DNA of 64,000 nt, taken from Limosilactobacillus caviae. GTDB taxonomy: Bacteria > Bacillota > Bacilli > Lactobacillales > Lactobacillaceae. The stretch is from NCBI RefSeq assembly GCF_014635905.1, contig NZ_BMDS01000002.1:248001-312000 (forward strand), read 5' to 3'. Each line of letters starts with the position of its first letter. The stretch's first letter is position 1. A program made the translations under genes and the position numbers. Shown one piece after another: positions 1 to 64,000 of this stretch. The notes under the pieces are model-generated. The model did no database searches. It had not been told where the DNA came from and saw nothing but the letters and a program-made list of their open reading frames with translations.

Positions 1-26
1 AATAATGTCGGACTTGATTATAACAT

Positions 27-60
27 AAAAAGACCAACCAACTAGTGCGCTGATTGATCT
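27..60 (-). terminator. Intrinsic terminator after the short-chain dehydrogenase gene
   Basis: The arms AGACCAACCA (31-40) and TGATTGATCT (51-60) pair over ten positions on the minus strand when G-U wobbles are allowed. They are followed in the minus direction by a T run (the A run at 27-31). It sits 24 bases past the stop of the minus-strand gene at 84-839. Confidence 0.6.
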
Positions 61-83
61 CTAATTTATTAAGATGCTAATTT

Positions 84-839
84 TTATTGGGCAGTGTAGC
101 CACCGTCAGCGACAAATTCAGAGCCGGTGCTAAAGCTTGATTCGTCAGAGGCAAGGTAGAGAGCAAGGTTAGCAATCTCAACTGGCTTTCCTAAGCGGCC
201 CATTGGGTGCAGGCTGATAAGGTGTTCCTTAACCTTAGGATCAGTTTCCATTAAGTGTTCAACTAATGGGGTCACAACATAGCCGGGGTGGATTGAGTTG
301 ACCCGAATATCGTAGCCTTTTCGAGCACAGTCAAGGGCAGCAGACTTAGTCATGAGCCGGACACCACCTTTAGAAGCGTTGTAAGCAAAGAGGTCAGGAT
401 CACCAATTAGACCTTCAATTGATGAAAGGTTGATGATGGAGTTCTTTTCACCATTATCCTTCATCGCCTTAATACCGAGCTTAATACCCCACATGGTCCC
501 AGTTAGGTTGATGCCGATGGTCTTGTCCCAGTTATCATCGTCCATTTGTTCAACGTCAGCGTAAACACCAATCCCAGCGTTGTTAACGATGATATTAACC
601 TTGCCAAAGTGGTCAATGGTTTCCTTAATTACCTTTTCCCATTCAGCTTTCTTTGAGACATCTTGTTGAATGAAGAGGGCATTTTCACCAAGCTTGTTAG
701 CCAGAGCTTCACCTTCCTCAGTGTGACGGGCAGTAATAACGACCTTAGCGCCTTCCTCAACAAAACGTTCGGCAATTGCTTCACCGATTCCCTTTGAACC
801 ACCGGTAACAATCGCAACCTTATTTTCTAAACGTCCCAT
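84..839 (-). CDS. SDR-family NAD(P)-dependent oxidoreductase
   Basis: A 251-residue classical short-chain dehydrogenase. Near the N-terminus VTGGSKGIG is the Rossmann nucleotide-binding motif. NNAG follows in the middle, then the active-site Ser and the YNASKGG motif holding the catalytic Tyr and Lys. Length and motifs match the R-specific alcohol dehydrogenase/3-oxoacyl reductase type; the ending with ADGGYTAQ resembles lactobacillus R-ADH. The true substrate cannot be read from the sequence. An ATG at 848 directly abuts the AAGGAG ribosome site, so the start at 839, nine bases downstream of it, is preferred. It stands alone, with its own terminator. Confidence 0.9.
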   Translation of the reverse strand: MGRLENKVAIVTGGSKGIGEAIAERFVEEGAKVVITARHTEEGEALANKLGENALFIQQDVSKKAEWEKVIKETIDHFGKVNIIVNNAGIGVYADVEQMDDDNWDKTIGINLTGTMWGIKLGIKAMKDNGEKNSIINLSSIEGLIGDPDLFAYNASKGGVRLMTKSAALDCARKGYDIRVNSIHPGYVVTPLVEHLMETDPKVKEHLISLHPMGRLGKPVEIANLALYLASDESSFSTGSEFVADGGYTAQ

Positions 840-882
840 GACATGCATCTCCTTGAAAATTTGTTATTTTGTTAACGGTTAC

Positions 883-888
883 ATTATA
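883..888 (-). promoter_or_regulatory. -10 box (TATAAT) of the SDR gene promoter
   Basis: A perfect TATAAT on the minus strand, 43 bases upstream of the chosen start. No good -35 match is visible at the right spacing, so this is only the -10 half of a probable promoter. Confidence 0.4.
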
Positions 889-1109
889 ACATTGTTTTAT
901 GAGATGAGTTGATAAAATTTAGTAAAAATAGGCAGATATTTTACTTATTTTAATTTAGGTTAGTTAGGCCATTTGTATAGCGTACGGTTACAATTAACAG
1001 CGCAATTTTCTAAATTATAATAGAATAATTTAGAGGAGAAATAAAAAACTGATATTAGCATAAAAAGTAATATTTTTATACCAACACCAGATATTGTAGC
1101 AACCTATTT

Positions 1110-1601
1110 TTAGTCTTTGCCCTGTAGTGACGGAATTTTAACGTCGTTTGTATAATTTGGACTCCACCAACCATGCTTGTTAATATAACCGGATGGCAAG
1201 CAGAGTAATACTAGCATGATGATTTCGAGGATGGCTAATAATGAATTAAGAATGCTGCTATTATTGCTTGAGAAAAGAATTGAGAGTAACCAGTAAACTA
1301 GTACTGTCCAACCAGTTAGACCGGTATCACGCAGGCGGCGGACACAAATTGCAATAGCAGGCAAGATATTAGCAACAGCAAATGCCGCAATGATAAATAA
1401 TAAGAAAACAACAACAAAGCCACCGCTGTTATATCCATGCATGATTGCACTAACAGTTGTATAACCGGCAATTGCTAGTAAGAAATATAGAATAACTAAA
1501 ATAATAAAATTAACTAATACAGGCCACCAAAAGTCAGCACGGGAAGAAACTGCACGATACTTAAAAGCGTTTTGCCAGTAATATTTGTAAGCTTCAAACA
1601 T
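1110..1601 (-). CDS. DUF805 family membrane protein
   Basis: A 163-residue integral membrane protein with four hydrophobic segments. The N-terminal WQNAFKYRAVSSRADFWWP stretch and the central ICVRRLRDTGLTGW motif are hallmarks of DUF805 (YhaH/YhaI-like) proteins, whose function is unknown. The C-terminus carries the usual CLPS-xxxN segment and a short polar tail. Translation starts at ATG 1601 behind a strong AAGGAGGAG site. It is a single gene, with no partner on the same strand nearby and no clear terminator downstream. Confidence 0.88.
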   Translation of the reverse strand: MFEAYKYYWQNAFKYRAVSSRADFWWPVLVNFIILVILYFLLAIAGYTTVSAIMHGYNSGGFVVVFLLFIIAAFAVANILPAIAICVRRLRDTGLTGWTVLVYWLLSILFSSNNSSILNSLLAILEIIMLVLLCLPSGYINKHGWWSPNYTNDVKIPSLQGKD

Positions 1602-1671
1602 AATTAACTCCTCCTTAAATCTTATTTATTTAAATTATAACATTATTAATAGTGGAGGGTATTAAAAGCTA

Positions 1672-1701
1672 ACATAAAAGGCTGATCTATAATAGTCAGC
1701 C
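1672..1701 (-). terminator. Probable minus-strand intrinsic terminator
   Basis: GGCTGA (1680-1685) and TCAGCC (1696-1701) form a six-base-pair stem. On the minus strand it is followed by TTTTATG. It could stop transcripts coming from the broken Rpn-type gene. Confidence 0.5.
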
Positions 1702-1863
1702 TCATTAAAGCTATTCTTTGTTAGTGTTCTGTTGATTGAAATTGATGGGAAAATGTTGGCAATTCCAAAGACGATAGTGATTATCATAAACATTACTAAA
1801 TTTATTGTTAACTAGTTATAGTAGTTTTTGAAGTTTAGTTATGATATGATAAATAAAATATAG

Positions 1864-1903
1864 AAGACCAACCGACGCATTTATTACGCTGATTGGTCTT
1901 TTG
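1864..1903. terminator. Terminator-like hairpin, repeated element
   Basis: AAGACCAACC (from 1864) pairs with GATTGGTCTT (1891-1900), with T runs on the plus side. The same sequence plan (AGACCAACC, spacer, CGCTGATTG, TCT) occurs at 27-60, so two copies in the same orientation flank the SDR and DUF805 genes. Direction of action is uncertain. Confidence 0.45.
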
Positions 1904-1932
1904 TAATTTAGGGAACAGAATAATTATAAATT

Positions 1933-2759
1933 TTACTGAAGGTATTTATCTGCTTCTTTATCAGACAAGTCATAGTTTTCTTTTAACTTTGCCTTAATAT
2001 CTTCATCAGAAACTTTGACATCTCTTAGTGATTTAACGAGGATAGCAATAGCTTTCTCACGTTCTTCGTATTTTGCATCTGCAAGTAGTGTTTGAAACTT
2101 CATATAGCCACGCCTCCGCTCTGGATTTTCCTTGATATTTGCTATCTCTGTTTGGATTTGCCTAATAAACTTACTTTTATTGTCTACTTGATTATTCATT
2201 AATGCAAGAAAACTTTTGATTAGAATATCACTTTTTGAAAATTCTTTTGCTGTTGCATTAAAGATTATAATAGTCCTTTTGTCACCAAATTTAAGTTCTA
2301 ATTTATTAGTGCAACGCATTTCAAATTCATAGCGTGCTAGGCCAAGATTGTAATAATCAAAATTGCAAAACATTATTACATTAAGTAGGGTACTTTGCAA
2401 GTACTCGATAATCATCATTAGGCTTTAGCAATTCTTGATCAATTTGCCCTAGGTAATATCGTAAACGAAAAGGGAGATTTTTCCGATCTGTAACCTGCAT
2501 TTCAATAATAAAAATTCTATTATCTTTTATCAAGAACGTAAACATCGTAACGGACCTTCTTTGCAGCAACGTTTCCCACATCCTTTTGTGTTTCGATATT
2601 TACTATTTCTTTTAATTGAAGATGGGGAAGTGCTCGCTGGATTAGTTGGATACATATTTCTTTATTTTCTATTACCATTCCAAACATCGGGTCGCTGGTT
2701 ATAGTCATTTCATTCCATTGTTGTTCATATTTTGCTACTTCATCTAAACTATGATGCAC
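1933..2759 (-). pseudogene. Rpn-family PD-(D/E)XK nuclease/putative transposase, broken by two frameshifts
   Basis: Three overlapping minus-strand frames read together as one protein of the kind encoded intact at 11588-12430. 2759-2520 gives the N-terminus, ending in VRYDVYVLDKR. 2581-2381 gives the middle (IIEMQVTDR and RLRYYLGQ). 2418-1933 gives the C-terminal part (MFCNFDYYNLGLARY to KEADKYLQ). The order and spacing of VRYDVY, IEMQV, FCNFD and the C-terminal region match the intact copy. Breaks lie near 2530 and 2395. Rpn proteins are recombination-promoting PD-(D/E)XK nucleases; this copy should be inactive unless the breaks are sequencing errors. Confidence 0.8.
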
Positions 2760-2811
2760 GATAATAACCTTCTCATATATTATCTATATTTGGAATTAAA
2801 CTTCCTAAAGT

Positions 2812-2826
2812 ATATATACGTAAAAA
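2812..2826 (-). repeat. 15-base element shared by the upstream regions of both Rpn-type genes
   Basis: ATATATACGTAAAAA occurs here and again, identically, at 12480-12494. In both cases it lies about 50 bases upstream of the start codon of an Rpn-type gene on the minus strand. It probably overlaps the promoter; a regulatory role is inferred. Confidence 0.45.
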
Positions 2827-2855
2827 TCTATAGTTTACATTTTTATTTTCGTTCG

Positions 2856-2885
2856 TTGCAAGCGAGTGATATTTTTTCTTATAAT
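2856..2885 (+). promoter_or_regulatory. Promoter of the hsdRMS operon
   Basis: A -35 TTGCAA (2856-2861) and a perfect -10 TATAAT (2880-2885) are separated by 18 bases, 47 bases ahead of the hsdR start. There is no nearer candidate. Confidence 0.55.
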
Positions 2886-2932
2886 AAGTAATAGTAACTT
2901 TAATGAATAAATAACAGAGTAGGGATTTCTTA

Positions 2933-5900
2933 ATGACAGTTGAATATAATGAATTAGAGTTTGAGAACAACTTAATCAATCACCTTGTTAATCTTGGTGG
3001 TAGTAAACAATGGGAATATTTACCGCAAGTTAAAACTACTGATCAGTTATGGGATAACTTCAAGCACATTCTTGAACAACATAATCAAGACCGGCTAGAT
3101 CAACCATTATCAATGACAGAATTTAATCAGGTAAAGGCAGAAATTCAAAAGCAAACAAAAACTCCTTATGACGCCGGCCAATTTCTTTATGGAACTAATG
3201 GAATTTCACAAATTGAGATTGATCGTGATGACGGAAAGCATGTTTATTTAACTGTCTTTGATCAAGACCAAATTGGCGCTGGGAATACTGTTTATCAGAT
3301 TGTTAATCAAATTGAGCGTCCAGCGATTATTCCTGGTCGTAAAGATCGTCGTTTTGATACGACATTATTGATTAATGGATTGCCAATTATTCAAATTGAA
3401 GAAAAAGCAGATGGGCGTGATGCCAAAGAAGCGCTAAATCAGATGCATCAGTATATTGAAGAAGAACAATATACTGATATTTTTGGCACTGTTCAAATCC
3501 TTGTAGCGTTAACGCCTCACGATGCCCGTTATATGGCTAATACAACTGCCGAAAAATTTAACACTGATTTTGCTTTTCAATGGCAACGGGCAGAAGATAA
3601 TAAACCTGTATTAGATGCAATGCAATTTGCGGATCTTATGCTATCAATTCCAATGGCACACCAAATGGCTACAAATTATATGATTCTTGATGGTACACCT
3701 AAACATAAAATGATAAAAATTATGCGACCATATCAAGTTTATGCTACTAAGCGTGTTATTAGTAAGATTCGTAATCATACGTTTGGGATGGATGATCAAC
3801 GGATTGGTTACGTATGGCATACAACTGGTTCAGGTAAGACAATCAGTTCTTTCAAAGCAGCATGGTTAGCATCTAGGTTACCTAATGTTGACAAGGTAGT
3901 ATTCATGGTCGATCGGATCGCTTTAACGAACCAAACTGTTGATGAATATAAAGCTTATGATCCCGAAAACACAGAAGATAGTAATAGTGGAGTGGTTACT
4001 GAAACAGCAAATCGATGGGCATTAGCTAATAAGCTTAAACGCAAAGGTAATGGTATCATCGTTACTTCTACTCAAAAAATGGACGCGATGGTTAGAAGTA
4101 ATGAATTTAAAGCTGTTAATAAAAATATTGTTTTTATTGTTGATGAAGCACATCGGTCTACTTCCGGTGATATGTTACAACGTATAAAACAAGCTTTTCC
4201 TAAATCAGCTTGGGTCGGTTATACTGGGACACCAGTATTTCCAGCAGAGAATGGGAAGTCAAAGACTCCGACAACAAGGGATATATTTGGAGATGTAATC
4301 CATACCTATACGATTCAGGACGCTATTAAAGATGGAAATGTTCTTGGTTTTAAAGTTGATTTTGAAACCACACTTACAGAAACTGTATTACGTGAACAAT
4401 ACCTACCGGAATATTTTAAGGCCCGTTATCCTAAAATGACAGATGAAGAGATTCAAGAACGAATTGTTAACATGACTGAAGATGACATGGACGACAAAGT
4501 AGAGCCGAGTGTCTATGATGAAAATCCTAAACATGTTGAGCTAGTGGTAAAAGATATTTTAAAAAACTGGAATAAGCGATCAGTTAATGGAAAATATAAT
4601 GCAATTTTAACTACTCACGTTGGTGGCGGCAAAGCATCAACACCAATGGCAATGCAATACTATGAAGAATTTAAAAAGCAAAATGCTAAACGTGAGCAAC
4701 CACTTAGAATAGGAATTACTTTTAGTCAAGATACATCTAATGGGGATAATCAGTTAAATACTAATAACTCATTACGTAAAGCAATGGCTGACTATAATGA
4801 AATGTTTGGAACTAGTTTCGATGATAAACAGGTCAAAGAGTATACCGAACAGGTTGTGTCACGATTAAATCGGACAATTGATGATGGTAAATATTTTGAC
4901 ATTGTAATTGTTGTTGACCAGCTTTTGACTGGGTTTAATGCGCCACAATTAAATACTTTATATGTTGACCGAACATTAAAAGGAGCAGCTTTAATCCAGG
5001 CTTATAGTCGAACCAACCGGGTTTATGACATGCAGACAAAACCGTTCGGAAGAATTGTTAATTATCGTTGGCCTAACCATACTGAATTACTAATGAAAAA
5101 GGCTCTAGCCAAATATGCTAATAGAGATTCAGCAAGTGTCCAAACTTCATTATTTAATGGTAGTGGTGAAAATGAAGGCGTTATTGCTCCAACTTATGAT
5201 GAAGTGAAGAAAAAGCTTCATAAAGTAGTAAACAGTTTAGCCAGTTTTTCAGATGATTTTACTGATATACCAGCAAGTGAAGCTGCACAAGAACAAATGT
5301 ATAAAGATCTGCGACAATATAATCATTTAATGGCAATCGCTAAACAAGATGATAACTATGATGATAAGCATCCAGAAAAGTTATTAACTTCATTGGGAAT
5401 GTCAGAAGATAATGAAGAAATCTTAACAACAACTTTGGCAAACAAACTAAAGACAAAAATAGCACAAAAACACCATCTTGATCTTTCACAAGTTGACTTA
5501 CAAATGGAGCACGTCAAGGAAATTAAAGTTAATTGGGACTATCTTGAAGGTTTAATTGCTGAAGTTATGAATAAATACCATGATAATGATATCGAGGGCG
5601 CCAAGAAGTCAGCAGAAGAAGTAGAAAAAATCTCAGATAAATTGGAAGACCGAAGCTATGCAGCTAAGATTCTTCGTTTCATTGAAGATATTTTTAACGG
5701 AAAGGTAAAGGCTAACGAATATCCGGTCTTGCAAAAGCATATTAAGGGCTTGATTGATAATAATAATGACGATCAACAACGAACCGCTATTTTCAATTAT
5801 AAGAAGCGCTGGGGATTAGCTGATATTCAAGATTCACATCTAATTAACGAAATTTTAGATAGACATGTCATCGGTGCTGATGATCTTAATGGTAATGGGG

Positions 5901-6049
5901 AATTAGATAATATCGTTAGAGAAGGTCAAGCTGTTTATAAGACTGATGCAGAAGATGATGAAGTAAAGGGCTTGAGTAAGATTAAGTATCGAACACATTT
6001 GCGACGCGACATTAATAAGTTTGCGGATAAATTAAAAAAAGAATATTAG
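2933..6049 (+). CDS. hsdR: Type I restriction enzyme R subunit
   Basis: A 1038-residue DNA translocase/endonuclease subunit of a type I restriction system. The N-terminal PD-(D/E)XK nuclease region is seen as D142 followed by IIQIEEKAD (E156/E157, K158). The superfamily 2 helicase motor follows, with Walker A TTGSGKT (297-303), DEAH (404-407) and TGTP (431-434). Later VVDQLLTGFNAP and IQAYSRTNRV match motifs V and VI. The acidic, helical C-terminus is of the HsdM-contacting kind. Length is normal for the family. It is the first gene of hsdR-hsdM-hsdS; hsdM starts 11 bases after its stop. The ribosome site (GAGTAGGG) is modest. Confidence 0.96.
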   Translation: MTVEYNELEFENNLINHLVNLGGSKQWEYLPQVKTTDQLWDNFKHILEQHNQDRLDQPLSMTEFNQVKAEIQKQTKTPYDAGQFLYGTNGISQIEIDRDDGKHVYLTVFDQDQIGAGNTVYQIVNQIERPAIIPGRKDRRFDTTLLINGLPIIQIEEKADGRDAKEALNQMHQYIEEEQYTDIFGTVQILVALTPHDARYMANTTAEKFNTDFAFQWQRAEDNKPVLDAMQFADLMLSIPMAHQMATNYMILDGTPKHKMIKIMRPYQVYATKRVISKIRNHTFGMDDQRIGYVWHTTGSGKTISSFKAAWLASRLPNVDKVVFMVDRIALTNQTVDEYKAYDPENTEDSNSGVVTETANRWALANKLKRKGNGIIVTSTQKMDAMVRSNEFKAVNKNIVFIVDEAHRSTSGDMLQRIKQAFPKSAWVGYTGTPVFPAENGKSKTPTTRDIFGDVIHTYTIQDAIKDGNVLGFKVDFETTLTETVLREQYLPEYFKARYPKMTDEEIQERIVNMTEDDMDDKVEPSVYDENPKHVELVVKDILKNWNKRSVNGKYNAILTTHVGGGKASTPMAMQYYEEFKKQNAKREQPLRIGITFSQDTSNGDNQLNTNNSLRKAMADYNEMFGTSFDDKQVKEYTEQVVSRLNRTIDDGKYFDIVIVVDQLLTGFNAPQLNTLYVDRTLKGAALIQAYSRTNRVYDMQTKPFGRIVNYRWPNHTELLMKKALAKYANRDSASVQTSLFNGSGENEGVIAPTYDEVKKKLHKVVNSLASFSDDFTDIPASEAAQEQMYKDLRQYNHLMAIAKQDDNYDDKHPEKLLTSLGMSEDNEEILTTTLANKLKTKIAQKHHLDLSQVDLQMEHVKEIKVNWDYLEGLIAEVMNKYHDNDIEGAKKSAEEVEKISDKLEDRSYAAKILRFIEDIFNGKVKANEYPVLQKHIKGLIDNNNDDQQRTAIFNYKKRWGLADIQDSHLINEILDRHVIGADDLNGNGELDNIVREGQAVYKTDAEDDEVKGLSKIKYRTHLRRDINKFADKLKKEY

Positions 6050-6060
6050 GAGTTTTTTGA

Positions 6061-7722
6061 ATGAGTAAAGCTAAAGAGATAACAAGTCAATTATGGGAAA
6101 TGGCAAACCGCCTTCGAAGCAATATGGATGCTAGTGAATACCGAAACTATATCTTAGGCTTCATGTTCTACCGTTATTTATCTGAACACCAAGAACAAGC
6201 TCTTATAAAAAACGGTGTAATTGATGTCACTGAAGGTCAAAGTATTAATGAAGCATATAAAGAGCAAGCGAACGGTGATGATCTAGAAGATTATTTAGAA
6301 GAAATTGCTTCTTCATTAGGATATGCAATTGCTCCTCAATACACTTGGGCAACGATTGTTGATAAAGTGGACAATAACACTATTGCTCCATCAGATTATC
6401 AGGATATGCTCGATAGTTTTAACCATAATTTGAACCTTAATCATAATGCTAAAATGGATTTTCATGGTATTTTTGATGATATGAACCTTGGAAATTCACG
6501 ACTAGGTAATTCAACTTCCGCACGAGCTAAAGCGCTAACAGATATTGTTGTTTTGGTAGATCAAATTGAATATAAAGATGAGAATGGTAAGGATATTTTA
6601 GGCGATATTTATACTTATTTGATTGATAAGTTTGCAAGTAATTCTGGGAAAAAAGCTGGAGAATTCTATACTCCAGAGCAAGTATCTGTAGTATTAGCTA
6701 AATTAGTTGCTTCAAATTTAGACCCTGAGTTAGAAGCTCCAGAAGTATATGATTTTGCTTGTGGAAGTGGATCATTACTGTTAACTGTAAGAAAACAACT
6801 TGAAAACAAAATTGCTCGAAAAAAGTTAAAGTATGCGGGGCAAGAACTAAATACGACAACCTATAATTTAGCACGAATGAACCTTATGATGCATGATGTT
6901 CGTTATCAAAATATGACGTTAAAAAATGCTGACACTCTAGAAATGGACTGGCCTGATGGGGTAGACGAACATGGCGTTGATCATCCGCATAATTTTGACA
7001 TGGTCGTTGCTAATCCGCCGTACTCAGCTCGCTGGGATAATAATGACAATAAGTTGAAAGATCCACGTTTCAAAGAATATGGAGCATTGGCACCAAAGAC
7101 AAAAGCGGACTATGCTTTCTTACTTCACGGTTTGTATCACTTGAAACAAGATGGAACAATGGCGATTGTCCTTCCGCATGGGGTATTATTCCGTGGTGCC
7201 AAAGAAGCTAAAATTCGTCAGGCGTTATTAGAGAAAAATCAAATTGATGCCATTATTGGATTACCAGCCAACCTATTTTATTCAACAGGTATTCCAACGG
7301 TTGTTCTTGTATTAAAGAAAAATAAGGAAAATAAAGATGTTTTGTTTATTGATGCAAGCAAGGGCTTTGAAAAGGGGAAGAACCAAAATATCTTACGTAA
7401 AGAGGATATTGATAAGATTATTAATACCTATAAAGAACGTAAAGATGTTGATAAGTATGCCCATGTAGCATCAATCGATGAAATTAAGGAAAATGATTAT
7501 AATCTTAATATTCCACGTTATGTTGATACTTTTGAACCAGAGCCACCGGTTGATCTAGGTAAGTTAACTAAAGAGATGGAAGAAACACAAAAAGAGATTG
7601 AAAAGACCCAAAGTGAACTTTTGAGAATGATGAAAGAGCTAACTTCAAAAGACGAAAAGACCCAAAACGACTTAAACGATTTTATCAAAATGTTAGAAAA
7701 CGAGGTAAAGCGTAATGGATAA
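6061..7722 (+). CDS. hsdM: Type I restriction-modification system M subunit (N6-adenine methyltransferase)
   Basis: A 553-residue adenine methyltransferase. The N-terminal HsdM helical domain spans about 1-170. The catalytic domain has EFYTP (201-205), the S-adenosylmethionine motif DFACGSGSLLL (231-241) and the catalytic NPPY (318-321). The C-terminal 60 residues are a charged coiled coil (KEMEETQKEIEKTQ), expected to pack against HsdS. It is preceded by TAGGAG, and its end overlaps the hsdS start by eight bases, indicating translational coupling. With HsdS it should form an M2S methylase, and with HsdR the restriction complex. Confidence 0.96.
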   Translation: MSKAKEITSQLWEMANRLRSNMDASEYRNYILGFMFYRYLSEHQEQALIKNGVIDVTEGQSINEAYKEQANGDDLEDYLEEIASSLGYAIAPQYTWATIVDKVDNNTIAPSDYQDMLDSFNHNLNLNHNAKMDFHGIFDDMNLGNSRLGNSTSARAKALTDIVVLVDQIEYKDENGKDILGDIYTYLIDKFASNSGKKAGEFYTPEQVSVVLAKLVASNLDPELEAPEVYDFACGSGSLLLTVRKQLENKIARKKLKYAGQELNTTTYNLARMNLMMHDVRYQNMTLKNADTLEMDWPDGVDEHGVDHPHNFDMVVANPPYSARWDNNDNKLKDPRFKEYGALAPKTKADYAFLLHGLYHLKQDGTMAIVLPHGVLFRGAKEAKIRQALLEKNQIDAIIGLPANLFYSTGIPTVVLVLKKNKENKDVLFIDASKGFEKGKNQNILRKEDIDKIINTYKERKDVDKYAHVASIDEIKENDYNLNIPRYVDTFEPEPPVDLGKLTKEMEETQKEIEKTQSELLRMMKELTSKDEKTQNDLNDFIKMLENEVKRNG

Positions 7723-8920
7723 AAAGCCTAAAAGAATGGTGCCTGAGGTTCGTTTTAAAGGCTTCACTGATGATTGGGAGCAGCGTAAGTTAGGAGAAGT
7801 GGCGAAAATTATTGGAGGAGGAACACCAAACACTAAAAATCCAGAATACTGGAATGGAAAAATAAATTGGTATACTCCTGCTGAAATTGGAAATAATATC
7901 TATGCTACTTCTAGTGAAAGAAAAATAACCGAAGAAGGATTGAAACATAGTTCAGCTAAAGTACTACCAATTGAAACTATTCTTTTTACTTCTCGTGCTG
8001 GAATTGGTAAAACAGCAATTTTGACAGAATCAGCTGCTACTAATCAGGGATTTCAATCTATTGTTCCTAATAGGCAAATAATAGATAGTTATTTTCTATA
8101 TTCGCTTTCTAACTCCCTTAGAAAATATGGTGAAACACATGGAGCAGGTTCTACTTTTGTCGAAATTTCAGGACGTGAATTAGCAAAAGCTAATATAAAA
8201 CTACCAAAACTTTGGGAGCAAAAATTAGTTTCAAAATTAGTTAAGAGTATCGATAAGCTACTTTCTCTCCAGCAACGAAAATTGAAACAACTAAAACAAG
8301 TAAGAAAGGCGATGTTAAGGCAATTATTGGGCCCCAAAAAAGATAAATCAATTCCTAATATTCGTTTTAAGAATTTTACTGAAGCTTGGGAACAGCGGAA
8401 GTTGGGAGAAGTGGCAACTTTCATAAATGGTCGTGCCTATAAGCAAAGAGAACTATTGGATTCTGGAAAATATAAAGTACTTCGTGTCGGTAACTTCTAC
8501 ACAAATGATTCTTGGTATTATTCTAATTTAGAGTTAGCGGATAAATATTATATTGATAAAGGTGACTTAGTATATACTTGGTCAGCCACTTTTGGTCCTC
8601 ATATTTGGAATGGAGAAAAGGTTATTTACCACTACCATATCTGGAAGATCGTACTTTCTAAGTTTTTAGATAGAGATTTTACTTTACAAATATTAAAAGC
8701 TGACAAGGCTAAACTATTAGTAAATACAAATGGATCAACAATGATTCACGTGACAAAAAAAGATATGGAAAGTAAAATCATCTCACTACCAAATATTGAA
8801 GAACAAAAACGAATTGGATCATATTTAATAAAATTTGACTCCCTCATCGCCCTTCAGCAGCGTAAAACAGATAAATTATCTAATCTGAAAAAATTTTGCC
8901 TCCAAAAAATATTCATTTAG
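7715..8920 (+). CDS. hsdS: Type I restriction-modification system specificity subunit, expressed copy
   Basis: A 401-residue HsdS with two target recognition domains (TRDs), each introduced by the same sequence (WEQRKLGEVA at about residues 21 and 225). Each ends in a helical spacer starting LQQRK (residues about 187-206 and 373-395). TRD1 begins AKIIGGGTPNTKNPEYW and TRD2 begins ATFINGRAYKQREL. The internal repeats also show at DNA level (7775-7803 against 8387-8415). Start ATG 7715 lies inside hsdM. It is followed by a hairpin and then by a second hsdS in the opposite orientation that shares exact inverted repeats with this gene. Confidence 0.95.
   Translation: MDKKPKRMVPEVRFKGFTDDWEQRKLGEVAKIIGGGTPNTKNPEYWNGKINWYTPAEIGNNIYATSSERKITEEGLKHSSAKVLPIETILFTSRAGIGKTAILTESAATNQGFQSIVPNRQIIDSYFLYSLSNSLRKYGETHGAGSTFVEISGRELAKANIKLPKLWEQKLVSKLVKSIDKLLSLQQRKLKQLKQVRKAMLRQLLGPKKDKSIPNIRFKNFTEAWEQRKLGEVATFINGRAYKQRELLDSGKYKVLRVGNFYTNDSWYYSNLELADKYYIDKGDLVYTWSATFGPHIWNGEKVIYHYHIWKIVLSKFLDRDFTLQILKADKAKLLVNTNGSTMIHVTKKDMESKIISLPNIEEQKRIGSYLIKFDSLIALQQRKTDKLSNLKKFCLQKIFI
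7775..7794 (+). repeat. Inverted repeat 1, copy in expressed hsdS
   Basis: TGGGAGCAGCGTAAGTTAGG, encoding WEQRKLG at the start of TRD1. The reverse complement is found exactly at 10174-10193, at the start of the silent cassette. The frame is the same in both. Confidence 0.85.
8262..8283 (+). repeat. Inverted repeat 2, copy in expressed hsdS
   Basis: A 22-base sequence in the central helical spacer (coding LSLQQRK). Its reverse complement is exact at 9680-9701 in the silent hsdS. It separates TRD1 from TRD2, so crossing over here would exchange only TRD2. Confidence 0.85.
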
Positions 8921-8922
8921 AA

Positions 8923-8978
8923 AAATCTCTATCAAATACGCTCGTATTGTTAAATACTTAATTATTTGATGGAGATTT
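8923..8978. terminator. Bidirectional hairpin between convergent hsdS copies
   Basis: AAATCTCTATCAAAT (8923-8937) pairs with ATTTGATGGAGATTT (8964-8978) with one weak position. An AATTTT tail lies on the plus side and A/T-rich DNA on the other. It lies between the ends of the two convergent hsdS genes and would stay in place whichever way the flanking cassettes are arranged. Confidence 0.55.
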
Positions 8979-9679
8979 AATTTTATAGAATCAATTATAC
9001 AAAAAGCTTTTGAAGAAAAAATTTTTTTAGAATCTTGAGTTGGCTAATATTATTATTTTTTTGTGTGATAATTTTATCAATTTTAGCTAATAATTCGTAA
9101 ATATCATTCTGCTCTTTTAATTGTGGGAGAGCTATAGATAAATCCAAAATGCTTTTTTTGGATATGTTAAATCTTGAAATTCCTTGAGCTAATGGAAATA
9201 TATTTTTACGCAAAAAGGGAGTTCGTAAATAATAAGACAAAAAGAATGGATTAACTTTATTTTGCATTGGACGATATCCAAAGCAAAAACTATTTAAATA
9301 TAGATCTTTACCATTATCACCAGGCCAAACAGAATTTAATGCTACTTCTTCAGGAATTTCAGAGGAAATAGTAAACAGTAAATCTCCTTTTTCTACCTTG
9401 TGCTGCCTCAAATCCCTTTCAATCCTATCAACGCCTGATGTTTTAGCAACAACATTATCATGAATATTTAGATATGTGATGTATCGAGCTTCACCGTGAC
9501 CAAAATCATCTTTTGTTTTTCCGGCTATACCTGAATATACAGAAGTTTGCAGTTCGTTAAGAGACTTTATTTGCCATTCACTATTAAAATTATTAAATCT
9601 GACTTCTGGCATTGTTTCGCTTTTATTTTGTACAAACAATTGCTGTAACATTGTCTTTTTCAACTGCTTTAGTTGCTCT

Positions 9680-9701
9680 AATTTTCGTTGCTGGAGAGAA
9701 A
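9680..9701 (-). repeat. Inverted repeat 2, copy in silent hsdS
   Basis: Exact reverse complement of 8262-8283 (22 bases), in the central spacer of the silent cassette. Confidence 0.85.
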
Positions 9702-10173
9702 TAAGATTATCTAGCTTTGTTAAAAATGTGCCAATTTGTTTTTGTTCATTAGATTCGGACGGTATTTTTATGTTTATTTGGTATAAATCTTTACTACTTA
9801 AATTTGGAGGATCACTGCCTGAAAGATTATTTTCTATTTCAAGCACCACTTTTTTCTTTCGAGAAGATGCACAATGTATTCTAAGTTTTCACTAGTAGTT
9901 AACTTTGCCACACGTTGGTTTAATAGTGCATTTCTATCGAGTTTACTTATCTTTAATCGATGCTCTAATATAGGACGAGTCAAAGCGACCACATAGTTAC
10001 CTCTTTTTAGCTGATATTTAGGATAATCATTCCAAAAATACTCTGGTAGATATGCTTCAGTATTCCAACTAATACCATCAACACCAACATTAACAATTTT
10101 TAACCATGGAATACCCTTATTAACACTATCGTTACTCTTGAAAGGACCTCCACCTATCAAGTTAATTACATCC

Positions 10174-10193
10174 CCTAACTTACGCTGCTCCCA
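10174..10193 (-). repeat. Inverted repeat 1, copy at the edge of the silent hsdS
   Basis: Exact reverse complement of 7775-7794 (20 bases). It marks the outer limit of homology between the two hsdS copies. Confidence 0.85.
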
Positions 10194-10299
10194 TTTGATA
10201 TTAAATAACCCCACTAAAGAAATAAACGTTAAGTTATAGAAAAAGGATGTAAAAATTACTGTATAATTACTAATGAAATTTATATAGTGGGTGAGAGAA

Positions 10300-11214
10300 G
10301 TGGCAGAATATAAAAGAAGATCAGTCGAGAAAGCAATCATCTTAGCATTACGTGACTTAGGTGGATCAGCTAGTCGAAAGGTAATTAGAAAATCGATGGC
10401 TGATAACGGGTATGATGGTCTAACATACGAGCAAGTGTATTCAACAAAGCAGGGGAAGACAGGATTGTATTCACCTTTTATGTTTGATTTTAATTTCGGA
10501 ATTCGGAACTTACATAGTGTTGGTTATATTGAACAACCGCAACGTGGAAAAGATATTGTGCTAACTCATGCAGGAACAAATGATGATTTAACAAACTATC
10601 CAAATAAAGAGCAAGAGAAACTAATAAGAGCCTACTGGGACAAAAAGGATCGGGAACGAGCTGAACGAAATAAAGCTAAGCACAATGATAGAGTAGCGGA
10701 CAATGGAGATGCAACTACTGGGGTGGAAGATCAAGAAGACACAGATGACTTGAATTGGAAGACACAATTGATTAACCAACTAATGAAATTTGATCCTGGT
10801 AAGTTTGAAAGCTTTTCTCGTTTGCTAATTTCAAAAATGGGAGTCGTAATTGATAAAGAACGGGGAATCGTTCGTTCGGGCGACCATGGTATCGATGGGT
10901 TTGGCTATTTTACTTCTGATGAATTTAGAACAAATCGGGTTGCTATTCAATGTAAAAGATATACGACTGGGGCTGTTACTGAGCCTGATATAGATAAGTT
11001 CAAAGGTGTCATGGATAGTTTTAATGCAGAGTACGGCATCTTTATTACAACCAATTACTACACGGATCGTGCTCGAAGGAAAGCGATGCAGGGAAATAAT
11101 ACTGTGACATTGATTGATGGACAAGAATTAGCAGAATTAGTAGAGAAATATCAATTGCATATCACGCCGGTTCTCACATATGTATTGGATGATTATTATT
11201 TTGATTTAAAATAG
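10300..11214 (+). CDS. Mrr-like type IV restriction endonuclease
   Basis: A 304-residue protein. The N-terminal winged-helix Mrr_N region (residues 1-95, RRSVEKAIILALRDLGG to GYIEQPQRGKDIVLTHAG) is joined by a charged linker to a C-terminal PD-(D/E)XK Mrr catalytic domain. That domain shows FESFSRLLI (169-177), GDHGIDGFG (195-203, catalytic Asp) and IQCKRY (216-221, the Q-x-K half). Mrr enzymes cut DNA carrying foreign methylation. GTG 10300 is chosen because GGTGAG precedes it by about five bases; GTG 10291 is in frame but has no ribosome site. It lies next to the type I system on the same strand, beyond the silent hsdS. Confidence 0.88.
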   Translation: MAEYKRRSVEKAIILALRDLGGSASRKVIRKSMADNGYDGLTYEQVYSTKQGKTGLYSPFMFDFNFGIRNLHSVGYIEQPQRGKDIVLTHAGTNDDLTNYPNKEQEKLIRAYWDKKDRERAERNKAKHNDRVADNGDATTGVEDQEDTDDLNWKTQLINQLMKFDPGKFESFSRLLISKMGVVIDKERGIVRSGDHGIDGFGYFTSDEFRTNRVAIQCKRYTTGAVTEPDIDKFKGVMDSFNAEYGIFITTNYYTDRARRKAMQGNNTVTLIDGQELAELVEKYQLHITPVLTYVLDDYYFDLK

Positions 11215-11402
11215 GGCATTTAGGAGGACAACGAAAAGAAGTGGCGTAGTAATTATTCAATATAAGGTTGGTATGGAAGTACAGGTACAGTATAATCTTT
11301 ATTGAGTAGATAGAGATATATTTATAGAATAGTCTTTTTAGGGTTAAATCTATTTGTGAAAGCGTTATAATTAAATTAACTTATACAAGGGAGCGATTAG
11401 GT

Positions 11403-11516
11403 ATGAAATGTCCATGTCATAATTTATCAAAGAAGCAAAAAATTGTCCTTATTACTTTAGTAGCAGGCGCGGTAATTTGGCCATTGGTATTAATGTGCAA
11501 ATTATTGAAGAAGTAA
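11403..11516 (+). CDS. Single-pass membrane micro-protein, copy 1
   Basis: A 37-residue reading frame starting at ATG 11403 behind GGGAG. The N-terminus is polar (MKCPCHNLSKKQ), then comes one hydrophobic segment (residues 14-32, containing LVAGAVIWPLVL), then a basic end (KLLKK). With the micro-genes at 14857 and 15019 it shares, without gaps, Lys, a hydrophobic pair starting at the next residue, Pro at +14 and Lys at +20. A TATAAT at 11366-11371 and a strong terminator right after suggest its own transcript. Two Cys near the start are unique to this copy. Function unknown. Confidence 0.65.
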   Translation: MKCPCHNLSKKQKIVLITLVAGAVIWPLVLMCKLLKK

Positions 11517-11534
11517 TTATATTAAAATTGAGAG

Positions 11535-11583
11535 AAGCAGGCTTATAGTCACGACATAATGGTGAACTACGAGCCTGCTTTTT
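11535..11583. terminator. Strong bidirectional terminator
   Basis: AAGCAGGCT (11535-11543) and AGCCTGCTT (11572-11580) are perfect complements, followed by T at 11579-11583. It ends the micro-gene on the plus strand and the Rpn-type gene on the minus strand. Confidence 0.8.
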
Positions 11584-11587
11584 AGAA

Positions 11588-12430
11588 TTATTTTCTTTCT
11601 AAATACTCTGTTGCTTGTTTATCGGTTAAATCATATTGTTTCTTTAATTCTTGCTTAATGGTATCTTGGTCAATGTCTAAATCACGTAATGAACTAATAA
11701 GTCGTTTAATTCCTTTCTCACGACCTTCTTCACGGCCTTCTTTAATTGCTTCCTCTAAGCGGCGTTGCTGATCCATTTCATATATTGAGAGTCGCATATA
11801 TTCTGCCCTCCATTTCCGGTTGTGCTTGACGTATGCTATTCTTTTCTTCAATTTTACGACAAGCTCATCATGAGCATCAACCTTTCGTTTAGCGATTACA
11901 TCAAGTAAAGTTTGCATTTTGGGGTTAACATTATGTTTTGGTGAAGTAATATTAAATAAAATATCGGTTTGTCCGTCATAAACAATTTCTTCAGGAACGT
12001 TATCAATATGTTTATGGAGAGTATAATATTGTAATCCCAATCCAAACGGGTCAAAATTGCAAAAGAAAATAACGTATGAATCGTCAACATGATTATAAGT
12101 ATTACCTTTTTCATATGATTCAATCGTACTAGCTGTTTGGTAGTAACGAATTCTTTTTGCGATGTTATGCTCGTCAACTACCTGCATTTCCACGTCATAG
12201 TGATTACCATTCTCATCGGTAGTATAGATATCGAAACGAACCGCGTGAGCATCGGGAGCAATTATGATTTCTTGTTGAGCGTTGGGGAATTCGATTTCTT
12301 TAATATGCAAATGTGGTAAAATTCGTCGTAACACTTCTAAGCAAATATCAGGATCGGTCATCACCCGATTGAAAATATAATTGTCAGTAAGATCAGCATT
12401 TTCCCATTTAGGGCGTGCATGATAGGTCAT
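11588..12430 (-). CDS. Rpn-family recombination-promoting nuclease/putative transposase (intact)
   Basis: A 280-residue protein of the PD-(D/E)XK transposase-like (Rpn) family. N-terminal NADLTDNYIFNRVM and LRRILPHLHIKEIE are followed by the nuclease core VRFDIYTTDENGNHYDVEMQV, with the paired acidic residue and E-x-Q. Next come RIRYYQTASTIE and the conserved DSYVIFFCNFDPFG. The C-terminus holds the usual charged helix and the DLDIDQDTIKQELKKQYDLTDKQATEYL tail. Start ATG 12430 has AAGGAG upstream. It is related to, but clearly diverged from, the broken copy at 1933-2759. Such genes move as single units and are often multicopy in lactobacilli. Confidence 0.88.
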   Translation of the reverse strand: MTYHARPKWENADLTDNYIFNRVMTDPDICLEVLRRILPHLHIKEIEFPNAQQEIIIAPDAHAVRFDIYTTDENGNHYDVEMQVVDEHNIAKRIRYYQTASTIESYEKGNTYNHVDDSYVIFFCNFDPFGLGLQYYTLHKHIDNVPEEIVYDGQTDILFNITSPKHNVNPKMQTLLDVIAKRKVDAHDELVVKLKKRIAYVKHNRKWRAEYMRLSIYEMDQQRRLEEAIKEGREEGREKGIKRLISSLRDLDIDQDTIKQELKKQYDLTDKQATEYLERK

Positions 12431-12479
12431 TTGTTAATATTTCTCCTTAAGTGTATTTTGAGGATTACCCTCTAAAATT

Positions 12480-12494
12480 ATATATACGTAAAAA
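12480..12494 (-). repeat. Second copy of the 15-base Rpn upstream element
   Basis: Identical to 2812-2826. It lies 50 bases before the start of the intact Rpn-type gene. On the minus strand it runs straight into TATAAT, so it is probably part of the promoter. Confidence 0.45.
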
Positions 12495-12544
12495 AGCTGC
12501 TTTTGCATTTTGTTTTAATCTATTTTGTGCTCATCGCTTCATGA

Positions 12545-12550
12545 TATAAT
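12545..12550 (+). promoter_or_regulatory. -10 box for the PLD/ATPase gene
   Basis: TATAAT lies 31 bases before the start codon. A TTTTGT at 12523-12528 with a 16-base spacer is a possible -35. Confidence 0.45.
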
Positions 12551-12580
12551 TTGAAAGTTAACTGAAAAGGGGCGGTTAAA

Positions 12581-13252
12581 ATGTTGGATATTCTAGATTA
12601 CACGAAACAAAAATTGATTTCAGATGCTGACTTTTGGCAATTTGCTGAAGAACACCTTGATAACCCGGTTGAATTTAAAGGTGTTTCGTTTGTCTCATCG
12701 ATTAAGTTTATTGAAGACCAGCTCTTGCCACGCTATGATAAGGTTACTTTGATCCTAGGACTAAGTGATAATGGAGCAAATTCAATTGGTAAACGGATGA
12801 TGCAATTAACTGACCGTAATGAATTTGTAAAATATGGTTATGAACACCAGGATAGCGAATTTACGAAACGGATTTTAGATGGGAGTTTACAACTTTTCTT
12901 TACGAAAAAAGAATTAATTCACACTAAAATGTACTTATTGACCAATAAAGATGAGTATCTTTCATTTGCTGGATCAATGAACTTAACTGAAGCAGCTATC
13001 CATCAAAATTTAGAGCAACTTGATAGTGACTATGGGATGCAGGCTGATCCGCTTTATCAATGTCATTTACAAATGTTTAATGATAATTTTGCCCACGCAG
13101 CAACCTATTTAGATGCAAAGAAAATGACTGGTTTCATTAAAGCTAAGAATAATGAGCAGCTTCAGGTTAATGTTTATACTGATACTGTTAATATGTTTGA
13201 AAATAAAGATAAAGCCGGTCAAAATACGATTGTTTACCAGCTGCAGAGATAA
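12581..13252 (+). CDS. PLD (HKD)-type nuclease part of a frameshifted nuclease-ATPase gene
   Basis: A 223-residue frame with one phospholipase-D-superfamily active-site motif: H114-T-K116, then FAGSMNLTEAA (G131, S132, N134). This is the arrangement found in helicase-linked and restriction-type HKD nucleases, not in lipid enzymes. Upstream, SFVSSIKFIEDQLLPR and TLILGLSDNG resemble the usual strand-helix lead-in. The frame ends at TAA 13250, but the +2 frame continues with AAEIKEYKDSYSSDEELKNL and joins the frame at 13315. One extra T near 13234-13236 would give TIVLPAAEIKEY and a single 755-residue protein. Start ATG 12581 follows GGGGCGG. Confidence 0.7.
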   Translation: MLDILDYTKQKLISDADFWQFAEEHLDNPVEFKGVSFVSSIKFIEDQLLPRYDKVTLILGLSDNGANSIGKRMMQLTDRNEFVKYGYEHQDSEFTKRILDGSLQLFFTKKELIHTKMYLLTNKDEYLSFAGSMNLTEAAIHQNLEQLDSDYGMQADPLYQCHLQMFNDNFAHAATYLDAKKMTGFIKAKNNEQLQVNVYTDTVNMFENKDKAGQNTIVYQLQR

Positions 13253-13314
13253 AAGAATATAAGGATTCTTACAGTTCAGATGAAGAGCTTAAGAATTTAT
13301 CTGCTAAAGAGAAG

Positions 13315-14847
13315 TTGAGTGTTGCACAAACGGTTAAGCTCTTTGGGGACGCAGGTTATAAAAAACGTAATCTTGAAAACATTGGGAAAGAACTTTACAG
13401 CCTTACCCAAGTAGTTAAACGTGTCACTCGTGACGAGGATAGTTCAGGAAAAATTAGCCGTGAAGAAGATCTCTACCCAAAGCTAGTCCTATTTTATAAT
13501 GATGGTCAGTTATTTGAGGCACCCCGCGTGGGAGATAATGTGAAATCCGAGTTACTGAAATCCAATTTGTCAGGAGATGCTCTCCGCCAACAACTTCAAC
13601 TATTTAGCGACATTGCCCATGAGTACGATAGCTATAAAGAAGTCGGTGAGGGTTGGCAGGCCTGTGACTTTATGTGTTTCCTATTTGAAGCACCCTGGCT
13701 ATGGAAAATTCGGAATATGTATGAAATGTCGCCTAGTAGTAAATCTCGTGAAGATGTTCCGCTGGGGGTAGCCCTAATCGGTCAAGGACGAACAGGAAAG
13801 TCAACATTGGGAAAGAGATTAGCAGCCAAATTAACTGGAAGTGGTAATTTCCTTGATGGCGGAATCTTTGATGCCAAAAATTATGCTCTGGGAAAATCAA
13901 ATATTAATATGACGATTACGAGCGTTTTAAGTGACTATATGTATAGTGACGGACCAGTTAATCCAATGATGATTGATGATATTAGCCCGGATTTAACAAC
14001 GCGGCCATATTTTGATCGATTCATTAAAGAGATTACAAATAATCGGAGCTTAACTGGGCCGCTTCCATCATTTATTTTTACGATGAATCGGCGTGAAGGG
14101 GATAGTAAATCACAATTTTCTCTTAAGCCAGAAATTATGCGGCGGTTATGGTACCTAAGTTTTGAGTCAACTTTTGCTGGAAATGAAAAAGAACGTGAAG
14201 ATGAATTAAACGATTTATTGGGGAGGGCTAATGACCAGCTCTATCGTTACTGTCAGGTTGAACTTGCAAAGTTTTTCAATAATGTATCACATGAAACGGA
14301 ACAAAAGATTGAAAAAGATTATCTCTATCCAATCAAGCATGTTTTGAAACAAGCAATGGATCAATTTGGAATGTTTGACCTAGTAAAGGACTATTTTACA
14401 GATAATTATGATTATTCGCTTTTTGTTGGGCGTAATGACTGGACTATGCTAATCAATCAGGCTGAAGTAGGTGTTGATGTAACATTTATTAAGCAGGACG
14501 GTGAATTAAAGGCACAGATTAATAAGCAGCTCTTTAATAAAGTCTCTGACAGCACGGCGAGAAATAATGGTTCCATGATGATGGAAAGATACTTTCAATA
14601 CCTGCCACGAAAGTATCGGATCAGCTATCAATATACGAGTACAGGTTTTATTGTTGATGTTAATAACTTTGATCGGTGGTTAAACAGCGATACACTTAGG
14701 CAAAAGTATGATAGTAGTAAAGTTGCCTTAGCAGCACAAAAAGTTAATACTGATGCTAAAATGACTGAGTTGCTTACCCGTTTAACGGAGGCCCAAGAAA
14801 AGCAGGCACACCGTCATGGCATATTTAGTTGGCTCAAAAAGAAATAG
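13315..14847 (+). CDS. P-loop ATPase part of the same frameshifted gene
   Basis: This frame is open from about 13231; TTG 13315 is only its first start-like codon and has a poor ribosome site, so it is best read as the C-terminal two thirds of the gene starting at 12581. In this frame's numbering it has Walker A GQGRTGKST (156-164), a Walker B-like PMMIDDISPD (217-226) and a sensor-like SFIFTMNRREG (252-262), so it should hydrolyse ATP. The C-terminus is basic and amphipathic (GIFSWLKKK). I do not recognise a named family. A membrane micro-gene starts nine bases after the stop. As it stands, the ATPase may not be made; it could also be rescued by slippage or reflect a sequencing error. Confidence 0.65.
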   Translation: MSVAQTVKLFGDAGYKKRNLENIGKELYSLTQVVKRVTRDEDSSGKISREEDLYPKLVLFYNDGQLFEAPRVGDNVKSELLKSNLSGDALRQQLQLFSDIAHEYDSYKEVGEGWQACDFMCFLFEAPWLWKIRNMYEMSPSSKSREDVPLGVALIGQGRTGKSTLGKRLAAKLTGSGNFLDGGIFDAKNYALGKSNINMTITSVLSDYMYSDGPVNPMMIDDISPDLTTRPYFDRFIKEITNNRSLTGPLPSFIFTMNRREGDSKSQFSLKPEIMRRLWYLSFESTFAGNEKEREDELNDLLGRANDQLYRYCQVELAKFFNNVSHETEQKIEKDYLYPIKHVLKQAMDQFGMFDLVKDYFTDNYDYSLFVGRNDWTMLINQAEVGVDVTFIKQDGELKAQINKQLFNKVSDSTARNNGSMMMERYFQYLPRKYRISYQYTSTGFIVDVNNFDRWLNSDTLRQKYDSSKVALAAQKVNTDAKMTELLTRLTEAQEKQAHRHGIFSWLKKK

Positions 14848-14856
14848 GGTGAAATT

Positions 14857-14967
14857 ATGAAGCACATTTGGAAACTTAACTTATTTCAAAAAATAATTGT
14901 CTGGATTTTTATCATTGCCCTTGTCACCTGGCCCATATATTTTTACGTAAAGGCAAAATGGGGCTAA
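14857..14967 (+). CDS. Single-pass membrane micro-protein, copy 2
   Basis: A 36-residue frame starting nine bases after the ATPase stop, with GGGTGA as ribosome site. It has a polar start (MKHIWKLNLFQK), one hydrophobic segment (residues 13-31, with ALVTWPIYF) and a short KAKWG end. It aligns without gaps to copy 1: QKI, then WP at the same distance, then Lys six residues after the Pro. The close spacing suggests co-transcription with the PLD/ATPase gene. Function unknown. Confidence 0.6.
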   Translation: MKHIWKLNLFQKIIVWIFIIALVTWPIYFYVKAKWG

Positions 14968-15018
14968 AATAAGAGTGTAGGTAGTGATAGGTTATTTGAA
15001 ATAAAGGAGCCGATTTTT

Positions 15019-15132
15019 ATGAAGAAAAATAAAACTACACAGCCTAAAAAACATTCTAAAAAGAAATTTGTTGCTTTAGCTCTATTAGCTGGAGCCGTTG
15101 CGTTGCCGACATATTTATTTAAGAAAGCCTAA
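15019..15132 (+). CDS. Single-pass membrane micro-protein, copy 3
   Basis: A 37-residue frame with a good AAAGGAG site. It has a very basic start (MKKNKTTQPKKHSKKK), one hydrophobic segment (FVALALLAGAVALPTYLF) and a KKA end. LxAGAV and the following Pro match copy 1, at the same distance from the flanking Lys residues. A terminator follows at once. Confidence 0.65.
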   Translation: MKKNKTTQPKKHSKKKFVALALLAGAVALPTYLFKKA

Positions 15133-15145
15133 ATGATAATTTTTG

Positions 15146-15170
15146 AGGGTCACGTCTGTGTGGCTCTTTT
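15146..15170 (+). terminator. Terminator after micro-gene 3
   Basis: AGGGTCAC (15146-15153) pairs with GTGGCTCT (15160-15167), including two G-U pairs, followed by TTTTATTTT. Confidence 0.6.
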
Positions 15171-15233
15171 ATTTTGTTATAATTAATGTAACCGCTATAT
15201 TTATGATCAATTAGGAAAGGATAAGGATAGCAA

Positions 15234-16175
15234 ATGACTAAAAAGATAATTCTTGACTGTGATCCGGGGCACGATGATGCATTAGCATTAACGATGGCTG
15301 TTGCTTCACCAAAGATTGATGTGCTTGCTGTAACGACTTCTGCGGGTAATCAGACACCCGATAAAACGCTGAATAATGCAATGAGGATGCTGACCTTGTT
15401 GCATCGGGAGGACATTCCGGTGGCTCAAGGAAACCAAACGCCATTAGTGAAACCGCTCGAGACAGCTCCTGAAGTTCATGGAGAAACAGGACTTGACGGT
15501 GCCGACTTACCTGATCCAGATTTTAAGGTTCAACCAATTCCGGCTATTGAATTGATTGCTAAGACACTACAGGAAAGTGATGAGAAAGTAACATTAGTTG
15601 TTACCGGTCCGATGACAAACGCAGCCTTATTCCTCAGAGTATATCCTGATTTAGCCAAGGAAAAGATTGACCAGATTGTCTTTATGGGTGGCGCTATGGG
15701 ACTAGGTAATTGGCGACCATCAGTTGAGTTTAATATCTTCGTCGATCCTGAAGCAGCCAAAATTGTGATGAACTTTGGTTTGCCTTTAGTAATGGCTCCA
15801 TTAAATGTTACTCATAAGGCACAGATCATGAAGAATGAGATTCAAGCAATTAAACAAATTGATAACCCGGTTGGTCAGGCTTTTTATGGACTATTAAATT
15901 TCTTTGAGCAATACCACGAAAATCCTAAATGGGGGTTCAAAGGCGCACCGCTTCATGACCCATGCACGATTGCTTGGCTGATTGATCCGGCAATGTTTGA
16001 AACCGATAAAATGAATGTTGACGTTGAAACTCAAGGAGATTTAACACGGGGAGAAACAGTTTGTGATTACTATCAATTGACTGGTAAGCCGCAGAATACC
16101 GAAGTCCTTCTTGATGTTGATCGAGATAAGTTTATTAACTTGATTATGGACTCAATCAAGAGTTTTGCCAATTAG
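15234..16175 (+). CDS. Nucleoside hydrolase (ribonucleoside hydrolase family)
   Basis: A 313-residue inosine-uridine nucleoside N-ribohydrolase. The N-terminal DCDPGHDD (8-15) is the calcium- and ribose-binding signature. Further along, VVTGPMTNAAL, FMGGAMGLGN, EFNIFVDPEAA and the C-terminal HDPCTIAWL (His-Asp) match the RihA/B/C family. It releases the base from ribonucleosides for salvage in the cytoplasm. The family member (pyrimidine-specific or broad) cannot be decided by eye. A single gene with AAGGATAAGGA upstream and a terminator downstream. Confidence 0.92.
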   Translation: MTKKIILDCDPGHDDALALTMAVASPKIDVLAVTTSAGNQTPDKTLNNAMRMLTLLHREDIPVAQGNQTPLVKPLETAPEVHGETGLDGADLPDPDFKVQPIPAIELIAKTLQESDEKVTLVVTGPMTNAALFLRVYPDLAKEKIDQIVFMGGAMGLGNWRPSVEFNIFVDPEAAKIVMNFGLPLVMAPLNVTHKAQIMKNEIQAIKQIDNPVGQAFYGLLNFFEQYHENPKWGFKGAPLHDPCTIAWLIDPAMFETDKMNVDVETQGDLTRGETVCDYYQLTGKPQNTEVLLDVDRDKFINLIMDSIKSFAN

Positions 16176-16197
16176 CCAACATAATTAGTAAGCTAAA

Positions 16198-16245
16198 AAG
16201 ACTCAGTTCAATGAATGTTAAATTCACTGGACTGAGCCTTTTTAT
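16198..16245. terminator. Bidirectional terminator
   Basis: ACTCAGTTCAATGAAT (16201-16216) pairs with ATTCACTGGACTGAG (from 16222), flanked by A and T runs. It separates the convergent nucleoside hydrolase and potassium channel genes. Confidence 0.8.
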
Positions 16246-16967
16246 TAATGCTTATTTTTGATTAGATTCTTAATCTCATCTAATTCTGCTTTTAATTGCT
16301 GATTTTCTTGTTGAATCTTAGCTAGTTGAGAAGAGATTTTTCGTTCATCTTTTTTGGCGAAAAACTCAGTGATCGTACTGGTCAACATTCCGATAAAACC
16401 AATTCCCAAAAGCATAAGGACAATTGCTGCTGCACGTCCGATTCCGGTCTTTGGAATTACGTCCCCATAACCGATTGTAGTGGCAGTAGTAATTGCCCAC
16501 CACAATGCCGTCTCATACGATACCTTTTCTGAAATGCAAAACATTGCAGCGGCAACCATAATAACGGCGATACTGATATAGAGATAATATAGTAATTCAT
16601 TTCGCTCGAAAAATACCCCTAAACGACCAGTGAAACCAACTAATCGCATGATGCGGATAAGTTTGAGCAGGCGGAATGTTCGGCCAATCTGGGCGATGCG
16701 GAAAAAGAAGAAAAGACTGCTTGCAGGAATAATCGAAAGAAGATCAAAGATGTTATCTTTAACAAATTCACGCTTATTTGGCGCTATGATAAGGCGAATA
16801 AAGTAATCAACGAAGAAAATTAGCCAAATGCTATTATCAATCGTGCTGTATGGATATGCGTCAATATTAATGCGATTTGCGTAATAAGCAATTAGCATTC
16901 CAATCGATATAATTGCCAAGATCGCCATGATGATTTGATAGATAACGTAAGTAAACTTTTTATGCAC
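16245..16967 (-). CDS. Voltage-gated-like potassium channel
   Basis: A 240-residue ion channel of the six-transmembrane type. An Arg/Lys-rich fourth segment (GRTFRLLKLIRIMRLVG) resembles a voltage sensor. The pore loop carries TTATTIGYGDVIP, with the TIGYGD potassium filter. The last segment is followed by a C-terminal coiled coil (SSQLAKIQQENQQLKAELDEIKNL). GTG 16967 is chosen because AGGGG lies seven bases upstream; the frame is open for 20 more codons, but these lack a ribosome site. It lies just downstream of the YfhO gene on the same strand. Confidence 0.9.
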   Translation of the reverse strand: MHKKFTYVIYQIIMAILAIISIGMLIAYYANRINIDAYPYSTIDNSIWLIFFVDYFIRLIIAPNKREFVKDNIFDLLSIIPASSLFFFFRIAQIGRTFRLLKLIRIMRLVGFTGRLGVFFERNELLYYLYISIAVIMVAAAMFCISEKVSYETALWWAITTATTIGYGDVIPKTGIGRAAAIVLMLLGIGFIGMLTSTITEFFAKKDERKISSQLAKIQQENQQLKAELDEIKNLIKNKH

Positions 16968-17039
16968 AATCTTTCCCCTGCCCCGTAAATATAATTTTAT
17001 CTTAAGCGTCCCCGTGAGATGATGCAAGATTTAATTATG

Positions 17040-19928
17040 TTATTTACGCTTATAATCCCAGATGAGTGTAACAACACCAGCAATTAGCGTCCATCCAAGA
17101 CCAATTAAACTAATAATAGCCCCAGCTTTTATCCCGGGAAGTTGATAGTTGAAGGTTATTTGATGGGTGCCGGCTGGTAAGTATACTCCTAGGAAAGCTT
17201 GATTTGTTCGCAGGGTAGGGGCATCTTTGCCATTAACTTTGACTGACCAGCCAGTAGAATATGGGATAGAAGATGTTAAGACACCTGGACGGGTAGTTTT
17301 AATTGATCCTTTAATTTGGTTACGACTAAATTTAACGTTTTTTAGCCGGTCTTTTTGTAATGTCTTAACTTCATGATAATAATTATTATCAAGTTTTTCT
17401 GCGACAACACGGTATTTGAGTTGATAAGTTCCTAGCTTTGATGGTTGGAAGGTAAGTGAGGTTGGGAGCTTTCCATCATAATACCCGATATTCAGCGTTG
17501 AATTAGTAACATGCTTAAATAAGGATAAGGTACTTTGACGGGCTTGCTCAATCGTTGCCGTACCAAACTTACTACCGATATTCAGCTTAAAACTAATATC
17601 AGGTGAGCCGTTTAAGACATGGTAACGCCAGTAACGGTAATGAGTATAGCGTTCATTAATAACGCTGCCAGGGTTATTTGCAGTTTCCTTTAGGTGTGCT
17701 TGTTCATATGCAATCTGCTTTTTCATTGAGAATGGCGTGTACTTAATTTTAGAAAATTCAATGTGCAGCTCGCTTCCCCGTAATTTTTGTTGCATTTTCT
17801 TGCTTTGTAGTTCCGGCAACTGCAATTGGTAGGTTTCTTCGCTATCAGTATAGTTTAGCTTGGCAGGATTAACCTTATTTAACCGATTAGAAACTAATTC
17901 ACTCTTAAGCGGGTAAACGTGGCTATTGAACTTGGCTGCCTTCATCCCCCGTAATTCTCCTTGCTTATCAACGAGGACACCCGTAGCTAAAGCCCGTTCC
18001 TTTTCGGTTGGTGAGAGTGAGCGGTAATCTTTTTGGCTAATGTAGTTATCTTGCCAGTAAAGTAATGGGAATGCGTAGTTTGTTTTATACCGCATGGTTT
18101 GTGTGGGCACAAAGTCATCCTTGCTTTGCGGGTTGCTTGGCTGTCCTTCATCGTAATTAATAACCGGGTCGGTAGCTTTATCTAAAAAGTAGCCAGCAGG
18201 AATCTTTGTTGCATTGTCACCGTTACTTTGTACAAAGAGATATTTTACCCCAAAGAAATTATTCATAATTGTCCGGTCATCAGCCTGCCGAATAGGGATA
18301 TTAGCCTGATACTGATTGTTTTGCAGGCTAGTATTGAATTGCCCCAGATACTTATTTTGTAGTGAGTAATAGGAATCGATATTATGAAGACCCGAAGTAA
18401 GGTCATTATCTAAATTAGGACCATCGATAATTTTATTTTGACTGATTGTCGATACGCGATAGAAAGGGTCTTTACCGAGGCCTTGGTTAAGATTTCCATA
18501 ACGGTTATTAGTAATGGCCTGGTACTCTCCACGGTTAAGCATACTGCTAGAGAAATCCCCGTTATAAGGGAAAGCAGCGTAAATTGCATTAAAGCCGGCA
18601 TTAAGCATGGTAATCGCTAATAGCCAGCGATAGGGGTGGTCAAGCTTGTTTAAATGAATTAACCAAATCGCCATTAGTGAGATAATGAGAAAAATGACTG
18701 GCATAAAGATGTCATCTTCATTTTCAAAAAAGAAGGTCGCAATGAGAACGACAAGGTAGATTGCGGTTGCCCAGCTTAAAATCTGCATGGTCCGGTGATC
18801 AAGCGTCAGTGCGTTTTCGGCTAGAATGCAGACGGCCATTGCTAGTGGCAGGTAGATCAAAAGTGTCCACCGATTTGATGCAGACATCATCCCGTTAAAA
18901 AATGCGCCAACAGCTGGAATTAATAACATAATGAGGGCTAACCCTAGGCTAATCGTGATCAATGGATATTGCCGTGGACGTGAATAAATGTAAACCAGTG
19001 CAATAAAGCCGATTGAGACAATCCCAAGGGCTGACCAAAACATAAAGTACCATTGACCACCGTTAATCAATGATTTTGGCAAGAATAAGTAATAATAAAG
19101 CGGGTAAGTTTTTAGCCCATTTGCAAATAAGGACCCGGTTCGCGTTGAATTAGTTACCGCAATTAACTCTGGCACAAGCAAAACTGCTGAGAGAAGCACA
19201 CTTGTAACCGTGGCAAAAGCAAGCTTCAAAAAAGTCCGGCCATAGTTAAGTGTTCGTCGATACTGAGTTCCTACGCGTAGCACAAGGTAAAGAATGGAAC
19301 CAATTCCTAAGACGTATGCTAAGTAATAATTACTAATTAGCATCCAGGTGAAAGCGCCTGCGAGTGGCCAAGCGGATCCTCCTTGTAAAATTCGCTCAAT
19401 TTGCACCACAATTAGGGGAAAGATAATGAACGGGGTAGTAAAGAAAGGCTGGGCAATACAAGCATATAGCAAAAATGAATTAACGAGATAAGTAGTTGCA
19501 CCGATTAAGATGACGCTATTTCGAAATTTAAAATGCTGGGCAAAATAAATAAACGCTAAGCCTACGCAATACATCCGAATAACATTAATAACCTGGTATG
19601 CTAAAGTGATTTTTGCAGCAGGAAAGAGGAGTGCTAGGTAGGCAAAAATATCCCCGATCGTATAATACGAATAGACTTGGAAAGCATCACTCCCTAGACC
19701 CATTTGCCATGACCAAAAATTTAAATGGGGGTGGTGAATGAAACTAACTAGCGCTTCACGATATTTGGCTAATAATGGCAGGTGCTGGTTTAAAGCATCC
19801 TTGCTGAGAATAAAAGTGTGACCGGTTACTAAATAGGTACCGAAAATACAAATAGCTAAGAAAATAAATAAAATGGAATATTCAATATATAATTTCTTAA
19901 CTGGTCGTTTTTTAAATGAGAAATCCAT
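17040..19928 (-). CDS. YfhO family membrane protein
   Basis: A 962-residue polytopic membrane protein. There are about a dozen hydrophobic segments in the first 450 residues, a long extracytoplasmic region, and a last membrane segment at the C-terminus. Landmarks are SKDALNQHLPLLAKYREAL, WSWQMGLGSDAFQVYSYYTIGD and, near the end, SIPYSTGWSVKVNGK with a YLPAGTHQI strand, all typical of YfhO. Relatives take part in glycosylating cell-surface polymers such as lipoteichoic acid (known for the family, not shown here). Start ATG 19928 follows CAAGGAG; an upstream TTG is rejected. Confidence 0.92.
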   Translation of the reverse strand: MDFSFKKRPVKKLYIEYSILFIFLAICIFGTYLVTGHTFILSKDALNQHLPLLAKYREALVSFIHHPHLNFWSWQMGLGSDAFQVYSYYTIGDIFAYLALLFPAAKITLAYQVINVIRMYCVGLAFIYFAQHFKFRNSVILIGATTYLVNSFLLYACIAQPFFTTPFIIFPLIVVQIERILQGGSAWPLAGAFTWMLISNYYLAYVLGIGSILYLVLRVGTQYRRTLNYGRTFLKLAFATVTSVLLSAVLLVPELIAVTNSTRTGSLFANGLKTYPLYYYLFLPKSLINGGQWYFMFWSALGIVSIGFIALVYIYSRPRQYPLITISLGLALIMLLIPAVGAFFNGMMSASNRWTLLIYLPLAMAVCILAENALTLDHRTMQILSWATAIYLVVLIATFFFENEDDIFMPVIFLIISLMAIWLIHLNKLDHPYRWLLAITMLNAGFNAIYAAFPYNGDFSSSMLNRGEYQAITNNRYGNLNQGLGKDPFYRVSTISQNKIIDGPNLDNDLTSGLHNIDSYYSLQNKYLGQFNTSLQNNQYQANIPIRQADDRTIMNNFFGVKYLFVQSNGDNATKIPAGYFLDKATDPVINYDEGQPSNPQSKDDFVPTQTMRYKTNYAFPLLYWQDNYISQKDYRSLSPTEKERALATGVLVDKQGELRGMKAAKFNSHVYPLKSELVSNRLNKVNPAKLNYTDSEETYQLQLPELQSKKMQQKLRGSELHIEFSKIKYTPFSMKKQIAYEQAHLKETANNPGSVINERYTHYRYWRYHVLNGSPDISFKLNIGSKFGTATIEQARQSTLSLFKHVTNSTLNIGYYDGKLPTSLTFQPSKLGTYQLKYRVVAEKLDNNYYHEVKTLQKDRLKNVKFSRNQIKGSIKTTRPGVLTSSIPYSTGWSVKVNGKDAPTLRTNQAFLGVYLPAGTHQITFNYQLPGIKAGAIISLIGLGWTLIAGVVTLIWDYKRK

Positions 19929-20032
19929 AATTACTCCTTGAACTAACAATCATTTTTAGGATATCTTCACTATTCTATCAAAAAAAGACAGATCATGTTG
20001 ATATTTGAAAGAAAGATAGAAAAGTCAACATA

Positions 20033-20078
20033 AAAAGCTATGGTCACGTTATTAAAAACATGGTCATAGCTTTTTAGC
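20033..20078 (-). terminator. Terminator after the decayed sigma factor gene
   Basis: AAAAAGCTATG pairs with CATAGCTTTTT (ending about 20076), with T runs on both strands. It lies immediately downstream of the minus-strand sigma factor gene. Confidence 0.7.
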
Positions 20079-20079
20079 A

Positions 20080-20639
20080 TTATTTTGTTAATACATTTAG
20101 AAGTTTAATATGACAACGATGCAAAGCACTCTGAATGCTGCGCTTAGAGCATTTAAGGGTCGCAGCAATTTCAGTAAGTGGAGATAAACTAATACTTTTC
20201 GCTCAAACTTAGAACAATAATTAAGAAGATAATTTAGGCTTTGCCGGCAGTAAATAATATCATCAGGAGAATGGCGCAAATAATCAATAATTATTTCTGA
20301 ATACTCGTCTGTTAAAGCATAAAGGCGCTCAGCGGGGATGCGTTTATAAGCTTGTGTCTGACGTTGTAGGTCACGAATACGGTTTGTTAAACATTCCTTA
20401 AAAAAGCAGCTAAACATTCGCGGACCCTGGTTGTTGTACAAACGAATTACTTCTAGCATGACCACCCTGGCTTCTTGTTCCCAATCGGCAAGTTCTAAGT
20501 TGTTGACATTATAACGTTGCCATAAACGTCGGACCAGCGGCCAGTAACATTGAAATAATTCTTTGAAATCCTCATTGCTTCCTCGCCGAGAATTATTAAT
20601 TAATTTAAGATATTTTTCTTCATTTTCCTTGAAGCGCAT
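20080..20639 (-). pseudogene. Sigma-70 family (ComX/SigH-like) sigma factor with a frameshift before region 4
   Basis: Residues 1-150 form an alternative sigma factor with a region 2-like part (ELADWEQEARVVMLEVIRLYNNQ, then FKECLTNRIRDLQRQ). In the first frame the protein then becomes random and stops at 20097. In the next frame a clear region 4 helix-turn-helix appears (LTEIAATLKCSKRSIQSALH) and runs to a stop at 20080. The break lies near 20175-20190. The start at 20639 has a good AAAGGAG site. Without region 4 it should not recognise a -35 box, so it is probably inactive, unless this is an assembly error. Confidence 0.7.
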
Positions 20640-20994
20640 CTCAAAATGCTCTCCTTTAAAATTGTAATTTACGCGATATGCTTCCCATCATACTCCTATT
20701 TACTCTTTCTCCCAAGAATAGGTAAACTGACGACCTAAAAAAGGGGCTCAATCCTTTATTAGGCAAGATAAAACGTTTTAAATTTTATCACGCAGTTCGC
20801 CTCGCGTTGGTACTAATTTATCAAACGTCCCATTTTGAGACAATATTAAAATGAGCGGAATTAGAACGGTCAATCGAACGTTAAGGATTAAAAAGGGCGT
20901 GAGATAAAGGCCATAACTATTTTTAATAATTATAATAACTTTGGCTAAGTTAAAGTAGTTAAATAAATGATCAGAAAAATACTGAATTTAACTT
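20640..20994. other. Gene-free stretch with a short open frame
   Basis: No gene with a start and ribosome site. The minus strand is open from 20987 to a stop at 20778 (listed separately). The rest is AT-rich, with no clear terminator or RNA fold. Confidence 0.5.
20778..20987 (-). pseudogene. Possible C-terminal remnant of a membrane protein
   Basis: A 69-codon open stretch without a start codon lies just after the thioesterase stop. It has a hydrophobic run (YLTPFLILNVRLTVLIPLIL) followed by a polar tail (NGTFDKLVPTRGELRDKI). The amino acid make-up looks protein-like, but I recognise no family. It may be a gene remnant or chance. Confidence 0.2.
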
Positions 20995-21369
20995 CTAAGG
21001 ATGCGGTCGATTGATCAAAGTAACGATACTTGTGCTAGTTCGCTGGTTATTACAGTAAACATCAGCTTGCCAAGTTTGAATTCGGCGACCACATTTAATT
21101 GGTACCGCAATAGTATTTAATTCGCCATCAGATACCGCAATTAAATGCTCTGTGGTAATATTAATTCCGAGAGCTATTTGATCTTGTTGATGATCAGCTA
21201 GCCACTGATTTGCACCTAAGGAAGCGGCCGTTTCAGCGAGGACGGCATTCATTCCCCCATGGACGATACCATAAGGCTGTTTGATTTTATCGCTTACTTT
21301 GACAGTGATAACGCATTTGCTAGCTGTGACTGATTGAGTTTGAATATCTAAATTTTCTAATAGATTCAT
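20995..21369 (-). CDS. PaaI-type hotdog thioesterase (probable DHNA-CoA thioesterase)
   Basis: A 124-residue hotdog-fold acyl-CoA thioesterase. YGIVHGGMNAVLAETAASLGAN is the helix with the catalytic acidic residue, and NITTEHLIAV is the following strand. It lies divergently to menB, with 33 bases between the starts, so it is probably the enzyme that hydrolyses 1,4-dihydroxy-2-naphthoyl-CoA (MenI role); this is inferred from context. ATG 21369 with GTGAGGT upstream is preferred over the longer open frame to 21423, which would overlap menB. Confidence 0.82.
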   Translation of the reverse strand: MNLLENLDIQTQSVTASKCVITVKVSDKIKQPYGIVHGGMNAVLAETAASLGANQWLADHQQDQIALGINITTEHLIAVSDGELNTIAVPIKCGRRIQTWQADVYCNNQRTSTSIVTLINRPHP

Positions 21370-21402
21370 TATTATTAACCTCACAAAAGGAGTAGATTGA
21401 TT

Positions 21403-22224
21403 ATGACAACAGTTGATTGGCAACCAGTTAAGGATTATTCAGAGATCATTTTTGAACGGGCAGGAAAGATTGCGAAAATAACGATGAATCGTCCGCAAAA
21501 AATGAATGCCTTCACGCCGGTTACAATCCAAGAAATGATCGATGCATTTACGATCTGTCGTGATGATAGCACAATTGGCGTAATTATCCTAACTGGTGCC
21601 GGTGATAAAGCCTTCTCATCTGGTGGTGATCAAGGTGTTCGGGGGAATGGCGGTTACGTAGGTCCAGATAAGATTGCACGCCTTAACGTTCTTGATTTGC
21701 AACATTTGATTCGGATCATTCCTAAACCAGTTATTGCGATGGTGAAAGGCTGGTCTGTTGGCGGCGGAAATATTTTACAATTAGTCTGTGATTTAACCAT
21801 TGCAGCTGATAATGCAAAATTTGGTCAAACGGGTCCTAAAGTTGGGAGCTTTGATGCTGGATACGGATCAGGATATTTAGCACGGGTTATTGGTCATAAG
21901 CGGGCTAAGGAAGTATGGTTTCTAAATCACTTTTATAGCGCAGAAGAAGCATATCAGATGAATTGGATTAATAAGGTTGTTCCGCTAGACCAGGTCGAAT
22001 CGGTTACTCTTGACTGGTGTAATGAGATCCTAAAGAAGTCACCAACAGCTTTACGGTTTATTAAGGCGGCGATGAACGCTGATACTGATGGACTAGCTGG
22101 TCTCCAGCAATTAGGCGGGGATGCAACGATGCTCTTCTATACTACTGATGAGGGTAAAGAAGGGCGCGATGCCTTTAATGAAAAACGGGACCCAGATTTT
22201 GACCAGTTTCCAAAGTTTCCATAA
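21403..22224 (+). CDS. menB: 1,4-dihydroxy-2-naphthoyl-CoA synthase
   Basis: A 273-residue crotonase-fold enzyme that closes the naphthoquinone ring of o-succinylbenzoyl-CoA. Typical MenB segments are [29 protein letters not shown] (oxyanion hole), [18 protein letters not shown] (catalytic Asp) and the C-terminal [16 protein letters not shown]. Start ATG 21403 follows AAAGGAG; the TTG six bases earlier is rejected. menE follows after 14 bases. No other menaquinone genes occur in the window. Confidence 0.95.
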
Positions 22225-22238
22225 AAGAAGGTTGTTAA

Positions 22239-23660
22239 ATGGAAACACAAAATTGGCTGCTAAAACAGGCGGCTACTCAACCATATCATGTTGCGGTTGA
22301 TGATGGAAATGAACAGTTAACTTTTGCAGAATTAAAAAAACAAGTTGAGCTGTTGAAAGGAAAAATTGACCAGCTTAACCCCGGTTCACGCGTGGGGTTG
22401 CTTGCAGCTAATACCCTTATCAGCTATCAGCTTGCATTAGCGATTATTTGCAGCGGACGAACAATTGTCTGGCTCAATTGGCGGTTGGCTGATGAAGAAT
22501 TAAGACGGCAAATTAATGATAGTGAATTACGTTTATGTCTAGTTGAAGACTCTTTATGGCGTCCAAAAATGGAAAAACCATTTAAAGCATATTCGGCATT
22601 TATGGCAATTGTGGCTGAGCCAAGTGTACTCGTCCCAACGTTTAACGCCGAACAGGTTGCAAGTATTATGTACACTTCAGGAACAACTGGCAATCCTAAA
22701 GGGGTATTACAAACTTTTGGCAATCACTTTTATTCTGCCGTGGCCTCCACATTAAATCTAGGATTATCATCGTCTGATAAATGGTTGTGTGTAGCGCCGA
22801 TTTTTCACATTAGTGGTTTTTCCATTATTATGCGTGGCCTGATATATGGGATGACTGTTCGGCTTGTAAAAAAATTCCGTGTTGAAGAAATTGAAAAAGT
22901 TCTAGCAAACGAAGCTGTAACAATTATGTCAGTTGTCCCGTTTATGCTCAAAAAACTAATCCTGCAACAAGAACACACCAATATTCATTACAACCCGGCA
23001 TTTCGTTGCATGTTGCTTGGCGGCGGGACCATTGACCGGCAAACGTTAAAAAAGTGTTTTCGGTTATCAATTCCAGTTGTTCAGTGTTACGGGATGACTG
23101 AAACATGTTCCCAAATTATTGCATTACGTTCGGCGGATGCATTAGAAAAGGTTGGTTCAGTTGGTCAGCCTTTATTCACTACACAATTAAAGTTAAGTGA
23201 AGAGGGAGAAATACTACTAAAAACGCCAGCCTTAACTCCCGGTTACCTTAATCTACCAGCAAAGTTACCAGCCAAAATGATTGATGGCTGGTATAGGACT
23301 GGTGATATTGGACACTTAGATGCGGACGGCTACCTTTACATTGATGGACGTGCGGATGAAATGTTGATTTCTGGTGGTGAAAATATTTTTCCGCAAGAGA
23401 TTGAGCAGGTATATCAGCATTACCGCGGGATTAAAGAGATTGCGGTCGTCGGAAAAAACGATGCCGAATGGGGGCAAGTCCCAGTTGCCTTTATAGTCAG
23501 TGAGCATCGCTTTTCACCAGCACAATTGATAGATTATGGATATCAGCACTTGGCCCATTATAAGGTGCCACGATGCTATATTTACGTTGATAAATTGCCT
23601 AAAAATGCTAGTGGCAAGATCCGTCGCTTTATTCTTCAAGAAAAACTTAATAAGAACTAG
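22239..23660 (+). CDS. menE: o-succinylbenzoate-CoA ligase
   Basis: A 473-residue member of the adenylate-forming superfamily. The AMP-binding loop YTSGTTGNPKGV is at 145-156, then QCYGMTETCS. GWYRTGDIGHLDADGYLYIDGR holds the hinge Asp, SGGENIFPQEIE follows, and the C-terminal KNASGKIRR holds the catalytic Lys. Length and motifs fit MenE, which activates o-succinylbenzoate for MenB. Together with menB and the divergent thioesterase it covers consecutive steps of 1,4-dihydroxy-2-naphthoate synthesis. Confidence 0.92.
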   Translation: METQNWLLKQAATQPYHVAVDDGNEQLTFAELKKQVELLKGKIDQLNPGSRVGLLAANTLISYQLALAIICSGRTIVWLNWRLADEELRRQINDSELRLCLVEDSLWRPKMEKPFKAYSAFMAIVAEPSVLVPTFNAEQVASIMYTSGTTGNPKGVLQTFGNHFYSAVASTLNLGLSSSDKWLCVAPIFHISGFSIIMRGLIYGMTVRLVKKFRVEEIEKVLANEAVTIMSVVPFMLKKLILQQEHTNIHYNPAFRCMLLGGGTIDRQTLKKCFRLSIPVVQCYGMTETCSQIIALRSADALEKVGSVGQPLFTTQLKLSEEGEILLKTPALTPGYLNLPAKLPAKMIDGWYRTGDIGHLDADGYLYIDGRADEMLISGGENIFPQEIEQVYQHYRGIKEIAVVGKNDAEWGQVPVAFIVSEHRFSPAQLIDYGYQHLAHYKVPRCYIYVDKLPKNASGKIRRFILQEKLNKN

Positions 23661-23713
23661 AAAATGAGTGTAATTAACTGCTTGTAATAGTAGCGGTTAG
23701 TTACACTCATTTT
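23661..23713. terminator. Long bidirectional terminator hairpin
   Basis: AAAATGAGTGTAATTAAC at 23661 pairs nearly perfectly with the sequence ending at 23713, flanked by A and T runs. It separates menE from the convergent feo genes. Confidence 0.85.
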
Positions 23714-23715
23714 AA

Positions 23716-23871
23716 TTACTTTTTATTTTTTACCAGCTGTTTCTTTAGCTCGCAATCGTAATCACAGGCAGCACATTTGCCCTGTTTTCCACGTTGAAAG
23801 GTCTTGATAAGGAGATAAAGAGCAAACGCGATAATTAACATAATAATAATGATATTAATAATAAGTTTCAT
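23716..23871 (-). CDS. FeoB-associated Cys-rich membrane protein
   Basis: A 51-residue protein with one N-terminal membrane helix (MKLIINIIIIMLIIAFALYLL). A soluble tail follows with CAACDYDC, three Cys in the pattern C-x2-C-x3-C. It starts six bases after the feoB stop, on the same strand, as in many Firmicute feoAB operons. A role in iron uptake is inferred from context; the family's function is not settled. Confidence 0.8.
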   Translation of the reverse strand: MKLIINIIIIMLIIAFALYLLIKTFQRGKQGKCAACDYDCELKKQLVKNKK

Positions 23872-23877
23872 TTGAAT

Positions 23878-25869
23878 TCACCCAAAAAATAATTGTCCAA
23901 CTTGAAAGAAAATAAACGCAATCGCATAAGCAATCACTAAACTTGAAGCAACTGAATATAACATCCATTTAGTTGAACCAGTTTCTTGCTTAATTGTTGC
24001 CAAAGTTGCAAAACATGGCGCATATAGCAGAATAAAAATCAATAGTGCATAGGCAGTCAGCGGCGTCATAAATTGGCTTAGTGATGCAATCAAGAATGCT
24101 TTACTGCTTGTATGAAACATTACCATCATACTAGAAGTAATAACCTCTTTTGCCAAAATTCCGGTAAAAAGAGCACTAATTGCCTGCCACTGGACGAGGC
24201 CAATTGGTTTAAAGACGGGTACAAGAATTCTTCCAAGATCGGCTGCAAAACTATTAGCTGAATTAGTCACAAACCCGCTAGTACCAAAACTTGATAGTAC
24301 CCAAATTAGCACGGTTCCTGCAAAAATAATGGTACCTGCTTTTTTGATGAATCCTTTACCTTTATCCCAGGTTCCATGCCAAATTATATCTAAGCGGGGG
24401 AGGTGGTAGTGAGGTAACTCAACGACAAAAACAGAACTTTCTTTTACCTTAAAAAGTATTTGATAAAACTTTGCCATTCCTAAAGCTACAACTATCCCCA
24501 AAAAGTAAATAGACAATACAATTAAGGCCTGGTGACGAGGGAAAAAAGCAGCAACAAACAAGCTATATATCGGCAGCCGGGCAGAACAACTCATAAAAGG
24601 CATAATTAAGGTCGTTATCAACCTTTCTTTAGGCTGCTCAACCGTTCTTGCTGCCATAATCCCTGTGACATTACAACCAAAGCCGATGATGAGGGGGATA
24701 AAGGATTTACCGTTTAAGCCAATCATTTGCATAATCCGGTCCGTTACAAGTGCCGCCCGCGCCATGTAGCCGGAATCTTCAAGAAGCGAAATGCAAGCAA
24801 AAAGCATAAAGATTTGCGGAATAAAGGCAAGGACACCACCAACTCCCGCAATAATTCCATTTACTATTAAGGATCTTAGTGCGGGAATAGCGCCTAAATT
24901 GGTTAAAAAATTATCGACCGTTGATGAAACAGGTCCGGAGATAAAATGATCAAGCATATCCGAGAGCGGAGTGCCAACCCAATCAAAGGATAATTTAAAC
25001 ATAATAAAAAAGATTAAGACAAAGATTGGCAAACCTAAAATAGGGTTAGTAACAACTTTATCGATCCGGCTGGTTAATTCTACTTGGTTGCTGCCGCTTA
25101 AAGGCTGGCGGGCGCTTTTTAATGTTTCTTCAATGAATTGTAAGCGAACTTCAAAAATTTTATCAGCGAACTTTTGTGCCTCATAATATTTTTGCTGATT
25201 AAGCAGTGGTGCTAACTTTTTTTCTTGAGCAAATTTATGAATAACTTTATTTTTACTCATAAACTGGATAGCCAGCCACCGTGCAACTTGGGGCGAGAAT
25301 GAAAAATCATTAACAAGAGCAGTACTTGCCTGCCTGATTGCCTGCTGAATCATTGGCGGATACTCCAAATTCAGTTGGGCAGGGTGGAGTGCTTCATAAC
25401 GGATCGTTTCTTCACGAACCTTATTAATTCCTTGGTGTCCCCGCGCATTAGTTGCTGTTACTTTACAACCGAGCGTCTTTTCTAGGATATCTAAATCATA
25501 TTCGTAACCAGCACGGCGTAAATCATCAATCATATTAAGAACTAAAACAACCGGGTAGCCAAGTTCAAGTACCTCGATTGTTAATAATAGGTTTCGTTTC
25601 AGCTGACTAGCATTAGTTACATTTAAAATCATATCTGGATGATTATGCATCAAATAATTAGTCACAACTGCTTCATCTTTGGTAAGCGGGTCAAGGGAAT
25701 AGACACCGGGCAAATCGATGATTACGATGTCTGTTCCCTTTAATGTTCCTTGTTTCTTTTCAACAGTAACACCAGTCCAGTTGCCAACGTATGCATATTT
25801 ATCGGTTAAAGAATTAAAAAGCGTGGTTTTACCAGTATTGGGATTCCCAATGAGTGCAACTGTTGCCAT
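23878..25869 (-). CDS. feoB: Ferrous iron transporter FeoB
   Basis: A 663-residue protein with an N-terminal G domain: GNPNTGKTT (8-16), DLPGVYS (52-58) and NMID (112-115). After a helical spacer comes the membrane part with gate repeats, including DSGYMARAALVTDRIM, IIGFGCNVTGIMAAR and SCSARLPIYSLF. It moves Fe2+ into the cell. ATG 25869 is chosen (GGAGG nine bases upstream); the 21 upstream codons overlap feoA. It starts two bases after the feoA stop, so the two genes are translationally coupled. Confidence 0.96.
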   Translation of the reverse strand: MATVALIGNPNTGKTTLFNSLTDKYAYVGNWTGVTVEKKQGTLKGTDIVIIDLPGVYSLDPLTKDEAVVTNYLMHNHPDMILNVTNASQLKRNLLLTIEVLELGYPVVLVLNMIDDLRRAGYEYDLDILEKTLGCKVTATNARGHQGINKVREETIRYEALHPAQLNLEYPPMIQQAIRQASTALVNDFSFSPQVARWLAIQFMSKNKVIHKFAQEKKLAPLLNQQKYYEAQKFADKIFEVRLQFIEETLKSARQPLSGSNQVELTSRIDKVVTNPILGLPIFVLIFFIMFKLSFDWVGTPLSDMLDHFISGPVSSTVDNFLTNLGAIPALRSLIVNGIIAGVGGVLAFIPQIFMLFACISLLEDSGYMARAALVTDRIMQMIGLNGKSFIPLIIGFGCNVTGIMAARTVEQPKERLITTLIMPFMSCSARLPIYSLFVAAFFPRHQALIVLSIYFLGIVVALGMAKFYQILFKVKESSVFVVELPHYHLPRLDIIWHGTWDKGKGFIKKAGTIIFAGTVLIWVLSSFGTSGFVTNSANSFAADLGRILVPVFKPIGLVQWQAISALFTGILAKEVITSSMMVMFHTSSKAFLIASLSQFMTPLTAYALLIFILLYAPCFATLATIKQETGSTKWMLYSVASSLVIAYAIAFIFFQVGQLFFG

Positions 25870-25870
25870 A

Positions 25871-26077
25871 TCACTCGGCCTCCGTAAGCGATGTAAAGAC
25901 AGCATACCGTAAGCCGATTCGTTGGTGGTCATTTTCGATTATAACCGGTCCATGAAAAGGATATTTTTGTACGACTTTGATTGGACAGCCTTCACATAAT
26001 CCCATGTCGTGAAGCCGAGCAGCCGTTGCGCCATTTAAACAATCAAAAGAATGGAGAATATAATTTTGTTGAGCCAT
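25871..26077 (-). CDS. feoA: Ferrous iron transport protein FeoA
   Basis: A 68-residue SH3-like FeoA domain protein (GATAARLHDMGLCEGCPIKVVQKYPFHGPVII). The start at ATG 26077, behind GTGAGGCG, gives a normal FeoA length. It is the first gene of feoA-feoB-Cys-rich protein. A palindromic candidate operator lies 38 bases upstream. Confidence 0.92.
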   Translation of the reverse strand: MAQQNYILHSFDCLNGATAARLHDMGLCEGCPIKVVQKYPFHGPVIIENDHQRIGLRYAVFTSLTEAE

Positions 26078-26114
26078 TGTTACTATTCGCCTCACTAAAT
26101 ATTCCTAAAGTATA

Positions 26115-26149
26115 TAAGTGACATATTATATATGTTTATTATACACTTA
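26115..26149 (-). promoter_or_regulatory. Nested palindrome upstream of feoA, candidate metal-regulator operator
   Basis: TAAGTG (26115-26120) and CACTTA (26144-26149) enclose ACATATTATATATGT (26121-26135), itself a palindrome. It covers a TATAAT on the minus strand. Position and symmetry fit an iron- or manganese-responsive repressor, but no exact family consensus is claimed. Confidence 0.4.
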
Positions 26150-26215
26150 AGATTATTTATAAGAAAGCGCTTGAAATAATTTAAAATGCATAGTTTTATT
26201 TTTTTAATATTCGGA

Positions 26216-26221
26216 TATAAT
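26216..26221 (+). promoter_or_regulatory. -10 box of the suf operon
   Basis: TATAAT, 84 bases before the sufC start. The -35 is unclear (TTTTAT 26194-26199, 16-base spacing). Confidence 0.35.
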
Positions 26222-26304
26222 AAGAATGTAAAGGAATTATAAGTATTTTATAGAATATTTACTATGAATATTTTGGAATATTTCCGATCAGGAGGATGAA
26301 CTAT

Positions 26305-27102
26305 ATGGCAACATTAGAGATAAAAGACCTACACGTTTCAGTTAAGGATGAGGAAAGCAAAAAAGAAAAGGAGATCCTTAAAGGGGTTAACCTTAAGATG
26401 AAGACTGGTGAGATCCATGCGATTATGGGACCGAATGGGACAGGAAAATCGACCCTTTCACAAACAATTATGGGGCACCCCAATTACCATGTTACGCAAG
26501 GAGATATTCTCTTAGATGGTGAAAGTATTGTCGATATGCCTGTTGATGAACGTGCACGAAAAGGCTTGTTCCTCGCTATGCAATATCCGGCTGAAATTCA
26601 GGGGGTTACCAATGCCGAATTTCTCCGTGCAGCGATTAATGCTCGTCGTCCTGAAGATGATCAAATTTCGGTTATGGACTTTATCAAGAAACTCGATAAG
26701 AACCTTGAATTACTTGATATGAATCAATCAATGACTGAGCGTTATCTTAATGAAGGATTTTCTGGTGGTGAAAAGAAGCGAAACGAAATTTTGCAGCTTT
26801 TAATGATTGAGCCTAGTTTTGCCATCTTGGATGAAATTGATTCAGGACTTGATATTGATGCTTTGAAGGTCGTTTCAAAAGGTGTTAATTCAATGCGCGG
26901 CGATAATTTTGGATCATTAATTATTACCCACTATCAGCGCCTATTAAACTATATTGTCCCTGATACTGTTCACGTAATGATGGGTGGCCGAATTGTCAAA
27001 ACCGGTGGACCTGAACTTGCAAAGAAACTTGAAGACGAAGGTTATGCTGGACTACGTGACGAACTAGGCTTAGACATTAAACTTGTAGATGATGAAGACT
27101 AG
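26305..27102 (+). CDS. sufC: Fe-S cluster assembly ATPase SufC
   Basis: A 265-residue ABC-type ATPase of the SUF scaffold complex. Walker A is GPNGTGKST, the signature is NEGFSGGEKKRNEIL, and Walker B is SFAILDEIDSGLDID, followed by ITHYQRLL. It works with SufB and SufD in building clusters. ATG 26305 is preferred because the ATG at 26296 touches the AGGAGG ribosome site. It is the first gene of sufCDSUB, the common Firmicute order. Confidence 0.97.
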   Translation: MATLEIKDLHVSVKDEESKKEKEILKGVNLKMKTGEIHAIMGPNGTGKSTLSQTIMGHPNYHVTQGDILLDGESIVDMPVDERARKGLFLAMQYPAEIQGVTNAEFLRAAINARRPEDDQISVMDFIKKLDKNLELLDMNQSMTERYLNEGFSGGEKKRNEILQLLMIEPSFAILDEIDSGLDIDALKVVSKGVNSMRGDNFGSLIITHYQRLLNYIVPDTVHVMMGGRIVKTGGPELAKKLEDEGYAGLRDELGLDIKLVDDED

Positions 27103-27113
27103 GAGGCAGTTTA

Positions 27114-28403
27114 ATGACAGAATTAAATTCAGCAAAGGAACAAATAATTGCTGCTAGTAAAGAAAATAATGAGTCTCAGCAATTGCTTGATCGCCGCCTG
27201 ACTGCTCGGGATTTGATGGAAAAACTGCAATTACCACGAATGCAGCGTTTTAACTTCCGTAACTGGCCTTTAATACCTGATCATCCGTTAACATGGCTTA
27301 AATCTGACCCGGCCTTGGTTGAAATGCCTGCTTCGGATGATGAAGTGATTAAGGTAACTCAATTTGGGCAAACACTGCTTCATGTTAACTTGCCACAAAC
27401 GTTGAAAGATCAAGGAATTATCCTCACTGATATCTTTACTGCTGCTCGTGAATATCCTGACCTATTTAATAAGTTTTTTATGACTGCAATAAAGCCGGAA
27501 GAAAACTTGTTAACGGCTTATCATCTTGCATATTTAAACTCGGGGTTATTTTTATATATTCCTAAAAATGTTGAAATTAAAAAGCCAATTGAAGCAGAGA
27601 TTATCCAAGACAGTACAAGTAATGAACCACTAATTTCCCATATTTTAGTGATTGCAGATCGTGGCAGTCGGATTAAGTTTATCCAACACCTTACAACAGT
27701 TGGGGATCATGAAAACACAGCTAATATGATGATTGAATTAATGGCTCAGGAAAACAGTGAAATTGACTTTTCTTCTCTCGATGAATTTGGTCCTCATACT
27801 CATACTTACTTTAAGCGCCGAGCTGATATTGGGCGTGACGCGCATGTTGAATGGGCAGTTGGGCTGATGAATAATGGCAATACTGTTGGTGATATGGATT
27901 CTGAGCTTCTTGGCGATGGCGGTTATGCTAATTCAAAGATGATTGCAGTGACGACACGCGATCAAGAAGTTGGTGTTAATAATCGTGTTACTAATCACGG
28001 TCGACATACAACTGGATTAATTAATCAGCGTGGTGTTATCCTTGAAAAATCTGAACTAATTTTTAATGGAATTGGTCAAATTATTCATGGTGCGCATGGA
28101 GCTAAAGCAGACCAGCAAAATCGAGTATTGATTATGTCTGATCAAGCCCGCGGAGACGCCAATCCGATCCTTTTGATTGATGAAAATGATGTTGAAGCTG
28201 GTCATGCTGCTAGTGTTGGTCCAGTTGATCCTCATCAAATGTACTATTTAATGAGTCGTGGAATTCCATGTGCTCAGGCTGAGCGAATGGTTATTCGAGG
28301 ATTCTTGGGTGCCGTTTTAAGTGCAATCCCATCTAAAGATGTACGTAATAAATTAATAACGATTCTCGAAAGGAAGCTCGCTGATGGACAACAATACGAA
28401 TAA
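27114..28403 (+). CDS. sufD: Fe-S cluster assembly protein SufD
   Basis: A 429-residue beta-helix scaffold protein. GRHTTGLINQRGVILEKSE and the C-terminal [26 protein letters not shown] segment are SufB/SufD signatures. It pairs with SufB and SufC. An AGGAGG site precedes ATG 27114, and its last 20 bases overlap sufS. Confidence 0.95.
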   Translation: MTELNSAKEQIIAASKENNESQQLLDRRLTARDLMEKLQLPRMQRFNFRNWPLIPDHPLTWLKSDPALVEMPASDDEVIKVTQFGQTLLHVNLPQTLKDQGIILTDIFTAAREYPDLFNKFFMTAIKPEENLLTAYHLAYLNSGLFLYIPKNVEIKKPIEAEIIQDSTSNEPLISHILVIADRGSRIKFIQHLTTVGDHENTANMMIELMAQENSEIDFSSLDEFGPHTHTYFKRRADIGRDAHVEWAVGLMNNGNTVGDMDSELLGDGGYANSKMIAVTTRDQEVGVNNRVTNHGRHTTGLINQRGVILEKSELIFNGIGQIIHGAHGAKADQQNRVLIMSDQARGDANPILLIDENDVEAGHAASVGPVDPHQMYYLMSRGIPCAQAERMVIRGFLGAVLSAIPSKDVRNKLITILERKLADGQQYE

Positions 28404-29622
28404 TTACTTAGCAGATTTTCCGGCACTGGACCAGCAAGTTAATGATGAACGTCTGGCGTATCTTGATAATGCGGCAACTGTTCAACGTCCCCGACAAGTG
28501 ATTAAGGCGTTAACCGACTTTTACGAGCAAGATAATGCAAATGTGCATCGCGGGGTTCATACATTAGCGGAAAGAGCTACTAAGGACTACGAAGAAGCGC
28601 GAAAAAAGGTTCAGCAATTTATTAATGCGCAGAGTTCTGATGAAATAATTTTTACTAAGGGATGTACTGATGGGTTAAACTTGGTTGCATCAACCTATGG
28701 AGAGCAAAATATTCAATCTGGTGATGAGATTGTAATTTCAATAATGGAACATCACAGTAATTTAATCCCTTGGCAGCAATTAGCTAAACGAAAGAATGCT
28801 ATTTTAAAGTATATTGAGTTAACTCCAGATGGGGAGCTTGATCTTACAGATGCCAAAAATAAAATTACTGATAAAACAAAAATTGTCGCTGTTACTCATG
28901 CAAGTAATGTACTGGGGACAGTTACACCATTGAAAGAATTAGCTGCGATTGCGCACCAGCATGGGGCTATTATTGTCGGTGACGGAGCACAAGCTGTTCC
29001 ACATATGGCGATCGATGTGACAGACCTTGATGTTGATTTCTATGCTTTTTCTGGTCATAAAATGATGAGTCCAATGGGGATTGGTGTTTTATATGGCAAA
29101 GCATCATTACTCCGAGAAATGCCCCCGTATCAATTTGGCGGTGAAATGATTAATGATGTTCACCGTGATCAAAGTACGTGGGCAGATATCCCGTTTAAAT
29201 TTGAAGCGGGGACGCAAAATATTGCTGGTGCAGTCGGCTTAGGTGCAGCAATCGACTACTTAAACAATATTGGAATGGATAATGTTCAGAAAAAGGAGCA
29301 GGAACTGGTTGATTACGTGCTCCCACAATTAATTGCTATTCCAGATGTTCAAGTTTACGGACCACAATCACCAGCAAAACATACAGGTGTAATCGCATTT
29401 AATATTAACGGGTTACACCCGCACGATGTTGCAACGGCTCTAGATATGGATGGTGTTGCTGTACGTGCTGGTCATCATTGTGCCCAGCCATTAATGGAAG
29501 ATTTAGGCGTAACTGCTACAGCACGTGCTAGTTTTTATTTCTACAATACTAAAAACGATGCAGATCAACTAATAAAGGCAATCAAGGAAACAAAGGAGTT
29601 CTTTAACATTGGGACTATCTAA
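28384..29622 (+). CDS. sufS: Cysteine desulfurase SufS
   Basis: A 412-residue PLP enzyme that takes sulfur from cysteine as a persulfide. The N-terminal YLDNAATVQRP, SGHK (223-226, with PLP Lys226) and RAGHHCAQP (361-369, with catalytic Cys366) are all present. Group II (SufS) length and loop. It hands sulfur to SufU, encoded next. The start lies inside sufD behind AAAGGAAG. Confidence 0.97.
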   Translation: MDNNTNNYLADFPALDQQVNDERLAYLDNAATVQRPRQVIKALTDFYEQDNANVHRGVHTLAERATKDYEEARKKVQQFINAQSSDEIIFTKGCTDGLNLVASTYGEQNIQSGDEIVISIMEHHSNLIPWQQLAKRKNAILKYIELTPDGELDLTDAKNKITDKTKIVAVTHASNVLGTVTPLKELAAIAHQHGAIIVGDGAQAVPHMAIDVTDLDVDFYAFSGHKMMSPMGIGVLYGKASLLREMPPYQFGGEMINDVHRDQSTWADIPFKFEAGTQNIAGAVGLGAAIDYLNNIGMDNVQKKEQELVDYVLPQLIAIPDVQVYGPQSPAKHTGVIAFNINGLHPHDVATALDMDGVAVRAGHHCAQPLMEDLGVTATARASFYFYNTKNDADQLIKAIKETKEFFNIGTI

Positions 29623-30070
29623 GTTAAATGGTTTATATCGTGAAGTGATTCTCGACTATGCTAACCATCCACATAATAAAGGGGAGTTAGCAACAACGAC
29701 AAATGCAATGACTCTTCATAATCCGACATGTGGTGATACAATCAATCTCCAAGTCGAAGTTGAAGACAATAAGATAAAGGACATTGCTTATACTGGTGAT
29801 GGTTGTACGATTAGTCAGGCTTCTGCCAGTATGATGACTGATGCGGTAAAGGGGAAAACAACTGATGAAGCTTTGGCAATGGCAAAAACTTTTTCAGATA
29901 TGGCAATTGGAAAAGAGCATTCGGCAGCGGACTTATCTCAATTAGGAGATGCTCAAATCCTGACAAGCATCATGGAATTCCCCGCAAGAATTAAATGCGC
30001 TACGTTATCGTGGTGGGCATTGCAACGAGCTTTATTAAAAGATAGCGAGGAGGAAGAAAATAATGAGTAA
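29609..30070 (+). CDS. sufU: Fe-S cluster assembly sulfur transfer protein SufU
   Basis: A 153-residue SufU with the three zinc/sulfur-accepting Cys: C41 (NPTCGD), C66 (GDGCTIS) and C130 (RIKCATL). It also has the [14 protein letters not shown] insertion before the third Cys that separates SufU from IscU. The start is TTG 29609, overlapping sufS by 14 bases, with AAAGGAG ten bases upstream. It overlaps sufB by eight bases. Confidence 0.93.
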
Positions 30071-31472
30071 TGACGCGGCCAGTATCATAAATAATAATGA
30101 CCAGTATGAATACGGTTTTCATGATGATGTAAAACCCGAGTATTCGACTGGAAGAGGGTTAACAGAAGAAACCGTTCGGCAAATTTCAGCAGCAAAGCAT
30201 GAGCCACAGTGGATGCTTGATTACCGCTTAAAAGCGTATGAAATTTATAAAAAGTTGCCAATGCCTAAGTTTGGTCCTGATTTGTCAGAACTAGACCTTA
30301 AAAACATGCTTTACTATCAAAAAATGACAGATAAAAAGTTTCGGGATTGGGAAGACGTTCCGGAAGATTTGAAACGAACCTTTGACAGATTAGGTGTTCC
30401 GGAAGCAGAGCGAAAATATCTTGCTGGGTCATCTGCTCAATATGAATCGGAAGTTGTTTATCACAACATGAAAAATGAGTTTGAGAAGCTAGGGATTATC
30501 TTTACTGATACTGATACGGCATTAAAAGAATATCCTGAACTATTTAAGAAATGGTTTGGTAAGCTAGTTCAACCAACCGATAATAAATTTGCTGCCTTAA
30601 ATGCGGCCGTTTGGTCAGGCGGGTCCTTCATTTATGTACCAAAAGGGGTTAAAACAAAGACCCCAATTCAATCTTATTTCCGTTTAAATGCTGAAAATTC
30701 TGGTCAGTTTGAACGGACACTGATTATTGTTGATGAAGGAGCAAGTGTTGATTATGTAGAAGGGTGTACAGCCCCTAATTACTCATCAGATAGCCTTCAC
30801 GCTGCGGTTGTTGAGGTAAATGTATGTAAAGATGCCTATTGTCGGTATACTACAATCCAAAACTGGTCTGATAATGTCTATAGTCTTGAAACAAAGCGGG
30901 CTGCTGCTGCTGAAAATGCAACGATGGAATGGGTTGATGGTAACCTTGGTTCAAAGGTGACAATGAAATACCCAAGTGTCTACCTTAATGGTGAAGGTGC
31001 TCGTGGAACGATGCTGTCTATTGCAGTTGCAAGTAATGGTATTCACCAGGATTCAGGAGCACGGATGATTCATAATGCAAAGAATACTTCTAGCTCAATC
31101 GTTTCAAAGTCGATTGCTAAAACTGGCGGTTCGACTGATTACCGTGGAACGGTGCGCTTTGGCAAGCATTCTGATGGTTCAAAAGCCCATGTTGAATGTG
31201 ACACGATTATTATGGATGACCAGTCATCCTCTGATACAATTCCGTATAATGAGATTGATAATGCACATGTAGCCATGGAGCATGAAGCAAAAGTATCTAA
31301 AATTTCAGAAGAACAGCTTTATTACCTGATGAGTCGGGGTATTTCTGAAGCAAAAGCAACTGAAATGATTATTATGGGCTTTGTTGAGCCGTTTACTAAG
31401 CAACTGCCGATGGAATATGCAGTTGAATTGAACCGCTTGATTAGTTTTGAAATGGAAGGTTCAATTGGTTAA
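30063..31472 (+). CDS. sufB: Fe-S cluster assembly protein SufB
   Basis: A 469-residue scaffold protein. Landmarks are [70 protein letters not shown] and EDQ-like [12 protein letters not shown]. It is the core of the SufBCD complex. The start ATG 30063 lies inside sufU behind AGGAGG. Confidence 0.97.
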
Positions 31473-31527
31473 TATGTGTTTTTGATTATGGCAATTGAAC
31501 TAACAAATAAAGTTGGGAGGAACGTTT

Positions 31528-31860
31528 ATGGCTGACGAAAAAGAAACTCCTTTTTCCCCCATTGAAAACAAAGTAATGGACGCCCTTGAAGAAGTTATTG
31601 ATCCTGAACTAGGGATTGACCTTGTTAATTTAGGACTTATTTATGATGTTAAAGTTGATGAGAGTGGGGAATGTACTGTTACCATGACATTAACTACAAT
31701 GGGATGTCCATTAGGTGATATCTTGAACCGTGACATCACTAAGGCAGTTACTTCTGTTGAGGGAGTAAACAAGTGCAATATTAACTTAGTCTGGGAACCG
31801 GTTTGGGATTTGTCAAGGATGAGCAGGTTTGCTAAAATTGCTTTAGGCATTCACGGTTAA
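31528..31860 (+). CDS. DUF59/MIP18 family metal-sulfur cluster assembly factor (SufT-like)
   Basis: A 110-residue protein. EEVIDPELGIDLVNLGLIYDV and TLTTMGCPLGD with its conserved Cys identify DUF59. WEPVWDLSRMSRFAK closes the domain. Members assist Fe-S maturation. Its place 55 bases after sufB supports such a role. ATG 31528 is taken, since the upstream TTG overlaps the GGGAGG ribosome site. Confidence 0.9.
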   Translation: MADEKETPFSPIENKVMDALEEVIDPELGIDLVNLGLIYDVKVDESGECTVTMTLTTMGCPLGDILNRDITKAVTSVEGVNKCNINLVWEPVWDLSRMSRFAKIALGIHG

Positions 31861-31879
31861 AGATCAATAGGGGGCAAAC

Positions 31880-32770
31880 ATGGATATTAAGCGCTTTGTT
31901 CATCAACGAAAAAGACTTGGCTATTCACAGGTGGCTTTAAGCAAGGGAATTTGTACGCAATCAACCCTAAGCAAGTTTGAAAATAATGGCCAAATACCAT
32001 CACTTTCAATTCTTGAACAGCTTTGTGACCGGCTTGGCTTAACAATTGATGATTTAAATAAAAATAATACATCGTCTATTCGCTATATTCGTAATCTTCT
32101 TGATGAGATTGAATTAGCCTTAATGATCGAACAATTTCCGCAAGCAGTAAGTAAGTTAAAGAAGGTTCAGTTAGCGGACTTAAAATCCCCGCAAGATAAG
32201 ATGCAGTATTATTACGTAAAGGGAATGATATATACTCTTACTAATAATAATGCGTCGACTAGCCTATTTAATTTTACTAAGATCCTTGATGAGCTAGATG
32301 AACAGCATCGAACTATCTATTCACCATTGGCTTATCTTGGCTCAGGAATCCTTTATGCGCGGCAGAATTCAATGGAACATGCCGATTTCTTCTTTTCAAA
32401 GGTAATATCGTACTTACGTTCAAAAGCAGATGAAGATTTAGCTGGTGCTGAGCGGAATTATTACTTGCGAATTGTAACAATGATGTATTATGCTGCAGAA
32501 TACCATGCCCTTAATAAACGATTAGCTGTTAGCAATCGGGTGCTCGAAACGACAACTAAAATTTGTGCAGGTAATCACGTCACGTACTTCTTGCCACGAA
32601 TTAAATTGTTAGAGGCCAATAATGCAATTGAACTGGGCGAAAGTTCTGACAAGGTTCGGCGGTTACTAACAGAAGCAGAGGTCTTTGCTCGTTTCAATTC
32701 AAATAATGTAGTTGAAGTTCAGGTAGCGGCGTTATTAAATAATCTTGATAAGACGATTAGCAACAAATAA
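31880..32770 (+). CDS. XRE-type regulator with C-terminal TPR-like helices (RNPP/Rgg-like)
   Basis: A 296-residue protein. The N-terminal helix-turn-helix (residues 5-60; LGYSQVALSKGICTQSTLSKFEN) is followed by an all-helical region with tetratricopeptide-like pairs (AVSKLKKVQLADLKSPQDKMQYYYVKG and others). This is the architecture of peptide-sensing regulators of the RNPP superfamily. No small peptide gene is seen beside it, so sensing is only inferred. It starts 19 bases after the DUF59 gene and may be co-transcribed with suf. Confidence 0.82.
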   Translation: MDIKRFVHQRKRLGYSQVALSKGICTQSTLSKFENNGQIPSLSILEQLCDRLGLTIDDLNKNNTSSIRYIRNLLDEIELALMIEQFPQAVSKLKKVQLADLKSPQDKMQYYYVKGMIYTLTNNNASTSLFNFTKILDELDEQHRTIYSPLAYLGSGILYARQNSMEHADFFFSKVISYLRSKADEDLAGAERNYYLRIVTMMYYAAEYHALNKRLAVSNRVLETTTKICAGNHVTYFLPRIKLLEANNAIELGESSDKVRRLLTEAEVFARFNSNNVVEVQVAALLNNLDKTISNK

Positions 32771-32782
32771 TTATAAAATCCA

Positions 32783-32818
32783 AAAGGGAAGAAACTAGAA
32801 TTATAGCTTCTTCCCTTT
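32783..32818. terminator. Bidirectional terminator
   Basis: AAAGGGAAGAA (32783-32793) and TTCTTCCCTTT (32808-32818) are perfect complements between convergent genes. Confidence 0.8.
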
Positions 32819-32825
32819 ACTTATA

Positions 32826-33479
32826 TTATAAGTCTACTAAATTGTGATGAACGGCATAATGGAGCAACTGGGCGTGCGAACTAAGATTAAGCTTTTGCAT
32901 GATATTAGCCTTATGTGCCTCAACTGTTTTGGGTGAAATAAATAATTTAGTTGAAATCTCTTTATTTGTATAACCTAAAACAATAAAGGGTAAAACCTCG
33001 CGTTCACGTTTTGAAAGTGTAACATACTTGTCTAAATTTAATTGGGTAGGGCCGCCTTTGATAACTAACAGGTCTTCTTTCGTTACCATGATATTATTAT
33101 CTAGGTATTTCTCACCCTTAGCAATCCGCTTCAGACCATCAACAAGTTCGATTACAGCAGAACTTTTTAGTACATAACCCATTGCACCATTATAGATTGC
33201 CTGATTAATATATTTTGGTTCGCTTTGCCGTGAGAAAATCATGATTTTAATATTTGGAAATCGTTCATGGATCCGTTTTACAGTAATTAAGCCATTCTCG
33301 CCAGGAGGCATCGATAATTCCATGATGATTATGTCAATATCTCCTTGCTCTATTCGCATTGAGACATCAATCCCGGATGACTTTTCACTTATTACTTTAA
33401 AATCATCTTGTTGGTCAATGAGATTTTTTACGCCCATTCGTACAATTGGATGATTATCTGCAACAAGTACTTTATACAT
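32826..33479 (-). CDS. Orphan NarL/LuxR-type response regulator with altered phosphorylation site
   Basis: A 217-residue protein. The receiver domain spans about 1-120 and a C-terminal LuxR helix-turn-helix (LSKREREVLPFIVLGYTNKEISTKLFISPKTVEAH) follows. In the receiver the usual phosphoacceptor Asp is Glu54 (IIIMELSMPPGENG) and the second acidic-pocket residue is Asn9 (ADNHP); the Lys (YVLKSS) is kept. Glu can mimic phosphorylation, so it may act without a kinase; none is encoded nearby. ATG 33479 is preferred to the TTG at 33497, as GTGGG stands eight bases before it. Confidence 0.88.
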   Translation of the reverse strand: MYKVLVADNHPIVRMGVKNLIDQQDDFKVISEKSSGIDVSMRIEQGDIDIIIMELSMPPGENGLITVKRIHERFPNIKIMIFSRQSEPKYINQAIYNGAMGYVLKSSAVIELVDGLKRIAKGEKYLDNNIMVTKEDLLVIKGGPTQLNLDKYVTLSKREREVLPFIVLGYTNKEISTKLFISPKTVEAHKANIMQKLNLSSHAQLLHYAVHHNLVDL

Positions 33480-33996
33480 CGTAAAGCCCACTTTCAATTT
33501 AAAAATAGTTACCCCCTACAAAAGCTATTATAAAGTTATAGCAATTAAATTACCACTAGCTAAAAGCTATTTGAAATAGTTTTAGTAAACGGCTGGAATA
33601 ATTATGAAAATTTATTGCAGAAAATCACTAATGCTGTAAAATAAAAGAGGATCATTGATGACATGACAACACCAATGGTCCACAGTAGAAGTATGTTGGC
33701 GAAAGTGATTGCAGAATCACCTTCGCCCTTTATTATAACAATTTTTTATAGTAATGTAATTAAGATTTTTCTTTTGAGTATAAATTATTTTATAAAATTA
33801 AAGAAATTAGTTAACGGCTGCTTGTTTTGACTTGCCAAGCGAGAAATAAGTTCAGAATATAAAAATTTTTAATTACGAAACGGTAATATCAATGAAAGAA
33901 ATAATAACAATAATCTAATAATTGGTGCATTTACTAACCTTTTGAATTAGAATATAATTATTAGCTATTCTTGAATCATGGAAAGGTGAATTATTA
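33480..33996. other. Long intergenic region with a possible small RNA
   Basis: About 500 AT-rich bases with no convincing protein gene. A promoter-like pair and a GC-rich hairpin (33615-33727) are listed separately. The last 30 bases carry the ribosome site of the next gene. Confidence 0.5.
33615..33735 (+). ncRNA. Candidate small RNA with its own promoter and terminator
   Basis: TTGCAG (33615-33620) and TAAAAT (33637-33642) with 16-base spacing could start a transcript near 33649. GGCGAAAGTGATT (33698-33710) pairs with AATCACCTTCGCC (33715-33727) with one mismatch, followed by a weak T tail. The predicted RNA is about 85 bases. It could also be the remains of a short gene; no RNA family is recognised. 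Confidence 0.3.
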
Positions 33997-34233
33997 ATGG
34001 CAGAAAAAACATTTACAACAACCGAACTTGCTAAGTTCGATGGTCGAAATGGACATCCTGCATACGTTGCAGTTAAGGGCATTGTTTATGATGTCTCTAA
34101 CGTACCTGTATGGAAGAATGGCAAACACCATGGAAACCTTGCTGGTCGTGATCTAACTTCCGCGATGCCACGCTCGATTCACATGGAATCAGTATTAAAA
34201 GACATCCCTGTTGTTGGAAAACTCGTTGACTAG
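33997..34233 (+). CDS. Small cytochrome b5-like heme/steroid-binding protein
   Basis: A 78-residue single-domain protein. TTTELAKFDGRNGHPAYVAVKGIVYDVSNVPVW and GNLAGRDLTSAMPRSIH fit the cytochrome b5-like fold of the small bacterial type. The classical HPGG heme-ligand motif is absent (KHHGNLAG instead), so heme binding is uncertain. It has no membrane anchor and probably acts in the cytoplasm. GAAAGGTGA lies before the start; a terminator follows. Confidence 0.85.
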   Translation: MAEKTFTTTELAKFDGRNGHPAYVAVKGIVYDVSNVPVWKNGKHHGNLAGRDLTSAMPRSIHMESVLKDIPVVGKLVD

Positions 34234-34245
34234 GAATAACTATGT

Positions 34246-34285
34246 AAAAAGCTGAGATTACATTTTTTTGTAACCCCAGCTTTTT
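34246..34285. terminator. Bidirectional terminator
   Basis: AAAAAGCTG (34246-34254) pairs with CAGCTTTTT (34277-34285), with an inner ATTACA/TGTAA pairing, between convergent genes. Confidence 0.75.
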
Positions 34286-34289
34286 ATTA

Positions 34290-35108
34290 TTAAATTGCAA
34301 CCTTAAAATAATCCCGCAAGTACTTTGCCAGTCCATTATGGTCATTATCAATTGGCGTAACATCATTAGCGATTTTCTTGAGTTCAGGGATAGCATTGTT
34401 CATAGCAACACCACGTCCAGCAGCATCAAGCATCTCAAAGTCGTTGTGTTCATCACCAAATGCAATAATGTTTTGACGATCGATTTGATATTGTTCTGCA
34501 ATATAAAACATGCCCGATTCTTTATGAGTCCCACGATGAATTAATTCTAAAATATTGTAGGGGCCACCCCAAACTCGCGGCTCAACAAAGTCACCGTATT
34601 TTTCGTTAACTGCTTTAATAATCTCTTCTTCATGCTCAGGCTGGTATTGGATTGTTAGAGCAATAGGGTTACTTGTTAAGTTAGCCGAGTTTAATAACTG
34701 GTCCTTTCTTAGTTTATTCGGTAAAAATTCAGGGAGATCATTGCTTGCCTGGTTCGCCCAAACATGATATTTATTTTCAACGGTGATTGTATTAATACCA
34801 AGTTCCTGGCGGTTAGCAAGGAGGTCAAGGGCCAGTTCCCTTGTTAATTCAATATCATATTCTTTATCCCAGTGTTCATGCGGGATGTGAGTGAGCGCGC
34901 CGTTAAAGTTAACCATTGGCGTTTTGATTCCGATTTGATCATAAATATGTTGAGCGATTCGGTATGGCCGCCCGGTAATGATACTAACGATATGACCTTC
35001 ACGTGCTAGGGCGCGAAGAGTTACGATTGTTTCATTAGTTAATTTAGACTGATTATTTAAGGTTGTACCATCAAGATCAAGGGCTATTAAATGTTGATCC
35101 ATTGCCAT
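34290..35108 (-). CDS. Cof-type HAD-IIB family phosphatase
   Basis: A 272-residue hydrolase. ALDLDGTTLNNQSK is motif I with the nucleophile Asp, SIITGRPY is motif II, and IIAFGDEHNDFEMLDAAG is motif IV; a Cof-type cap lies between. Such enzymes dephosphorylate sugar phosphates or flavin nucleotides; the substrate cannot be told. ATG 35108 is chosen as the protein starts eight residues before the motif I strand; the upstream frame has no ribosome site. Confidence 0.9.
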   Translation of the reverse strand: MAMDQHLIALDLDGTTLNNQSKLTNETIVTLRALAREGHIVSIITGRPYRIAQHIYDQIGIKTPMVNFNGALTHIPHEHWDKEYDIELTRELALDLLANRQELGINTITVENKYHVWANQASNDLPEFLPNKLRKDQLLNSANLTSNPIALTIQYQPEHEEEIIKAVNEKYGDFVEPRVWGGPYNILELIHRGTHKESGMFYIAEQYQIDRQNIIAFGDEHNDFEMLDAAGRGVAMNNAIPELKKIANDVTPIDNDHNGLAKYLRDYFKVAI

Positions 35109-35242
35109 ATCACTTCTCTTTCCATAAAATATACAATTATAATATTTTATACAAAAAGTTAGCGCTTTGCCAAGCATTTTGGCTCAAAAAATAACAAAAT
35201 AAGTTACAATAAAGACACTAAGATATAGAGGAGCGAAATAAC

Positions 35243-36610
35243 GTGCAATTACCGGATAAATTTGTCACGAAATACAAAAAATTAATGGGGGCAGAAGCAA
35301 ATGAATTTTTAGCAGCTCTTAATCAGCCAAGTTATAGTGGCTTTCGCGAGAATCCCCTAAAGAACGGCCAACCGACATCAGCGATTAATCAATCTATTGG
35401 CAAAGTACCGTATGTTTCAACCGGTTACTATGGTCAAGTTAATGGTAAATCATTAGATCATGTTACTGGATGGGTTTATAGTCAAGAACCTTCTGCAATG
35501 TTTGTCGGGGAAGTAGTTGATCCGCAACCGGGGGACCGTGTTTTTGATTTGTGCGCTGCTCCTGGCGGCAAGACTACTCATTTGATTGGAAAAATGAATA
35601 ATGAAGGGTTACTAGTTGCAAATGAGATTTTTCCGAAGCGCGCTAAAATCTTAGCGGAGAATCTTGAAAGATGGGGAGCAAAAAATGCTGTTGTTACTAG
35701 TGAGAGCCCTGCTGATCTAGAAAAACAGTTTCCAAAATACTTTGACCGTATTCTTGTGGATGCTCCGTGTTCTGGAGAAGGAATGTTTAGGAAGGAACCA
35801 GCAGGAATTGAATATTGGTCGCCAGATTACCCAGCGGAATGTGCTAATCGCCAGCAAAAGATTTTAGCTTCAGCGATGAAAATGTTAAAGCCGGGCGGGG
35901 TACTTGTCTACTCTACCTGTACATTTGCTCCTGAAGAAGATGAGCAAAATATTTCATGGCTGCTTAATAATTATCCGCATTTAGAATTAATGGCAATAAA
36001 AAAGGCCGCCGGAATGGATGACGGTCGACCGGAGTGGGCTGATAATAATAGCGACCTAAAGAAGACAGTGCGACTATTTCCTCATCATATTAAAGGTGAA
36101 GGCCACTTTATTGCTAAATTGATTAATAAAACTCCAGCCGCAGTCCCAGAAAAGCATAAAAAGAAAAATAAGCGCAAAAAACAATCTATTGTAAGACCGG
36201 ATAAAACGCAGCTTAAGTTGTTTGAACAATTCCAGACGAAGGTATTTCCTAATTATCAACCTCATCAGCTAATTTTATTTGGCGATCAGTTATATGATTT
36301 GCCACTTGAGGAAGATAAAATGGCGGGATTAAATGTTTTACGTCCCGGTTTACATTTAGGAACTTTTAAGAAAAATCGGTTTGAACCATCTCTTGCGTGG
36401 GCCTTAGCTAGCCTCCCTGATGAAACAGAGCAGGTAATTGAACTCGATGAGGATCAATGGCGCCAGTATGTTCATGGAGATGTGATAAATATTGCTGATA
36501 ATCAGGCAAATGGATGGTATCTCTTAGTTTGCAACCGTCATTCTGCTGGCTTTGGGAAGCTAGTTAACGGGACTGTTAAGAACTTCTATCCAAAAGGTTT
36601 ACGATTCTAA
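35243..36610 (+). CDS. rsmF: RsmF-type rRNA cytosine-C5 methyltransferase
   Basis: A 455-residue NOL1/NOP2/Sun family enzyme. The SAM site is FDLCAAPGGKTTHL. The catalytic pair is DAPCSGEGMFRK and YSTCTF. A C-terminal RsmF-like RNA-binding extension follows a Lys-rich linker (PEKHKKKNKRKKQS). It methylates cytosine in 16S rRNA. The start is GTG 35243, with GAGGAG eight bases before it. An SPFH gene follows after 17 bases. Confidence 0.92.
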   Translation: MQLPDKFVTKYKKLMGAEANEFLAALNQPSYSGFRENPLKNGQPTSAINQSIGKVPYVSTGYYGQVNGKSLDHVTGWVYSQEPSAMFVGEVVDPQPGDRVFDLCAAPGGKTTHLIGKMNNEGLLVANEIFPKRAKILAENLERWGAKNAVVTSESPADLEKQFPKYFDRILVDAPCSGEGMFRKEPAGIEYWSPDYPAECANRQQKILASAMKMLKPGGVLVYSTCTFAPEEDEQNISWLLNNYPHLELMAIKKAAGMDDGRPEWADNNSDLKKTVRLFPHHIKGEGHFIAKLINKTPAAVPEKHKKKNKRKKQSIVRPDKTQLKLFEQFQTKVFPNYQPHQLILFGDQLYDLPLEEDKMAGLNVLRPGLHLGTFKKNRFEPSLAWALASLPDETEQVIELDEDQWRQYVHGDVINIADNQANGWYLLVCNRHSAGFGKLVNGTVKNFYPKGLRF

Positions 36611-36627
36611 GGGGGAGAAATAATAAA

Positions 36628-37494
36628 ATGAAAGAAAAAACTGCTGTTCACGTTAATGGTTATTTAGGACTCTTGTGTGCAATCCTTGTTGGTGCAGCGA
36701 GTCTTTGGCTTATTTTTGCTGGCTTTACTGGTAGTATGCCAGTGTTATTAACAATCGGCATCATTCTGCTGGTGGTTGTGATTCTCTTTAGTACATCACT
36801 GACTATTATCCAGCCTAATGAGGCCAAAGTACTAACCTTTTTTGGTAACTATATTGGAACCATTCGCGATGCCGGCTTATTTATGACAATTCCGTTTACG
36901 AATAAGGAGACGGTTTCTCTACGGGTCTGCAACTTTAATAGTCAAATTCTTAAAGTAAATGATTCAAAAGGAAACCCAATCGAAATTGCCGCCGTTATTG
37001 TATATAAAGTTGTTGATACGGCCAAGGCGCTTTTCTCGGTTGATGATTATGAACAATTCGTCCAAATTCAAAGTGAATCTGCTGTGCGACACGTTGCTAG
37101 TGAATATCCTTATGATAGCTTTGAAAATCAAGATGTTATTACTTTACGGGGGAACCCAACAGAGGTATCGGAAAGGTTAACTGCTGAACTTCAGGACCGC
37201 TTAAATGTTGCAGGCGTTAAAATTATCGAAACCCGATTAACGCACTTAGCCTATGCAACTGAAATAGCGAGTGCAATGCTTCAAAAACAACAGTCATCGG
37301 CGATCCTTTCAGCACGTAAAATTATTGTTGAAGGAGCTGTTTCAATTACTGAAGAAGCAATTAATCGTTTGAATAAGGAAGCCAACCTTAACTTAACCGA
37401 TGAACAGCGCCTTCAAATTATTAATAACATTATGGTAGCAATAATTAGTGAACGTGGAACGCAACCAGTAATCAACACAGGAAACCAAGGATAG
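36628..37494 (+). CDS. SPFH/band 7 domain membrane protein
   Basis: A 288-residue protein. Two adjacent N-terminal membrane helices (13-58) are followed by an SPFH domain (SLTIIQPNEAKVLTFFGNYIGTIRDAG onwards) and a helical C-terminus rich in Ala and Glu (TEIASAMLQKQQSSAILSARKIIVEGA). Relatives form membrane microdomain scaffolds. It probably shares a transcript with rsmF. The small DNA-binding protein often found after this gene in lactobacilli is not seen; only a short degenerate stretch precedes the terminator. Confidence 0.9.
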   Translation: MKEKTAVHVNGYLGLLCAILVGAASLWLIFAGFTGSMPVLLTIGIILLVVVILFSTSLTIIQPNEAKVLTFFGNYIGTIRDAGLFMTIPFTNKETVSLRVCNFNSQILKVNDSKGNPIEIAAVIVYKVVDTAKALFSVDDYEQFVQIQSESAVRHVASEYPYDSFENQDVITLRGNPTEVSERLTAELQDRLNVAGVKIIETRLTHLAYATEIASAMLQKQQSSAILSARKIIVEGAVSITEEAINRLNKEANLNLTDEQRLQIINNIMVAIISERGTQPVINTGNQG

Positions 37495-37580
37495 ATGATA
37501 TGTTTAACGATTCTAATGGCTGAACAGGTATAGCTGATGGAATGACTAAAGCCGGATTATTAAATTATCTTTGGAAATAA

Positions 37581-37615
37581 TGAACGGAGACCACTAAAAT
37601 CATAGTAGCCTCCGT
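37581..37615 (+). terminator. Terminator after the SPFH gene
   Basis: AACGGAGACCACTA pairs imperfectly with TAGTAGCCTCCGTT, followed by TATTATTTTT. Confidence 0.6.
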
Positions 37616-37634
37616 TTATTATTTTTAAATATAA

Positions 37635-38513
37635 CTATTTATTTTCTTCAACTAGTTGTTTTGCTAGGGCGAAGTTACCGAGGGTTGCTGAACCGTTTCC
37701 AGGAACCGAGGGATTGACAATATATTCGTCAAGCGGGCCAACTGGAAGATAGTCATTCCATAACATTGCAAACTGTTTACGAACACGCTCTAAGAATGCT
37801 GGACGAGAAACGCTTCCACCGAAAATAATCTTTTGCGGACGTAAAATTGCTGTAATCTGAACAGCGGCTTGAGCAACATAGTAAGCCATGATATCCCAAA
37901 CCGGGTGATTATCCGGGACATCTTCACCGCTGATCCCCAGTCGTGCTTTGAATGTTGGACCAGATACTAAGCCTTCTAGGCAATCATGATGGTAAGGACA
38001 AATCCCAGTAAAGTTCATATCTGCAGGGTGACGTTGAAGGCGTACATGACCCATTTCAGGAGTGCTTATTCCGCCAATAAAATGACCGTTTTGGATTGCG
38101 CCAGCGCCAACACCGGTTCCTAAAGTGTAGTAAACAAGTGCCGGATTATCAAACTTGTTTCTTAAATTAACATATTCGCCGTATACTGAACCGTTAACGT
38201 CCGTTGTCCAGTAGATTGGGATATCAAGGGCATCTGTCATTATTCCAACAAAATTGCAATTTTGCCATTTGACCTTAGGCGTATCCGTGATATAGCCATA
38301 CTTCTCACTAGCCGGGTTCGTATCGATTGGCCCAAAACTAGCAATTGAAAGGGCGGCTAAATCTGGATACTGCTTAAAGAACTCGATACAGGCACCTAAC
38401 GTTTCTTCAGGGGTAGTGGTAGGAATAATCTTTTTATCAATTTCGTTAAACTTTTCGTCACCAACAGCACATACAAATTTAGTACCGCCAGCTTCTATAC
38501 TTCCTAATAGCAT
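37635..38513 (-). CDS. scrK: ROK-family fructokinase
   Basis: A 292-residue sugar kinase. N-terminal GSIEAGGTKFVCAVG is the phosphate-binding motif, then SFGPID and YTLGTGVGAGAI. PEMGHVRLQRHPAD is followed by the zinc-binding GICPYHHDCLEGL typical of bacterial fructokinases. It phosphorylates fructose to fructose-6-phosphate. TGAGGTT precedes ATG 38513. A LacI-type operator and a cre-like site lie upstream, linking it to the galactoside locus. Confidence 0.92.
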   Translation of the reverse strand: MLLGSIEAGGTKFVCAVGDEKFNEIDKKIIPTTTPEETLGACIEFFKQYPDLAALSIASFGPIDTNPASEKYGYITDTPKVKWQNCNFVGIMTDALDIPIYWTTDVNGSVYGEYVNLRNKFDNPALVYYTLGTGVGAGAIQNGHFIGGISTPEMGHVRLQRHPADMNFTGICPYHHDCLEGLVSGPTFKARLGISGEDVPDNHPVWDIMAYYVAQAAVQITAILRPQKIIFGGSVSRPAFLERVRKQFAMLWNDYLPVGPLDEYIVNPSVPGNGSATLGNFALAKQLVEENK

Positions 38514-38536
38514 AATTAAAACCTCATTTAATTTAA

Positions 38537-38550
38537 AGTGAACGTTTATC
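38537..38550. promoter_or_regulatory. LacI-family operator-like site at scrK
   Basis: The sequence ending AACGTTTATC matches the perfect palindrome at 39766-39779 in 11 of 14 bases. It lies just upstream of the scrK start. Confidence 0.45.
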
Positions 38551-38581
38551 AGATTGATAACTATGTTTGAGTATAAACCTT

Positions 38582-38595
38582 AGAAAGCGGTATCA
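38582..38595. promoter_or_regulatory. cre-like site (CcpA) upstream of scrK
   Basis: AGAAAGCGGTATCA matches 13 of 14 positions of the catabolite-responsive consensus TGWAANCGNTNWCA. It lies 69 bases ahead of scrK. Confidence 0.55.
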
Positions 38596-38635
38596 CAAGA
38601 ACAATTATTAGCTTTTTGTGTATAAAACGTTTCAC

Positions 38636-39649
38636 CTAGTTAATTAATTTTGAACTTTCCCGCCATGTAATCTTAGCAGGGAGGTTAATATGAATCGGTA
38701 CTTCATCAGTATTGATAATTCGCTGAACTAGTCGTCTTACGGCTAATTGACCCATTGCTACGCTAGACGGGTTAATGGATGAAAGCGACGGGGTCATATA
38801 TGCGGCAATTTCCGAATCATTATAACTAATAACGTGAATATCTTGTGGAACAGTAAGTCCATACTGCTTAATTGCACGGTATGCGCCAACTGCTAACTGA
38901 TCACTAGCAATTAAAACTAATTGTAAATGATTTTTAAGAAGGCGATTCATCCCTTCAAAGCCATCTTTGGGAGTCCAGCCCTTAATTACTAAATTAGGGG
39001 TTAACTGATGAGCCTTCATCCACATCAAGTAAGCTTTTGCACGGATATCTTGGTAACTGTCAGGTACGATTCCAGTTAAGGACATTGGCTGAATATTACC
39101 GCCAAGGAAGCCGATATCAGTAATTTTATTTTTAAGAAAATGATCTAAGATGGCTTGGGTTTCTTCAAAGTACGAGTTGCGAATAATGTCATACTGTGAA
39201 AAATAACGGGTCTCATCAATCAAAATAAGGCGGGGATTATTCTGATAAAGTTCTGCGTAAAATTCTTCAGTGAATACACCTGCCACAATGATTCCGTCAT
39301 ATTTTTTTACGTCAGCAAACTGAAAACCTTTATTAGGAAAACGAATAAAGCCTTTAACTTGAATGCCTTCTTTAGATGCTTCCTGAATTATCCCATCATG
39401 AACTTGAATAAAATATGGATCATGAGCTTCATTTTCAAGGGAATGGGTAGTAATAACTAAAAGCGAAAGAGATTTTGGACGGTTGACGGTCTTATTCGCG
39501 TGTGGCTGATAGTTATATTTTTCAACAATCCTTTTAATCCGCTTTTTAGTTTGATCACTAACTGAGAAAGACGGATCGTTATTTAAGACTCGTGAAACAG
39601 TTGCTGGAGAGACGCCAGCTTCTTGGGCAATTTTTCTAATACCAATCAT
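38636..39649 (-). CDS. LacI/GalR-family transcriptional regulator
   Basis: A 337-residue repressor. The N-terminal helix-turn-helix and hinge (IRKIAQEAGVSPATVSRVLNND) are followed by a periplasmic-binding-protein-like sensor domain (LVLIASDQLAVGAYRAIKQYGLTVPQDIHVISYND). It lies between scrK and the divergent alpha-galactosidase and probably controls both, and itself, through the AAACGTTT-cored palindromes nearby; the inducer is inferred to be a galactoside or its product. ATG 39649 has GAGGTGA just before it; the longer open frame runs across the operators and is rejected. Confidence 0.92.
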   Translation of the reverse strand: MIGIRKIAQEAGVSPATVSRVLNNDPSFSVSDQTKKRIKRIVEKYNYQPHANKTVNRPKSLSLLVITTHSLENEAHDPYFIQVHDGIIQEASKEGIQVKGFIRFPNKGFQFADVKKYDGIIVAGVFTEEFYAELYQNNPRLILIDETRYFSQYDIIRNSYFEETQAILDHFLKNKITDIGFLGGNIQPMSLTGIVPDSYQDIRAKAYLMWMKAHQLTPNLVIKGWTPKDGFEGMNRLLKNHLQLVLIASDQLAVGAYRAIKQYGLTVPQDIHVISYNDSEIAAYMTPSLSSINPSSVAMGQLAVRRLVQRIINTDEVPIHINLPAKITWRESSKLIN

Positions 39650-39693
39650 ATGCTCACCTCTACTATAATTACCATCTAGCATACCACATTTTA

Positions 39694-39705
39694 GTAAACG
39701 TTTAG
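39694..39705. promoter_or_regulatory. LacI-family operator-like site 2
   Basis: GTAAACGTTTAG with the palindromic core AAACGTTT. Its centre is 73 bases from that of the site at 39766-39779, close to seven helical turns. Confidence 0.5.
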
Positions 39706-39742
39706 TAAGCCGTAATAGCGCCTTATCTAACTTTTGACAGTG

Positions 39743-39757
39743 ATGAAAGCGCTTGAC
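39743..39757. promoter_or_regulatory. Possible cre site at the alpha-galactosidase promoter
   Basis: TGAAAGCGCTTGAC agrees with the cre consensus in 11 of 14 positions and overlaps the -35 box. The 12-mer GAAAGCGCTTGA also occurs upstream of sufC (26163-26174). Confidence 0.35.
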
Positions 39758-39786
39758 TGAATTTAGATAAACGTTTATCATATAAT
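39753..39786 (+). promoter_or_regulatory. Alpha-galactosidase promoter with operator
   Basis: -35 TTGACT (39753-39758) and -10 TATCAT (39776-39781) are 17 bases apart; a TATAAT at 39781-39786 is an alternative -10. The perfect 14-base palindrome GATAAACGTTTATC (39766-39779) sits across spacer and -10, so a bound repressor would block RNA polymerase. Confidence 0.6.
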
Positions 39787-39811
39787 CGATTTAAGAAAGG
39801 GGTCACTAGCA

Positions 39812-42001
39812 ATGATTACATTTGATGAAAAACAACGTGTATTTCACTTGAAAAACAAGACCATTTCATATTTATTTTCGATTGAAGAGGGAAATCTTCT
39901 TAGTCACCTTTACTTTGGACCAGTAATCCGAAATTACCATGGTGAGCGAAAGTATCCTCGAGTAGATCGTGGCTTTTCTGGTAATTTACCGGAATCAATG
40001 GATAGAACCTATTCTAAGGATGACTTATTACAAGAATACTCCGGTAACAATACAGGGGACTATCGTGTACCAGCAATTGTTATTAAAGCAGAAAACGGAT
40101 CACGATTAACAGATTTTCGCTACCAATCATATAAGATTATCCCTGGTAAGCCTAAATTAGCTGGACTACCGGCCTCCTATGTCAAAAGCGATGATGAAGC
40201 TGAAACATTAGAGGTCACCTTAGTTGATAACACAATTGGAGCACAACTCGTCCTTTCATATACTATCTATAACGAGCGACCGGTTATAACAAGGAATGCG
40301 CGCTTGGTTAATAATAGTAATCAAAAATTGCAAATTGAAAAGATAGCTTCAATGCAATTAGACTTAACTAAGCATGATTATGATGTTATCTCAGTGCCTG
40401 GTCAATATGCACTTGAACGGCAACCGGAACGGCAAGAATTACGGCGCGGAATCACTGAATTTTCTAGTCGTCGTAATTCCAGCTCGCACCATATGAATCC
40501 ATTTGTAGCATTAGTTGATAAGAATACAACTGAATTCACAGGAGATGCAATGGGGGTTCTGCTTGTTTATTCCGGTAACCATCAATTTACTCTTGAAAAA
40601 GATCAAATTGACCAAATCCGTTTGCTAACAGGAATTAATGATTACGATTTTGAATGGGTTCTTCAACCAGGAGAAAGTTTCCAAACGCCAGAAGCAATCA
40701 TGGGCTTTAGCCAGCAGGGGCTGAATGGAATGTCGCATGTCTTCCATAGCTTGCTCCGTGACCGGGTTGCTCGTGGGAAGTACCAATATGCGGATCGTCC
40801 GATTGTAATTAATAACTGGGAAGCAACATTCTTTGATTTTGATGATGAAAAGCTTGACCAAATTATTGATGAAGCAAAGCCGCTAGGAATTGAAATGTTT
40901 GTATTGGACGATGGGTGGTTTGGCCATCGTAATGATGATAATTCTTCCCTTGGCGACTGGTTTGTTAATCAACAAAAGCTTACTGGGGGACTAAAGCGGG
41001 TTGCAGATCGAACTCATAAGAGCGGTATGAAGTTCGGGCTGTGGTTTGAACCAGAGATGATTTCAGTTGACTCTGAACTTTATAAAGAACATCCCGATTA
41101 TGCCTTGCATGAGCCTAATCGTGGCATGACCCTTTCGCGAAATCAGTTAGTTTTAGATTTTAGCCGGAAAGAAGTAGTTGATAACATCTTTAATCAGATG
41201 TGCTTAATTTTAGATAAGGTGCCGCTTGATTACATTAAGTGGGACTTTAACCGAAACTTAACAGAGGTCTTTTCTAGTGCAGCTGACCCTGAACATCAAG
41301 GCGAGATTAGTCACCGCTATATTTTAGGGCTATATGACCTTATGGAACGTTTGGTAACCCGCTATCCTAATATTTTATTTGAAGGCTGTTCAGGCGGTGG
41401 TGGACGGTTTGATGCCGGAATCCTATACTACATGCCGCAAAGTTGGCCTTCTGATGATACGGATGCGGTAGAACGGTTGAAAATTCAATATGGGACATCC
41501 TTAACTTACCCAATTTCTTCAATGACTGCCCATGTTTCTGTGTCGCCTAATCAGCAAACTGGCCGTTCCACAAGCTTTAAGATGCGGGGCGATGTTGCAA
41601 TGAGTGGTGTTTTTGGTTATGAATTAGATTTAGCAGACTTAACTGATGAAGACCGCCAAATGGTAAAGGAACAGATTAAATTTTATAAAGCTCACCGTCA
41701 TCTAATTCAATACGGAGATTTCATTCGCCTTGAAAGCCCGTTTGACAGCAATACGGTTGCTTGGGAGTTTGTAAGTCCAGATAAGTCTGAAGCATTATTA
41801 TTTATGTTTAAACAATTACACACAAATCGTTTTGAGATAAATAATACTAAAATGGCTGGACTTGATCCGACAATTGATTACCATGACGAAATGACGGATA
41901 AAACTTATGGCGGGGATGAATTAATGAACGTTGGTTTATTCCGTGACCCAACTCACACAGGAGATTTCCTATCCGAAGTACATTATTTCAAAGGTAAGTA
42001 G
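39812..42001 (+). CDS. melA: GH36 alpha-galactosidase
   Basis: A 729-residue glycoside hydrolase family 36 enzyme. It has an N-terminal beta-sandwich, then the catalytic barrel with VLDDGWFGHRND, KFGLWFEPEMIS, YIKWDFNRN (nucleophile Asp478) and SWPSDDTDAVERL (acid/base Asp548), then a C-terminal beta-domain. The two catalytic positions equal those known for the Geobacillus enzyme AgaA. It removes terminal alpha-galactose from melibiose, raffinose and stachyose. There is no signal peptide, so it is cytoplasmic. No sugar transporter gene is in the window. Also named aga or rafA in other species. Confidence 0.95.
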   Translation: MITFDEKQRVFHLKNKTISYLFSIEEGNLLSHLYFGPVIRNYHGERKYPRVDRGFSGNLPESMDRTYSKDDLLQEYSGNNTGDYRVPAIVIKAENGSRLTDFRYQSYKIIPGKPKLAGLPASYVKSDDEAETLEVTLVDNTIGAQLVLSYTIYNERPVITRNARLVNNSNQKLQIEKIASMQLDLTKHDYDVISVPGQYALERQPERQELRRGITEFSSRRNSSSHHMNPFVALVDKNTTEFTGDAMGVLLVYSGNHQFTLEKDQIDQIRLLTGINDYDFEWVLQPGESFQTPEAIMGFSQQGLNGMSHVFHSLLRDRVARGKYQYADRPIVINNWEATFFDFDDEKLDQIIDEAKPLGIEMFVLDDGWFGHRNDDNSSLGDWFVNQQKLTGGLKRVADRTHKSGMKFGLWFEPEMISVDSELYKEHPDYALHEPNRGMTLSRNQLVLDFSRKEVVDNIFNQMCLILDKVPLDYIKWDFNRNLTEVFSSAADPEHQGEISHRYILGLYDLMERLVTRYPNILFEGCSGGGGRFDAGILYYMPQSWPSDDTDAVERLKIQYGTSLTYPISSMTAHVSVSPNQQTGRSTSFKMRGDVAMSGVFGYELDLADLTDEDRQMVKEQIKFYKAHRHLIQYGDFIRLESPFDSNTVAWEFVSPDKSEALLFMFKQLHTNRFEINNTKMAGLDPTIDYHDEMTDKTYGGDELMNVGLFRDPTHTGDFLSEVHYFKGK

Positions 42002-42027
42002 GTTTAACTGCTTTTAAAAATTAAAGA

Positions 42028-42074
42028 GAGCGTGAAGACGAGCCATTTGCGGGTTCGTCTTCACGCTCCTTTTA
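42028..42074. terminator. Strong terminator after alpha-galactosidase
   Basis: GAGCGTGAAGACGAGCC (42028-42044) pairs with the sequence at 42052-42068 over 17 bases with one G-U, followed by TTTT. Confidence 0.9.
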
Positions 42075-42087
42075 GTTCTTTAAGTTA

Positions 42088-42564
42088 CTATTTTTTAGCT
42101 TTAATTAACGCATCAATTGTCCACATCCAGATTGCGTGACCCAAAAACTCAGAAATATGTTCTTCTAATGGTTGGTCCTTTGGTGATGGAACGGTTCCCA
42201 TCATTGGCATTAATTTAAGATGGAAGAAATCCCAAACTGCAATACCAAATGGGACTCCATTGCCCTTTTTAATCCATGGTGCTAATTGACCGCCGACACT
42301 ATAAATAACACCAAAGCCAGCAGAAAAGCTAAAGTGAACTAGGTAGCTCACCCATGGTAATTGTTGTCCTGAATAGGTATAAGTGGCATGGGTTATTCTA
42401 GCTGGTACACCAAATTGTTCGAGTAATTTTTGTGGCGGGTTTGTTTGGTTACGTTCTGGCGTACGAGGGGGAAGAATATTCTCCCATCCTAACTTAACTA
42501 AACCAGCAACTAAACCAGCTGTCACACCGATACCGATTGACTTACCCCAATTAATTTTATTCAT
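42088..42564 (-). CDS. YagU family membrane protein (DUF1440)
   Basis: A 158-residue inner-membrane protein. GITAGL-like first helix (GIGVTAGLVAGLVKLGWENILPPRTPERN) and later HFSFSAGFGVIYS and FGIAVWDFFHLKLMPMMG match YagU. Function unclear; in enterobacteria it is linked to acid resistance. ATG 42564 is taken because GGTGAT is placed four bases before it; ATG 42576 is possible. Confidence 0.85.
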   Translation of the reverse strand: MNKINWGKSIGIGVTAGLVAGLVKLGWENILPPRTPERNQTNPPQKLLEQFGVPARITHATYTYSGQQLPWVSYLVHFSFSAGFGVIYSVGGQLAPWIKKGNGVPFGIAVWDFFHLKLMPMMGTVPSPKDQPLEEHISEFLGHAIWMWTIDALIKAKK

Positions 42565-42636
42565 ATTAATCACCATCCCAAATATGAGTTATCAAATTAA
42601 TTGTACCAATCTAGATTATAAATTCAATTAATTGAG

Positions 42637-43680
42637 CTAGCGTAGGTGTCTTTGCCGTGCATAGGATAACAAATCTGTTCCTAAAACATATTCAACGCGT
42701 GACAATTCAGTGAAGGATGTACAACCAAGGAGCGCTAATGAACGCTTTACGATTACTTGCCATTCCTCTAATGTTTGATCAAGGGCATCATATCCTTCAC
42801 GTTGTAAGATGTTTAGGAAGTAACCAGCAACACCGACTGCGCGGGCACCAAGTACACCGGCTTTAATAACGTCAAGGGGGGAAGTTATTCCTCCAGAAGC
42901 AATAATCTCTGTTTTGCCCCGCCGAATAGAGTGTGCTTCTAGTAAGGATTCAGGAGTGGTTTGACCCCAATTAAGAAGACTATCGAAATTGATATTATGA
43001 TTACGTCGATTTTCAATTGCAGCAAAGTTAGTGCCGCCACGACCACTAACATTAATTAGGTGAACGTCATGGGTTTGCAATTTAGCAATTGTAGTTTTGC
43101 TCATTCCAAAACCAACTTCTTTAACAATCACTGGAATATCAAGTTCATTCACTAGAAATTGAATGTTATCAAGCCAGTTAAAATCTCGGTCTCCTTCAGG
43201 CATGATTAGCTCTTGAGCAGCGTTAATATGAAGCTCAAGTGCGTTTGCCTTTAGAAGTGATATTGCCGCTTGCGCTTGGTCAAGACTAGTACTGGCACTT
43301 AAATTAGCAAAAATAATACCATCTGGATTCTCTTCTCTGATTACTTCAAATGAAGAAAACGCTTGAGGATCTTTATTAATAATGCTTAATGAACCGGTAG
43401 CCATTGCGAGATGGTGTTTATGTGCTAATTGAGCAAGCTGACGATTGATCTTAAGTGCTTGATCACTTCCGCCTGTCATTGCTTCAATATAAAATGGATT
43501 TTCAATTTCGAGATTATCAGCCAATTCGACATGGAGATCAACATCATCGGTGGTCATTTCAGGCAAACTATCATGAATTAAGCGCACTTGGTCAAAATAA
43601 TGTTGCTGGTGAACTTGGTCATAGTATTTAGCTGCCAAGGAAAGATGTTCATTTTTACGCTGGGCATGACGTGATTCCAT
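42637..43680 (-). CDS. fni: Type 2 isopentenyl-diphosphate delta-isomerase
   Basis: A 347-residue FMN-dependent enzyme that interconverts IPP and DMAPP. N-terminal RKNEHLSLA, PFYIEAMTGGS, the middle VSGRGGTNFAAIEN and the flavin-phosphate part ASGGITSPLDVIKAGVLGARAVGVAG are present. Two ATG codons stand in tandem; the second, six bases after AAGGAGG, is preferred. It is the last gene of mvk-mvaD-mvaK2-fni. Confidence 0.95.
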   Translation of the reverse strand: MESRHAQRKNEHLSLAAKYYDQVHQQHYFDQVRLIHDSLPEMTTDDVDLHVELADNLEIENPFYIEAMTGGSDQALKINRQLAQLAHKHHLAMATGSLSIINKDPQAFSSFEVIREENPDGIIFANLSASTSLDQAQAAISLLKANALELHINAAQELIMPEGDRDFNWLDNIQFLVNELDIPVIVKEVGFGMSKTTIAKLQTHDVHLINVSGRGGTNFAAIENRRNHNINFDSLLNWGQTTPESLLEAHSIRRGKTEIIASGGITSPLDVIKAGVLGARAVGVAGYFLNILQREGYDALDQTLEEWQVIVKRSLALLGCTSFTELSRVEYVLGTDLLSYARQRHLR

Positions 43681-43697
43681 CATGGTCCTCCTTTAAG

Positions 43698-44822
43698 TTA
43701 TTTAATATATGAAAGATGATTTTTAACGGATGTCTTAAGGCTTTTAGCACTATCAATAAAATGAACTGAAAGAGGAAGCTGCTCAATATGGTTCTTAGTC
43801 CAGCTCTTCAAAACATTTCCAAAATTTGAATTACTATCAATTGCGACAATTCCGCAATCACCACCGCCAGCACCAGAAGTTTTTGCTGCGCCACCAAAGG
43901 ATTCCGCAATTTGACAAAGCTTTGCCAATGCTTCTGTTTCAATATTTACTCCTGAGTTAGTGCCAAGCTGTTTTAACAGGTCGCGATTATAACGAATTTC
44001 GTTTTTGATCGCCTCAAGGTCTTGCTGATGAAAACCGTCAACCATTCGTTGGATACAAGACTTACTCTTCTCAAGAAAACGCTGGTATTCACTTTGACGA
44101 CGGGCCTTAAAGAGTGAAATCTTATCAACTAGTTGGGAAGTGGAAGCTGGTTTCCCAGTCCACCCAATTAATAGTTCTAGATTTTTAGGCGCCTTTAACG
44201 ATTCAATATCAAGGTCAGGCCAGGGTAGGTCAATAATTGTTTTTAAATCTAAATACTTACGTTGTTGTGCTAACCATTGACGGTCAAATGAATGATAAGA
44301 AATCCATCCGCCATATACGGAAGCAGCTACATCACCAAGTGAACCGTTACCTTGAACTTCAAAGTGGGCGATTGCCGCTAATTTAAAAATCTGGTCCTTA
44401 TTAACTGGCAGGTTATAGAAGTGGCAAAGGGCCTTAACGGTTGCTACCGTAACAGCTGCTGAAGATCCTAAACCATATTTTCTGCCATTAGCGCTGTCAA
44501 GCTGACTATCGATGTGAATATTAAAAATTCGCAAATCACGGCTAAAAGTTCGTGCATATTCTTCTGTTACTTTAATCGCTGAAAGAATATAGGAAAATGG
44601 GTTATCACGCTTGTCAACAACCATTTGATCACCGCGTCTCCGCCATGAAAGCTGATCATTATTATATTGGCGGCTGATAATTTGGCCGACTTCCTCAGCA
44701 CTTTCTTCAATAGTACAAGTAACGAATTGATCTAATGCAACTAAAATAGCCGGATAACCATTTTCAACAACGGCATATTCACCGGCAATATACAATTTAC
44801 CTGGTGCTTTTTCAGTAATCAA
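43698..44822 (-). CDS. mvaK2: Phosphomevalonate kinase
   Basis: A 374-residue GHMP kinase. N-terminal APGKLYIAGEYAVVENGYPAIL, the ATP loop YGLGSSAAVTVATVKAL and the C-terminal KTSGAGGGDCGIVAID are its three motifs. It adds the second phosphate in the mevalonate pathway. The start is the rare codon TTG 44822, with AAGGGGAC upstream; the protein begins directly at the first strand, as usual. Confidence 0.94.
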   Translation of the reverse strand: MITEKAPGKLYIAGEYAVVENGYPAILVALDQFVTCTIEESAEEVGQIISRQYNNDQLSWRRRGDQMVVDKRDNPFSYILSAIKVTEEYARTFSRDLRIFNIHIDSQLDSANGRKYGLGSSAAVTVATVKALCHFYNLPVNKDQIFKLAAIAHFEVQGNGSLGDVAASVYGGWISYHSFDRQWLAQQRKYLDLKTIIDLPWPDLDIESLKAPKNLELLIGWTGKPASTSQLVDKISLFKARRQSEYQRFLEKSKSCIQRMVDGFHQQDLEAIKNEIRYNRDLLKQLGTNSGVNIETEALAKLCQIAESFGGAAKTSGAGGGDCGIVAIDSNSNFGNVLKSWTKNHIEQLPLSVHFIDSAKSLKTSVKNHLSYIK

Positions 44823-44849
44823 AATTTAAAGTCCCCTTATCATTAAATT

Positions 44850-45821
44850 TTATTCATTCCAAATTTTTATTCCGGGTCCCGGTTGTGAAACCACCAACCG
44901 ATCATGACCAATAATATTGCTTAATTTAGTAACGATTTTTTCTCGGTTCATACGGTCATAGATAACTTTTACATTTGGACCGGCATCCATCGTATAATAG
45001 CAGTTTATCCCATTATTACGCAAGTCCTGAACTGCCTTAATAATGGTTAGTGTTTCGGCATTAAAGTAGGTAAATCCAGGATCGGCAGACAGTGTTAGCG
45101 CATGCATTCGCAAAGCATTTTCTTCGGCAATATGTCCGATTAGGTCAATATCTTTAGCTTTGATTGCTTTTTTAATGGCGGTCATATCCCGAGCTACCAC
45201 TTTTCGCCAAGCATCATAGTAAGGTGAAGTGGCAACACTAGATTGCATTCCAGACCGGCTTGAGATTTTTTTCTTCTTGGTATTGACTAACACTGCTAAC
45301 ATTTCAATAGGGAAATCAACGTCTTCTAAAATTGGTTTGGCAAATGATGATTGATCATCGGTTCCTTTTTGCCATTCCACTAAGCCACCATAGATAGACC
45401 TAGTGGCAGAACCAGAACCACGACGCGCTAAACGAGAAAGATCACGGGACGATAATTTTAATCCCGCGGCAGAACTAGCTGCTCCTGCAAGCGCGGCAAA
45501 AGCTGATGCAGATGATGCAAGGCCAGCAGCAGTAGGAACATGATTGGTAGAATTAACCTTTGCAAAATAATTAATTCCGCTCAGTTCCCGCACAAGATTT
45601 AAAATATGAACAACTTTTTTAGCATCCTGCTGATCAAGCAATTGTTTGTCAACGTAAACTTGGTCGGAAGTGAGCTGATCGTCAAAGTTTACGGTGGTTG
45701 TCGTATAAAATTCGTTAAGCGTGAGGGAGAGACTATCTGTTTGCGGAATGATTAGTTCTTGATTTTCTTTTCCCCAGTATTTGACGAGCGCGATATTTGT
45801 ATGTGCTTTTGCTGTTGCCAT
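44850..45821 (-). CDS. mvaD: Diphosphomevalonate decarboxylase
   Basis: A 323-residue GHMP-type enzyme giving isopentenyl diphosphate. AKAHTNIALVKYWGK, PTAAGLASSASAFAALAGA and MDAGPNVKVI are characteristic. Its ATG shares one base with the mvk stop, so translation is coupled. GAGGT lies nine bases before it. Confidence 0.96.
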   Translation of the reverse strand: MATAKAHTNIALVKYWGKENQELIIPQTDSLSLTLNEFYTTTTVNFDDQLTSDQVYVDKQLLDQQDAKKVVHILNLVRELSGINYFAKVNSTNHVPTAAGLASSASAFAALAGAASSAAGLKLSSRDLSRLARRGSGSATRSIYGGLVEWQKGTDDQSSFAKPILEDVDFPIEMLAVLVNTKKKKISSRSGMQSSVATSPYYDAWRKVVARDMTAIKKAIKAKDIDLIGHIAEENALRMHALTLSADPGFTYFNAETLTIIKAVQDLRNNGINCYYTMDAGPNVKVIYDRMNREKIVTKLSNIIGHDRLVVSQPGPGIKIWNE

Positions 45822-46771
45822 TAGTCATTACCTCGCTTATCAAGTGGTTGAAGCCAAACTTGTTGTGCTCCGTTTTCTTTTAAAATACTTGCCAGTCGAC
45901 GAGCACCCATCGCTGTTCGTGCAAGTGCAATCATACAGCCACCACGGCCACCACCGGTTAATTTAGCACCTAATGCGCCATTATCTCGTGCAATATGGAT
46001 TAAATGGTCTAACGAAGGATCTGATACATTGAGTGCTGCCAAATCGGTTTGTGCAAAGTTAAGTGCTTCTCCTAAATGTTCAACGTCATTTTTAGCTAAA
46101 TAGTTCTTAGTTTGATTTACTAATTCGCCAAGATGGCTGATACGGGTTTCAGCATATTCTTTATTAGTTTTTAGTTCATCTTTAACGGCAGTAATTGCCT
46201 CTTTAGTAGCGCCTTTTATTCCGGTGTCTGCAATAACTAATGAAGCGTCTAAATTCATTTCGATTGGGACGCCAATTCGACCTTTGATATAAAAAAGCGG
46301 CTTTTCAGAACTAACGGTAGCCGCATCTAAACCTGAGGGACTACGGTGGGTAACTTGTTCCTCAATGTCAGCAAGCTGAAGCAGTACTGTTCGATCGAGC
46401 GGTTCATCATAGTAATCAAAAGATGCACGAATGATTGCAATCGCACTTGCTGCTGAAGAACCCATACCGCGTTCGGCAGGTAATTGACTTTCAACGGTTA
46501 AATCCCAGCCTCTTTCTTGAGCATTAAACCGAGCAGATAAAGCTTCAACTAATTTTTTAATCCCGGCCATAGAGGATGGTAAATTCTCTAAATCACCATG
46601 GTAATACCGACTTTTAATAATTTGCTGGTTATCTTGGCGACTAGTTAATGTAGCAGTTAGGCGGACACTTGGCAATGGAAGGGCAATTGCTGGTTGACCG
46701 TATACTACGCTATGTTCTCCCATTAAAATGATTTTCGCATGGCTAGTACCAATCCCTTGTTGTTTCACCAT
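45821..46771 (-). CDS. mvk: Mevalonate kinase
   Basis: A 316-residue GHMP kinase. SHAKIILMGEHSVVYGQPAIALPL, RGMGSSAASAIAIIRA and KLTGGGRGGCMIALA are the three motifs. It is the first gene of the minus-strand mevalonate operon. The two upper-pathway genes (HMG-CoA synthase and reductase) are elsewhere. The ribosome site GTAGGT is fair. Confidence 0.96.
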   Translation of the reverse strand: MVKQQGIGTSHAKIILMGEHSVVYGQPAIALPLPSVRLTATLTSRQDNQQIIKSRYYHGDLENLPSSMAGIKKLVEALSARFNAQERGWDLTVESQLPAERGMGSSAASAIAIIRASFDYYDEPLDRTVLLQLADIEEQVTHRSPSGLDAATVSSEKPLFYIKGRIGVPIEMNLDASLVIADTGIKGATKEAITAVKDELKTNKEYAETRISHLGELVNQTKNYLAKNDVEHLGEALNFAQTDLAALNVSDPSLDHLIHIARDNGALGAKLTGGGRGGCMIALARTAMGARRLASILKENGAQQVWLQPLDKRGND

Positions 46772-46988
46772 CGTAACCTACTTTCTACTTAAAAATTCAA
46801 ATTTAATCATAGCATAAAACATTGATTCTAGCTAAAAACGATTACGGATGTTACCAAATCTAAATATTTTGCTATGAAAATTTATGGACTATGTAAAAAT
46901 GAGAAATTTATAGTAGAATGGTGTATTATTTACTTTAGAATATTTAGTAATTTTGTATATTATAACTTCGGAGAAATATGGTGATATT

Positions 46989-49853
46989 GTGGCACAGCGT
47001 AGTAGTCAGCGCATAAAGAAGCGTGATAAAAAAGCGCCAATCTACTCAGTTGTTGACTTAGAAACAACAGGAACAAATGTTAATCACGGTGATCGAATCA
47101 TTCAAATTGGGTGTGTTCTTGTTCAAGATGGCAAAATCATAAATCACTTTGAAACAAAGATAAATCCACGAGAGAAGATACCGCGCTCGATTGTCCAATT
47201 AACAGGGATTGAAGACAAAGATGTCCGCAAAGCACCCTTATTTGAGGATGTTGCCGGTACAATATATAGTTTGCTAACGGGGACAACATTTGTGGCACAT
47301 AATGTTAATTTTGATTTTCCGTTTTTAAATGCAGAATTGGAAAGAGCCGGTTATCCCTCATTATCAATTCCAGCAATAGATACAGTAACTCTCAGTCAGA
47401 TTCTTCTGCCAACAGCAAAAAGCTTTCGGTTACGTGATTTGACAAGTTCACTGCATATTGAACACGATCATCCGCATAGTGCCGTATCAGATGCTGAAGC
47501 AACAGCAGAACTGCTTAATGATCTGTTAAAAAAAGTCCAAGCTCTTCCTACGCTTACACTTGAGAAGCTTTCGCAACTGAAGCTTAATTTACCGCAACAA
47601 ACGGCAGGCGTTTTTGATGCTGAACTACAGCAACGGCATAAAAAACCACGACCATTAAGTGAAGAATTGTATGTTTCTCATGGAATCGTTCTTCATAAGT
47701 CGCGTCCGATAACCGCAACTGGCAAAAGAGAAGCATATAAATATCCTTCAACTAAAAAGGCTAAAGAAAAAATATATCGCGATGCCTTGAAACTACGGCC
47801 TATTCAGGCAAAGATGATGAATAGTATTTACAATAACTATACTCATGATGAACCTAAAAATATGATCGTTGAAGCAGGTACAGGTGTTGGTAAAACATTG
47901 GGCTACTTATTCCCGCTAAGTTATGCTGCTTATCCAAATAAAAAGATCGTGATTAGTACCGCAACTAATGTTTTACAACAGCAAATTATTGACACTTCAA
48001 TTGCACAATTAAATAAGGTTCTTCCTTTTAAGATGAATAGTGTCATTATTAAAGGAAATCACCATTATTTAGACCTTGCACGATTTGTCCATTCTTTAAG
48101 CGTAATTGAAGATTCAAAGCTTGTTCAATTATTAAAAGCTAAAATTTTAGTTTGGCTATTATCAACCCAGACTGGCGATTTAGATGAACTTAATTTGAAT
48201 TCCCAACAGTCACCTTACTTTACTGAAATTCGTCACCAAGGTGTTCGGACCCTTAATTCATCAAATGCTTTCTATCATGATGATTTTCTAGTTCGGCGTG
48301 AAAAGCGTTTGCACCAAGCGGACATTATTATTACCAATCATGCTTATCTCGTAGCCCATGCTCAAGACCTAGGAGATGGAACACGGCGTCCTTACTTAGT
48401 GATTGATGAGGCACAGCACTTAAGCGAAAGTATTTTGAAGCGTTCTCGACGAACATTTAATTTCCAGCGATTGCGGACAGCTGTTCATGTGATGTCGAAT
48501 TTAGTTAATAATGGGAGCGATCGTAATTTAACCGATATCTTTGCTGAGCAAGCATTGGGGAGTTATAATGTTGAACTGCTTCGGGGAGATTTGAATGCGG
48601 TTGAAGAAGCAGTAGATCTCTTTCAACAGGCTCTTTACCGTCAGTTTATGGCAAATTCAACTGGTAACCCGGATAATGAACTTATTGAGCAGCCGCTCCG
48701 CAATGACCAAGTAATGGAAGTCTTAGATATTGGCGGACCGATCATGATGAAATTAGAGCAGGCACTAAGTAGTGTTCAGTTGCATTTCTCCGCTTTAAGC
48801 CATCTTTTTACTAGTCAAAGCGATCGTTGGTTACTAAGTGATCGTTACCTAATGAGTCAATTTCAAAGCCAATTAGCAAAATTAATTGAAGCAGATCAAA
48901 CATTGAATGAGTTTAGTGACACCCTGCAGCAACAAGGGGATGCAGCGGCTTTTTGGATAACCATCCGCCAATCAACTGAACAAAGTACTTTACAGCTTAG
49001 TGGAGGTTTATTGGAAACAACGCATTACTTAACTAAAAATGTCTATCCTTATTTTGCTCAACCGCTATTTGTAGGTGCTACGCTTTTTACATCGGCACGG
49101 TCACAATATTTATACAATCAATTAGATCTGGATCGTAATAATACATTAACTAGACGATTTGCATCGCCGTTTGATTACCAGCATAACGCAAAGCTGCTAA
49201 TTGCTGAAGATGCACCGGTTCCTAGTGCACAGAACAATATTGACTATATTAAATATCTTAGTAATACGATTTATCGGTTGACTAAAAATGCGCGGTATCA
49301 AACAATGATCTTATTTAATTCCCTAGTAATGATTGAGCAAGTTTATAGTCAATTAAGGGAAACAGACTTATTTGATCAACGTGATATTTTAGCGCAGGGG
49401 ATTACGGGTAACCGCGATAAAATATTAAAGCAATTTAGTAGCGGCCAAAATTCCATCTTACTAGGGGCATCGAGTTTCTGGGAGGGGATTGACCTTCCTA
49501 GCTCGGCATTGGAGCTGCTAATCATTACAAGATTACCATTTGACTCACCAGATGAGATTATGAACCGTGCCCATAATAAGTTGTTGCAGCAACAAGGGAA
49601 GAATCCTTTCTATCATTCAGAACTACCAAAAGCAACGATGCGGTTACGGCAGGGGATTGGTCGCTTGTTAAGAACAGAAGAAGATCGTGGTATTGCAATT
49701 GTGCTTGATCCGCGGCTGAAAACTAGACGCTATGGTCAGACCATCCTCAATAGTTTGCCGGCTGATTTGCCAGTTAGCGCACAGAAAACGAGTGAGCTTA
49801 TAACAACAACGCAAACTTTTTTAATGGGTAACGGTAATGAAAAAGTTAAATAA
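46989..49853 (+). CDS. dinG: DinG-type helicase with N-terminal DnaQ-like exonuclease
   Basis: A 954-residue Firmicute-type DinG. The 3'-5' exonuclease domain shows VVDLETTGTN, AHNVNFDFPFL and HSAVSDAEATAEL (DEDDh set). The helicase has VEAGTGVGKTLGYL (Walker A), VIDEAQHLSES (DEAQ instead of DEAH), GASSFWEGIDLP and RQGIGRLLRTEED (motif VI). In-frame GTG 46989 is taken with GGTGAT just upstream; the frame is open 12 codons more, but the first part lacks a site. It may act in DNA repair or R-loop removal. Confidence 0.9.
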   Translation: MAQRSSQRIKKRDKKAPIYSVVDLETTGTNVNHGDRIIQIGCVLVQDGKIINHFETKINPREKIPRSIVQLTGIEDKDVRKAPLFEDVAGTIYSLLTGTTFVAHNVNFDFPFLNAELERAGYPSLSIPAIDTVTLSQILLPTAKSFRLRDLTSSLHIEHDHPHSAVSDAEATAELLNDLLKKVQALPTLTLEKLSQLKLNLPQQTAGVFDAELQQRHKKPRPLSEELYVSHGIVLHKSRPITATGKREAYKYPSTKKAKEKIYRDALKLRPIQAKMMNSIYNNYTHDEPKNMIVEAGTGVGKTLGYLFPLSYAAYPNKKIVISTATNVLQQQIIDTSIAQLNKVLPFKMNSVIIKGNHHYLDLARFVHSLSVIEDSKLVQLLKAKILVWLLSTQTGDLDELNLNSQQSPYFTEIRHQGVRTLNSSNAFYHDDFLVRREKRLHQADIIITNHAYLVAHAQDLGDGTRRPYLVIDEAQHLSESILKRSRRTFNFQRLRTAVHVMSNLVNNGSDRNLTDIFAEQALGSYNVELLRGDLNAVEEAVDLFQQALYRQFMANSTGNPDNELIEQPLRNDQVMEVLDIGGPIMMKLEQALSSVQLHFSALSHLFTSQSDRWLLSDRYLMSQFQSQLAKLIEADQTLNEFSDTLQQQGDAAAFWITIRQSTEQSTLQLSGGLLETTHYLTKNVYPYFAQPLFVGATLFTSARSQYLYNQLDLDRNNTLTRRFASPFDYQHNAKLLIAEDAPVPSAQNNIDYIKYLSNTIYRLTKNARYQTMILFNSLVMIEQVYSQLRETDLFDQRDILAQGITGNRDKILKQFSSGQNSILLGASSFWEGIDLPSSALELLIITRLPFDSPDEIMNRAHNKLLQQQGKNPFYHSELPKATMRLRQGIGRLLRTEEDRGIAIVLDPRLKTRRYGQTILNSLPADLPVSAQKTSELITTTQTFLMGNGNEKVK

Positions 49854-49941
49854 ACTTTATCAACTTTTATTTAGTTATTTCTGGTATAATCAAAACGATT
49901 GCCAAGCAAGGTCAAAAAAGTAAAGAATAAGAGGGAATTAT

Positions 49942-50460
49942 ATGCAGAGTCGACGAGAAGTTCAACGTGAACAGAGTCGTGGTTCCTCGATGCGGACGAT
50001 TCGTAACCTTTTAATTGCGATCCTACTAATTTTATTAATCGTATGGAGTGTATTTGCTGTTAGCAGCCAGCCACGAAATGCGGCACGCCGACAAACTATA
50101 TCGCTTGCGGAAAAATATGCGCATTTACGTTCGCCTGATCAGTTTTATATTTATAATCGGGAAAGCACTTATTATGCAATTAGTGGTAAAAATCAGAAAA
50201 ATCAGCCTATTCTCGTCATCGTTCCACAACATGGCGGTAAGATTAGAGTATTAAAACAATCATCTGGGATCACTGCTGCTGAGGCACGAACAATGACTAA
50301 GGAAAATAGGAAGCCACGCGAAATCTTAAAAGTTGCTCCAGGAATATTTAATGATAAGACGGTCTGGGAAGTTACATATCGTAACCAAAAAGGAAATTTA
50401 TGCTACGATTTGATCAATTTTAAGACTGGACAATATGTTCAAAATATTAATAATCTTTAG
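49942..50460 (+). CDS. YpmB-like DUF5590/PepSY-type membrane-anchored protein
   Basis: A 172-residue protein. A polar start of about 18 residues is followed by one membrane helix (NLLIAILLILLIVWSVFAV), then an extracytoplasmic domain with YNRESTYYAISGKN and a second repeat ending EVTYRNQKGNLCYDLINFKTG. Lactobacilli often have it between dinG and dnaD, as here. The usual aspartate aminotransferase and asnS genes between them are missing. Function unknown. Confidence 0.82.
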   Translation: MQSRREVQREQSRGSSMRTIRNLLIAILLILLIVWSVFAVSSQPRNAARRQTISLAEKYAHLRSPDQFYIYNRESTYYAISGKNQKNQPILVIVPQHGGKIRVLKQSSGITAAEARTMTKENRKPREILKVAPGIFNDKTVWEVTYRNQKGNLCYDLINFKTGQYVQNINNL

Positions 50461-50546
50461 TATAAATTAGGACTGATAATTTTATGGAGGCTGGGATTAC
50501 TCAGTCTCTTTACTTTTGCTGAGAGTGATGTAAAGGAGTTGATCAA

Positions 50547-51251
50547 ATGGCAGATGTTGACTTATTACAGCATTATTTACAAGCTGGTGAAACGAATATC
50601 AGCAATTTATTATTGCACCATTATAAAGAATTAGGGATGACAACTTCACAGTTTGTACTTTATCTGCAATTTAAATCTTATCAAGATCGGGGGATAATGA
50701 ACCCTGATGTAAGAACTATTGCAAAAAATTTGGGGACAGAAGAACGGCAAGTATTTGAACAGCTTCACCAAATGATGACAAACCACTTAGTAGAGCAAAA
50801 AATGCGGAAACTAGATAATGGTAAAGAAGATGCAATATATGATTTTTCTTTACTAATAAATAAATTAGTACTACTAAATGAGAATGATAACGAATTATCT
50901 ATTAAGGTTGAAAATACTGCCACACGAGCCGAAACATTTAATCAGCTTGAAGCAGAATTTGGGCGACCGCTTTCATCAATGGAACTGCAAATTGTTAATG
51001 ACTGGCTTGATAAAGATAATTATTCCGCAGTAATGATTAAGCTGGCACTGCGACAAGCGGTAATGAATAGCGCCTTAAATCTCCAGTATATGGATCGAAT
51101 CCTTCAGAGTTGGAATCGTCAAGGGTTGAGGACCGAACGGGATATTGGTGAGCATGAAAAGCGGTTTGAGCAGCGAAAAGCATCAGGACAAAAAGCAATA
51201 AAGAAGACATTGGGAAAGCCTAAAATACCAATTTATAAATTAGGCGAATAA
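50547..51251 (+). CDS. dnaD: DNA replication initiation protein DnaD
   Basis: A 234-residue primosome protein. The N-terminal winged helix (LLLHHYKELGMTTSQFVLYLQFKSYQDRG) and C-terminal DnaD/DnaB_2 domain (FNQLEAEFGRPLSSMELQIVNDWLDKDNYSAVMIKLALRQAVMN with the YxxxIL-like YMDRILQSW) are clear. A Lys-rich tail follows. It helps to load the helicase with DnaA and DnaB at origins and stalled forks. AAGGAG precedes ATG 50547. Confidence 0.94.
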   Translation: MADVDLLQHYLQAGETNISNLLLHHYKELGMTTSQFVLYLQFKSYQDRGIMNPDVRTIAKNLGTEERQVFEQLHQMMTNHLVEQKMRKLDNGKEDAIYDFSLLINKLVLLNENDNELSIKVENTATRAETFNQLEAEFGRPLSSMELQIVNDWLDKDNYSAVMIKLALRQAVMNSALNLQYMDRILQSWNRQGLRTERDIGEHEKRFEQRKASGQKAIKKTLGKPKIPIYKLGE

Positions 51252-51277
51252 AATAATTTAATATAAGGGTGGTTGAC

Positions 51278-52195
51278 ATGGAAAAATCTTCTTCTCAGGT
51301 AATGAAGGGAATTATATGGGCAGCAGTTGCGTCTGCAATGTGGGGGATTTCTGGAACAGTCCTTCAGTTGATTTCACAAAATTTAGCCATTCCTGCCACG
51401 TGGATGCTATCTATGCGGACATTCTCAGCAGGGATCATCTTATTAATAATTAGTGTAATTTTATATGGAAAAAAGATTTTTAATGTGTTTAAAACGCGGG
51501 CAACTGCGATTTCAGTTATTAGTTATGCCATCTTAGGATTAATGGCTAATTTACTAACTTTTTACTATGCTATTCAAACGGGGAATGCATCAGCAGCTAC
51601 GATTCTCCAATATCTTTCGCCGCTATTTATTGTGCTTGGCGGAATTATTTTTATGCATCGCCGCCCATTTAGAAGTGATATTATTTCGTTTGTTATTGCT
51701 TTAATTGGGGTTGCATTATGTATTACACGCGGGAACTTTACACAATTAGCATTACCGCTTGTTTCGTTGCTGTGGGGGTTAGGTTCAGGGATTACTGCCG
51801 CTTTTTATGTTGTATTGCCGCAACGGGCTGCCGATGAAAATCCGCCGATTGTTGTTTTAGGTTGGGGAACAATGATTGCAGGAATCCTATTTAATTTATA
51901 TCGGCCATTTTGGGTTAATCCACCACATATTTCTACAACATTGGTAGCATCGGTTGCTACTGTGGTACTGTTTGGCACAATTCTGCCATTTGGAATTTTA
52001 CTCCACGCAACTAAGTATGCTCCATCAGATGTGGTTAGTATTATGGATGCTGTTCAGCCAATTACAACTTCGATATTAAGTGTCATCTTCTTCCATCTGA
52101 ACCTTAATTGGGCAGAAATTTTAGGTATTGTTTTAGTTATCATTGCCGTTTATGTCTTACAGAATGGTCGAAGAAAACATACGATTCATTATTAA
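51278..52195 (+). CDS. EamA/DMT family transporter
   Basis: A 305-residue protein with ten hydrophobic helices in two EamA repeats (GIIWAAVASAMWGISGTV in the first, PLVSLLWGLGSGITAAFYVVLP starting the second). Drug/metabolite transporter superfamily; the substrate is unknown. ATG 51278 lies five bases after AAGGGTGG; the GTG at 51269 overlaps that site. A perfect terminator follows. Confidence 0.9.
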   Translation: MEKSSSQVMKGIIWAAVASAMWGISGTVLQLISQNLAIPATWMLSMRTFSAGIILLIISVILYGKKIFNVFKTRATAISVISYAILGLMANLLTFYYAIQTGNASAATILQYLSPLFIVLGGIIFMHRRPFRSDIISFVIALIGVALCITRGNFTQLALPLVSLLWGLGSGITAAFYVVLPQRAADENPPIVVLGWGTMIAGILFNLYRPFWVNPPHISTTLVASVATVVLFGTILPFGILLHATKYAPSDVVSIMDAVQPITTSILSVIFFHLNLNWAEILGIVLVIIAVYVLQNGRRKHTIHY

Positions 52196-52204
52196 AAGAA
52201 AATG

Positions 52205-52257
52205 AAAAAGGACTCAAAGCTTCTCCAGAGTACTGGTTGAAACTTTGAGTCCTTTTT
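52205..52257. terminator. Perfect bidirectional terminator
   Basis: AAAAAGGACTCAAAG (52205-52219) and CTTTGAGTCCTTTTT (52243-52257) are exact complements between convergent genes. Confidence 0.9.
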
Positions 52258-52281
52258 AGCTGCAAATTATTTATTAAATAA

Positions 52282-54519
52282 TTATTGTGGAGTAGCACTT
52301 GGCTGTGTTGCTGGTGCAGAGGAACTAGAACTAGCTGCTGAGGTGCTACTCGATGATGAAGATTGACTAGAGCCATTATTTCGTTCTTCTGCTCGGCTTT
52401 CACTACTGCTTGAGGAAGAACTTGATGAGCTTGATGACGACTCGCTGGAACTATTAGAAGAACTGCTATTATGATTGTCTGATGTGTCTTCGGTATATTC
52501 AAAAGCCCATTTAGAGTCACGAATGACCAGTTGACGCTTACCTTTAACACGAACTGCTTCAACTGTATCAGGCATTGTCCAATCAGAAGCATGATTTTGA
52601 CTATCAAGATACTGCATTAGATCTTTGTAAAGCAATTGCGCTGATTTTACATATTGTTCAGAGATACTGCCACCTGGTTCAAGCGGGTGATCATATCCCG
52701 TCCATACAGCAATTGAATAGTTCTTCGTGTAACCAGCCATCCAGGAATCCATAACGCCAGATTGTCCTGAGTTGCCTGGATAGTTAGTTGTACCAGTTTT
52801 ACCAGCTTGATTTACACCATCAATTTTGGCAGCAGTCGCACTACCTTGAGAGTCTGTAAATACTCCTTTAAGCATATCGGTAATCATGTAGGCAGTTGCC
52901 TTATTCATTGCCCGTTGACCCTTAGGATTGAATTGCTTTACAGCGCCATCTTGTGTAGTAATTGAATTGATGTAGTAAGGCTTATAGTAAGTACCGCCAT
53001 TAGCAAAAGCCGCGTAGGCAGCAGAAACTTGAAGAGGAGAAATATATAAGGCAATCCCATTTTGTAAGGTATATGGTTGCTTTTGAGAAATTCCTAAACC
53101 ATCTAAAAAGCTAGTGGCACGTTTAATTCCAACGGCTTGTAGTGCGCGGATAGCCGGGACATTTCGTGATTGAACCAGGGCATCACGCATTGTCATTGTT
53201 CCTTTATATTTCTTATCAAAGTCATGTAAGACAGTATTAGTACCAGGGAATACAAACCGTGTATCAGCGATTGATTTAAATGTTGGCCATTGAAGGTATT
53301 CAATAGCAGGCCCGTAATCCATTAATGGCTTAGCGGTTGAACCAGAGCTTCGATTGCTTTGAACAGCTCGATTAAGTCCATAAACAACATTACCTGTATG
53401 ACGTCCGCCAAGCATTGCGATAATTTGCCCGTTGTGGGGATCAGTGACCGCAACCCCCGTTTGCATTTTATCGCTTTGGAACTGTACACCGCCATTTGCA
53501 GCATCGTATAGGTGTTGTTGAGCATCTAAGTCTAAATTAGTATGAACTTTTAACCCATCACTATAAGGGTTATATCCTTGTGCCTGAAGATCTGCTAAAA
53601 CTTGTTTTACGTATGGATCAACAACTTTTGCTTTAACAGCAGTGCCGCTACCAGAAATATTACCATGGTCTGGGTCTAACCCAGCAGTAACGCTTTCACT
53701 AGCAGCCTGGTTAGCTTGAGCCTGGGTAATATAATTGCTCCGTACCATCGCATTTAGAACTTCATTTCGCCGTTGAGTGGCGTATTTAGTATTACTTACT
53801 AACGGGTTATAGTAGGTTGGTGACTGTGGCATCCCGGCGAGGAGTGCTAATTGTGAAAGATCGAGGTCGTTTAAATCTTTTCCGTAATAATATTGAGCGG
53901 CAGTTTGCATTCCATAAATCCCATTTCCCATATATACCTTGTTAATGTAAAAACCGAGAATTTGATTTTTGCTAAAGTGACGCTCAACGTTGATTGCTAA
54001 CCACGCTTCCTGGGCTTTTCGCTTTAACGTTCGATCTGATGCAGCAGTAGAAAAGACGGATAATTTAACCAATTGCTGGGTTAAAGTACTTCCCCCCTGC
54101 ATTCCGGATGAACGGCCAAAAATATTAGATGTCGCAGCACCTAAAATACGAATGGTATCAACACCGTGGTGCTTATAAAAACGACGATCTTCAATCGAAA
54201 CAACGGCATTTTTAAGTTGCTTTGGAATTTGATTGTTCTTAGCATATTCACGTTTTTGTGCTCCTAAACGGGAAATTACTCGATTTTGATCATCATAAAT
54301 AGTCGTAATGCTTTGACTTGTTAAATCATTTCTACTAATTTTAGGAGCACTTGATGCATAGTAGAAAAATAAAGCTGCACATGCAACCATTAGTAGGACG
54401 ACAATTCCTGCTACCCAAAGCAGAATTTTCTTTATTAAGCCGCCAACATTGCGTTGTTGATTGTCATTGTTGTTATTGTTATGACGCTCACTACGCGTTG
54501 ACTGATTATCATTTGACAT
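52282..54519 (-). CDS. pbp1A: Class A penicillin-binding protein (PBP1A)
   Basis: A 745-residue bifunctional peptidoglycan synthase. There is one N-terminal membrane helix. The glycosyltransferase GT51 domain has SIEDRRFYKHHGVD (catalytic Glu) and GGSTLTQQLVKL. The transpeptidase has SSGSTAKPLMDYG (Ser-x-x-Lys), SRN and AGKTGTTNYPG. The last 90 residues are a disordered tail dominated by Ser, after the YTEDTSDN region. It lies 12 bases after recU, the conserved recU-pbp1A pair. The start has AAAGGAG upstream. Confidence 0.95.
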   Translation of the reverse strand: MSNDNQSTRSERHNNNNNDNQQRNVGGLIKKILLWVAGIVVLLMVACAALFFYYASSAPKISRNDLTSQSITTIYDDQNRVISRLGAQKREYAKNNQIPKQLKNAVVSIEDRRFYKHHGVDTIRILGAATSNIFGRSSGMQGGSTLTQQLVKLSVFSTAASDRTLKRKAQEAWLAINVERHFSKNQILGFYINKVYMGNGIYGMQTAAQYYYGKDLNDLDLSQLALLAGMPQSPTYYNPLVSNTKYATQRRNEVLNAMVRSNYITQAQANQAASESVTAGLDPDHGNISGSGTAVKAKVVDPYVKQVLADLQAQGYNPYSDGLKVHTNLDLDAQQHLYDAANGGVQFQSDKMQTGVAVTDPHNGQIIAMLGGRHTGNVVYGLNRAVQSNRSSGSTAKPLMDYGPAIEYLQWPTFKSIADTRFVFPGTNTVLHDFDKKYKGTMTMRDALVQSRNVPAIRALQAVGIKRATSFLDGLGISQKQPYTLQNGIALYISPLQVSAAYAAFANGGTYYKPYYINSITTQDGAVKQFNPKGQRAMNKATAYMITDMLKGVFTDSQGSATAAKIDGVNQAGKTGTTNYPGNSGQSGVMDSWMAGYTKNYSIAVWTGYDHPLEPGGSISEQYVKSAQLLYKDLMQYLDSQNHASDWTMPDTVEAVRVKGKRQLVIRDSKWAFEYTEDTSDNHNSSSSNSSSESSSSSSSSSSSSSESRAEERNNGSSQSSSSSSTSAASSSSSAPATQPSATPQ

Positions 54520-54530
54520 AGTAAACTCCT

Positions 54531-55145
54531 TTACGCTTTTGCAGCAATTATTTTATCAACAGCATTTAAATATGGTAAACGCGGATTAAGTTGATAATGA
54601 ATTTGGTAGCCTTCGTTAGCTATATCTGCTCGTAAAATTGACTTACGTCCGCCGTTTTGCTGCTGATCCCAGTATTTAAACAGGTTTGAAGCGGGAAGCA
54701 AATAAAGCAGGTCAAGCTCAGTGAACTTTATGAAGGCAAAACAAATTCCTCCCTGTGCTACACACTCACGCATATGTTGAATCTGATGAGGATGGAAGTT
54801 CTTTAATGGAAAAGAATTTTTATTACGTGTCTCTTTTGCATCAAAGTCAATATAGTACCCTCGATATACGCCATTATAGTCTGTTGTAGATGGCCGACGA
54901 AAGTAAGCCTCCCGAATAACGGCTGCACTTCGTTTTGGATAGTCAACCTTAACTAGTTGAACTGGCGTCGGCTTCTTATGAATTACGGCAATATGGCGCG
55001 ATAAATAATACTGATTACTATGATTGATTTCATCTTCAAGCGACATCCCACGCTTAGCATAGATAGATTGATGTGGTGTCGGTAATTCATTATGTGTATT
55101 ATAGTGTTGTACAGGTTGCTGACCATTGGGATAGTGAATGGTCAC
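54531..55145 (-). CDS. recU: Holliday junction resolvase RecU
   Basis: A 204-residue resolvase. [41 protein letters not shown] (the D and E-x-K-like core of the PD-(D/E)XK fold) and [21 protein letters not shown] are RecU signatures. The start GTG 55145 is taken because AGGAG stands nine bases upstream; GTG 55154 overlaps it. It acts in recombination and chromosome segregation, upstream of pbp1A. Confidence 0.93.
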
Positions 55146-55321
55146 GATAATCACTCTCCTAACTAGAGCTATATTATACCAGACTACTTGCCTGATGATT
55201 GATACAAGATGATTACAAGTTTTTAGTAAGATTATTGTTATAACGGTGACTGCTAACTGATATAGTTCGGAGGCGCTTCAACTTATACCTTAAAATAACT
55301 GTAATTATGATGGAGGAATTT

Positions 55322-55894
55322 ATGAAACGAGTATGGATTACGGGTTATCGCAGTTATGAATTAAATGTTTTTAAGGATAATGATCCAAAGGTAAAGATAA
55401 TTAAAGAAGTACTAAAAAAATCTTTAAAGGCACGATTAGAACAAGAAAGCGATGAGTTTTGGGTGATTTCTGGTCCGCAAATGGGAGCAGAAAGGTGGGG
55501 GATTGAAGTTGCACTGGAATTGAAATTAGAGTTTCCCGAAATCAGAACAGCATTAATGCAGCCATTTGCCGAATTTGGCAGTCAATGGAATGATAGTAAT
55601 AAATTAAAACTTACAAATATTGCTCAACAAGTTGATTTTTCAGCGGACGTTTCAGATAAACCATATCAATCACCACAACAATTGCGAAACTACCAGCAAT
55701 TTATGCTCACCCATACCGATGAAGCAATTTTACTTTATGATCCAGAATTTGAAGGAAAAACAAAATATGACTATCAGGCAATTAAAAGATATGAGGAACA
55801 GGCTGACTACTCCCTTGAATTAATCGACTTTGATGAGTTACAAGAGGAAGCCGAAGTCTGGGAGGAACGTCAACGTGAAAAAGGCGGATTTTAG
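55322..55894 (+). CDS. YpsA family protein (DUF1273)
   Basis: A 190-residue protein with a Rossmann-like SLOG-superfamily fold. WITGYRSYELNVFKDNDPKV, WVISGPQMGAERWGIEVALEL and QFMLTHTDEAILLYDPEFEGKTKYDY are YpsA signatures. In Bacillus YpsA is linked to cell division, consistent with gpsB following. ATG 55322 lies just after GGAGG. Confidence 0.9.
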   Translation: MKRVWITGYRSYELNVFKDNDPKVKIIKEVLKKSLKARLEQESDEFWVISGPQMGAERWGIEVALELKLEFPEIRTALMQPFAEFGSQWNDSNKLKLTNIAQQVDFSADVSDKPYQSPQQLRNYQQFMLTHTDEAILLYDPEFEGKTKYDYQAIKRYEEQADYSLELIDFDELQEEAEVWEERQREKGGF

Positions 55895-55965
55895 TCTTGC
55901 AATTTGTTTGAGGTTTGGTATTATAGTTAGTGGACTACGCAAACTAAACAATTGAGGTGTTTAAG

Positions 55966-56331
55966 TTGGATAACATAAAATTTACTCCACAAGATATTTT
56001 GCATAAGCAATTTAAGGAGAGAAATATTGGCAAAGGCTATGATGAAGCGGATGTTGATGCTTTCTTAGATGATGTTATTAAAGACTATGACACCTATAAT
56101 AAGGAAATTGAACGTTTAAACGATGATAATGAACGTTTAAGAGCTAAGGTTGACGAACTTAATCGTCAAGTAGAAGTAGGTTCTTCTATGAGCAGTCAGA
56201 CTGCTTCTCGTCAACCAGTATCAAGCGCTACAAATATGGATATTTTAAAGCGCCTGTCTAATCTTGAACGGCGAGTATTCGGTTCTCAATTAGACGGTAA
56301 TGAAAACAATAATGACTCACATTTGCTTTAG
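55966..56331 (+). CDS. gpsB: Cell division regulator GpsB
   Basis: A 121-residue DivIVA-like protein. The N-terminal membrane-binding part (DNIKFTPQDILHKQFKERNIGKGYDEADVDAFLDDVIKDYD) is followed by a coiled coil (YNKEIERLNDDNERLRAKVDELNRQVE). After a Ser/Gln-rich linker comes a C-terminal trimerising helix (MDILKRLSNLERRVFG). It co-ordinates septal and lateral wall synthesis and is known to dock PBP1A, encoded nearby. TTG 55966, six bases after GAGGTG, gives the standard MDNI start. Confidence 0.92.
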   Translation: MDNIKFTPQDILHKQFKERNIGKGYDEADVDAFLDDVIKDYDTYNKEIERLNDDNERLRAKVDELNRQVEVGSSMSSQTASRQPVSSATNMDILKRLSNLERRVFGSQLDGNENNNDSHLL

Positions 56332-56359
56332 TGCGTGTCATATAGTTTATTAATAGTTA

Positions 56360-56752
56360 TTGCAAGTTTTGGGTAATTGAGCACAGCTATGTGTTGTGTT
56401 AGGAAGGTCCATGCTCGCACAGGCTGCGATGCCTGTAGTGTTTGTGCTCGCTGAAAAAATAAGGCGGGGCACCATTTATTTGGTGACGGCGGAAAAACAG
56501 ACTAAGGTTTTAACTATGTCTTAGTATTCCTGAAAAGTGCCACAGTGACGATACAGTATTGGAAACAATGCTGGTGGAACGCGGTAAACCCCTCAAGCGG
56601 TAAACCCAAACTACGGTAGGGGAGCTTTGGATAACGAATTGAAGTGATTCCAGGGGAGAGTATTTTATACTCTGAGATAGATGATTACCTCGATATAATT
56701 TTGCCTGATAATTATATTACGACAAAACATGGCCTACAGATACTTGCATACA
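56360..56752 (+). ncRNA. rnpB: RNase P RNA (class B)
   Basis: The conserved 5' segment AGGAAGGTCCATGCTCGCAC (from about 56400), GATGCCTGTAGTG, the central GGTAAACCC parts and the 3' ACAAAACATGGCCTACAGA mark the bacterial catalytic RNA of RNase P. GCAAGT (56362-56367) pairs with ACTTGC (56742-56747) as helix P1 and fixes the ends to within a few bases. It lies after gpsB, its usual place in lactobacilli. Confidence 0.93.
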
Positions 56753-56755
56753 GGC

Positions 56756-56780
56756 ACCCGGGTTCGCTCGGGTTTTTTTA
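56756..56780 (+). terminator. rnpB terminator
   Basis: ACCCG (56756-56760) pairs with CGGGT (56769-56773), followed by TTTTTTT. Confidence 0.8.
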
Positions 56781-56901
56781 TTTTAAATTTTGTCACATAC
56801 TATTTGGTGGTTAAATCAAATTTAATTTTCTACTGATAAATGAATTGCTAAGAGATTTTAACTATATAAAAGCAAAAATAACAATAGTTTTTAAATAACT
56901 A

Positions 56902-56930
56902 TTTCAATTATTAACAATACAGATTATAAT
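56902..56930 (+). promoter_or_regulatory. Promoter of nrdI
   Basis: TTTCAA (56902-56907), 17 bases, TATAAT (56925-56930), 81 bases before the start codon. Confidence 0.5.
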
Positions 56931-57011
56931 AGTGTAGGAATAAATTAAAAGTAGCTTTTTAGAAAATAGTTATCAGATGATTAATAATATAGGTATTAAA
57001 TTTAGGGAATT

Positions 57012-57473
57012 ATGAATAAGAAAATAAAAATTGTATATATGTCATTTTCTGGGAATGTTCGCTCATTCACTCACCGTCTCCAAGAGTATGCTACTCAGCA
57101 GCACCACTTAAATAATGAAAATCCAATCATTGAACTGCTAGAGCTTTCCGAAGATACTATTCCGACGAAAACCGAGGATGAGTTTTTTGTGATTTTACCA
57201 ACTTATATGGTTGGAGGAACCAGGTTCATGCCAACTCTGACAGAAATTTTGACAACTCCGATGAGAGATTATTTGGAGTGCGATGAGAATGTAGAACGTT
57301 GCTTAGGATTAATTGGTAGTGGTAACTTAACGCTTGGAAAAATGTACGTTATAACCGCCAAAACTTATGCTCATGATTATGATCTACCATTATTATCAGC
57401 ATTTGAATCACGTGGCACTACTCGTGATATCGAACGGATTTATAAGACCTTAAATGAAAAAGCATTTGGATAA
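57012..57473 (+). CDS. nrdI: NrdI-like flavodoxin
   Basis: A 153-residue flavodoxin-fold protein. YMSFSGNVRSFTHRL is the FMN phosphate loop, then VILPTYMVGGTRFMPTLTEIL and LIGSGNLTLGKMYVITAKTYAHDYDLPLL. NrdI supplies oxidant to the dimanganese class Ib ribonucleotide reductase NrdF. nrdE, nrdF and nrdH are not beside it, so it stands alone. The ribosome site is weak (TAGGGAAT). The last codons are part of a terminator hairpin. Confidence 0.88.
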   Translation: MNKKIKIVYMSFSGNVRSFTHRLQEYATQQHHLNNENPIIELLELSEDTIPTKTEDEFFVILPTYMVGGTRFMPTLTEILTTPMRDYLECDENVERCLGLIGSGNLTLGKMYVITAKTYAHDYDLPLLSAFESRGTTRDIERIYKTLNEKAFG

Positions 57474-57489
57474 AATTCCAGATGCTTTT
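57458..57489 (+). terminator. Terminator overlapping the nrdI stop codon
   Basis: AAAAGCATTTGGA (57458-57470) pairs with TCCAGATGCTTTT (57477-57489) with one G-U; T-rich DNA follows. Confidence 0.65.
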
Positions 57490-57572
57490 ATTTATACACG
57501 TCTTCTTTTTATTTTGCGACTAATATAATGTAAAATAGATAATTAGTAATATTGACTTAAGGAGAGTTTAAT

Positions 57573-58727
57573 GTGCAAACATATCAGTTAATTGCTACTG
57601 CAGCTTCAGGTATAGAGGCTTTAGTAGGTAAAGAATTACGAAATCTTGGCTATGAGGTCAAGGTTGAAAATAGCCGTGTCCGATTTCAGGGGACGATGAA
57701 AGATGTTATTCGGACCAATTTATGGTTACGGACTGCTGACCGCGTGAAAATTATTGTTGGTGAGTTCGATGCTCGTTCATTTGAGGAACTATTTGATCGG
57801 ACAGAAAATATTGCTTGGGAGAATTTGTTACCTGTAGACGCAAATTTTCCGGTTGAAGGGAAGAGTCATAATTCTCAGTTACATAATGTTCCAAGCGTGC
57901 AGGCAATTACTAAAAAAGCGATTGTTCAGCGTTTAAGCAAGGTTTATCATCGGCGGACTCGTTTGGCAGAAACAGGGGCTACATATCCTTTAGAGGTTGC
58001 CATCAATAAAGACCATGTGTTATTAACGCTCGATACTACTGGTGAAGGACTATTTAAACGTGGCTATCGAAAAAATAAAGGTGGTGCTCCGCTTAAAGAA
58101 AATATGGCAGCGGCCTTGGTAATGCTTGCTCACTGGTTTCCTGATAATCCCTTTGTTGATCCAGTATGCGGGTCTGGAACTATCCCGATTGAAGCAGCCC
58201 TGTACGGTCATAACATTGCTCCCGGAATCAATCGTTCATTTATTAGCGAACAGTGGGTAAACCTGGTCCCAGATGGTTTGTCTGATGAGGTACGCGATGA
58301 GGCAGATGCATTAGCTGATTATGATATTGAACTAGATATTCATGGATATGATATTGACCAAAATATGATTGATATTGCGCAGGAAAATTCACGTGCCGCA
58401 GGGTTAACGCATGATATTACATTTAAGCAGCTTGCGGTAAAGGATTGGCATACTACTAAAGTTAATGGGGTTATCGTTGCTAATCCGCCATATGGTGAAC
58501 GATTAAGTGATAAGGAATCAGTTCATGAACTTTACCGGCAAATGGGTGACCTTTATCGTCCTTTAACTACGTGGAGTAAATATATTTTGACAGCTGATAT
58601 GGAGTTTGAAAAGTATTATGGTGCACAGGCAACTAAACGCCGTAAACTTTATAATGGAGCCTTGCGAACTGACCTTTACCAGTATTGGGGCAAAAAAGAT
58701 CGTTCTAAGTTCAAAACGTTGAAATAG
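57573..58727 (+). CDS. rlmL: THUMP-domain 23S rRNA guanine-N2 methyltransferase (RlmL/YpsC type)
   Basis: A 384-residue enzyme. The N-terminal THUMP RNA-binding domain (SGIEALVGKELRNLGYEVKVEN to PFVDP) is followed by a methyltransferase with DPVCGSGTIPIEAALYGHN (SAM site), HGYDIDQNMIDIAQENS and the catalytic VANPPYGERL. The start is GTG 57573 with GGAGAG upstream. It lacks the second methyltransferase domain (RlmK) of the enterobacterial fusion, as is normal in Firmicutes. Confidence 0.92.
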   Translation: MQTYQLIATAASGIEALVGKELRNLGYEVKVENSRVRFQGTMKDVIRTNLWLRTADRVKIIVGEFDARSFEELFDRTENIAWENLLPVDANFPVEGKSHNSQLHNVPSVQAITKKAIVQRLSKVYHRRTRLAETGATYPLEVAINKDHVLLTLDTTGEGLFKRGYRKNKGGAPLKENMAAALVMLAHWFPDNPFVDPVCGSGTIPIEAALYGHNIAPGINRSFISEQWVNLVPDGLSDEVRDEADALADYDIELDIHGYDIDQNMIDIAQENSRAAGLTHDITFKQLAVKDWHTTKVNGVIVANPPYGERLSDKESVHELYRQMGDLYRPLTTWSKYILTADMEFEKYYGAQATKRRKLYNGALRTDLYQYWGKKDRSKFKTLK

Positions 58728-58817
58728 CAAGGGGTTCAAGTAATTTGAGCCGCCTTAAATAAGTGTGAGGGGTACACAGGGGGCAAACTAATATATTTAA
58801 TTAAATAAAAATTTAGC

Positions 58818-58861
58818 CCTGATAATTGCTGGAGGTTCTTCAACAATTATCAGGACTTTTT
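58818..58861. terminator. Strong terminator
   Basis: CCTGATAATTG (58818-58828) and CAATTATCAGG (58844-58854) are exact complements, followed by TTTTT at 58857-58861. It lies 90 bases after rlmL. Confidence 0.8.
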
Positions 58862-58959
58862 GGCTTAGTTAAACTGCTCTTGAAGCTATATTAATCATCA
58901 GTAGCCCATCAGTTATGTGAATGATATAATTAAGACTGTATTTTCTATATCAAAAAAGG

Positions 58960-59355
58960 CTATTTTATTTTACGGAGTGCTTGATTGGCAAGATTATGAG
59001 CACCGTGATTTTGCTGCTCTGGAATCCATTGAGTAACAACTGTTGTAAAGTTTTGCAACAGGTCATTAAGCTTATTTAATTCATTTTGGTAATGTTTTGT
59101 ATAATTTTTGCCGATTGCATCGCTTAAAATCCGACTATCAGTATAAAATAAAACTGTTTCATTTTTACTAAAATGATCACTTAGATATTTAAATCCAAAT
59201 TGCGCTGCAGCAAATTCGCCATGGTGGTTATCCATCATTTGTAATTCTGCCGGAGCTGCGAGCTGTATTTGCTCATGATTAGCAATAATTACAACTCCTA
59301 ATCCAGTAGGACCGGGATTACCCTTGGTAGCAGCGTCTGTATAAATTTTAATCAT
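58960..59355 (-). CDS. Ribonuclease HI-like protein
   Basis: A 131-residue RNase H-fold protein. The N-terminal IYTDAATKGNPGPTGLGVVI has the first catalytic Asp, EFAAAQFGFKYL the Glu, FYTDSRILSDAIG the second Asp, and WIPEQQNHGAHNLANQAL replaces the last Asp region (HNLANQA instead of NxxAD). It resembles the short YpeP/YpdQ-type proteins of Bacillus, which may have weak or no RNase H activity. It is transcribed away from ebsA. Confidence 0.85.
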   Translation of the reverse strand: MIKIYTDAATKGNPGPTGLGVVIIANHEQIQLAAPAELQMMDNHHGEFAAAQFGFKYLSDHFSKNETVLFYTDSRILSDAIGKNYTKHYQNELNKLNDLLQNFTTVVTQWIPEQQNHGAHNLANQALRKIK

Positions 59356-59396
59356 AAAAAATGCCTCTTTTCTGAAAGGAATGTCTTTTAAATATT

Positions 59397-59789
59397 ATGG
59401 AAGAAGAAACTCGCTATTTTTACCAACCAGATCTTACAGGTACAATTATTTGTTGGTGTTGGACTTTTCTCTTTTTTATTGCCGGATTAGTGGTTTGGCT
59501 TGAAATTACTCACTTCCAATGGCTAAGTGCTCTTCTTTTTGCAATTTTTGCAGTTTTAGCAATTTTAGAATGGCGCCGGCGAACAGTTGTGATAACGCCA
59601 ACCAAGATGATATTTAATCGCTTGCTGCAAAAAGACTATCTTATTATTCCGATTGCTGATATCCGTCAGCCACAATTTACAAAGCATACGGTCACAATGA
59701 CAGTTAATGGTGAGGTGCTTAACTTTACGTTCACTTCTAAAGCAGTTGCGCGGTTAAAATTAGCACTCAAACAACAGGGGGAACAGTAA
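59397..59789 (+). CDS. ebsA: EbsA family membrane protein
   Basis: A 130-residue protein with two close membrane helices (TIICWCWTFLFFIAGLVVWL and WLSALLFAIFAVLAILEW) and a basic C-terminal domain like PH-fold bYdbT types (RRRTVVITPTKMIFNRLLQKDYLIIPIADI). It matches the EbsA proteins first described beside enterococcal pheromone genes; function unknown. lspA starts directly at the base after its stop, so they are coupled. Confidence 0.82.
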   Translation: MEEETRYFYQPDLTGTIICWCWTFLFFIAGLVVWLEITHFQWLSALLFAIFAVLAILEWRRRTVVITPTKMIFNRLLQKDYLIIPIADIRQPQFTKHTVTMTVNGEVLNFTFTSKAVARLKLALKQQGEQ

Positions 59790-60236
59790 TTGTTACTTTG
59801 TCTAACTATTGGAATTATTATAATTTTAACAATTTGTGATCAATTATTAAAATATTGGGTTGCCTCTTCCATTGCCTTAGGAGGAAGTAAAACATTAATT
59901 CCGGGTATTGTTGAACTAACTAATTTACGAAATACCGGTGCAGCTTGGAGCCTGTTTGAAGGACAGCAGGTTTTCTTTACGATTGTCACGATTGTAGCAA
60001 TTATTGTTATTAGCTATTTTATTTGGAAGTATCGAAAAAATGGTGCGATGCTAACAGGTTTGGCTTTAATCATGGCGGGAACGATTGGTAACTTTATCGA
60101 TCGTCTTGTACATGGGTACGTAGTTGACATGTTTGAGACAATTTTTATTAATTTTCCTATTTTTAATATTGCGGATATGTGCCTAACACTTGGAGTTATT
60201 TGGCTGATAATTTGTATTTTGAGGGAGAAGGACTGA
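59790..60236 (+). CDS. lspA: Lipoprotein signal peptidase
   Basis: A 148-residue type II signal peptidase with four membrane helices. LTNLRNTGAAWSLFEGQ and GTIGNFIDRLVHGYVVDMFE carry the first catalytic Asp region, and FNIADMCLTLGV the second. It cleaves prolipoproteins at the membrane. The start codon is TTG 59790 behind GGGGGAAC. rluD follows after one base. Confidence 0.95.
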   Translation: MLLCLTIGIIIILTICDQLLKYWVASSIALGGSKTLIPGIVELTNLRNTGAAWSLFEGQQVFFTIVTIVAIIVISYFIWKYRKNGAMLTGLALIMAGTIGNFIDRLVHGYVVDMFETIFINFPIFNIADMCLTLGVIWLIICILREKD

Positions 60237-60237
60237 A

Positions 60238-61149
60238 ATGTCAGAACAACTAGAATTAGTGATTGATGACAAAATGACTGGTCGTATTGATAAAGAGTTG
60301 GGGCATCATTTTGATCAATTTTCACGGTCACAGCTTCAACACTGGATAGAAGATGGTCATGTATTAGTTAATGGTAAGCAAGTAAAACCTAAATATAAAT
60401 TATTAGTTGGTGATCAGGTAAAAATAATCCCAGAAGAACCGCAGAAGATTGACCTTGCTCCGGAAAATATTCCGCTTGACATTGTATATGAAGATGATGA
60501 TGTAATTGTTGTTAACAAACCTCAGGGAATGGTTGTCCATCCTGCACCTGGACATCCAGATCACACCTTAGTTAATGCCTTATTATTTCATTCACCGCTA
60601 TCAACAATTAATGGTGAATTTCGCCCAGGAATTGTTCATCGAATTGATAAGGATACTTCGGGCCTGTTAATGGTTGCTAAAAATGATATGGCACATCGGT
60701 CATTAACAGCACAATTAAAGGCTAAAACAAATAAACGTGAATATGTTGCGTTAGTTCATGGCGTAATTAAAGAAGATAAGGGAACAATTGATGCTCCGTT
60801 AGGTCGATCCTTAAAAGACCGTAAAAAGCAGGCTGTTGTTTTAGATGGGCGACATGCTATTACCCATTTTAAAGTATTAGAACGATTTAAAAATTATACA
60901 CTTGTAGCTTGTCGATTAGAGACAGGCCGAACGCATCAGATTAGGGTACACATGAAATATATTGGTCACCCATTGGCTGGCGATCCTTTGTATGGACCAC
61001 GGAAAACCTTGCCAGGTAATGGTCAGTATCTCCATGCTCGTTTACTTGGATTTAAGCACCCGCGAACGGGAAAAGAAATGGTTTTTACTGCACCATTGCC
61101 ATCGTACTTTACAGCAATGCTTGAACATTTGCGTAAGACAGACCAATAA
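60238..61149 (+). CDS. rluD: RluD-type 23S rRNA pseudouridine synthase
   Basis: A 303-residue enzyme. An N-terminal S4 domain (GRIDKELGHHFDQFSRSQLQHWIEDGHVLVNGK) precedes the catalytic domain with HRIDKDTSGLLMVAKN (catalytic Asp) and CRLETGRTHQIRVHMKYIGHPLAGDPLYG. It converts uridines in 23S rRNA. It forms an operon with ebsA and lspA. In many lactobacilli pyr genes follow here; in this genome carA follows after 78 bases without pyrR, pyrB or pyrC. Confidence 0.94.
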   Translation: MSEQLELVIDDKMTGRIDKELGHHFDQFSRSQLQHWIEDGHVLVNGKQVKPKYKLLVGDQVKIIPEEPQKIDLAPENIPLDIVYEDDDVIVVNKPQGMVVHPAPGHPDHTLVNALLFHSPLSTINGEFRPGIVHRIDKDTSGLLMVAKNDMAHRSLTAQLKAKTNKREYVALVHGVIKEDKGTIDAPLGRSLKDRKKQAVVLDGRHAITHFKVLERFKNYTLVACRLETGRTHQIRVHMKYIGHPLAGDPLYGPRKTLPGNGQYLHARLLGFKHPRTGKEMVFTAPLPSYFTAMLEHLRKTDQ

Positions 61150-61227
61150 ATTTCTTGTTTTTGTCAGGAATAACGTTCATAATAATATTGTTCAAATAGT
61201 AACAAAGTTGTTTAGGAGAGTGGTACA

Positions 61228-62310
61228 GTGGCAGCACGATACCTAATATTTGAAGATGGTTCAATTTTTGCAGGAGAAGGCTTTGGATCTCCTGCGGTTA
61301 CTTTTGGTGAAGTTGTGTTTAACACTAGCATGACTGGCTATCAAGAGATTATTACTAATCAAGTTTATAATAATCAAATTGTCGTTTTCACCCAGCCTAA
61401 TATCGGTAGCTATGGAATTCAGCGAAACATTTATGAATCTATTGTTCCCACGATTAAAGGAATTATTATTCGCTCTATATCAGATGCGGCTAATGACAAC
61501 GATCGTCAATTAACTTTGGATAAATATCTTCAGCAAATGAATATTCCGGGAATTACTAATATTGATACCCGGGCGGTCGTTCATAAATTGCGAAAGGCTG
61601 GAAGACCTTTGAAAGGGAGCATTGTACCTGTTCCTGATGATCATGCATTTGACCAGCTACATGCAACCGTACTAACTAATCAACAAGTTGCTCAAGTATC
61701 AACCCCTAAGCCATATCCTAATCCAGGAACGGGGTTAAGTGTTGTTGTAATTGATTTTGGATTGAAGCATGGAATCCTTCGTGAATTAAGTCGCCGTAAA
61801 TGTAACATTACCGTATTACCTTATACCGCTACTGCCGAAGAAATTTTACGTTTAGATCCAGATGGGGTGGTCCTATCCAGTGGGCCAGGTAATCCTCAGA
61901 ATGTACGAAAATCTGTCTTGGAAATGATTCAGACAGTCCAAACCAAAGTACCTTTGTTTGCAATTGGATTAGGGCACGAACTATTTGGGATTGCTAACGG
62001 TGCAAATGTGCAACAAATTCCCGTAGAACATCATGGAATGAACCATCCTATTCATGAAATTATTACTGATCATGTTGTATATGCTACTCAGGCAGAGGGT
62101 TATACTATCGCTCGGAATTCTGTTGACCGTTCTCAGCTATTCATTACGTATGTTGATATGATTGATGATAGTGTTCAAGGGCTTCGTCATCGTCGCTATC
62201 CCGCATTTTCTGTTCAATTTTTCCCTGATGGTGCGCCGGGACCGGATGAAACAGATGGTTTATTTGACGAATTTGTCGATACGATGAATAGAAGGGAGGC
62301 TCGTCACTAG
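61228..62310 (+). CDS. carA: CarA-like carbamoyl phosphate synthase small subunit with degenerate glutaminase site
   Basis: A 360-residue CarA. The N-terminal small-chain domain is well kept (FNTSMTGYQEIITNQVYNNQ, QPNIGSYGIQ). The C-terminal glutamine amidotransferase fold is recognisable (VVIDFGLKHGILREL, LSSGPGNPQ), but the catalytic triad is gone. The nucleophile Cys of ICLGHQ is Gly247 (AIGLGHELFG), and the His and Glu of GHPEASPGP are Phe332 and Asp334 (QFFPDGAPGP). It cannot release ammonia from glutamine in the normal way. No pyrR-binding leader is seen. The start GTG 61228 has AGGAGAG upstream; carB overlaps by one base. Confidence 0.88.
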   Translation: MAARYLIFEDGSIFAGEGFGSPAVTFGEVVFNTSMTGYQEIITNQVYNNQIVVFTQPNIGSYGIQRNIYESIVPTIKGIIIRSISDAANDNDRQLTLDKYLQQMNIPGITNIDTRAVVHKLRKAGRPLKGSIVPVPDDHAFDQLHATVLTNQQVAQVSTPKPYPNPGTGLSVVVIDFGLKHGILRELSRRKCNITVLPYTATAEEILRLDPDGVVLSSGPGNPQNVRKSVLEMIQTVQTKVPLFAIGLGHELFGIANGANVQQIPVEHHGMNHPIHEIITDHVVYATQAEGYTIARNSVDRSQLFITYVDMIDDSVQGLRHRRYPAFSVQFFPDGAPGPDETDGLFDEFVDTMNRREARH

Positions 62311-64000
62311 TGCAAAATTTAAAGTCTGTATTAATTATTGGGGCTGGAGCAAATGATGTTCAGCACGGGGATGAGCTTGATTCGGCTATCTATCAAGTCT
62401 CACAAGTCTTTAAACAAATGAAGATTAAAACAATTCTCGTTGATGATAACCCGTTTTCAGTAAGTTTAGAAAAAGTGGATCATGGATGCATTGTGCCGTT
62501 AAAGGTTGAGAGTCTTGTAGATATCATTAATAAGTTCCACCCTGATGCAATTTTACCTACTTTAGGGAATCGACAAGCATTTGAGCTTACACAGGAACTG
62601 TTAGAAAAAGGAATTATTAGAAAAGAAAACATTCAACTATTGGGTGTTCCTGAAGCCACCGTTCGCCAGGTTAATAGTGCGGTTCTTCTTGAACGGACCC
62701 TTCGTCAAATGGAAGCACCGGTCAAAAAGATTATTACTGTTAACAACTATCAAGAAGCGCTTGATGAAGCTACTAAATTAGGCTATCCGGTCATTATTCG
62801 GTCGGTATTGCCGAAAAGCAGCAGCACCCGGAAAATTGTTCATGACCGTAGTGAATTAGCTGATGCGGTAAAACAATGTTTAAGTCAATCAAGGGCTGAG
62901 CAGGTTGTTGTTCAGCAAAGTTTAGCTGGATATAAGGAAATTGAAGTTGTCGTTCAGCGGGATAGCTCGGGGACAATGATGATGCTATCGATGATTGAGG
63001 ATATGGACCCGATTGGTATCCATGCTGGTGATTCAATTGCTTTTAATCCAGTTCAAACACTTCTGGACCGTCAAATCCAAGACATCCGTGATACTGCATT
63101 TGCTATTACCCGCAAGCTGCGGATTGTAGGGACAAATCACATTCAGTTTGCACTTGATACCAATAGTGACCGCTTTTATGTCATTAAAAGCAGTCCGTAT
63201 TTTGATCGCATCACTGCTTTTGCTTCACAATCAACGGGTTATCCAATTGCACAGGTAACAGCACAATTATATGCAGGTAAGCGCCTTCGCGATATTGATT
63301 TAGGCGAGAATTATATTCATCATGCAGCATTGGTTGAGCCAACAATGGATCATATTGCTGCCCGTGTTCCGGTTTGGGGGTTTAGTGAATTACCTAAAGC
63401 AAGCCGATTGCTGGGGACAGAAAAGCGTTCAGTTGGGACAGTGTTTGGTGTTGGGCGAAGTACAATTGAAGCACTTTTTAAGGCGATTGAATCACGTTAT
63501 AACGAACCTGCTGATTTCCATTTGGCAGCTCAAAAACAATTGACAGATGATCAGTTAGTTGCAAAAATTGTTCATCCAGAAGCTGGCCGGCTCTTTGTAT
63601 TAATCGAAGCAATGCAACGCGGATACTCAATTAGTGAGCTATCAGAGATGACAAAGATTGATCCCTTTTATTTTGATCAAATTGATAAGATGCGCTCATT
63701 AATTCAGGAAATTGCTAGCCATCCTAATAAAGAACCATTCTTACAAAAGGCTAAAAGCTATGGACTGAGTAACCAGCTCATTGCCAGGTTATGGGAAACT
63801 ACTCCTGAGCAGATTTATCAAATGAGCCTAGATCATCAATTAATGACAAAATATAAAGAAATTGAACCATCTGCGGGGGAATTTGATCAGCATACTAATA
63901 GTTTCTATTCTGCTTATGAGGAAGAAAATGAGATTGAACGAACTCCCCAACCAAGTGCACTTGTTGTTGGAACAGGGGGATTACGATTAGGTCTAAGCAA
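62310..64000 (+). CDS. carB: CarB-like carbamoyl phosphate synthase large subunit, degenerate, cut by the window end
   Basis: Open from GTG 62310 (its G is the last base of the carA stop; GGGAGG ten bases upstream) to the end, 563 codons. Much of the fold is kept (PDAILPTLGNRQAFELTQEL, GIHAGDSIAFNPVQTL, STGYPIAQVTAQL). However, the ATP-grasp site is eroded. GAGPIVIGQ is GAGANDVQHG. The Gly-rich loop after IIRPS is SVLPKSSSTRK (165-175). The metal-binding E-x-N-x-R (IEMNPRVSR) is IKSSPYFDR (292-300). The start of the second half (VVGTGGLRLGLSK) is also altered from GGGPxRIGQG. There is no stop or frameshift, so it is held as a gene but is probably not a normal synthetase. Confidence 0.85.
   Translation, partial: MQNLKSVLIIGAGANDVQHGDELDSAIYQVSQVFKQMKIKTILVDDNPFSVSLEKVDHGCIVPLKVESLVDIINKFHPDAILPTLGNRQAFELTQELLEKGIIRKENIQLLGVPEATVRQVNSAVLLERTLRQMEAPVKKIITVNNYQEALDEATKLGYPVIIRSVLPKSSSTRKIVHDRSELADAVKQCLSQSRAEQVVVQQSLAGYKEIEVVVQRDSSGTMMMLSMIEDMDPIGIHAGDSIAFNPVQTLLDRQIQDIRDTAFAITRKLRIVGTNHIQFALDTNSDRFYVIKSSPYFDRITAFASQSTGYPIAQVTAQLYAGKRLRDIDLGENYIHHAALVEPTMDHIAARVPVWGFSELPKASRLLGTEKRSVGTVFGVGRSTIEALFKAIESRYNEPADFHLAAQKQLTDDQLVAKIVHPEAGRLFVLIEAMQRGYSISELSEMTKIDPFYFDQIDKMRSLIQEIASHPNKEPFLQKAKSYGLSNQLIARLWETTPEQIYQMSLDHQLMTKYKEIEPSAGEFDQHTNSFYSAYEEENEIERTPQPSALVVGTGGLRLGLS

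Follow-up and report, generated by a model that had tools for sequence, protein, structure and literature searches.

Why would a lactobacillus keep two adjoining carbamoyl phosphate synthetase (CPS) genes intact when their products lack the residues of catalysis? The question is raised by the window, the 64,000-nucleotide stretch of Limosilactobacillus caviae DNA analysed here, in which a first-pass annotation had recognized a CarA/CarB-like pair with the catalytic residues of both subunits gone. CarA′, a non-catalytic CPS small subunit of 360 aa (61228..62310; + strand, as are all features below), was identified from its ORF, Pfam/NCBIfam profiles and an AF2 model. It starts at a GTG preceded by AGGAG, and the GTG at 62310 that opens CarB′, a non-catalytic CPS large subunit (62310..63998; ORF, Pfam and an AF2 model of an orthologue), shares one base with the CarA′ TAG, as expected from the ribosome site and gene coupling described earlier. 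The window holds the first 563 of the 824 aa of CarB′; the gene extends 784 bases past it (to L007:5784) with no internal stop, bearing out the claim that the pair is free of stops and frameshifts. Synonymous codon use, likewise called normal, correlated with that of the 13 other window ORFs (r = 0.78 for CarA′ and 0.85 for CarB′; as controls, 0.77 for rluD and −0.12 for CarA′ shifted one base out of frame). Locus comparison placed rluD, a conserved neighbour (60238..61149), 78 bp 5′ of CarA′, with lspA (59790..60236) also upstream. Rfam scans at the site gave no match.

The coordinates, frames and replaced residues noted in the first pass were confirmed. In CarA′, the Gly247 codon (61966..61968) replaces the catalytic Cys (E. 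coli Cys269), the Glu251 codon (61978..61980) replaces E. coli Gln273, and Phe332-Pro-Asp334 (62221..62229) stands where E. coli-type subunits have His-Pro-Glu/Asp (His353, Glu355). In CarB′, SVLPKSSSTRK (residues 165–175; 62802..62834) replaces the Gly-rich ATP loop and K293-x-S295-x-Y297 (63186..63200) replaces the Glu299-x-Asn301-x-Arg303 metal site, while His238 (63021..63023; E. coli His243) is retained. The window CarA′ thus lacks the glutaminase triad of a glutamine-dependent CPS, having Gly, Phe and Asp instead, and the window CarB′ lacks the two ATP sites of CPS, the first reading K-x-S-x-Y and the second being truncated. A Pfam scan of the pair found CPSase D1, D2 and D3, including the oligomerization domain of CarB′ (PF02787, E 1e-18), and no MGS domain in CarB′. 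The AF2 model of CarA′, which is only moderate (pTM 0.57), has a TM score of 0.91 to E. coli CarA, and that of the L. reuteri CarB′ orthologue (pLDDT 88.8) one of 0.88 to E. coli CarB. In these predicted structures the CPS fold is retained, as is the small/large subunit gene pair. CarA′B′ resembles the PyrAA-PyrAB of the pyr operon (TIGR01368/TIGR01369) in gene order, fold and a site by rluD and, in most genera, pyrR, but is without the Cys, the His and the metal sites; the allosteric domain and most of the second ATP-grasp are also missing, CarB′ measuring 824 aa against 1065 aa for the canonical copy of the same genome.

Full-length CarB′ is present in 31 of 33 Limosilactobacillus genomes and is broken in one species, L. 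equigenerosi. With one genome sampled per genus, a non-canonical pair was found in 33 of 40 Lactobacillaceae genera and lies beside rluD in 31 of the 33 representatives carrying it. At least 119 named contigs hold a dead pair, all from Lactobacillaceae among the matches listed; a CarA′ search at E 1e-108 over 396 family genomes mixes dead and canonical copies and is excluded from these counts. Local decay is rejected by this spread. A restriction to heterofermenters is rejected too, as Lactiplantibacillus and Pediococcus, which are not obligate heterofermenters, carry the pair. Within Limosilactobacillus, dN/dS was 0.002–0.067 for CarA′ and 0.015–0.098 for CarB′, compared with 0–0.079 for rluD and 0.013–0.058 for rqcH; many dS values exceeded 1, and infinite-dS pairs were disregarded. 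The missing catalytic residues and the broken L. equigenerosi gene would fit a recent pseudogene pair or a sequencing error, a reading to which the wide conservation and low dN/dS leave next to no room. Of the two origins the first-pass annotation had offered, selection for another role is supported and very recent pseudogenization refuted. Sequence error falls as well, since the same kinds of substitution recur in the genomes of other species. We conclude, with a probability of about 95%, that CarA′B′ is an old pseudoenzyme under selection, its catalytic residues lost and its genes intact.

The replacement residues are largely conserved. Counts of the GLGHELF motif in the alignment and the 119 named loci are circular, the motif having found the loci, and we used 38 rows that were not motif-selected. 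In these rows, from the main dead group, the CarA′ Cys position is Gly in 38/38, the His position F, S, L or N in 38/38, and the Gln273 position Glu in 36/38. Main-group CarB′ has Lys or Arg at Glu299 in 41/41 rows and Tyr or Phe at Arg303 in 39/41. Among the named loci listed, the Glu299 position is K in 82, R in 12 and A in 1 of the 95 rows with a residue, and the His243 position is His in 101/101. Dead copies of other groups carry different replacements: across the 33 genus representatives, Glu299 is kept in 5 and is A, S, D or G in 6, and Asn occupies the His243 position at 4 of the 13 divergent dead loci. The first set of metal ligands is intact in one representative (L112, genus g88) and the second in none.

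A second Lactobacillales family (f2) also has the pair. For 4 of the 5 genomes of its genus g10, the only CarA match is a dead one, in which Gly replaces Cys and Asn or Gln replaces His; dN/dS was 0.055–0.070 (3 pairs). The one g10 genome examined for gene order (G041) reads rluD-pyrR-pyrB-pyrC-CarA′-CarB′-pyrD-pyrF-pyrE-rqcH, placing the dead pair within a pyr operon that is complete in all other respects. The CarB of this genome retains the His243 motif; its Gly loop and both metal sites are gone. In a quick CarA tree, which included 13 outgroup rows and 3 of 7 further genus loci (L152–L158) and from which 22 loci were left out by hand (near-duplicates, an artificial assembly and one broken locus), L107 fell next to a starred clade of 38 dead rows, 10 others formed a second group, and the dead L104 fell among canonical rows (3 changes). 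A single clade of all 50 dead CarA rows is compatible with the data and scores higher, with long branches in play. The outgroup row L151 is itself a dead CarA, which accounts for the G1 count among otherwise canonical rows; it groups with two canonical rows, one of its own and one of another family (support 87), and therefore points to a separate loss. Catalysis by CPS was thus probably lost on at least two occasions, with selection on the pair maintained.

What the pair is kept for may be indicated by its neighbour. The first-pass annotation had noted that pyrR is missing at the site. This holds for Limosilactobacillus (0/20) and Paucilactobacillus (0/4; both among the named loci listed that show rluD), and the pair can thus do without a linked pyrR, but in most other genera seen pyrR adjoins the pair: a pyrR ORF occurs in 64 of the 93 named loci listed that show rluD and at the loci of 27 of the 33 genus representatives. 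All four Lactiplantibacillus genomes have two pyrR genes, one adjoining the dead pair. The other adjoins pyrB and a canonical carA (one genome examined) and lies near a PyrR box in G243, G262 and G306. By elimination, in these congeners of L. plantarum, the gene beside the dead pair would be PyrR2. PMC3582564 describes both PyrR1 and PyrR2 as responsive to pyrimidine and inorganic carbon, which would tie the dead pair's neighbour to the inorganic-carbon response; the text there on PyrR2 makes no mention of a dead CPS pair. Searches with a PyrR-box consensus found no box at the window locus or at loci L039–L065 (≤2 mismatches), and 0 of the 15 boxes found across 22 genomes sit at a dead locus. 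A PyrR attenuator on the dead operon was accordingly not found in the main group; boxes do lie upstream of three divergent dead loci (L104, L120 and L129). In F. siliginis (G433), which keeps the pair and PyrR, the single box found lies ahead of the gene for an NCS2 permease that matches uracil permease best. This genome has no canonical CarA, ATCase or OTC match, and a sensor of carbamoyl phosphate is disfavoured because the known users of that compound are missing.

Probably, then, the pair is kept for another job, which may be to sense or regulate the supply of pyrimidines or carbon dioxide. We tentatively favour a non-catalytic regulatory, sensor or adaptor module linked to PyrR and to the control of pyrimidines and inorganic carbon, a proposal that falls short of an even chance and that the second family strengthened slightly. 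CarA′B′ would still assemble a CPS-like complex and could bind a small anion close to the pocket that keeps the His243 equivalent, where the main group has Lys or Arg in place of the metal-binding Glu. Against the model, Lys or Arg at this position is not universal among the dead pairs. Bicarbonate would be the favoured ligand, although this assignment is doubtful. The ligand state would be relayed to pyrimidine regulation, probably via PyrR, and CPS would have an older part in controlling pyrimidines, independent of catalysis, that outlived its chemistry. More speculative still is the idea that CPS has been deprived of catalysis again and again in lactic acid bacteria, which keep the complex as a bicarbonate/CO2 sensor: the pocket where bicarbonate was formerly phosphorylated would read inorganic carbon and signal through the adjoining PyrR. 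If true, it would account for the dependence of lactobacillus growth on CO2 and bring to light an older, hidden regulatory role of CPS itself; a pair sensing either inorganic carbon or pyrimidines would offer a handle on that CO2 dependence.

Several alternatives turn on whether the pair still serves carbamoyl phosphate synthesis. A canonical carAB lies on a different contig of the L. caviae genome and shares 44% and 37% identity with the dead pair. The earlier term 'paralogue' needs qualifying: by position the dead pair represents pyrAA-pyrAB at the ancestral site of the pyr operon. The canonical copy fits the suggestion that a second carAB supplies the activity, but canonical CarB was not found (E 1e-10) in 13 of the 31 Limosilactobacillus genomes with full CarB′, 8 of the 13 being ≥95% complete, and the pair is therefore independent of a catalytic partner. 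Nor was canonical CarA found in 10 of the 33 genus representatives with the dead pair. A regulatory subunit that combines with the canonical CarAB to tune its activity, as the kept oligomerization domain and the coexistence of both copies in L. caviae would allow, is thus very improbable, and partnership with canonical CPS as the sole role is rejected. PyrB scored over cut-off in 7 of the 8 well-completed Limosilactobacillus genomes without canonical CarB, and in G041 the pair adjoins pyrB and pyrC with no other CarA match. These observations would suit a scaffold for PyrB and PyrC fed with carbamoyl phosphate from elsewhere, which is improbable given that an ATCase over cut-off is missing from 7 of the 10 genus representatives that have only the dead pair. 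PyrB without a canonical CPS, here and in g10, would also suit a CPS still active through unusual chemistry; since neither ATP site has its ligands, which are lost or missing, this is highly improbable. The OTC-like proteins present in many relatives could supply carbamoyl phosphate through arginine breakdown, and G433 and G434, each representing a different genus, retain the pair but have no canonical CarA and no ATCase or OTC match.

Those two genomes would fit a moonlighting role unrelated to pyrimidines, for instance an RNA- or translation-linked scaffold, in which an ancestral second function was split from catalysis. The pair does lie closely 3′ of rluD in Limosilactobacillus; however, canonical pyr operons are also flanked by rluD and rqcH (L087 and L093), so this neighbourhood is no evidence for moonlighting, and the dead pair of the second family remains within a pyr operon. 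We consider such a role possible, if unlikely. Rather unlikely, too, is a neofunctionalized enzyme whose remodelled sites catalyse a different reaction, as a new ligase or amidase. The conserved main-group replacements would be expected of it, but the first-site Gly loop and metal ligands are lost, most of the second ATP-grasp is missing, no nucleophile takes the place of the Cys, and other dead groups carry other residues.

The preferred reading, a selected pseudoenzyme with a possible regulatory role, has partial precedents. In mammalian CPS I, the small-subunit-like part is without the catalytic Cys, both ATP-grasp halves are kept and carbamoyl phosphate is made from ammonia; CarA′B′ shares the loss of the Cys but has lost both ATP sites as well. 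Yeast Ura2 contains an inactive dihydroorotase domain and is likewise a case of selection preserving a dead module of a pyrimidine enzyme, although there the dead part is a fused domain, whereas CarA′B′ is a stand-alone dead CPS complex. No description of a two-subunit CPS-derived pseudoenzyme was found in the open-licence literature searched, and this one spans 33 of the 40 sampled genera of an economically central family and recurs in a second. The series from full-length dead to trimmed forms illustrates a path from enzyme to non-enzyme.

Genomes with the dead pair are likely to be annotated with a CPS that they do not possess, because CarA′ passes the curated model for a CPS small subunit, and both dead subunits of the second family pass theirs. 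Predictions of pyrimidine and arginine prototrophy would be led astray by such misannotation. The window CarA′ scores 356 bits against TIGR01368, above the cut-off of 307, and CarB′ scores 501 bits against TIGR01369, below the cut-off of 1027.

The small- and large-subunit genes of the non-catalytic carbamoyl phosphate synthase (CPS) pair, CarA′ (61228–62310, forward strand) and CarB′ (forward strand, from 62310), overlap, with only the start portion of CarB′ inside the window. The residues that the first-pass annotation had listed at their catalytic sites are exactly as claimed. Following CarB′ beyond 64000, as had been proposed, added 784 bases and brought the protein to 824 aa. A domain search matched CPS domains D1, D2 and D3 in CarB′ and found no MGS domain; by alignment, the second ATP-grasp is mostly gone. 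For the L. reuteri CarB′ orthologue, AlphaFold gave a confident model (pLDDT 88.8, pTM 0.90) that aligns with E. coli CarB at TM 0.88, normalised by query length; the CarA′ model is of moderate confidence (pLDDT 77.9, pTM 0.57; TM 0.91 to E. coli CarA).

Elsewhere in the L. caviae genome, the second, canonical carAB that the annotation had suggested searching for is present on a different contig, with motifs intact and 44% and 37% identity to the dead pair. A further contig carries a pyrB-C-D-F-E operon without carAB; a single PyrR box was found genome-wide, and it belongs to this operon. The PyrR gene itself adjoins purA, away from the operon. Selection on the dead pair was assessed by pairwise Nei–Gojobori dN/dS over 16 hand-picked pairs of related genomes of the genus, many with dS >1 and with infinite dS disregarded. 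Within-genus values of 0.002–0.067 for CarA′ and 0.015–0.098 for CarB′ are in the range of those for rluD (0–0.079) and rqcH (0.013–0.058). CarA′–CarB′ is a genuine pseudoenzyme pair of long standing, kept by selection, and one that curated models are likely to mistake for CPS.

We examined residue changes at loci retrieved by a CarA′ signature motif, a selection independent of CarB residues. Across 41 CarB′ sequences from these loci, the Glu299 position (E. coli numbering throughout) is Lys or Arg in all 41 and Arg303 is replaced by Tyr in 37; Glu215 is retained in 38, Gly241 and His243 in all 41, and the Gly loop is variable. Among the matches listed, the Glu299 position is Lys in 82, Arg in 12 and Ala in 1 of 95 loci, and His243 is kept in 101 of 101. 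In the E. coli enzyme, His243 takes part in phosphorylating bicarbonate. The 33 genus representatives are more mixed at Glu299 (Lys 20, Arg 2, Glu 5, Ala 2, Ser 2, Asp 1, Gly 1), and 13 divergent loci keep His243 in 9 cases and have Asn in 4; thus, the Lys replacement marks the main group only, not all dead copies. Among 38 CarA′ sequences gathered without motif selection, Gly replaces the Cys in all and Glu replaces Gln273 in 36.

Run over genomes of 84,980 species, the CarA′ signature hit at least 119 contigs, all Lactobacillaceae by title among the matches listed: Limosi-, Levi-, Lenti-, Secundi-, Furfuri-, Pauci-, Api- and Lactiplantibacillus, Pediococcus, Leuconostoc, Weissella, Fructobacillus, Convivina and some titled Lactobacillus. 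CarB′ adjoins CarA′ in 109 of these 119 listed loci and 9 are cut by the locus edge; in the last, from Weissella confusa FS54, the order of CarA′, pyrR and rluD is opposite to that elsewhere, either a rearrangement or an assembly artefact. A CarB′ search at E 1e-140, a cut-off that misses diverged copies, found 32 of 395 Lactobacillales genomes, all Lactobacillaceae, in 10 of 80 genera. Inspecting CarA loci in one genome from each of 40 genera of the family identified a non-canonical pair in 33, with rluD (31), pyrR (27) and rqcH (22) recognised as neighbours, some loci being cut. Five representatives (genera g22, g31, g35, g86 and g93) have a canonical pyr CarA–CarB behind rluD and pyrR, and dead CarA was not found in g84 (zero CarA matches) or g92 (two canonical copies).

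Among the 33 representatives, CarA Cys is Gly in all except g95 (L091), which retains Cys, has Leu for His and has a degenerate CarB. CarB is full-length yet degenerate (1054–1067 aa) in 8, including g95. Of the 33, only g88 has an intact first Glu-x-Asn-x-Arg set; its CarB (L112) keeps the first ATP site and has lost the second. No representative has the second set intact. In g85 (L. selangorensis, L096), Ala replaces both metal Glu residues. The g88, g85 and g95 copies appear to be intermediates. Lactobacillaceae may have undergone one loss or several.

A second Lactobacillales family, f2, also has a dead CPS. Its G041 genome contributed a CarA outgroup row (L151) with Gly, Asn and Asp in place of the triad; the triad is present in the other 12 outgroup rows. 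The accompanying CarB in G041, 1066 aa long, lacks the Gly loop and the two metal sites and retains VGIHTGDS. CarA matches (E 1e-50) occur once each in 14/18 f2 genomes. Four copies in genus g10 are dead, with Gly and either Asn or Gln (G041, G080, G112 and G174; L287, L288–L290, L300), and none of these genomes has a second match at E 1e-50; a fifth g10 genome has zero. Ten copies from other f2 genera retain Cys and His. Three dead g10 copies gave dN/dS of 0.055–0.070. In G041, the order rluD-pyrR-pyrB-pyrC-CarA′-CarB′-pyrD-pyrF-pyrE-rqcH forms an otherwise complete pyr operon, and the dead subunits exceed curated active-CPS cut-offs (440 versus 307 and 1221 versus 1027 bits). Because L151 clusters in the CarA tree with two canonical outgroup rows, one from f2 (support 87), the f2 loss was very probably separate from that in Lactobacillaceae.

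What the dead pair does was considered from its genomic company. Canonical CarA was not found (E 1e-50) in 10 of the 33 dead-pair representatives, and 7 of these 10 lack an ATCase over cut-off; in two genomes, F. siliginis (G433) and G434, neither ATCase nor OTC was matched at E 1e-30, and no candidate emerged at first look. The pair is therefore retained in some genomes where de novo synthesis cannot start. Given this retention and the f2 pyr-operon context, and inferring function from neighbourhood, we prefer a role in pyrimidine control, regulatory or sensory, to a metabolic one. Of the possible functions, the proposed sensor or adaptor model is the most testable.

The link to PyrR varies. 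Among the matches listed, a pyrR ORF is present in 64 of 93 signature loci that include rluD, and in 0 of 24 such loci from Limosi- and Paucilactobacillus. pyrR1 and pyrR2 are given as lp_2704 and lp_1782 in PMC7911632. All four Lactiplantibacillus genomes examined have two pyrR genes, one adjoining the dead pair. The pyr operon is headed by pyrR1; a pyrR2 mutant study reportedly described a high-CO2-requiring phenotype. A search of 22 genomes found a single PyrR box in each of 15, and none of these boxes is at the dead locus. In Furfurilactobacillus (2 of 3 boxes inspected), the box precedes an NCS2 permease whose best match is uracil permease, although the score falls below the cut-off of that model. 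In a Levilactobacillus genome and a g21 genome, one of each, a short unnamed ORF follows the box, then an NCS1-type permease. PyrR had no match in three g92 genomes, and in three g84 genomes the only hit was a relative at 41–42%, so that in this small sample the two genera without a dead pair seen likewise lack ordinary PyrR.

Within Limosilactobacillus, full CarB′ is found in 31/33 genomes; in the others, one match ends at a contig edge and one is broken. The 31 include an apparently artificial assembly, G017, whose single contig (C1; L012, L078, L132) carries its genes back to back, all on a single strand, in the order rqcH, CarB′, CarA′, rluD, lspA. This order cannot be natural, and the genome looks like concatenated coding sequences. 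Canonical CarB was not found (E 1e-10) in 13 of the 31, 8 of them ≥95% complete. In L. equigenerosi (G028; L067/L221), CarB′ is split into several frames beside an undamaged CarA′, and the genome's canonical CarB and PyrB are likewise broken or partial, making this a possible case of natural loss. In G030 and G018 (L066, L071), pyrB and its PyrR box lie downstream of CarB′. One genome carries an extra, canonical and very divergent CarAB (L068, G008:C1:798221-802373), the longest branch in the CarA tree. In the neighbourhood of the dead-pair locus, other genera have tetrahydrofolate riboswitches a short distance from degV (L041, L042, L050, L054).
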